Shown in pieces: positions 1 through 24,075 of a stretch of DNA of 24,075 nucleotides. This stretch comes from a virus. Location of the stretch: positions 1 through 24,075 of the IMG/VR virus record IMGVR_UViG_3300021963_000644. One strand, written 5' to 3'. A program made the position numbers and the translations under genes. The notes below the pieces were generated by a model. It was not told the origin of the DNA. It saw only the letters and a program-made list of their open reading frames with translations, and did no database searches. Every line of letters begins with the position of its first letter. Position 1 is the stretch's first letter.

Positions 1-872
1 ATGGAATCTCTGGGGCAGTCACAAACAAGTGGAGCAAAGGAAGCGGAGGCCCAGCAGGAGATGAACACTACAACCTCATCGCCGGAGTCGCTGACCGAGG
101 AGACGCAGGACTGGTAGAGCAACTGCCTGTAGTCCTAGATCGTGCGGCCTACTCGCAAGGCATCAACGCCAAGTACGATCCGCTTATCAAGCACGACAAT
201 GCAGTGCCTGCCTTGGTAGCCCGTGGCCCTCACGCCATCCAGCCCCCGCCCATCGCCTTCAAGGTTCGATGTGGTGGCGAGTACTCCGGCACTAAAGGCG
301 GAGAGGTTAAGCCTAATGAGCGTGGCGGTACTGGTATGCTTCACTACGAAGACAAGACCTTCACTGTCGCCGCAACCCAAGACCAGTTCGTAGCAACCCC
401 TCAACAGGTAGTCTACGAGAACCATCCGAACGACAGCCGTGTCACCGGCCCTCACGACGTTGCGCCTACCATTGCTGCACGTTTCGGTACGGGCGGTGGC
501 AACGTGCCGTTCGTACAGAAGACTGGCGAGGTAATCTCTTGGCAACCTGGCAACCTTCGTCGAGCTGCCGGTGCAGAGCCTAACACTGAAACCACCACGA
601 CGCTCAAGGCTTCTATGGGTGACCAGATTCCCCACATCGCCACCCCGATGGCGGTACGTCGTCTGACCCCTGAGGAGTGTGAGAGGTTGCAGGGCTTCCC
701 GTCTGGCTGGACTAGAATCCCGTGGCGTGGCAAGCCTGCCAGCGAATGCCCGGACGGAGCAAGGTACAAGTGTATCGGGAATAGTATGACGACTAATGTG
801 ATGCGCTGGATCGGTATGCGTATCCAGATGGTCGATGCACTGGTTTCCGAATTGAGCAACTCCAAGGGGTAG
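1..872 (+). CDS. DNA cytosine-C5 methyltransferase, C-terminal part (5' end outside window)
   Basis: The gene enters the window already open, read in the frame beginning at base 3, and leaves about 290 residues before a TAG stop. The first visible residues (GAVTNKWSKGSGGPAGDEH) are the stretch typical of phage Dcm-like enzymes after motif VIII. A target-recognition-like region follows. Near the C terminus RRLTPEECERLQGFP is motif IX and KCIGNSMTTNVMRWIG is motif X. The catalytic PC and ENV motifs must lie upstream. Members methylate C5 of cytosine using S-adenosylmethionine, and phages often use them to protect their DNA from host restriction. The recognition sequence cannot be read from what is visible. 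The family assignment is secure; completeness of the upstream part is unknown. Confidence 0.92.
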   Translation, partial: GISGAVTNKWSKGSGGPAGDEHYNLIAGVADRGDAGLVEQLPVVLDRAAYSQGINAKYDPLIKHDNAVPALVARGPHAIQPPPIAFKVRCGGEYSGTKGGEVKPNERGGTGMLHYEDKTFTVAATQDQFVATPQQVVYENHPNDSRVTGPHDVAPTIAARFGTGGGNVPFVQKTGEVISWQPGNLRRAAGAEPNTETTTTLKASMGDQIPHIATPMAVRRLTPEECERLQGFPSGWTRIPWRGKPASECPDGARYKCIGNSMTTNVMRWIGMRIQMVDALVSELSNSKG

Positions 873-885
873 GTATCCCTTGGGT

Positions 886-1155
886 ATGCCCGACTACATC
901 CGTATCGAACCGGCCAAGCACTTTGATAAAGCAATCCACAGACAACGTCGTGACGGGTACATCACATATGACTACTGGAAACTGGTTGAGGTATGTATGC
1001 GCCTGCACGACGAGCCGATGGAAGACGCAATCGAATGGGTAGAGTACAATATCCTAGGGCTGAACGACAGCGTCGAAACCTACTTCGGGGTACACTACCC
1101 AGAGGTAGGATTACCCCACAAGGTACGTCGCAAGGTAGGCAAGCGGAAGCGGTAG
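886..1155 (+). CDS. Small hypothetical protein, 89 aa
   Basis: I do not recognise this protein. It starts at ATG 886; a TTG six bases earlier is in frame but less likely. The start lies 13 nt after the methyltransferase stop, with a purine-rich AAGGGGTAGG upstream that could act as a weak ribosome binding site. The middle section (YDYWKLVEVCMRLHDEPMED, then AIEWVEYNILGL) looks like a small helical unit. It has an ungapped partial match to the short ORF at 1245-1427, so the two may be a diverged tandem duplication. The C terminus is strongly basic (KVRRKVGKRKR), which would fit nucleic-acid binding, but that is only inference. It probably shares a transcript with the methyltransferase gene. 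Confidence 0.7.
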   Translation: MPDYIRIEPAKHFDKAIHRQRRDGYITYDYWKLVEVCMRLHDEPMEDAIEWVEYNILGLNDSVETYFGVHYPEVGLPHKVRRKVGKRKR

Positions 1156-1205
1156 GCGGGGTAGGTAGGGTAGGTAGGCTCAAGGTATGTGAGGTAGGTA
1201 GGTAC
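1131..1205 (+). repeat. GTAGG short tandem/interspersed repeat
   Basis: The pentamer GTAGG (mostly as GGTAGG) recurs at least seven times in about 75 bases, across the end of the 886-1155 gene and the following spacer. It separates the two related small ORFs. It could mark slippage or a duplication junction. It is not a CRISPR array: there are no spacers. Confidence 0.7.
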
Positions 1206-1244
1206 GCATACATACGCCCTACGTGCCTGTGTGACCTGGCACTC

Positions 1245-1427
1245 GTGCGGCCAGCTGCTCCTGGAACTCACGGCTCCAGGCTCCTGGCATATGATTACGA
1301 TCTGCTGGTAGACGTACTTGACCGGCACACACGTATGGCCCGTTGCGACATAATCGATTGGGTACAGAAGCACGTCATTCCCTTGGCAGAGTGCGCCAAA
1401 CCCCGGCTCAAAATTATTTATAAATAG
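1245..1427 (+). CDS. Possible small protein, 60 aa, partial relative of the 886-1155 product
   Basis: An open frame ends at TAG 1427; the only reasonable in-frame start is GTG 1245, so the 5' end is uncertain. Residues around YDYDLLVDVLDRH and DIIDWVQKHVIPL align without gaps to YDYWKLVEVCMRL and DAIEWVEYNILGL of the gene just upstream. About a third of residues are identical over the 33-residue stretch, and the base match CATATGA-TAC is shared. This argues for a true coding segment, either a diverged duplicate or a decaying copy. The 3' end carries a GCGCCA/CCGGC/TTATAAA element that resembles other block-leading control sequences, so coding and regulatory sequence may overlap. The function is unknown. 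Confidence 0.4.
   Translation: MRPAAPGTHGSRLLAYDYDLLVDVLDRHTRMARCDIIDWVQKHVIPLAECAKPRLKIIYK
1393..1425 (+). promoter_or_regulatory. GCGCCA...CCGGC...TTATAAA element, copy 1
   Basis: GCGCCA (1393), CCGGC (1403) and TTATAAA (1418) occur with 4 and 10 nt spacings, about 90 nt before the gene at 1515. The same arrangement recurs at 6023 and 7347, and more loosely at 2272, so it may be a phage promoter. This is inferred from recurrence only. Confidence 0.4.
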
Positions 1428-1498
1428 TTTAACTTAGGGGTTGACTGGGTAGTACCAGGTCCTTTGTGTGGGTACGTCTTAACTGACATATCCCTAAT

Positions 1499-1514
1499 AC
1501 ACACACACACGCAT
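1499..1514 (+). promoter_or_regulatory. CA-repeat leader directly before ATG 1515
   Basis: An alternating AC run ending in GCAT abuts the start codon, and there is no Shine-Dalgarno sequence. Four other genes (3257, 4526, 4853, 6724) have the same type of leader. It decides the start at 1515 over an earlier in-frame ATG at 1464. Confidence 0.6.
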
Positions 1515-2300
1515 ATGGACACTGAACACACTAACACCCCGATCGAAAAGTACCAGGACCTTACCCGTCTCGCGCTTACTCCGGCCCAGACGCAACTGAA
1601 GGCTGCCTGGGATAATGCCACTGCCGAACTGTGCATTCTTAATAATAAGATTGCCGGTCTGTATGACATCAAACGGGAACGTCGTCTGAAGGTTTCCGAA
1701 CGGGAGGAACTAGCCTTCCTCAGTGGTCAACACGAACTGGTTAAGAAACAGTTCGACGCGGCTGCCGGTGCATACGCTAAGGCAATCGAAGACGATCTGC
1801 GGAATCACGTTCTGCATTATGTAATCACTGCAATGGAGTCTGCCGGTCTGCCTGGTCTAATCGACTATAACTCTAAACGCAGTGGTTACTATTCCGACGT
1901 GTACTACCAGCCTAAGCCGGGTTGCGCCAAACTGCGTGTGCAGATTCAACTGGACTGGAAGACCGGCACTCTCAGTGAAATCAGTTTCAACACTGAGCCT
2001 GATGCGTCCGGCAATTATCATTCCTTCCGAGTCAACAGGAACTGGAAGCATAAGAACGTACACGAGTACGCACTGGGAACCTGGTACGTTAGCACCAGCT
2101 GCCTTTCGATCCAGCCGGATGAGTCTCAGTCCGTAATGATTGCACTGTCCTTTGCCTGCCAGGTTGCCAGTGCCTTGTACTGCCGTATTCCCGGCGACGC
2201 TGCCATTGCCTATATGAATCACACTAAAGACTTGAGTGACTTCGTCGAATATGAACGTCACCTGGAGGAACGCGCCAAACGTAAGGACACTGCCGAATAA
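1515..2300 (+). CDS. Hypothetical phage protein, 261 aa
   Basis: This is the largest gene of the left block and I do not recognise it. The start at ATG 1515 is chosen because it directly follows the CA-repeat leader; beginning at 1464 would translate that repeat into an unnatural IHTHTHM stretch. Residues about 25-100 are rich in Ala, Lys, Glu and Leu and likely form long helices or a coiled coil. From about residue 120 the sequence becomes mixed alpha/beta with many Tyr, Ser and Asn (for example SGYYSDVYYQPKPG). The last 25 residues are charged and helical. There are no signal peptide, membrane segments or recognisable catalytic motif. It is followed after 20 AT-rich bases by another unknown gene. 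An early-expressed host-interaction protein is possible but unproven. Confidence 0.8.
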   Translation: MDTEHTNTPIEKYQDLTRLALTPAQTQLKAAWDNATAELCILNNKIAGLYDIKRERRLKVSEREELAFLSGQHELVKKQFDAAAGAYAKAIEDDLRNHVLHYVITAMESAGLPGLIDYNSKRSGYYSDVYYQPKPGCAKLRVQIQLDWKTGTLSEISFNTEPDASGNYHSFRVNRNWKHKNVHEYALGTWYVSTSCLSIQPDESQSVMIALSFACQVASALYCRIPGDAAIAYMNHTKDLSDFVEYERHLEERAKRKDTAE

Positions 2301-2309
2301 TATTATAAA
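2272..2309 (+). promoter_or_regulatory. GCGCCA...AATATTATAAA element, copy 2
   Basis: GCGCCA at 2272 lies inside the end of the preceding gene. AATATTATAAA at 2299-2309 lies in the spacer before ATG 2321, and this 11-mer is identical to one at 6048-6058. CCGGC is reduced to GCCG. It is a promoter candidate, weaker than the copies at 1393, 6023 and 7347. Confidence 0.3.
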
Positions 2310-2320
2310 GATTTACTATA

Positions 2321-2719
2321 ATGGAATCTCTAGACGATCTACTCTCCCGTGCCGAAGTGTGCGCTTTCGACCTGGGTGAAAAATACGGAAAGGCACACGC
2401 AAACTGGATTGAGCAAGATTTGTTCGGCGGACGTTGCACCGGCAATCAGGCTGAAGCTGCACGTGCCGTGCTTAAGGCAATCGACGATTGCGACGACCGG
2501 CTTTATGACGGGTTGCCGAATCTCTCCGGCGAATGGGCAGACTCTCCTACCCCGCGCTCAATCCTGGAAGACGTATTTCATTATATGAATGTCACCAGTG
2601 AATATGAGCAGACGCAACTGGAAGACATTCTGGACGATTTATGTGAGCAATGGGAATGTGGGGTTCGATCTGGATTTGAATCTGAACTGCACCGGCTTGC
2701 CACTAACGCATCTAACTAA
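2321..2719 (+). CDS. Hypothetical acidic protein, 132 aa
   Basis: I cannot place this protein in a family. It is strongly acidic and mostly helical by composition. Its N terminus is MESLDDLLSRAEVCAFDLG, and acidic helices around QLEDILDDLCEQWECG lie near the C terminus. Four cysteines are scattered and do not form an obvious metal site. The ATG lies 20 nt after the previous stop in an AT-rich spacer without a Shine-Dalgarno sequence. It ends one base before the next ATG, so translation of the two is probably coupled. Small acidic proteins in phage early regions sometimes mimic DNA or block host enzymes. That is only a general precedent; nothing in this sequence proves it. Confidence 0.75.
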   Translation: MESLDDLLSRAEVCAFDLGEKYGKAHANWIEQDLFGGRCTGNQAEAARAVLKAIDDCDDRLYDGLPNLSGEWADSPTPRSILEDVFHYMNVTSEYEQTQLEDILDDLCEQWECGVRSGFESELHRLATNASN

Positions 2720-2720
2720 A

Positions 2721-2993
2721 ATGAGTCTCGATCCCACACTAGAGGAAATGGAAGACTTCCTGCGCCAGAACACCGGCAGTCTGATTGACTGGACTGACTA
2801 TGTTGCGAACTACCAATTCAGAATCGCTGCACATTACTTTGCCTCACACAATTATTCTGGTGAACATTCAAACCTGTACCAGGCCATATGCCGGATTGAT
2901 TATCATTCCTGTAATGAAATGGAATTGGAAGATGAGCCGGATGAGGAAGTGCATCTGATGTATAAACTTTTAACTGACAAATATTCCAAATGA
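2721..2993 (+). CDS. Hypothetical acidic protein, 90 aa
   Basis: This gene has no recognisable family. ATG 2721 is chosen because it follows the preceding TAA by a single base; the longer open frame reaching back to 2589 would overlap that gene by over 100 bases. The protein is acidic and aromatic-rich (LIDWTDYVANYQF), with a Glu/Asp cluster at MELEDEPDEEVHLM near the C terminus. The TGA stop overlaps the next ATG as ATGA, a strong sign of translational coupling in one transcript. It contains a GCGCCAGAACACCGGC string at 2762 that resembles the control element seen elsewhere, but no AT box follows at the expected distance. Confidence 0.75.
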   Translation: MSLDPTLEEMEDFLRQNTGSLIDWTDYVANYQFRIAAHYFASHNYSGEHSNLYQAICRIDYHSCNEMELEDEPDEEVHLMYKLLTDKYSK

Positions 2994-3235
2994 AAATAAC
3001 GATTAAGGAAGACGCAATGGGTTGCCTGCATATGTGGGCCGGTGACGTGCTTGCTGCCGGCTGCAAGTATACCTGGAAGGCAGAAGGCAAATGGGCAGAC
3101 ACGTATGTCCAAAGCGAAGACGACGTGCGCCACATTAAAGACGATCTGAAGCCGGACGACCTGGATATGTTAGAGTCTGGTTATCAAATAACTGTTGACT
3201 ATCTGCCAGAAGAGTATGTCACTCCTATCGAGTAA
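2990..3235 (+). CDS. Hypothetical protein, 81 aa
   Basis: I do not recognise this protein. The start overlaps the previous stop by four bases (ATGA), which fixes it well. The sequence begins MKITIKEDAMGCLHMWAGDV and looks like a small mixed alpha/beta domain, with alternating hydrophobic residues suggesting strands at both ends (MKITI and YQITVDYL). The acidic middle section is SEDDVRHIKDDLKPDDLDML. There is no signal peptide or membrane span. It is the last gene of a three-gene coupled run (2321-3235). A CA-repeat leader and a separately initiated gene follow. Confidence 0.75.
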   Translation: MKITIKEDAMGCLHMWAGDVLAAGCKYTWKAEGKWADTYVQSEDDVRHIKDDLKPDDLDMLESGYQITVDYLPEEYVTPIE

Positions 3236-3256
3236 CCTTTCCCCCCACACACACAT
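3236..3256 (+). promoter_or_regulatory. C-run plus CA-repeat leader before ATG 3257
   Basis: CTTTCCCCCCACACACACAT lies directly before the start and has no Shine-Dalgarno sequence. It is almost identical to the leaders at 4838 and 6708, which supports a shared role in translation or RNA binding. Confidence 0.65.
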
Positions 3257-3562
3257 ATGAGCAAACCAAAAAAGAAAAAGGAAGTTAAAGTCTACACGAT
3301 CTCGGAAACGATTTTCGTTTCCTTCCAGGTCGTCGCAACGTCTGAGGAAGACGCACAGGACGCATACCGGAATCTTCCCACTGAGAAGTGGCAGGAGATG
3401 GTAGCAGACGCTGCGTCGAATAACTATTGCGACGACGAAGTGACAGACGAAGACGAATACACTGAGGAAGACTACGGCGACGAAGACCTGTATCCGAAGA
3501 CTGACAAAGCGAAAAAAGCAATCTTAGACAATTCCTCACTTGAGGAAGAGCAAAATGGGTAA
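3257..3562 (+). CDS. Hypothetical protein with acidic tail, 101 aa
   Basis: I do not recognise a family. The start follows a C-run/CA leader. The first dozen residues are lysine-rich (SKPKKKKEVKVY). Residues about 13-50 look like a small beta-alpha unit (TISETIFVSFQVVATSEEDA) of a kind common in tiny phage proteins. From about residue 60 to 82 the chain is almost entirely Asp, Glu, Thr and Tyr and is probably disordered. The charge split between head and tail is striking and might mediate binding to basic protein surfaces, but no function is shown. It overlaps the next gene by eight bases. Confidence 0.8.
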   Translation: MSKPKKKKEVKVYTISETIFVSFQVVATSEEDAQDAYRNLPTEKWQEMVADAASNNYCDDEVTDEDEYTEEDYGDEDLYPKTDKAKKAILDNSSLEEEQNG

Positions 3563-3794
3563 GCGACGTGTCACTGCGTTCGATCTGGGGTACGGACTGG
3601 CCGGTCAGCTGCACGTCTTCCAGATTCCTGCCGGTATGCGAGTGCGTCGCGCCACAAACCTTCCCAAACGGGAAGGCAAATGGACATACTGGCTTAACCA
3701 GATTCCTCCGGCTTATAAGAAGGACAGTAACTTCCTTTCCCTCTATAGGGGTTACGGGGTACACCTGGAGGAACGTGAGACTCGGATGATGTAA
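3555..3794 (+). CDS. Hypothetical basic protein, 79 aa
   Basis: I do not recognise this small basic protein. ATG 3555 is preceded by GAGGAAGAG, one of the few Shine-Dalgarno-like sequences in this half of the window, and it overlaps the previous gene by eight bases. An upstream in-frame TTG at 3540 is less likely. The sequence has a compact look: MGKRRVTAFDLGYGLAGQL, then RVRRATNLPKREGKWTYWL and a hydrophobic/aromatic C-terminal half. There is no membrane segment. It ends its transcription block: a good hairpin terminator begins 24 nt after the stop. Confidence 0.75.
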   Translation: MGKRRVTAFDLGYGLAGQLHVFQIPAGMRVRRATNLPKREGKWTYWLNQIPPAYKKDSNFLSLYRGYGVHLEERETRMM

Positions 3795-3817
3795 CGGAAT
3801 CACCGGGCAAGGTACAC

Positions 3818-3845
3818 GGGTACACGGGTATGTGTACCCTTTTTT
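3818..3845 (+). terminator. Rho-independent terminator
   Basis: A perfect 8-bp stem GGGTACAC/GTGTACCC with a six-base loop (GGGTAT) is followed directly by TTTTTT. It ends the block of genes from 2321 or 3257 to 3794. Confidence 0.85.
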
Positions 3846-3876
3846 GTGCCGTCTGGGGTAGGGGTAGGGTATGCTA

Positions 3877-3904
3877 TATACACGCACGCACGCACACGCA
3901 CGCG
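3877..3904 (+). repeat. CGCA/CA microsatellite-like run
   Basis: CACGCACGCACGCACACGCACG forms an alternating purine-pyrimidine tract just after the terminator. It resembles the CA leaders of other genes and precedes a possible GTG start at 3908. Alternating CG/CA tracts are prone to slippage and to left-handed DNA. Confidence 0.6.
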
Positions 3905-3907
3905 CCA

Positions 3908-4042
3908 GTGTGTGCCTGCCGTCGGCACGTCCGGGCCGTCGCCGATCAGGAGCCTGGCCCAGCTGCCGTTGCGATCAGGAGCCTGGCAGTCCCGGCTTAC
4001 GTCGTCGCCGGTGTGCGCCTGGAAGACGTAATGAAAAAATGA
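3908..4042 (+). CDS. Possible small protein, 44 aa
   Basis: This is a tentative call. A GTG start sits right after the CA-rich tract, as in five better-supported genes, and the TGA stop overlaps the following ATG as ATGA, the junction style of this phage. The product would be Ala/Val/Arg-rich, ending GVRLEDVMKK. Against it, two exact 16-bp direct repeats inside lie 29 bases apart and so fall in different reading frames. That is unusual for coding sequence, and the stretch may instead be regulatory. No family is recognisable. Confidence 0.25.
   Translation: MCACRRHVRAVADQEPGPAAVAIRSLAVPAYVVAGVRLEDVMKK
3943..3987 (+). repeat. 16-bp direct repeat pair
   Basis: CGATCAGGAGCCTGGC occurs at 3943-3958 and 3972-3987, 29 bases apart start to start. 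A related inverted string (AGGCTCCTGGC) lies near 1277. This may be a protein-binding site or a duplication footprint. Confidence 0.75.
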
Positions 4043-4152
4043 GTACGTGCGGACGCTGCACCGGCTTCCTAACTCTCCTGGCAGTCCTGCAAATAGGTTT
4101 ACTTTTTCCTTTACTCTATGGCACACGGGCATTCACTCCTGACTGCACCTAA
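4039..4152 (+). CDS. Tiny single-span membrane peptide, 37 aa
   Basis: ATG 4039 opens a 37-codon frame with one hydrophobic segment at about residues 9-28 (GFLTLLAVLQIGLLFPLLYG). It is flanked by MSTCGRCT on the N-terminal side and TRAFTPDCT after it. Two cysteines near the N terminus (CGRC) could form a disulphide or bind metal. The TAA stop is followed after four bases by the next ATG. It is one of four tiny hydrophobic ORFs in the window. Candidate roles are a host-membrane modifier, a superinfection factor or a holin accessory. No lysis cassette is adjacent, so none is favoured. Confidence 0.6.
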   Translation: MSTCGRCTGFLTLLAVLQIGLLFPLLYGTRAFTPDCT

Positions 4153-4156
4153 TCCT

Positions 4157-4492
4157 ATGCGCCTACCTAATCCTGATGTAACTGCCGAACGTCTAATGAA
4201 GTACCTGAACCATCAGGCAACAGATGAGACTGTCCGGCAGGCTTTCCTTAATGCCTCCAGGGATTCCAATTCCTGCCCCCAGGGTCTTCTTAACCTGGCT
4301 TACAACCTGGTTGAACTGGCCCAGGTCATTCTGGAAAATGCCGAGTACGCGGCTAAATATGAAGATGAACAGAACCGGCAGTACGTCGGAACGGATGATG
4401 AGACGGAGTCTCTCCTGCCTCACATTAAGGAGTTTGACCAGGCACTGCAAAAGGCAGTTGACGACGTCGCCGGTAATGTCCCTATGTCTTAA
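4157..4492 (+). CDS. Hypothetical helical protein, 111 aa
   Basis: I do not recognise this protein. I chose ATG 4157 over 4118 because the junction ACCTAATCCTATGCG repeats at the 6577 start (CCTAATCCTATGCG) and is close to that before 6324; the longer version would overlap the membrane peptide. The product is acidic and almost wholly helical. One likely long helix runs through LLNLAYNLVELAQVILENAE and another through IKEFDQALQKAVDDVAG near the end. There is no membrane span or catalytic motif. It is followed by a CA leader and another unknown gene. Confidence 0.75.
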   Translation: MRLPNPDVTAERLMKYLNHQATDETVRQAFLNASRDSNSCPQGLLNLAYNLVELAQVILENAEYAAKYEDEQNRQYVGTDDETESLLPHIKEFDQALQKAVDDVAGNVPMS

Positions 4493-4498
4493 CCGATC

Positions 4499-4525
4499 TT
4501 TTCCCCCACACACACGCACACACAT
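4499..4525 (+). promoter_or_regulatory. C-run plus long CA-repeat leader before ATG 4526
   Basis: A TTTTCCCCC start is followed by a CA repeat with one CG step, ending in CACACAT at the start codon. It is the longest member of the family of five and has no Shine-Dalgarno sequence. Confidence 0.65.
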
Positions 4526-4837
4526 ATGAGTAAAAAGAAACACACGGGCAAGTCCCTACACCGGCAGGCAAAGCAAGATGATGCCGAACAACTGGCAATC
4601 GCACTGCAGACCTGTTGCTCCTATGCTAATTCCTGCCTTACGGAAGACGGGATTAACCTGGAAACGAATGAGTACTATTATCGGGTAGTTGAACACGTTT
4701 GTGAAATCGATTTCGACAACTCTATGCATTATAAACAGTACGCAAAGGAACTGAATAAGTTCGCTGCCGTGTGCGAGACTCTCGCGCTACAGTTCCGGCA
4801 AGCTGCAATCAACACAATGGAAGCCGGCCACGAATAA
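4526..4837 (+). CDS. Hypothetical helical protein, 103 aa
   Basis: This protein is not recognised. It begins with a basic segment (MSKKKHTGKSLHRQAKQD) and continues as a largely helical, mildly acidic chain with four cysteines (CC near residue 30, then two singles plus one more near the C-terminal third). The C-terminal helix is AVCETLALQFRQAAINTME. The start is defined by the CA leader immediately upstream. The gene lies between two CA leaders, so it is probably translated independently of its neighbours. No function can be assigned. Confidence 0.75.
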   Translation: MSKKKHTGKSLHRQAKQDDAEQLAIALQTCCSYANSCLTEDGINLETNEYYYRVVEHVCEIDFDNSMHYKQYAKELNKFAAVCETLALQFRQAAINTMEAGHE

Positions 4838-4852
4838 TTTCCCCCCACACAT
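4838..4852 (+). promoter_or_regulatory. C-run plus CA leader before ATG 4853
   Basis: TTTCCCCCCACACAT directly precedes the start and begins at the end of the previous gene. It is the shortest version of the shared leader, and there is no Shine-Dalgarno sequence. Confidence 0.65.
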
Positions 4853-5491
4853 ATGAGCAAACAACCGAAAAAGCGAACTGCCCGGGCACTGGAGTACGTC
4901 ACCAGTGACGGGGTAAACTACACAATCCCAAAAGGGCTAATGTGCATCCGAGTGCCTGGCACGTGCAGGCAAGACGGGGTAATGGTCACCAACCCCTGGG
5001 TACTGCACGAAACCCCAGACGAGTACAGAGACAACTGGCATTTCCTGAAGTACGGGAAAACTTGTGGGTACATCATTAAAGAGGAGTACCTGGAAGACTA
5101 CCCAATCCCTCCCAAGGTATGGTTACGCAAGTTTAAGGAACTGTGCGCTGAGTCTGACGACCTGGGTACTATGGAAGACGGGAAGACAGTCCCCTCCGAT
5201 CTGATTCTGGAATGGGCCAGGACTACCATAGGCTCGACCTATTCCGAGTCTTATGAGCCGGACCGGCTGCTAAAGATTTGGAATCAAGTCTGGCACGGCG
5301 AAGTGAAAAACGAAATTGAGTTTGCCCAGACGCACCTGGAGGAATGTGAGTGGGACACTTATAAGGCACTCGATAAAGCCGGTCTGTTAGGCTGCTTTGA
5401 CTTCGGCCATTACTGGGAGTCACTCCTGCGCCACGACTACCAGGTCACAGTCTGGGAGGGACGTCACTTCATTACACGGCGGAACTGGTGA
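4853..5491 (+). CDS. Hypothetical protein, 212 aa
   Basis: I do not recognise this protein. It begins MSKQPKKRTARALEYVTSDG and appears to have an N-terminal beta-rich part (VNYTIPKGLMCIRVPG, then GKTCGYIIKEEYL). From about residue 90 it becomes helical and tryptophan-rich (PPKVWLRKFKELCAES, LLKIWNQVWHGEVKN, FGHYWESLLRHDYQ). There is no clear catalytic signature, signal peptide or membrane segment. The CA leader fixes the start. The TGA stop lies directly before a tiny hydrophobic ORF and a terminator, so this is the last sizeable gene of its block. A nucleic-acid or host-protein binding role cannot be separated from other options. Confidence 0.8.
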   Translation: MSKQPKKRTARALEYVTSDGVNYTIPKGLMCIRVPGTCRQDGVMVTNPWVLHETPDEYRDNWHFLKYGKTCGYIIKEEYLEDYPIPPKVWLRKFKELCAESDDLGTMEDGKTVPSDLILEWARTTIGSTYSESYEPDRLLKIWNQVWHGEVKNEIEFAQTHLEECEWDTYKALDKAGLLGCFDFGHYWESLLRHDYQVTVWEGRHFITRRNW

Positions 5492-5492
5492 C

Positions 5493-5549
5493 GTGCTTTT
5501 GTTCGTCGCGCTAGTCCTGGTACTAGCATACTTCGCAAGGGGCCGTTAA
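5493..5549 (+). CDS. Possible 18-aa hydrophobic peptide
   Basis: A GTG start one base after the previous stop opens 18 codons giving VLLFVALVLVLAYFARGR: a membrane-spanning hydrophobic run with a positive tail. Its stop codon lies in the loop of a terminator hairpin. Length and composition resemble micro-membrane peptides, and three other tiny membrane ORFs occur in this window. The length is so small that chance cannot be excluded. Confidence 0.3.
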   Translation: MLLFVALVLVLAYFARGR

Positions 5550-5560
5550 TCGGCCCCTTT
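5538..5560 (+). terminator. Rho-independent terminator
   Basis: AAGGGGCCG and CGGCCCCTT form a 9-bp stem around the loop TTAAT, followed by a short, interrupted T tract (TTTCC). It ends the block containing the 4853 gene. Confidence 0.7.
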
Positions 5561-5609
5561 CCTTTGGCCCAGTTGCCGGACTGGTGACCAGCTGCCCTTC
5601 TCTGATCTC

Positions 5610-5626
5610 AACCCAGGTCCTGGGTT
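5610..5626 (+). repeat. Perfect inverted repeat AACCCAG-GTC-CTGGGTT
   Basis: A 7-bp palindrome with a 3-nt centre carries the same CCTGGGT core as the iterons at 5895, 5929 and 5984. It is probably a dimeric protein-binding site. Confidence 0.6.
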
Positions 5627-5631
5627 ACCCC

Positions 5632-5653
5632 GTACAGACCCCGCGCCAAGTCA
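5632..5653 (+). repeat. GTACAG-N3-CCGCGCCAAGTCA direct repeat, copy 1
   Basis: Both parts recur with identical spacing at 6012-6033; only the three middle bases differ. Each copy is followed by an AT-rich stretch and a GGCCTGGCAGGCCC block. Confidence 0.75.
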
Positions 5654-5700
5654 GAGTCAGGAATTAAATAGATTAGAAAACCACTAAATCGCATTAGAGG

Positions 5701-5714
5701 GGCCTGGCAGGCCC
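5701..5714 (+). repeat. GGCCTGGCAGGCCC direct repeat, copy 1
   Basis: This 14-bp element, itself nearly palindromic, recurs exactly at 6119-6132, each time downstream of a CCGCGCCAAGTCA element. Confidence 0.7.
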
Positions 5715-5756
5715 GTAGAGACGGGTTTACTTTTGCCTATATCTACCCCTAGACCG

Positions 5757-5787
5757 GCCCCTGTAAGCGATTCTGGGGGCATTTTTT
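5757..5787 (+). terminator. Possible Rho-independent terminator
   Basis: GCCCC and GGGGC form a 5-bp stem with a 14-nt loop, followed by A and six Ts. The loop is long, so this is a weaker candidate than the terminators at 3818 and 7176. Confidence 0.35.
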
Positions 5788-5894
5788 AATCACTGATAAT
5801 CAACAACTTACGCAATTTGTAAAAAAGTGTAAAAACACCCCTAAATTACCGAATCATTACTAATGTTATAAGGATTAGGCAGGGTCTTAACCTT

Positions 5895-5997
5895 TAATCC
5901 TGGGTAATCTTATCAGGATTGCCTGATCTAATCCTGGGTTCCTTACTAATGATTACAACTTTACAACTTTTTAACATTACATCATTACCCAGGATTA
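5895..5997 (+). repeat. TAATCCTGGGT iteron cluster
   Basis: TAATCCTGGGTAAT at 5895-5908 has an exact inverted copy at 5984-5997. A third direct copy (TAATCCTGGGTT) lies at 5929-5940. Between them sits a separate palindrome ATCAGG-ATTG-CCTGAT (5912-5927). The arrangement resembles initiator or repressor binding arrays. Confidence 0.65.
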
Positions 5998-6011
5998 CAG
6001 GTTAAAGGGGT

Positions 6012-6058
6012 GTACAGTAACCGCGCCAAGTCACACCGGCTTTTAACAATATTATAAA
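6012..6058 (+). promoter_or_regulatory. Second GTACAG/CCGCGCCAAGTCA copy with CCGGC and TTATAAA box
   Basis: Copy 2 of the direct repeat (6012-6033) continues into CCGGC (6036) and TTATAAA (6052). This matches the composite element at 1393 and 7347. It is the closest such element upstream of the block starting at 6324. Confidence 0.45.
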
Positions 6059-6118
6059 CCTGAAAGTGCATTCATAAGTAACTGATTAGTAACGACTTAT
6101 GACTTTCTGAAAAAGTAT

Positions 6119-6132
6119 GGCCTGGCAGGCCC
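6119..6132 (+). repeat. GGCCTGGCAGGCCC direct repeat, copy 2
   Basis: This is an exact second copy of the 5701-5714 element, and an AGAG follows a few bases later in both cases. Confidence 0.7.
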
Positions 6133-6323
6133 TCAGAGGCCGTTTCAGGGGTCAGTCCATAGCAGGACACGGGCAAAGTAAACCCGTCTTACAACCGAAA
6201 ATAGGGGTATTTACGGCCTATTTCGAGTTAGGAGCCAGGAAAACGGGCCAAAAGTGCCATTTTTCTCTGATCTCTCTTTACACCGGCTTGTGCCTGTTTA
6301 CTGTATGGATGCACCTAATCCTA

Positions 6324-6572
6324 ATGAGTATCACTACCAAACAACGGGCCGTTGCTTACGCACGTGCCCATCAACTGCCAGAAGCAAACCAGGTCTGCGT
6401 GTCTGGAAGGCTCTGCGCCACTGGTCCGGGAGTCGGGCCAATCGGAGGCGAAGACTGGGTTTGGTTCATCACTGATGCCGAAGCTGCCGACGCCGGCTTA
6501 CTCGTCGCTGCCCGTCGTGTGGGCGAGACGTTCCTAATCGACGGCGAGACCTGGCACTCCATTCCTGCCTAA
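6324..6572 (+). CDS. Hypothetical protein, 82 aa
   Basis: I do not recognise this protein. ATG 6324 is chosen because it follows the CCTAATCCTAATG junction resembling those at 4157 and 6577; the frame remains open back to 6117, but that part overlaps repeats and looks non-coding. The product is Ala/Gly/Val-rich, with a helical N-terminal part (MSITTKQRAVAYARAHQLPE) and a likely beta-rich rest (GGEDWVWFITDAEAADAGL, VGETFLIDGETW). No catalytic motif is evident. It is the first gene after the repeat-rich hub. Its stop is followed after four bases by a tiny membrane-peptide gene. Confidence 0.65.
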   Translation: MSITTKQRAVAYARAHQLPEANQVCVSGRLCATGPGVGPIGGEDWVWFITDAEAADAGLLVAARRVGETFLIDGETWHSIPA

Positions 6573-6576
6573 TCCT

Positions 6577-6669
6577 ATGCGCTACCATATCGAACTGGCC
6601 CTAGTGGTCTTCTCTGTCCTGCTCCTCATCTGGGCCGGCTTCAACCTGGCTCACATTGCTCTGTCCTGA
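6577..6669 (+). CDS. Tiny single-span membrane peptide, 30 aa
   Basis: ATG 6577 opens a 30-codon frame whose residues 6-27 form one hydrophobic segment (ELALVVFSVLLLIWAGFNLA) after MRYHI. The start lies four bases after the previous TAA in the recurring CCTAATCCTATGCG junction, which argues for real translation by coupling. Charge at the N terminus is weak, so orientation is uncertain. It is analogous in size and position to the 37-residue peptide at 4039. No function is known. Confidence 0.6.
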   Translation: MRYHIELALVVFSVLLLIWAGFNLAHIALS

Positions 6670-6707
6670 CATGATCTCTCTCTGACTAGCCAGGAAAAAG
6701 TAAACAC

Positions 6708-6723
6708 TTCCCCCCACACACAT
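6708..6723 (+). promoter_or_regulatory. C-run plus CA leader before ATG 6724
   Basis: TTCCCCCCACACACAT directly precedes the start codon and nearly duplicates the leaders at 3236 and 4838. There is no Shine-Dalgarno sequence. Confidence 0.65.
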
Positions 6724-7155
6724 ATGAAACTGAATCCAATACAAATGGCCCTAATGCGTCTCACTTCGTACACGCACAAGCCCGCAGACCTGGCAGTTGT
6801 CGCCGGTGCTATGGAGCATACTGCGTGCGCCCTGCACGAACTCGCCCTTGACGGCGAACGCACCCAGGCAGAGCGAGACGCACTAACTGCCGGTGCTATG
6901 GCACTCGTCTCACTCGCCAAAGAACTGGAGGCAGGCGGAGAGACTGAAGCAAGCGACGACTATCTCCAACGTGCGTTCGCTGCTTCCTCTTCCTACACAC
7001 TCCGCACTAACACGCACGAGCATACCCAGGAAGGCGAAGACGACGACGAACGTATGGACCGGCTACAGAGGCAATCGAACTACGGCGAAGAACCCACTGA
7101 ACACGATTCCCCCGCACGTCTAGAGCAAGTAAACGAACTACCTGACTCGGAGTAA
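6724..7155 (+). CDS. Hypothetical helical acidic protein, 143 aa
   Basis: I do not recognise a family. The first 95 residues are Ala/Leu/Glu-rich and probably a helical bundle (for example AGAMEHTACALHELALDGER and ALTAGAMALVSLAKELEAGG). The last 45 residues are hydrophilic, highly acidic and likely disordered (EGEDDDERMDRLQRQ). The start follows a C-run/CA leader. A strong terminator begins 20 nt after the stop, so this gene closes the left transcription region before the structural genes. There is no membrane span or signal peptide. Confidence 0.78.
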   Translation: MKLNPIQMALMRLTSYTHKPADLAVVAGAMEHTACALHELALDGERTQAERDALTAGAMALVSLAKELEAGGETEASDDYLQRAFAASSSYTLRTNTHEHTQEGEDDDERMDRLQRQSNYGEEPTEHDSPARLEQVNELPDSE

Positions 7156-7175
7156 ACACTCGCCCGATCAGAAAC

Positions 7176-7202
7176 AGGCCCAGGTCAAACTGGGCCTTTT
7201 TT
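7176..7202 (+). terminator. Strong Rho-independent terminator
   Basis: The perfect 8-bp stem AGGCCCAG/CTGGGCCT with loop GTCAAA ends in TTTTTT. It separates the left block from the late control region. Confidence 0.9.
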
Positions 7203-7346
7203 GTGCCTGCGTCGCTGCGCCCATTAGCCGGTCCTATGGGTTGCGTATGGAGAAAACCCGTACAGGCCCAGCTGCCTGCGTAAGCAATAACTCGATACAT
7301 ACGTAATGACACCGGCCATACACGTGTAATGAGATCATAACTACAC

Positions 7347-7377
7347 GCGCCAGACACCGGCCTGGATACTCTATAAT
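7347..7377 (+). promoter_or_regulatory. GCGCCA...CCGGC...TATAAT element, copy before late genes
   Basis: GCGCCA (7347), CCGGC (7357) and TATAAT (7372) have the same 4 and 10 nt spacings as the copy at 1393. The last part is a perfect bacterial -10 hexamer, but no -35 consensus is at the usual distance. Confidence 0.45.
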
Positions 7378-7433
7378 ATTATTATAACCCTATATTATAT
7401 TATTATAGAATGAACTATTATAGAATTATAGAA
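7371..7433 (+). repeat. AT-only inverted repeat and TTATAGAA direct repeats
   Basis: CTATAATA (7371) and TATTATAG (7401) form the ends of an A/T hairpin. TATTATAGAAT occurs at 7401 and 7416, with a third TTATAGAA at 7426. It is an easily melted, cruciform-prone segment in otherwise GC-richer DNA. Confidence 0.65.
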
Positions 7434-7534
7434 CGCGCCTAGCACGTCACCCCGGCGGGGGGATTGCCCAGGGGGAGAGGGGCGGCAGCTCCAGCGGGTT
7501 AACCCATATGGACTTTTTTTGCAATAAGCCGTGT

Positions 7535-7567
7535 TAATGGCCTATGATAGATCGTCTAATGACCTAT
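7535..7567 (+). repeat. TAATGRCCTAT direct repeats spaced 22 nt
   Basis: TAATGGCCTAT (7535-7545) and TAATGACCTAT (7557-7567) lie two helical turns apart, on the same face of the DNA. A loosely inverted AGGTCATCTA follows at 7604. This fits an activator or repressor site upstream of the promoter at 7632. Confidence 0.5.
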
Positions 7568-7631
7568 ACGTATGGCCTGTAAGTATTGATGATATCTACG
7601 ATAAGGTCATCTAATAGGTATTGGGGTAGGC

Positions 7632-7660
7632 TTGACAGGTTGGTGTATTTCCCCCTTAAT
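7632..7660 (+). promoter_or_regulatory. Sigma70-like promoter candidate
   Basis: TTGACA (7632-7637) is a perfect -35 hexamer. After 17 nt comes CTTAAT (7655-7660), a weak -10. It lies about 120 nt before the first gene of the structural block, which is transcribed in the same direction. Confidence 0.45.
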
Positions 7661-7705
7661 AATCCCCCTCTCCCCCCTCAGTCCCCCAAGGGGGAAGGGG
7701 TTATT
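7658..7705 (+). promoter_or_regulatory. C/G-rich hairpin with alternative pairings
   Basis: AATAA+CCCC pairs with GGGG+TTATT as outer arms. The inner GGGGG (7690-7694) can pair either with CCCCC at 7672 or with CCCCC at 7683. As leader RNA downstream of the promoter candidate it could adopt two mutually exclusive folds. Confidence 0.45.
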
Positions 7706-7780
7706 GTCGTAGAGAATCGAAGACATAACTCCTGGGGAGACAGATTGACGGAGTCAAGGTAACTTGTATTTCCTTAAGGT

Positions 7781-8221
7781 ATGGAAGACATCTACAAGGA
7801 AAGTGAGGTCATTAGGTTGACCGGCCTGAACAGGGCTGATTTGAAGGGATTGAGGGAGACGGCGCTTGAGGGTAAGCACTGGATCCGCAAGCCCCGGAAT
7901 GGCCCTAAGCATCTGTGGCCGATCTATTGGACGAAGGAGGGCATTGAGTTTATGCAGGGCAAGGCTGGCCTGGAGGCTCCTGTTGTGGAGGAGCTGCGGG
8001 AGGCTAAGGCTGACGACAAGCCGAAGACTGGGGTGGTGAAGGGCAAGTTCGTGAATCCCCGGATTATCCTCTGCGAGATTGAGGAGGGTAAGGCCAAGAA
8101 GGATGTGAACGTCCTTGTACGGGACAGTAAGAACTTTGTGAAGGGGATGGTGGTTCCTCTGCGATCTGATGGTCAGCGATGGGTAGCGGCCAAGCACCCC
8201 CGATTTGGAGGACGCTGGTAA
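7781..8221 (+). CDS. Small phage protein with N-terminal HTH-like segment, 146 aa
   Basis: This is the first gene of the structural block. Residues about 5-60 (YKESEVIRLTGLNRADLKGL, followed by HWIRKPRN and LWPIYWTKEGIEFM) resemble the winged helix-turn-helix arrangement of small phage DNA-binding proteins. A charged linker follows. The C-terminal 55 residues form a second unit (NPRIILCEIEEGKA, VNVLVRDSKNFVKGMVVPLR, ending HPRFGGRW). It lies upstream of terminase, where small terminase subunits or regulators are common; both are possible, and a small-terminase role cannot be shown by sequence. There is no clear Shine-Dalgarno sequence; the TAA overlaps the next ATG (TAATG). Confidence 0.8.
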   Translation: MEDIYKESEVIRLTGLNRADLKGLRETALEGKHWIRKPRNGPKHLWPIYWTKEGIEFMQGKAGLEAPVVEELREAKADDKPKTGVVKGKFVNPRIILCEIEEGKAKKDVNVLVRDSKNFVKGMVVPLRSDGQRWVAAKHPRFGGRW

Positions 8222-8517
8222 TGGCTAAGAAGAAGCGCAGCCGGAAGAAGAAGGTCGTCCGTAAGAAGGAAGACCCGACGGCTATCCATAAGGACGAGCA
8301 GCTGGAAGGGGCTTTACTGGCTAGTTTAAAACTTTTAAAGTTTTACTGCACCGAGGGTGCAATCATCGTCCAGGCTAATAGTGGGAAGTGGAAGGTGCTT
8401 TCCTTCGGGGGTGGCGATAAGGACGATAATTTCCACCGAGTCCTGGGGAACGTGCTTGCAGCCGGGGTTATGGCTATCGAGGACGGGCCTGGGGATGCGA
8501 CGGAGTGGACGGCCTAA
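8221..8517 (+). CDS. Hypothetical protein with basic N terminus, 98 aa
   Basis: The start overlaps the previous stop by one base. The first 17 residues are nearly all Lys/Arg (MAKKKRSRKKKVVRKKED), suggesting nucleic-acid contact. The rest looks like a small alpha/beta domain (GALLASLKLLKFYCTEGAII, WKVLSFGGGDKDD, LGNVLAAGVMAIEDG). I do not recognise the family. A tRNA gene starts 7 nt after its stop. Its place near packaging genes would allow a role in DNA handling, but this is inference. Confidence 0.75.
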   Translation: MAKKKRSRKKKVVRKKEDPTAIHKDEQLEGALLASLKLLKFYCTEGAIIVQANSGKWKVLSFGGGDKDDNFHRVLGNVLAAGVMAIEDGPGDATEWTA

Positions 8518-8524
8518 AGTTAAC

Positions 8525-8599
8525 GCCTTGGTAGCACAATGGCAGTGCGCCTGTTTTGTAAACAGGGGGTTGCCGGTTCGACTCCGGCCCAAGGCTCCA
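8525..8599 (+). tRNA. tRNA-Thr (anticodon UGU), CCA encoded
   Basis: A full cloverleaf can be drawn. The acceptor is GCCTTGG/CCAAGGC, the D stem GCAC/GTGC, the anticodon stem CCTGT/ACAGG with loop TTTGTAA and the T stem GCCGG/CCGGC with loop TTCGACT. The anticodon TGT reads ACA threonine codons. The discriminator base is T, followed by an encoded CCA at 8597-8599. It lies between two protein genes in the same direction, so it is probably processed from the late transcript. Confidence 0.95.
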
Positions 8600-8638
8600 A
8601 CTTGACAGTGGCCCAGGTGTAGGTAGTTTGCTGATACA

Positions 8639-8770
8639 ATGAAGAAATCCTGTGGCAAAGCCGGACACGGCAAGAAGCACGAACGTATGGAGAAGATGGA
8701 GAAGGCGATGCACGGCAAGAGTCGTGGCGCTGGCTTCAAGCCCTACGGATCGAAGAAGGGCAAGATGTAA
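8639..8770 (+). CDS. Small basic protein, 43 aa
   Basis: An ATG 39 nt after the tRNA opens a 43-codon frame that encodes a very basic, Lys/His/Gly/Met-rich chain. It starts MKKSCGKAGHGKKHERMEKM and ends KPYGSKKGKM. There is no hydrophobic segment. Similar very short basic ORFs occur near the packaging genes of environmental podoviruses and may be DNA-associated. The function is not known. The start has no Shine-Dalgarno sequence. Confidence 0.65.
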   Translation: MKKSCGKAGHGKKHERMEKMEKAMHGKSRGAGFKPYGSKKGKM

Positions 8771-8775
8771 CGCCG

Positions 8776-8901
8776 ATGCTTCCACTCAATCTCGATGAAG
8801 ATGATGAGTGGGAGCCTGATATGGCAGACCTCCAGTCTATAATTTTTCTAAAGAACCCTACCAATGGCCGACTACAAAGGACGCAAGGTATCCCTCAATA
8901 A
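8776..8901 (+). CDS. Possible small acidic protein, 41 aa
   Basis: This is a tentative gene starting 6 nt after the preceding stop, with an acidic N terminus (MLPLNLDEDDEWEPDMADLQ) and a short hydrophobic patch (SIIFLKN). It fills an otherwise unexplained 93-nt gap in a tightly packed operon. Its last 38 bases overlap the start of the next, better supported gene. The overlap is longer than usual for this phage, so the call is uncertain. Confidence 0.35.
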   Translation: MLPLNLDEDDEWEPDMADLQSIIFLKNPTNGRLQRTQGIPQ

Positions 8902-9106
8902 GCCATTCCGTACTCCGGGTGGCCCGAAGAAGTCCGCTGTGTACGTCAAGTCCGGCAGCAAGACCAAGATTGTCCGCTTCGGTGACCCGAATATGACCAT
9001 CAAGAAGAGCAATCCGGCCCGTCGTAAGTCTTTCCGCGCCCGTCATAACTGTGCCACCGCCAAGGACAAGACCACTCCGAGGTACTGGAGTTGTAAAGCC
9101 TGGTGA
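8864..9106 (+). CDS. Conserved basic phage protein, 80 aa
   Basis: The C-terminal half (KIVRFGDPNMTIKKSNPARR, then KSFRARHNCATAKDK and a terminal RYWSCKAW) is a motif I recognise from memory as recurring in small phage proteins of head/packaging regions. It has two conserved-looking cysteines (HNC and SCK) that could bind a metal. The chain is strongly basic and lacks membrane segments. The start has a pyrimidine-rich leader (CCCTACCA) without a Shine-Dalgarno sequence. The TGA overlaps the terminase GTG start (GTGA), so the two are coupled. A DNA-binding or head-assembly role fits the context but is not demonstrated. Confidence 0.85.
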   Translation: MADYKGRKVSLNKPFRTPGGPKKSAVYVKSGSKTKIVRFGDPNMTIKKSNPARRKSFRARHNCATAKDKTTPRYWSCKAW

Positions 9107-10713
9107 AGTTGTCTCCGCACCCAGTCCTTAAGCTGCCTTCGACTGATGAGTTGAAGGTACTTGCCAAGAAATTGGGGGCGGATGAGTTGGCGCGGGTGCT
9201 TCGCATCCGTGAGGAGAAGATTCTGGCGGAGAAAACCGACCCGTACCGCCACGGCTACGAGCCTTTTCACTGGAAGGACGCTGACGATCTGCTGAAGTCG
9301 CACCAAGAACTGTGCATCCTGGGTGGCAATCGAGCCGGGAAGACCGAATGGGCTGCCAAACGGGTGGTTGCGGCGATGGTCAACATCCCGAACGCCCGTG
9401 TCTGGTGTCTGCACACCACTTCCCAGTCCTCAATCCAGATGCAACAGAACGTCATCTGGAAGTACATCCCGCCGGAGTTCAAGTCCTTGAAGAAAGGACG
9501 TGTGACCAACATCCAATACTCCCAGAAGAACGGCTTTTCGGACGGCACTTTCATCTTTCCAAATGGCAGCCAGTGCCATTTTATGAATTATGCCCAAGAG
9601 AAGCGAGTTATCGAAGGTGGCGAGTGCGATATCATCTGGTGCGACGAACTTGTACCTCTGGACTGGATCGAAACACTCCGTTATCGTGTCGTTACTCGAC
9701 GGGGCAAGCTGCTTGTTACTTTTACCCCGGTTTCTGGCTACACTAACGTCGTAAAGGAGTATATTTCTGGATGCAAAGTGCTGGAAAGTCGGGTAGCGAA
9801 GGTTCTGGATCAGAAAATCCAGCACGTTCCTGGCGTTCCGCACGGACATATGCCCTATCGGGCCAAATCAAGAGGCAAGGATGCCGGAGTGATGTGGTTT
9901 CACTCCCAATTCAACCCTTATAACCCTTTCGACGAACTTTGTCGCACCCTTGAAGGCAAAACAACTTATGAAAAGAAAATCCGAGCATATGGTTGGGCTG
10001 ATGGACTGGCTGGCGCACAGTTTCCGAGATTTGGCGACCTCAACGAGATTGATGATGCAAAGATTCCCGAAGAAGGAACTAATTATATGGTGGTTGACCC
10101 GGCTGGTGCGAGAAACTGGTTTATGCTTTGGCTTCGGGCAGTCGGCCAAGGTGAAAACGCCAAGTGGTTCATCTACCGAGAGTGGCCCGACGCTTCCTAC
10201 GGAGAGTGGGCCTTGCCAGACAGCAAACTCGACGGCAAAGCGGGGCCAGCCCAAAGAGCCGGTGGTGGTCGTGGAATCAACGAGTACAAAGAACTCATCC
10301 GCAGTCTTGAAGGCGAAGAAGTCGTCGAAGAAAGGTTCATCGACCCCCGTGCGGGCGCGACCCAAGCGGCCAGCAAAGAAGGCGGCACGTCGCTGATTGA
10401 ACTTCTGGATTCTGATCCAGAGCCGATGTCATTCCAGCCAGCTGCGGGTCTACGCATCGAAGATGGGGTCACCCTCATCAATGATGCCCTGGCTCACGAC
10501 CCCGGCCAGCCCCTATCCCCTATCAACGAGCCTAAACTGTATATCGCCAAGTCCTGCGAGAACCTAATCTACTCCCTGCGTGAGTGGACTGGCGCTGACG
10601 GAGAAAAGGGTGCTTCCAAAGACCCTATCGACTGCCTGCGTTACCTGGCGGTGATGCAGCCGGAGCAATACGACCAAGATTCGTTCAAGTGCAAGCGAGG
10701 GGGGTCTTACTGA
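9103..10713 (+). CDS. terL: Terminase large subunit
   Basis: This is the packaging motor ATPase and nuclease, 536 aa and of normal length. The N-terminal ATPase domain has the Walker A motif GGNRAGKT (residues 74-81) and Walker B DIIWCDE (176-182). A coupling motif in LLVTFTP follows at about 203-209. The C-terminal RNase H-like nuclease region shows acidic residues in YMVVDPAG (D332), ERFIDPRAG (D414) and KDPIDCLRYL (D507/D510). It acts at the portal vertex, cutting concatemeric or unit-length DNA and driving it into the prohead. It starts with GTG overlapping the previous stop (GTGA), and its TGA overlaps the next ATG (TGATG). The small subunit is not identified with certainty; the 7781 or 8221 product is a candidate. 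Confidence 0.97.
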   Translation: MKLSPHPVLKLPSTDELKVLAKKLGADELARVLRIREEKILAEKTDPYRHGYEPFHWKDADDLLKSHQELCILGGNRAGKTEWAAKRVVAAMVNIPNARVWCLHTTSQSSIQMQQNVIWKYIPPEFKSLKKGRVTNIQYSQKNGFSDGTFIFPNGSQCHFMNYAQEKRVIEGGECDIIWCDELVPLDWIETLRYRVVTRRGKLLVTFTPVSGYTNVVKEYISGCKVLESRVAKVLDQKIQHVPGVPHGHMPYRAKSRGKDAGVMWFHSQFNPYNPFDELCRTLEGKTTYEKKIRAYGWADGLAGAQFPRFGDLNEIDDAKIPEEGTNYMVVDPAGARNWFMLWLRAVGQGENAKWFIYREWPDASYGEWALPDSKLDGKAGPAQRAGGGRGINEYKELIRSLEGEEVVEERFIDPRAGATQAASKEGGTSLIELLDSDPEPMSFQPAAGLRIEDGVTLINDALAHDPGQPLSPINEPKLYIAKSCENLIYSLREWTGADGEKGASKDPIDCLRYLAVMQPEQYDQDSFKCKRGGSY

Positions 10714-10937
10714 TGAAAAACCCGGACGACTACCCGATGTTGCTCTCCAGATCGGCCGCAGAGCGTCTGACTGGCATTGATGTGCGAGAATTGGACAAAT
10801 TACGCAAGTCTGGCATTCTTCGGTGTTATACTACCCTTGGTGGACAGCATCGCTTCCACAAATCATCCCTTTTATCCTACATTGAATCTAAATCATCCCC
10901 GCTATGCTCGACAGAGACTCCCGTAAAGACAAACTGA
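10713..10937 (+). CDS. MerR/excisionase-type helix-turn-helix protein, 74 aa
   Basis: Residues about 8-58 match the winged HTH pattern of MerR N-terminal and excisionase-family domains: LLSRSAAERLTGIDVREL (helix-turn-helix), KLRKSGILRCY, then TLGGQHRFHKSSLLSYIES. The last corresponds to the family's GGHRRF wing and C-terminal helix. The protein has only this domain and no effector domain. It starts in the terminase stop (TGATG) and overlaps the portal gene by 34 bases, so it is made with virion proteins. A late regulator, a packaging-site binding protein or a small terminase substitute are all possible; nothing in the sequence chooses among them. Confidence 0.85.
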   Translation: MKNPDDYPMLLSRSAAERLTGIDVRELDKLRKSGILRCYTTLGGQHRFHKSSLLSYIESKSSPLCSTETPVKTN

Positions 10938-13030
10938 CGTTCCACGCCGAAACGCCCGATTTGGTCTATCTCCGCAAGGAACTTGAGCGTTCCCTGTACA
11001 ATGGGGGCAATGTCGCTCGCCTGAACAGCAACGACGACATCCGCCTTGCCCGGTGGGAGGGCCAGAGCGACGACGGCAAGAAGTATTCGTCCAACGGCCT
11101 TGAAGGTGAGTCCGTCTTCCCTTTCGAGGGGGCTTCCGATGTCCGCTGTCGCCTGGTTGACCAGACCATCAACGAACTCGTCGTCCTGCTCGTCTCCTCC
11201 TGGCAGCTGGGTCGCCTCCGTGTCTCCGGCAACAACTACGACAACGCCGCCACCGCCGGTGCGATCCAGACCCTCGCCAACTGGGTGGTCAACAATCGGA
11301 TGAAGTCCGAACTGACCAAAGAGGTAGAACTCTGGGCGCAGTACGCCTTGCAGTTCGGTTGGGCCGTCACCCACATCGGTTGGGAACGCAAACTTGGCAT
11401 CCGCAATGCCGTCGTGACTGTCGGCGACATTGAGAACAAGGCTATGAACGGAGATAGCATCGCCTCCGAACTTCTCCAGAACTTCCAGTCCAACGGAGTC
11501 ACTGACTACAACAAGCAGCTGTTCCGTTCGATGTACGCCGTCGGAGAAAGCGAAGTCGAGCGTGTCATTGACGAACTCATCCGTTCCGGCACGTCCACCT
11601 TCCGTGAGCAGTACGATATCTACAGCCAGCCCGTCGTCGCCGCCCTCAAGCCGTTCGACGAAATCACGTTCCCTCCTGAAACCCTAGACCTTCAGGATGC
11701 CCGTGTCATCTTCCGTCGCACCCATATGACCGAAGTGGAGATGCGTGAACTCATCGAGACTGATGGTTGGGATCCTGCGTTCGTCGAGGAGGCTGCCAAC
11801 GCCGCCGGTAAGTCTTCGTGGTATGCCGACCCGAATCTCATTCCGACGACGACCAACATCACGAATACCCTTCACCGGGCGGATAACCTCGTTGAGATTA
11901 TCTACGCCTATACGCGCCAGATTGGGCCGGACGGCATTCCCTGCATCTACTACACAGTCTTCTGCCCCCAGGTCAGCGAGGACAACTACGCCAAGCACGA
12001 AATGCTGGACTACGCCCACGGCCAGTACCCGTTCGTCGAGCTGCGTCGTGAACACCTCCGCCGATCTATCGTCGAGTCCCGCGGCATCCCCGAACTGGCC
12101 TATACCGACCAGATGGAAATCAAGGCCCAGCACGACTCTATCCGTGACCGCACGGCTTTCGAGACTCTGCCTCCCATCAAGGTCAAGAAGCGTCTTGGCA
12201 CTCAGAATATCATCCAGCCGGGTGGTCTTCTGCCCGTCACCACGCCTGACGACTATACGTTCCTTTCGCCGCCTTCGGGCAATCCTGCACTCGCCTTCAA
12301 TCTCATTGATCGTGTTGAGGCTCGAAACGCGGCCTACTTCGGCCTGTACCACGCCAATATCCCGCCCGTCAAGACCCAGACGACCCAGCAGTTCCTCGTC
12401 AACAACTGGCTCAACGCCTGGAGCAAGGTCTTCAAGCAAATTGTCTCTCTGACACTCCAGTATATGGATGGCGCTCAAATCGAGCGTGTCGCCGGTACTC
12501 CCATCGTCATCAGCCCTAACGACATCTGCCACGCCTACGACTTCAATGTGTCGTACAACGTGCGTGAACTCGATACGGATTATGTGATGGAGAAACTCAA
12601 GGCCATCGCATCCTTCGTCGTCCCGATGGACAGCGGAGGTGTCATTGACCGCAACAAGTTGACGGCTCGCTTCGTCGAAGCCATCAGCCCTGAAGCCGCC
12701 AAGGACATCGTTCTGGATCAGGCTTCCGCTTCCCAGCGTATGTACGAGCAAGTCCAGAACGACATCGCCAAGATGATGGCCGGTATGGAGCCTCAGTACG
12801 TCGAGAACGACCCGGCAGCTAAGTCCAAGCTGCAATTCGCTCAGGACGTTATGCAGAAGAATCCGAAGGCTCAACAGGCCGCCCAAAGCGACCAGCAGTT
12901 CCAGGCTCTCCTCCAGAACTACTTCAAGAACCTCCAAATGAGCGTTTCTCAGCAGGAAAACAAGACCATCGGACGTATCGGCGTGACCCCGGTGTCCGAC
13001 CAGTTCAGCCAGCAGCAACAGAATGGCTAA
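10904..13030 (+). CDS. Portal protein
   Basis: A 708-residue protein directly after the packaging genes and before scaffold and capsid, with the size and composition of P22-like podovirus portals. The N-terminal half contains a predicted stem/wing region (SVFPFEGASDVRCRLVDQTI, then helices to WAQYALQFGWAVTHIGWER). The central stretch FDEITFPPETLDLQDARVIF and the following THMTEVEMRELIETDGWDP are typical of this family. The last 80 residues are helical and Gln-rich, as in portal barrel or crown regions. Twelve copies normally form the DNA entry channel. The start is ATG 10904, inside the HTH gene, without a Shine-Dalgarno sequence. Confidence 0.9.
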   Translation: MLDRDSRKDKLTFHAETPDLVYLRKELERSLYNGGNVARLNSNDDIRLARWEGQSDDGKKYSSNGLEGESVFPFEGASDVRCRLVDQTINELVVLLVSSWQLGRLRVSGNNYDNAATAGAIQTLANWVVNNRMKSELTKEVELWAQYALQFGWAVTHIGWERKLGIRNAVVTVGDIENKAMNGDSIASELLQNFQSNGVTDYNKQLFRSMYAVGESEVERVIDELIRSGTSTFREQYDIYSQPVVAALKPFDEITFPPETLDLQDARVIFRRTHMTEVEMRELIETDGWDPAFVEEAANAAGKSSWYADPNLIPTTTNITNTLHRADNLVEIIYAYTRQIGPDGIPCIYYTVFCPQVSEDNYAKHEMLDYAHGQYPFVELRREHLRRSIVESRGIPELAYTDQMEIKAQHDSIRDRTAFETLPPIKVKKRLGTQNIIQPGGLLPVTTPDDYTFLSPPSGNPALAFNLIDRVEARNAAYFGLYHANIPPVKTQTTQQFLVNNWLNAWSKVFKQIVSLTLQYMDGAQIERVAGTPIVISPNDICHAYDFNVSYNVRELDTDYVMEKLKAIASFVVPMDSGGVIDRNKLTARFVEAISPEAAKDIVLDQASASQRMYEQVQNDIAKMMAGMEPQYVENDPAAKSKLQFAQDVMQKNPKAQQAAQSDQQFQALLQNYFKNLQMSVSQQENKTIGRIGVTPVSDQFSQQQQNG

Positions 13031-13262
13031 GAGCATCGACGACCATAAGCGGGTATTCTCGTTCGATAGTAACGAGGTTTTTGACGCAGTCCTGGCCTTC
13101 CTTGATGCCAGCGTCGAAGCCGAGGTAGATCGTGCGATTTCCTACAGCACAGAGGGCGAAAAGCGTATCCACGCCTGTGGACGTGCCGAATCCCTAAAGG
13201 ACTTCAAAGACCTCCTCCTGTTACAGCAACAAGAGGCGCGAGAAGGCAAGTACGGCAAGTGA
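13023..13262 (+). CDS. Hypothetical protein, 79 aa, between portal and scaffold
   Basis: This small helical protein overlaps the portal stop by eight bases. It starts MAKSIDDHKRVFSFDSNEVF, with a helical centre (AVLAFLDASVEAEVDRAISY) and a C-terminal helix FKDLLLLQQQEAREG. I do not recognise a named family, but small genes at this position are common in podovirus head operons. It lacks membrane segments. A structural accessory or assembly factor is plausible. Confidence 0.75.
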   Translation: MAKSIDDHKRVFSFDSNEVFDAVLAFLDASVEAEVDRAISYSTEGEKRIHACGRAESLKDFKDLLLLQQQEAREGKYGK

Positions 13263-13265
13263 GCC

Positions 13266-13334
13266 GTGAAGAAACTTGCCAAAACCTACAACAGCCCTTT
13301 CCGGGCTTTGACGGCTATTGATTTCGGGGGTTAA
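13266..13334 (+). CDS. Possible 22-aa peptide
   Basis: GTG 13266 opens 22 codons (KKLAKTYNSPFRALTAIDFG after the start) in the gap between two genes, and its stop overlaps a possible ATG at 13334 (TAATG). A small hairpin AGCCC/GGGCT lies inside. It is included because the junction matches the phage's style, but the length makes chance likely. Confidence 0.25.
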   Translation: MKKLAKTYNSPFRALTAIDFGG

Positions 13335-13369
13335 TGCCCCTACGCCCCTGGGAGCAACAATTCCCTGAT

Positions 13370-14398
13370 ATGTCAGATTCCAACAATGCCGATATCGATC
13401 CGGCTCAAAATAACATCGAGGCACAGTCGAACGCCCCCTCTTCGGGCTTAAACGAGGAAACCCTTGCGCTTAAACTGCGTGAGACACTGTTCGCCGATAA
13501 CGAGCAGGCGGTAGAATCCCAGGCCGAGAACGAGGATGAAGACCAGACGGAGGTCAAGGACGACCCGGTGGAAGCGGAGGCATCTGATGCTGACGCAACC
13601 GAAGAAGTCCCCCAGGCCGAGGATGGCGACGAAGTTCATTCACAGGAAGCACAAGACGACGAGGGAGACAGCGATCTCCCGAAGGGTGTGCAGAAGCGTA
13701 TCGACAAACTCACGGCCAAGCGAAAGCAAGCCGAGGAGGAAGCCGAGAATCTCCGCAAGGAGGTTGAGTCGCTGAAGCAAGCGGTAGCCGAGTCCCAGCA
13801 AGCGAGCGCCAAGAACGAAAATAGCGTCACAGACGCATCAAATCCGTTCTCGACGTTGAAATCGAAGGCTGAAGTGGACAAGGAGATCGAACAAGCCCGA
13901 TGGCTGCGTTACAAGTGTATGGAGAACCCTAACGGGTTTATCCTTGGGGAAAGTGAGTATGGCCCGGAAGATGTGACACGAATGTTGGTCAATTCTACCA
14001 AGGCTATCGAAGAGCATCTGCCTAAGCAGCTGGCTCGTATCGAGGTCGAGGAAAAGATTAGACCGATTGCCGAGAACACATATCCGTGGTGGAAAGCCCC
14101 CCAATCGCAAGAGTACCAGATGGCGCAACAGATTCTTCGCACCGCACCAGAACTGAAGAAGTTCCCCGACTGGCAAATGTGGGTCGGTGATGCGATTGCA
14201 GGAATGAAAGCACGTGAGGCCAACTCCAAGCCTTCCCAGGCCCAGAAGAAAGCCCCCGTACAGCCCGTTCGTCCTACTGCCGCCCCGGTAAAAGTTGGCA
14301 AAACCGAAGCAAGTGCCAAGCAAGCCGTCAGTCGATTCGCAAAATCGACCTCCGCAGATGACCTCGCCAAAGTCCTGCTGTCCAAAGGTTTCATCTAA
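13370..14398 (+). CDS. Scaffolding protein
   Basis: An acidic, low-complexity protein located directly before the major capsid gene. The first 105 residues are rich in Asp, Glu, Gln and Ala (for example AENEDEDQTEVKDDPVEAEA). A coiled coil follows at about residues 103-155 (KRIDKLTAKRKQAEEEAENL). The C terminus is basic and helical (KQAVSRFAKSTSADDLAKVL), the usual capsid-contact element. Scaffolds guide shell assembly and leave before DNA fills the head. I chose ATG 13370 (MSDSNNAD), which gives 342 residues; ATG 13334 in the same frame would add 12 and is possible because of a TAATG junction. Confidence 0.88.
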   Translation: MSDSNNADIDPAQNNIEAQSNAPSSGLNEETLALKLRETLFADNEQAVESQAENEDEDQTEVKDDPVEAEASDADATEEVPQAEDGDEVHSQEAQDDEGDSDLPKGVQKRIDKLTAKRKQAEEEAENLRKEVESLKQAVAESQQASAKNENSVTDASNPFSTLKSKAEVDKEIEQARWLRYKCMENPNGFILGESEYGPEDVTRMLVNSTKAIEEHLPKQLARIEVEEKIRPIAENTYPWWKAPQSQEYQMAQQILRTAPELKKFPDWQMWVGDAIAGMKAREANSKPSQAQKKAPVQPVRPTAAPVKVGKTEASAKQAVSRFAKSTSADDLAKVLLSKGFI

Positions 14399-14419
14399 TC
14401 CCCCCTACCCCCTACTACT

Positions 14420-15448
14420 ATGCCCTCACTTCTCGAAAAGAATATCGTCAACGCTGGTAAGCGTGAAGACCTCGCCAACCTCATCGCTATGGTCGATGCG
14501 AAGGACACTCCCTTCACCTCGATGGCGAAGAAGGGTGCGCAGCCCGGTAACACGATCTTCCGCTGGCAGGCTGACCGCCTCCCCGCCACCACTGCCCCGA
14601 CACCCATCGTCGATGGTACTGACGTTGACCCGAACACCGGCACGACTAACTTCGTGAACGATGGTACGACCCAGTTCCGTGTTGAACTGAGCAATCGTAT
14701 CCAGATCTTCCGCAAGGCTGTCCGTGTCTCGAAACTGACCCAGGACGTCGCTAACATCGCTGGTGTTAAGGACGAACTCGCCAACAACGTCTCCAAGGCC
14801 ATTACGCTCATCAAGCGTGATATGGAAGTGGCGATGTGTGGCAACCAGGCTGCTCAGGTCGATAACGGCACTGTCGGCTATCGTACCCGTGGTCTTGACA
14901 AGTGGATCGTCGCCGCCGCCAATATCGACACTGTCGATCTCCCGGCTGCTGCTTCGGCCTTCTGCCCGTCTGCCTCGCAGATTTCCTCTGTCGGCACAGC
15001 TGCTCTTACCGAGACTGTCGTGCAGGATATCCTGACCGGCATCTACTCCCAGACCGGCCAGTTCAAGGACTACGACGCTCTCGTCGGCCCGACCCTCAAG
15101 CGTGCCTTCACGAACCTCGTCTTCACGACCACAGCCTCCGGCACGAACCAGTACCAGAGCGTCCGCACGTTCAATCGTGATGCCGACTCTTCGTCCTACG
15201 TCTCGTCCGTCGATGTGTTTGAAGGTGACTTCGGCCGCATCCGCCTCCACCCGTCCCTGTTCCTGAAGAACAACTTCAGCGGTTACATCATCCCGTTCGA
15301 CCAGGTCGAAGTCCGCTACGGCGGTAACGTCGCCCAGGTTTCCGAGTTGCAGGACAATGGTGGTGGCCCTGCTCGCCTGATCGAAGCGGTTGCCGGCCTC
15401 TGCGTCTACAACCCGCTGGCGTTCGGTAAGTTCGACTTCACTGCCTAA
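14420..15448 (+). CDS. Major capsid protein (SU10/DUF5309 family)
   Basis: A 342-residue protein following the scaffold. The N-terminal arm reads KDTPFTSMAKKGAQPGNTIF and is followed by RWQADRL. The stretch FRVELSNRIQIFRKAVRVSK with a later ITLIKRDMEVAMCG helix is the pattern of the SU10/DUF5309 HK97-fold capsid family. Beta-rich A-domain segments fill the rest (for example GDFGRIRLHPSLFLKNNFSG). It forms the icosahedral shell. The start follows a C-rich leader ending CCCCCTACTACT, with no Shine-Dalgarno sequence, although this should be the most strongly expressed gene. Confidence 0.93.
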   Translation: MPSLLEKNIVNAGKREDLANLIAMVDAKDTPFTSMAKKGAQPGNTIFRWQADRLPATTAPTPIVDGTDVDPNTGTTNFVNDGTTQFRVELSNRIQIFRKAVRVSKLTQDVANIAGVKDELANNVSKAITLIKRDMEVAMCGNQAAQVDNGTVGYRTRGLDKWIVAAANIDTVDLPAAASAFCPSASQISSVGTAALTETVVQDILTGIYSQTGQFKDYDALVGPTLKRAFTNLVFTTTASGTNQYQSVRTFNRDADSSSYVSSVDVFEGDFGRIRLHPSLFLKNNFSGYIIPFDQVEVRYGGNVAQVSELQDNGGGPARLIEAVAGLCVYNPLAFGKFDFTA

Positions 15449-15458
15449 TCAGACTGCC

Positions 15459-15821
15459 TTGTCTGACATCATCCAGTCTCTGTCCGAAGCAATCCCCGAC
15501 GATATGCGAAAGCAAGTCGAACGGGAACTTCTGACAGGCTGGAGGATGCAAGAGGCGGCTGCTTATTCGCAGGCGAAGCAGATGGCGGCCTTCCGTCATC
15601 AAAACGCGGCATCCAGCATTGAGGGGGTCGGGGAACTAAAAGCCCAGATTCCCCTCTCTGCTTTTCACTACTGGGGCCAACGCCTTGGTTACGAGTGCTG
15701 GAATGAGAAGGAGTTCCTAGACGACTTCATCAAGCATAACCCGGAGGTCGCTGTGACCAACCGAGTTAAGCGCACCACAGTCAATGGTGCTATCTTCACA
15801 GCAGACGGCTTTCTCACCTGA
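15459..15821 (+). CDS. Hypothetical head-region protein, 120 aa
   Basis: The frame opens inside the capsid gene, but the natural N terminus is at TTG 15459 (M)SDIIQSLSEAIPDD, ten bases after the capsid stop; ATG 15504 is the shorter alternative. The chain has helical charged segments (RKQVERELLTGWRMQEAAAY) and a recognisable central LSAFHYWGQRLGYECWNEKE, which I have seen in hypothetical proteins of podovirus head operons. The stop overlaps the connector start (TGATG). The function is unknown; a head completion or maturation accessory is likely by position. Confidence 0.75.
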   Translation: MSDIIQSLSEAIPDDMRKQVERELLTGWRMQEAAAYSQAKQMAAFRHQNAASSIEGVGELKAQIPLSAFHYWGQRLGYECWNEKEFLDDFIKHNPEVAVTNRVKRTTVNGAIFTADGFLT

Positions 15822-16585
15822 TGAGAACCACCCACTTTTCGCCGATCCTTTTCAACGCCCTTCAGTACTCCGGGCAGGATAGGCACAACATTTCAGAAGA
15901 AACCTTCGCCCAGTTCCGAGACTTCATCAACGAGCGTGTCCGCCACGCCTGGGAGTCCCAAGACTGGCCTGACCTTATCCGTGTAGCCCAACTCGTCGTT
16001 ACCGACGATGGCAACGGACTTGTTACTGCTGCTATCCCCGCAGATGCCGGTGAGGTTCTTACGTGCTACGACAAAGACCCCCTTGTCAGCACACGGGCTT
16101 CTCAACTGTCCTTCCGTCTATACGACGACGGGACTGTACAGAAACTCGTCCTCCCCAGCGACCCAGGCACTGTGTATGCCGACTATCGCATCAAGCGTCC
16201 CGATCTAGTCGGAGACTTGTACGGAGCGTCCATCGCCTATTCCGTTGGCGCTCAGGTCTACTTTGACAGCGGTAGCAACACTGGCACACTTATCCCCATT
16301 CCTGGTAAGCCTCACTATGGCAATTTCTATAATTGCCTGGAAGCGACGACGGCTGGTCAATCTCCTTCGACTCACCCGGCTAAATGGCAGATCGTACAGA
16401 TCCCCTATCTGTTCGCCTCTTATGCTGCCCGTGGTGCTTTCTCTGACTGGCTCAAGTCCGAGCTGCAGCTGGAAGCCGCCCAAGTCGCCGAAGCCGAAGC
16501 CCAAAACACTCTCACCGAAGCCATTGACGTAATCCTGCGCCAACAGAAACAGGTCAATCGCATCAATATGAACCGAACTTACTAA
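15821..16585 (+). CDS. Head-tail connector/adaptor protein with CBM-like insert
   Basis: 254 residues, located after the capsid genes where gp4-like adaptors lie. The N-terminal helix region (FAQFRDFINERVRHAWESQD) and the C-terminal helical tail (LQLEAAQVAEAEAQNTLTEA, ending KQVNRINMNRTY) fit an adaptor ring protein that docks under the portal. Between them, about residues 138-185, is a segment like a type 3 chitin-binding/CBM5-12 fold: YSVGAQVYFDSGSN, then GNFYNCLEATTAGQSPSTHP and AKWQIVQ. Such inserts are seen in other phage connectors. The start is ATG 15821 overlapping the previous stop. The assignment rests on position and layout rather than a diagnostic motif. Confidence 0.75.
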   Translation: MRTTHFSPILFNALQYSGQDRHNISEETFAQFRDFINERVRHAWESQDWPDLIRVAQLVVTDDGNGLVTAAIPADAGEVLTCYDKDPLVSTRASQLSFRLYDDGTVQKLVLPSDPGTVYADYRIKRPDLVGDLYGASIAYSVGAQVYFDSGSNTGTLIPIPGKPHYGNFYNCLEATTAGQSPSTHPAKWQIVQIPYLFASYAARGAFSDWLKSELQLEAAQVAEAEAQNTLTEAIDVILRQQKQVNRINMNRTY

Positions 16586-16590
16586 CCAAT

Positions 16591-16893
16591 ATGTCCGCCA
16601 ATATCTCCATCACCGCCCCGTTCGTCCCGGCTTTTGTCCATTCCGATGTGACACTCAGCACGACTGTCGCCGAGGTTCTCGCCGCCTCCGTGACCCCTGA
16701 GAAGCGAGTCTCGCTCATCATCCAGAACAAGGATGCCAGCATCGCCGCCGAAATCATCCTTAACGGCTCTGGATCTACCGGCCTCATCCTGGCTGCTGGC
16801 GCTTCGCTTTCGCTCGACTCCTACAAGGGTGCTGTCCGGGCGAAGTCTGCTTCTGGCGCTCCGACCCTGCACATTGCCTACGCCGTCATTTAA
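16591..16893 (+). CDS. Small beta-rich virion protein candidate, 100 aa
   Basis: This 100-residue protein has alternating hydrophobic residues typical of a beta sandwich (VTPEKRVSLIIQNKDASIAA, then ILNGSGSTGLILAAGASLSL and APTLHIAYAVI). It lacks a signal or membrane segment. Similar short beta proteins occur near capsid and connector genes and often decorate the virion. The start follows the connector stop by five bases (CCAATATG), again without a Shine-Dalgarno sequence. The stop overlaps the next ATG (TAATG). No precise family name can be given. Confidence 0.75.
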   Translation: MSANISITAPFVPAFVHSDVTLSTTVAEVLAASVTPEKRVSLIIQNKDASIAAEIILNGSGSTGLILAAGASLSLDSYKGAVRAKSASGAPTLHIAYAVI

Positions 16894-17426
16894 TGTCGGT
16901 CTGGTTCAAATATTTGGGTGACAAGGATATCCCTGTCGGGAAACCCAGCGGGGCTTCCATCTTTGGCCCTGTTGGGGAAAGCGTCCCTTCTGGCGTTGCT
17001 TATACTGTGTATGGAGCAACATACCCAGTAGCAGAGGGTGGTGCTGAAATAGAAATCACACAAGTTTCGACATATGTTCCCATCGAAATCTGCGATGTAA
17101 ATTACATCTATGAGTCATTTCCTCCGTATGCAGTTGTCGCAGATTGGTCGAATGTCACAAATGTTGCTTACAAGCCAAACGCAACTTATCTTATTGGAGA
17201 TAACACACCCACCCAGCAGACCCCTGTAGAAGTTCCTTCTGAGTCCTCTACTTACTACGATTCCGAATATGTCGCAGAGTATGCCGCACTTTCTGATGGA
17301 AGCGGAAGTTATACTTGGGGAGCATATGGCGTTGCTTTCTGGGCTGAAGATACCCCAATTTATGACGATGGTGCTTACTACTATTTCTGGGATGGTGATG
17401 GCGGTTATTATTCCGTGCCTATTTAA
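16893..17426 (+). CDS. Tyr/Gly-rich hypothetical virion-associated protein, 177 aa
   Basis: The TAATG junction fixes the start. The sequence is rich in Tyr, Ser, Val, Gly and acidic residues and has very few basic ones (for example SESSTYYDSEYVAEYAALSD and YDDGAYYYFWDGDGGYYSVP at the end). It looks beta-rich and possibly surface exposed. The base composition and codon choice are more AT-leaning than neighbouring genes, which suggests later acquisition or relaxed selection. I do not recognise a family. An adhesin-like or head-fibre role is suggested by composition and place only. Confidence 0.7.
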   Translation: MSVWFKYLGDKDIPVGKPSGASIFGPVGESVPSGVAYTVYGATYPVAEGGAEIEITQVSTYVPIEICDVNYIYESFPPYAVVADWSNVTNVAYKPNATYLIGDNTPTQQTPVEVPSESSTYYDSEYVAEYAALSDGSGSYTWGAYGVAFWAEDTPIYDDGAYYYFWDGDGGYYSVPI

Positions 17427-17431
17427 TATTT

Positions 17432-17617
17432 ATGAAAATTGAATCTAGAATTATTCCTGTCGGCTGGACTGCACTTGTTGCCGAAACCAAGTGCTATGTG
17501 CTTCGTGAATTCCCCAAGGGTGGCAAGTACTTCGGCAAGTTGACCATCGTGTCCAAGCCTACCGAAGAAGAACTTCTTGCCGAACTCACCCGGCTTAAAG
17601 TCTCTCTCCCTTCCTAA
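17432..17617 (+). CDS. Hypothetical protein, 61 aa
   Basis: A small protein starting five bases after the previous stop in AT-rich TTAATATTT. It has a compact beta-alpha look: MKIESRIIPVGWTALVAETK, CYVLREFPKGGKYFGKLTI, then a helical end EEELLAELTRLKVSLPS. The function and family are unknown. It lies in the virion operon just before a tiny membrane peptide, so it may be a tail or lysis accessory, without direct evidence. Confidence 0.7.
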   Translation: MKIESRIIPVGWTALVAETKCYVLREFPKGGKYFGKLTIVSKPTEEELLAELTRLKVSLPS

Positions 17618-17618
17618 T

Positions 17619-17726
17619 ATGCTTACGATCCTCCTGCTCGCTATCTCTTTCCTTGGCGGTGTCTATGTAGGCACTCGCTATTCTGATAAACTGAAGGACA
17701 TCTGGCACTCCATCACAGGTAAATAA
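17619..17726 (+). CDS. Tiny single-span membrane peptide, 35 aa
   Basis: ATG 17619 overlaps no gene and follows the stop of the previous one by one base (TAATATG). Its stop overlaps the next ATG (TAATG). Both junctions match the operon style, so the ORF is likely real. Residues 1-19 (MLTILLLAISFLGGVYVGTR) form one membrane segment, followed by a charged cytoplasmic-type tail YSDKLKDIWHSITGK. It resembles small phage holin-like or unknown membrane proteins, but no lysis enzyme is nearby. Confidence 0.7.
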   Translation: MLTILLLAISFLGGVYVGTRYSDKLKDIWHSITGK

Positions 17727-19852
17727 TGCCGACACGGGAATACGCAGTCGATGGTGACGAGGGGTTCATCGGCTTGAACTCCCGTGATAACCCGGTCAAC
17801 CTGGGCAAGAACTTCGTTTCTAAGTCCCAGAATATGCGTATGGATCGTGGCATCGCCACTGTCCGTAAGGGTGCTGAACGCCTCACGACTGGCGCTCTGC
17901 TGGGTGAGACGATCTACGGAGCCTGTGCTTACTCTACCGCTACAGGCACGGAACTGATTGTAGTTTGCGTAGCCGATGGCCTGTATACATTTAACCCTGA
18001 CACTGAGACGACCTCGTTTAAGGTTAATTTTCCCGGCCTGGTTTCTGGCGCTACCTACTCCAGCACTGGGTCTACTGTTACGATTACCAATGCTGCCCAC
18101 GGCCTGCTTGCTGGTGCTAAACTGTATGTCAACACATCGGTTGTAGGCTACGGAGGCGTGGTTACAATTACTGCCGTAACTACGAATACTTTCACATATT
18201 CGATTTCGGCAGCCCGTCCGGCAAGCACTGGGACTGCCACCTATAACGCTACCAACTTCATCGCTCCAGAGGATGAGGTTGAATTGTATCAGGCCACGGG
18301 TATCGGCTATGTTTACATCTTGCGTGGATTCAATAAGTCCACCCTGCGCTGGGACGGGGCTACGACTATTGCTGTTCCCGTAACCGGGACTCACCATAAC
18401 TATCCGAATAGCCGTCACGCAATTTACTACGGCAATCGGCATATCGTTCAGACTGATCGTAATACCATTCAGGTCAGTCATTACCTTCAGGACGACCATT
18501 GGTCTGCGCTGGATGTCTTTACTATCAATGATGGAAGTAACGACAGCATCGTAGCCATCACCCCTTGGACGCTTAACGAGTTCGTCATCTTTATGCGTGG
18601 GAGCATCTTCTACGCAGCAGCTGGCGTAGGCGCTAACGCCGTCGGCGACCCGGCACAAGAAGGTGACTCCTACATCAAGTCCCTTGCTACAGACATCGGC
18701 TGTATTGCCAAGGACTCCATCGTCCAGGCTGGCGGTGGCATCATCTTCCTTTCGGATAACGGGGTCTATATGCTCAACCCTGCCGGGGCTGGAAATGGAG
18801 CTGCCAATACGCCGGAAGGAATGCGACTCCTGACGTTGGCCGAACCGCTATCCGCACCTATCAACGATATCATCTCCCGCATTAACTATAATGCCGTAGG
18901 TGGAGCCGTTGCCACCTATTGGGAGAATCGCTACTATCTGTCTGTACCGCTAGATGCCAGCACCCGGAATAACGTAACGCTTGTCTATAACTTCATTAAC
19001 AAGGCGTGGGAGTCTGTAGACACCTACCCTGAGAATAGCAATGTCACTACCCCAGTGACTGCTACATTCAGCACGGCTTCCTATGTCAGTGGTGGTTTCA
19101 TCAATGTCCAGATCAACAAGGACGGCCACGGCCTGGCAATTGGGGATAGCGTAAACATCTCCTTTACCGAGACGTTTGGTGGCCCTACAGGCGTTACTAC
19201 AAAGTACCCGTCTGGGACTTATGTCGTACAAGCCTACCCGTACGACTCTGTATACTTTTACATCAAGGTTCCGTATACAAACGACTTGGCTATGCCGTCC
19301 GGGTTCTACTGGGGTGGCGCTTGCCTGATTGCGAAGGCTAACTCATTCTCGTTCAAGAAGTTTATCGTAGCCAAGCGTGGCAACCGCCGCCGTATGTTTA
19401 TGGTAAATGAGACAGAGGGAGTGTTCCTTCTTGAGGAACTAGAATACGATGAGTTCGGCAATGCCAGCGGAACGCCAATGCTTCCGTTCTACATCCCTAC
19501 AGTGCTGAACCCCCTATCTTTCGAGCCTATCCAGATTCAAGGAGAACTCATTACTCGCGCCTACTCCTTCCAGACGACCCGTGAAAAGCGTTTCTCTAGC
19601 GTTCAGATCGACGCTACCTTTACCGCCGGGGCAAGTATGCTCACCTCCTTTACCACAGTAAACCCAGACTATACGACTGTAGTAAGCAACTACGGCTCTC
19701 CAACCGACGAGGACGTTCTTTTGCGTCTACCGACTCGCAAGTCTGGCTACTATTCCCAAGTTAAGTTCACAACCCAAAACCTCCGTCCGTCCATTAGGTC
19801 GGTGACTGTTGAAGCCATCGTACCTGGACAGATGACCCAAACCCGTAAATAA
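17726..19852 (+). CDS. Large podovirus-type tail protein, 708 aa
   Basis: This is the long beta-rich protein that follows the connector in podoviruses, comparable to tail hub/nozzle (stabilisation) proteins. The N terminus (EGFIGLNSRDNPVNLGKNFV, then QNMRMDRGIATVRKG) is typical of this group in environmental podoviruses. Two inserted beta domains share an HGL pattern: about residues 107-175 (STVTITNAAHGLLAGAKLYV ... NTFTYSI) and 439-518 (DGHGLAIGDSVNISF ... SGTYVVQAY). Repeated blades with YGNRHIVQ, NEFVIFMRGSIFY and GGIIFLSDNGVYM suggest a propeller-like core. It likely forms the tail tube end. The next gene starts right after the stop. Confidence 0.82.
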   Translation: MPTREYAVDGDEGFIGLNSRDNPVNLGKNFVSKSQNMRMDRGIATVRKGAERLTTGALLGETIYGACAYSTATGTELIVVCVADGLYTFNPDTETTSFKVNFPGLVSGATYSSTGSTVTITNAAHGLLAGAKLYVNTSVVGYGGVVTITAVTTNTFTYSISAARPASTGTATYNATNFIAPEDEVELYQATGIGYVYILRGFNKSTLRWDGATTIAVPVTGTHHNYPNSRHAIYYGNRHIVQTDRNTIQVSHYLQDDHWSALDVFTINDGSNDSIVAITPWTLNEFVIFMRGSIFYAAAGVGANAVGDPAQEGDSYIKSLATDIGCIAKDSIVQAGGGIIFLSDNGVYMLNPAGAGNGAANTPEGMRLLTLAEPLSAPINDIISRINYNAVGGAVATYWENRYYLSVPLDASTRNNVTLVYNFINKAWESVDTYPENSNVTTPVTATFSTASYVSGGFINVQINKDGHGLAIGDSVNISFTETFGGPTGVTTKYPSGTYVVQAYPYDSVYFYIKVPYTNDLAMPSGFYWGGACLIAKANSFSFKKFIVAKRGNRRRMFMVNETEGVFLLEELEYDEFGNASGTPMLPFYIPTVLNPLSFEPIQIQGELITRAYSFQTTREKRFSSVQIDATFTAGASMLTSFTTVNPDYTTVVSNYGSPTDEDVLLRLPTRKSGYYSQVKFTTQNLRPSIRSVTVEAIVPGQMTQTRK

Positions 19853-21118
19853 ATGGCTCAAATCCAATCCCCAGAAACGTATGCTGACGGCCAACAGGTC
19901 ACGGCAGCTCGCCTCAACAATCAGACCAACGGGGCAGTGCTGCTGCCCGGCGCTGTAACAGACCAGACCCCGATTTCCGGCGGTGTGGCTTCTGGCGACG
20001 GCCTCATCGTCCACGATGCCTCTGCTTCGGCTCTCCGTAAGGCCACTGTCACCGAACTGCTTGGAAGCGGAAGTCCGGTGGTTGCATCGTCCTTGACTGG
20101 CGTAACTGGCTCAGACCTCACAATTACCCCTGCTGCCAGCCAGAAGGTTGATGTGGTTGGACTCATTCAAGCCCAGACGCTTACCACTACTGGCAATGCG
20201 ACCATTCAGGGTGAAGCGCAACTTGCTAATGTTGCTGTCGGAGGCTCTGCAAGTTTCAACACAAACACGGCAATTAAGATTCCAGTCGGAATCACTGGCG
20301 ACCGCCCTACAGTCCCTCTTGCCGGACATCTGCGTTACAACTCCACACTAGACCAGGCCGAAATCTATTCGGGTACTGAATGGAAAGCGGTGGGTGGTAG
20401 CCCTTTTGACGCTAGCGGAGGTGTGATTACGACTATTGATGGCTATAAGATCCACACTTATACTGTCTCTGGTACTTTCACTCCTTCGCTGACCAAAGAG
20501 GGTAAGGTCGAAGTACTTGTCGTTGGCGGGGGTGGTGGTGGCGCAAACTATAACCCTCACGGAGGCGGTGGTGGTGGTGGTGCTGTTGTTTCTGGATTTA
20601 TTAATATCGCCAAGAATACGAGTCCAATTTCTGTTGTAGTTGGCACTGGTGGCGCTTCCGGCTCCGGCGGTGGAACCTCTTACTTCAGCACATTTACTTC
20701 CCCCGGAGGTAATTCCGGGTCTGGATATTCTGGGGGATCGTCTGGAACTGCTAATGCTGGAAGTAATGGTGGCCCATCTTCTGGCGGCGGTGGCGGTGGC
20801 GGCGCTAAAACAGTTGGCTTGGGGACAGCCGCAGGAGGACACTTTGGAGGTGAAGGGTTTGGGTCTTCTATTAGCGGAACACTTAAATCCTATGGTGGTG
20901 GCGGTGGTGGTGGTGGCTCTCCATATTCAGGATCTTCCAACTCTCCCGGTGTTGGACTTTCTGGTGGTGCTAATGGCGCTTGGGGAAGTTCCAACGCAAG
21001 TGTCGCAGTCGCAAACTCTGGCGGTGGCGGGGGCGGGGGTTCACTTTTCTCTGACCCAGATAGATACGCATCTTCTGGCGCTGACGGCATCGTTATCATC
21101 CGTTACCGAGTCTCCTAA
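19853..21118 (+). CDS. Tail fibre/adhesin with glycine-rich receptor-binding region, 421 aa
   Basis: The N-terminal 110 residues look like a virion anchor and trimeric shaft (MAQIQSPETYADGQQVTAAR). A linker of the kind found in cyanophage and other fibres follows (GDRPTVPLAGHLRYNSTLDQ, then AEIYSGTEWKAVGG). From about residue 195 the HTYTVSGTFTPS entry leads into a glycine-rich domain with five poly-Gly tracts, closing with GADGIVIIRYRVS. Known adhesins of this architecture pack polyglycine helices into a sandwich and bind surface receptors with the loops between them. It probably determines host range. The stop overlaps the following ATG (TAATG). Confidence 0.88.
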   Translation: MAQIQSPETYADGQQVTAARLNNQTNGAVLLPGAVTDQTPISGGVASGDGLIVHDASASALRKATVTELLGSGSPVVASSLTGVTGSDLTITPAASQKVDVVGLIQAQTLTTTGNATIQGEAQLANVAVGGSASFNTNTAIKIPVGITGDRPTVPLAGHLRYNSTLDQAEIYSGTEWKAVGGSPFDASGGVITTIDGYKIHTYTVSGTFTPSLTKEGKVEVLVVGGGGGGANYNPHGGGGGGGAVVSGFINIAKNTSPISVVVGTGGASGSGGGTSYFSTFTSPGGNSGSGYSGGSSGTANAGSNGGPSSGGGGGGGAKTVGLGTAAGGHFGGEGFGSSISGTLKSYGGGGGGGGSPYSGSSNSPGVGLSGGANGAWGSSNASVAVANSGGGGGGGSLFSDPDRYASSGADGIVIIRYRVS

Positions 21119-21537
21119 TGCTCCTGTCCGAACTAACCTCCTTCGTCGATGCGAACCGCTACAAGGGTCGCAGGGAGGCGTTCGGCATTAACGATACCCG
21201 CAACTACCTCCGTTGGGCGTTCCTCCACGACTACCTGTTCGTGGCCTATGACGAAGGCCGGATCGCCGGGGTGGGCGTGGCCTACCCTATTGGAGAGCCT
21301 TACACCGGGGATGAGGATGCACTGAACCCTGACTTTAAAGTCCAGCCCATCGAGGAGGCTGGCAAAGACCTTTGCATTATGGACTGGTGTGCCGTAAACG
21401 CCGCAGGCCGTATCAGCCTGATTTGGAAGTTCCGGCAACGCTACCCTAACTGGGAAAACCAGAAGAAATGGGCAGTCCAATTCGACAAGGTGGTCGAAAT
21501 CTCTAACAAATACATTAACCTAATCCACACAATCTAA
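21118..21537 (+). CDS. Possible GNAT-like phage protein, 139 aa
   Basis: The sequence suggests a small alpha/beta fold: an N-terminal helix (LLSELTSFVDANRYKGRREA), the strand pair FVAYDEGRIAGVGVAYPIGE resembling the beta2-beta3 hairpin of GNAT proteins, and IMDWCAVNAAGRISLIWKFR as the strand and helix of a putative acetyl-CoA site. The end is RYPNWENQKKWAVQFDKV. The usual Q/RxxGxG/A loop is not clear, so the enzyme may be inactive or the assignment wrong. It lies between the fibre and internal virion genes with one-base overlaps on both sides, a position where small acyltransferase-like genes are found in other podoviruses. Confidence 0.6.
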   Translation: MLLSELTSFVDANRYKGRREAFGINDTRNYLRWAFLHDYLFVAYDEGRIAGVGVAYPIGEPYTGDEDALNPDFKVQPIEEAGKDLCIMDWCAVNAAGRISLIWKFRQRYPNWENQKKWAVQFDKVVEISNKYINLIHTI

Positions 21538-22589
21538 TGGGCGGCTCCGCTAAAACTCCTCAACCTAACCCTCAAGCAGACTACAATCAGTATCTGAATG
21601 AGGCACGAAATGCCCTCAAGGTACAAAGCACAGTACTGCCCGAACAGGCTGTCCTTGAGGAACGCCTTGCCCCGACCCTCATCAATACCCGGATGGCTGG
21701 CCTCAAGGCCACCTCTCAAGGTCTGATGGGCCTTTATGGAGATTTGTACGAGCCTGCCCAGGCTCTCCAGAAGCGTTACGCCACAGACCAGATGGCTATG
21801 CTCAGTGGAATGGGTGGTCAGGCTACCCAAGCCGCCCTTGCGTCTCTTGACCCCACTACCCGTGGCATCTACTCCACCTTCGGTCAGCAGGCTCTGACTG
21901 ACCTTCAGGCTGGCACTGGCCTGACAGCCCAAGAAACGACCCAGGCTCAACAGGCTGCACGTGCCGCTGGAGCTGCCCGTGGTATGTCCTTCAGCCGTCA
22001 GGGTGCTGACCTCGAAATCCTTAACACCTACAATATGGGTCAGCGTCGTCTTGCCCAGCGCCAAGGTGTTGCACAGCAGGCTTACCAGATGGGTGCAGGA
22101 CAGCAACAGGTCGGTCTTACCGGCTTCCTTAATCCCGCCTTCGCCGCCTCCCAGCAGTACAGTCTCACTGGCCTCGCCGGTGGCGCTACCGGGATGTACG
22201 CCGATGTCGGATCGTCTCCCTTCCTCCAGCCGGAATCCCAGTACCTCGCCAACATCCGTGCAAACCGAATCCAAATGGAGACTGCTATTCAGTCTGCCAA
22301 CGCCCAGCGTTCTGGTGCTATCATCGGTGGCGCTCTTCAGGCCGCTGGCACTATCGGAGCCGCCGCTGTTTGCTGGGTCGCGCGCGAAGTTTACGGCGAA
22401 GACCGCGCCGAGTGGATGGTCTTCCGTCAGTGGCTCCTCACCGAAGCCCCAGAATGGCTTCTTGACCTGTATATGCAGGAAGGCGAGCGTTTTGCTAAGT
22501 TCATCTCCGACAAGCCTTTGCTCAAGTTCATCGTCAAGAAGGCGATGGATATCATTGTCGAACCCCGCTTCAAACTCCTTAACGCCTAA
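21537..22589 (+). CDS. Virion protein with glycine zipper and conserved C-terminal domain, 350 aa
   Basis: The start overlaps the previous stop (TAATG). The first 250 residues are Ala, Gln and Gly-rich with long helices (for example YNQYLNEARNALKVQSTVLP and QQALTDLQAGTGLTAQETTQ). Residues about 259-275 form a glycine zipper (SGAIIGGALQAAGTIGAAA), a feature of ejected proteins that enter membranes. A distinct C-terminal domain follows (CWVAREVYGEDRAEWMVFRQ, then LLDLYMQEGERFAKFISDKP). I recognise it from several unrelated phage virion proteins. It is probably a minor structural or ejection protein comparable to T7 internal core proteins. No enzymatic motif is seen. Confidence 0.75.
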   Translation: MGGSAKTPQPNPQADYNQYLNEARNALKVQSTVLPEQAVLEERLAPTLINTRMAGLKATSQGLMGLYGDLYEPAQALQKRYATDQMAMLSGMGGQATQAALASLDPTTRGIYSTFGQQALTDLQAGTGLTAQETTQAQQAARAAGAARGMSFSRQGADLEILNTYNMGQRRLAQRQGVAQQAYQMGAGQQQVGLTGFLNPAFAASQQYSLTGLAGGATGMYADVGSSPFLQPESQYLANIRANRIQMETAIQSANAQRSGAIIGGALQAAGTIGAAAVCWVAREVYGEDRAEWMVFRQWLLTEAPEWLLDLYMQEGERFAKFISDKPLLKFIVKKAMDIIVEPRFKLLNA

Positions 22590-24075
22590 TGGCCTCCCCC
22601 TTCGCCAAGTATCAATCCGAACAGGTTCAGCAGCTAGCCCCAGGCTTCGTGGAAGCCTACGGAAACGCAGGCCGTTCCATTGGTCAAGGCATCGCCGGTG
22701 CAGCATCCTCCATTGCACAAGGGATGGAGAAAGCCGACCAGGTTAAAAAGGAAGAAGCAAAGCAACAGGCCATCATCGGATCGTACCTCAAGCGTGACCC
22801 CCGTGTTCAGGGCGTTAACGCCTTCCTCGCCAATGGCGATCTGAAGAAGGACGACCAAGGCAATGTTTACTTGCCTGAAGAGAACAAAGATAGGTTCGAC
22901 CCGGTCAAGACGGCTGATGCTATCGCTTTCTTCAACAAGACCGGCGGTGATGGTAGCAAGTTGACTGGAGATGCCCTTACCCGGTTTTCCGTTGAGTTTG
23001 AGGCCGACAAGAAGTATGAGGCCGACCAAGCTGCGAAGGAAGGAGCTGCGCTTGAGCGTCGTAAGTTGCTTGCTGACATCAGTAAGACTGAGGCTGAAGC
23101 AGCCGAGAAGTACGCACGTGCTGGCATTAGTGGTGTTCTTGGGGCGTTTGGATCTGGTCAGGATATGTCCACCTACCAGGCTCCGACCACAGGAATGCCT
23201 GCTCCGACTGGCATCAGCGCCACTCCCTCTACAGCGTCGGCTCCTTCCGTGTCTTCGTTCTTGGCCCCCACAGTGCCACAGTTCGGCGGTACTACGCTTG
23301 GAACTTCTAACGCCCCTTCTGGATTTACTCCTGAGCGTTACCAGGCTGGCGTACCCCTGGCGACGACCCTTAAGACGGCCTCTCCGACCCCTGCCGTAGC
23401 GACGACTCCGAAGCCTGTGACTCCGGCTCCGGCTCCGGCTGCCGTTACAGAGCCGATGCCTGTAACCACAAATGCGGATGATGCGAGCAAGGCTTACATC
23501 ACCGAGATTCCCAAGTTGCAGTCGGCTCGCACTCAGTTGGATAATGAATGGCAGAAGGAAGCAGCGATGTTTAGCGCCAACTATCAAATCACTATGGGCC
23601 GACTCACGGCTATGGGTGCTACGTCTGAAGACATCAAGGCCGCCGAAGCGACAGCCAAGACCCAGTACCAGATGAAGGTGGATCGGTACAACGCCAACGT
23701 AGCCTCTGTTGAGTCCCGTCTCGCCGCCTTCCAGAAGACTGCCGACGAAACACGTGCAGCTGAGAAGGCTGCTCAAAGCAGGGCTACTGCCTCCACCGAA
23801 GAACTCAAGACTAACGTCGAGTTCGGCGCTCCCGGTCAGCCTGTTACACCTGGCAAGTTCAAGACGTTCAACGAGAAGGTTGAGGCAAAGATTAACAACG
23901 CTGGAATCGTTCCGGGTCGTACTGGAGGCACTAAGGCCGTCGAGATGCAGGCAGCCGCACAGGATCGCCACACGCAGATTATGGAGAAGTTCCCGACCTG
24001 GTATGATGTCGGACTCACCACGGAAGGTGGCAATCAGTACCAGTGGAAGATGCTGGACTATCCGACCGCTGCCGG
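22589..24075 (+). CDS. Internal virion/ejection-type protein, N-terminal 495 aa (3' end outside window)
   Basis: ATG 22589 overlaps the previous TAA and the frame is open to the end of the window. The N terminus has helical Ala/Gly-rich sequence (EAYGNAGRSIGQGIAGAASS) and a charged helix (MEKADQVKKEEAKQQAIIGS). A Pro/Thr/Ala/Ser-rich flexible section spans about residues 193-295 (for example TPKPVTPAPAPAAVTEPMP). From about 296 to 400 there is a long helical coiled-coil-like section (LQSARTQLDNEWQKEAAMFS). No catalytic motif is visible; a lytic transglycosylase or peptidase domain might follow downstream. Position and composition suggest a long internal protein released with the DNA. Confidence 0.78.
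   Translation, partial: MASPFAKYQSEQVQQLAPGFVEAYGNAGRSIGQGIAGAASSIAQGMEKADQVKKEEAKQQAIIGSYLKRDPRVQGVNAFLANGDLKKDDQGNVYLPEENKDRFDPVKTADAIAFFNKTGGDGSKLTGDALTRFSVEFEADKKYEADQAAKEGAALERRKLLADISKTEAEAAEKYARAGISGVLGAFGSGQDMSTYQAPTTGMPAPTGISATPSTASAPSVSSFLAPTVPQFGGTTLGTSNAPSGFTPERYQAGVPLATTLKTASPTPAVATTPKPVTPAPAPAAVTEPMPVTTNADDASKAYITEIPKLQSARTQLDNEWQKEAAMFSANYQITMGRLTAMGATSEDIKAAEATAKTQYQMKVDRYNANVASVESRLAAFQKTADETRAAEKAAQSRATASTEELKTNVEFGAPGQPVTPGKFKTFNEKVEAKINNAGIVPGRTGGTKAVEMQAAAQDRHTQIMEKFPTWYDVGLTTEGGNQYQWKMLDYPTAA

Follow-up and report, generated by a model that had tools for sequence, protein, structure and literature searches.

The leaders and their genes

The window, by which we mean the whole stretch of 24,075 bases analysed here, is an entire IMG/VR virus record and holds a fragment of a tailed-phage genome. 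PHROG matches identify the terminase (PHROG 2) and the major capsid protein (PHROG 1328), and the remaining head and tail genes were assigned by gene order or homology only. Five genes of the window, referred to below by their start positions, begin directly after CA repeats (Table 1). The initial annotation had placed these leaders correctly, and it was also right that a run of C stands in four of the five. Those four follow the form TT(T)CCCCC(C)(CA)n, and the leader of gene 1515 consists of CA repeats alone. All five end in CATATG at the start codon, and each of them holds no G or a single one in its 15–27 nt, against 21–34% G in the noncoding DNA of the window. Pfam and PHROG family searches with the five encoded proteins returned nothing significant.

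Table 1. Leaders and associated genes in the 24,075-base window
Feature	Position	Strand	Remarks
CA-only leader ACACACACACACGCAT, no C-run	1499..1514	+	first gene of the cluster
Leader gene, 261 aa	1515..2300	+	no Pfam or PHROG match
C-run/CA leader TTCCCCCCACACACACAT	3239..3256	+	at the orthologous start in 7/7 relatives with a usable start
Leader gene, 101 aa	3257..3562	+	lysine-rich N-terminus MSKPKKKKE; no family match
C-run/CA leader TTTTCCCCCACACACACGCACACACAT	4499..4525	+	shortened form TTCCCCCCAC in sister phage L364
Leader gene, 103 aa	4526..4837	+	no significant family match
C-run/CA leader TTTCCCCCCACACAT	4838..4852	+	immediately 3' of the previous gene's TAA; kept in the L092, L103, and L364 orthologs
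Leader gene, 212 aa	4853..5491	+	no family match
C-run/CA leader TTCCCCCCACACACAT	6708..6723	+	kept in the L092, L103, and L364 orthologs
Leader gene, 143 aa	6724..7155	+	no family match
G-free C-run leader TCCCCCCTACCCCCTACTACT	14399..14419	+	same kind, different motif
Major capsid protein gene	14420..15448	+	PHROG 1328 major head protein, E 1.4e-51

It had further been proposed that the leader marks free-standing genes. This holds at the five genes, but it is not a rule for the window, where the free-standing genes 2321 and 7781 lack a C-run/CA leader. For gene 2321 the leader is likewise absent from the ortholog in the sister phage L364, and it is present at the orthologs in L103 and L092.

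The phage group and its likely host

A nucleotide search of GenBank phages with the window gave no near match, and the best match to its terminase among them is that of Phage C75C1, at 30%. IMG/VR, on the other hand, holds 80 relatives by terminase (61–99% identity), several of them in records of 42–45 kb. Searching GTDB genomes with a terminase profile yielded seven relatives. Five are on contigs whose names place them in Verrucomicrobia-type MAGs (Pedosphaera, Opitutae, Verrucomicrobiales, Opitutia, and Verrucomicrobia); the other two belong to a Pontiellaceae MAG and, more distantly, a Flavobacteriaceae MAG. Since most of these relatives sit in Verrucomicrobia-type MAGs, Verrucomicrobia are the likely hosts of this uncultured phage group, although misbinning of short contigs is a known hazard in MAGs.

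A motif tied to start codons

The leaders are far from what base composition would produce. With at most one mismatch allowed, CACACATATG occurs eight times in the window against 1.09 expected, a count reached in none of 100 shuffles, and CCCCCACACA occurs seven times against 1.86 expected, again with no shuffle of 100 yielding as many. All seven matches to CCCCCACACA lie inside leaders, on the coding strand. One could object that CA runs might be equally common away from start codons. For runs of at least four units this is not so, as every one in the window is inside a leader; runs of three units do occur outside leaders, eight on the plus strand and four on the minus strand. C-runs of at least five are frequent throughout the window, and specificity therefore lies only in the combination of a C-run with CA repeats.

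The same association is seen across the family. Among tracts that open with TTCC, continue in A and C, and contain CACA, 26 of 66 end at an ATG that opens a reading frame of at least 30 codons, and several of the remainder are leaders with an additional T or G ahead of the ATG. In the controls, an ATG follows 3 of 52 such tracts in reversed sequence and 68 of 968 other tracts containing CACA.

Conservation and portability among relatives

At least 43 leaders were found in 18 of the 20 records scanned, on 25 protein groups that have no detectable similarity to one another; because these groups are mutually unrelated, the leader genes are not one duplicated gene family. In relatives, leaders are found at the starts of orthologous genes. 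All five are retained in L364, where the ortholog of gene 1515 (84.7% protein identity) has ACACACACGCAC ahead of its ATG. For gene 3257, all seven relatives with a usable start have the leader, which reads TTTCCCACACACACACACATG in L103, TTTCCCACCACACCACAATG in L100, and TTTCCCCCACACACAACAATG in L097; the seventh relative is L364. Leader length varies widely across the family, and spacing is not fixed. Distant orthologs of gene 4526 lack a leader at their inferred starts, which are themselves uncertain given that the alignments begin at residues 9–11.

The leader belongs to the downstream gene and stays with it while the upstream neighbors change. Six different upstream genes precede the gene 3257 group among eight records, with the leader and a gap of 17–21 nt constant, and the gene 6724 group has four different upstream neighbors in four records. 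In L364, an extra gene is inserted between the orthologs of genes 2990 and 3257; TTTCC is found at both of the resulting junctions, and the window has a single leader there. Among distant members of the group, the leader stands ahead of recombination genes, namely ERF in L285 and L489 and a Rad52-like gene in a G009 locus; the leader gene of L487 has a weak PDDEXK match.

A recent spread of one leader, as raised in the initial annotation, does not fit these data, as leaders are shared at orthologs of about 45–85% protein identity and occur in group members whose terminases are only about 63–65% identical. Between the window and L364, each of the five leaders shows one and the same change, with an end in CATATG in the former and CACATG in the latter. 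As a side observation, CATATG occurs 15 times in the 24 kb window, five of these at leaders, and twice in 8.9 kb of L364; restriction avoidance was considered as a cause of the CATATG versus CACATG difference.

Start sites without Shine-Dalgarno signals

None of the five window leaders contains a purine-rich Shine-Dalgarno (SD) word, as had been noted at the outset. This absence is not peculiar to the five genes, because the whole phage and its relatives are without SD signals. In the window, SD words are as frequent before starts (0.11) as 40 nt further upstream (0.11), near background, and the corresponding values in relatives are 0.16 and 0.10, and 0.06 and 0.08. On the candidate host contigs, SD words before starts are hardly above background in what are small samples. 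Organisms in which SD sequences are scarce include Akkermansia and Verrucomicrobia bacterium IMCC26134 (PMC10783764).

What does set the leader genes apart is the predicted openness of their start regions. We compared the five leader genes and the capsid gene with 24 other starts, including 60 nt of flanking sequence in either direction; the test thus covers one genome and 30 starts, several of them hand-chosen. The mean cost of opening the start region was 2.6 kcal/mol for the leader genes with the capsid gene and 8.1 kcal/mol for the others (Mann-Whitney p = 0.0003), with mean unpaired fractions of 0.80 and 0.55, respectively. Gene 1515 is the exception, at an opening cost of 6.4, and G/U-rich RNA upstream of it can pair with its CA repeats.

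The major capsid gene

The capsid leader had been suggested as a possible relative of the five. It is one in kind, being G-free and containing C-runs, but it does not carry the same motif, since CTA and ACTACT units take the place of CA repeats. Its character is well conserved: in 44 distinct relatives, with protein identities as low as 54%, the last 20 nt before the start contain 2% G, there is no G at all in 35, and CCCC is present in 29. With a G-free, C-rich leader kept in this way across relatives, a leader of this kind also serves a gene whose product is needed in large amounts.

Restriction to one phage group

Whole-collection scans of IMG/VR were run with filtered patterns and with exact patterns that allow only A and C in the spacer; patterns with long wildcard gaps were saturated with chance matches. 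The exact A/C-only scans recovered nine stretches, seven of them distinct, and the reversed-pattern control recovered three. Five of the seven distinct matches (L194/L254, L285, L487/L488, L489, and L490) belong to this phage group and stand at a plausible gene start, with L490 showing weak protein similarity to the group. Of the other two, L175 opens 20 codons only and L486 precedes an unrelated frame of 91 codons.

Bacterial genomes gave a different picture. Six candidate host genomes contain six matches to the leader pattern and five to the reversed control, mostly not A/C-only, and among 289 Verrucomicrobiota genomes matches were found in 20 against 8 for the reversed control, none of the 20 being A/C-only between the anchors. 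A comparison with the leaders of highly expressed host genes, proposed in the initial annotation, revealed no counterpart: the starts of rpsL (AGGA-like in 26 of 29) and of groEL (AGGA-like in 14 of 26, or A-rich without an SD) are not of the C-run/CA type. Because the Verrucomicrobiota matches are not A/C-only and these host starts differ, the leader is a phage feature and not a borrowed host start. The frequency of AGGA-like sequences before rpsL also indicates that host ribosomes can probably still use an SD in some genes.

Proposed function

Among the readings offered in the initial annotation, a translation enhancer that works without an SD is the best supported, given that the leader abuts the start, is kept at orthologs, follows the downstream gene, and is nearly free of structure. 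We think it probable that the leader provides genes uncoupled from the gene upstream with a portable, structure-free element for SD-independent translation start. The leader is 10–30 nt long and nearly devoid of G, with a short U/C tract followed by C and then by CA repeats up to the AUG; it lies downstream of the preceding gene's stop codon and belongs to the gene that follows. RNA that is poor in G and rich in C and A finds few partners for base pairing, so the start codon would stay unpaired, and the 30S subunit could then load onto single-stranded RNA with no need of an SD helix. Ribosomal protein S1 may bind the U/C tract and the ACA units. Genes overlapping an upstream stop could start through translational coupling and need no leader; free-standing genes would bear one, and, carrying their own, could have their neighbors change without loss of the start. 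The variable spacing is as expected of an open landing site. We infer that initiation is driven by the leader, that its receptor is S1 or the 30S platform, and that protein output is raised. Published work is consistent with such a mode of action, in that starts without an SD rely on a local absence of structure (PMC3121790), and ACA motifs are enhancers with flexible spacing, an ACAA repeat having been reported to support initiation without an SD (PMC3879156).

The order of the motif, TTTCCC and then CA, is not explained by a lack of structure alone, because any G-poor sequence would do, and this leaves some room for a specific reader. The leader might be the site of a trans-acting factor, whether a small RNA or an RNA-binding protein encoded by phage or host, that governs a translational regulon. 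We regard this as possible but unlikely. In its favor, an ordered U/C tract, C-run, and CA repeat is more specific than openness demands, the CATATG/CACATG shift runs in parallel through all five leaders, and there is a precedent in enterobacteria, where CA-rich translation enhancers are targets of GcvB, a small RNA rich in GU (PMC3879156). Start-proximal ends are also more alike in pairs from one genome (0.51) than in orthologous pairs (0.35; permutation p = 0.0024), a likeness confounded by shared descent. Against such a factor stands the highly variable length of the leader, and no candidate for it was found: the window and close relatives hold no conserved G/U-rich complement to the C-run plus CA core, the search returning the leaders' own antisense strand and scattered short matches, although a GU repeat upstream of the gene 1515 orthologs offers a lead. 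It is unlikely that a specific phage-encoded or phage-recruited factor reads the leader as a dedicated start tag, which would make unrelated, movable genes into one translational regulon co-evolving with that factor in an SD-free group.

It is improbable that the leader serves mainly as a recombination linker between gene cassettes, acted upon by phage annealing proteins, with a secondary effect on translation. Upstream neighbors do turn over at the leader, the extra gene of L364 lies between two copies of TTTCC where the window has one leader, and the ERF/Rad52-type annealing proteins of related phages are themselves encoded behind such leaders; yet a linker has no need to abut an ATG, to be G-free, or to be unstructured, most leaders fall short of a length suited to homologous exchange, and non-overlapping junctions break more readily in any case. 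A role in transcription, as a phage promoter or as the 5' end of a leaderless or very-short-leader mRNA, would suit a sequence that stands alone before genes. We consider it very improbable, as the leader is G-poor and variable in length, where promoters of single-subunit phage polymerases are fixed and have a G start, often begins right at the upstream stop codon, and lies in a region where sigma-70-like matches (6) are no more than in shuffles (6.5). Pairing of the leader with a G/U-rich 16S rRNA segment resembling GUGUGGGGGAAA, in place of the anti-SD, is conceivable, but the longest complements in ten Verrucomicrobiota 16S sequences (from which the exact host may differ) are 8–10 nt, no better than for shuffled leaders (means 8.35–9.1), and their positions differ between species, so that we give this pairing next to no credence.

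Relation to known systems

The T7 gene 10 leader enhances translation, works together with an SD, and is the single leader of one gene. The element proposed here is similar in being a phage leader that would raise initiation just upstream of a gene, and it differs in being repeated on many genes. Like the SD-independent starts described by Scharff et al. 2011 (PMC3121790), the leaders combine the lack of an SD with a weakly structured start region; that study found no general motif replacing the SD in bacteria or plastids, whereas here a motif recurs before unrelated genes. The ACA enhancers of yifK, dppA, and gltI (Yang et al. 2014, PMC3879156) share CA/ACA repeats near the start and flexible spacing, but they act with an SD in enteric bacteria; the phage leader has no SD, and its repeats follow a U/C tract and run directly up to the AUG. 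The Kozak-like A-rich starts of Bacteroidota (Baez et al. 2019, PMC6847099) are also SD-less and tuned by upstream bases and low structure, through adenines at −3, −6, and −12/−13 in place of a C-run of variable length and CA repeats. That A pattern is absent from the five window leaders, all of which have C at −3 and none an A-run around −12; leaders of relatives that end in CAATG have A at −3, without an A-run.

Significance

Starts that lack both an SD and structure are known; here a recognisable motif recurs on unrelated genes within one phage group. With at least 25 unrelated gene families bearing it, the leader provides natural replicates in length and base, which make the question of structure versus sequence testable. 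It might also serve as an expression part in Verrucomicrobia and in other bacteria that are poor in SD signals. For the phages themselves, the leader suggests how the genes of a mosaic genome remain translatable as their neighbors change.

Leader ends and a second start type

All five C-run/CA-repeat leaders of the window end in CATATG (1512, 3254, 4523, 4850, and 6721), whereas all five in the sister phage L364 end in CACATG. L364 also carries an additional gene (its positions 4600-4860), inserted between the orthologs of genes 2990 and 3257, with TTTCC found at each of its two junctions.

Another short start type, CCTAATCCTATGCGC, in which the stop codon TAA is followed by TCCT and ATG, occurs twice in the window; the copy at 6577 begins a hydrophobic peptide of ~30 residues.

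Other features of the window

Features located in the window
Feature	Position	Remarks
C-5 cytosine DNA methylase, C-terminal part	1-872	Left record end; Pfam PF00145
Good terminator-like hairpin	3818-3839	Followed by T-run
CCTAATCCTATGCGC start type	4150-4159	
CCTAATCCTATGCGC start type	6570-6579	
Good terminator-like hairpin	7176-7197	Followed by T-run
tRNA-Thr, anticodon TGT	8525-8599	Immediately 5' of packaging genes
Very glycine-rich stretch	20515-21060	Within gene 19853-21118

From the look of its sequence, the product of the gene containing the glycine-rich stretch is probably a tail-fibre-like protein. The two terminator-like hairpins would be limits of gene clusters.

Predicted pairing at the first gene of the cluster

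The RNA upstream of gene 1515 (window 1462-1514), and of its orthologs in the relatives L103 and L092, contains a GU-rich stretch, which reads GTGTGGG in the window and GTGTGTGTGTCC in both relatives. In the predicted folds (4/4), the gene's CA leader can pair with its own upstream GU-rich stretch, a pairing that scores little above shuffles. Together, the GU-rich stretch and the CA leader of gene 1515 possibly form a start-masking hairpin, a feature that would be special to this gene as the opening one of its cluster.
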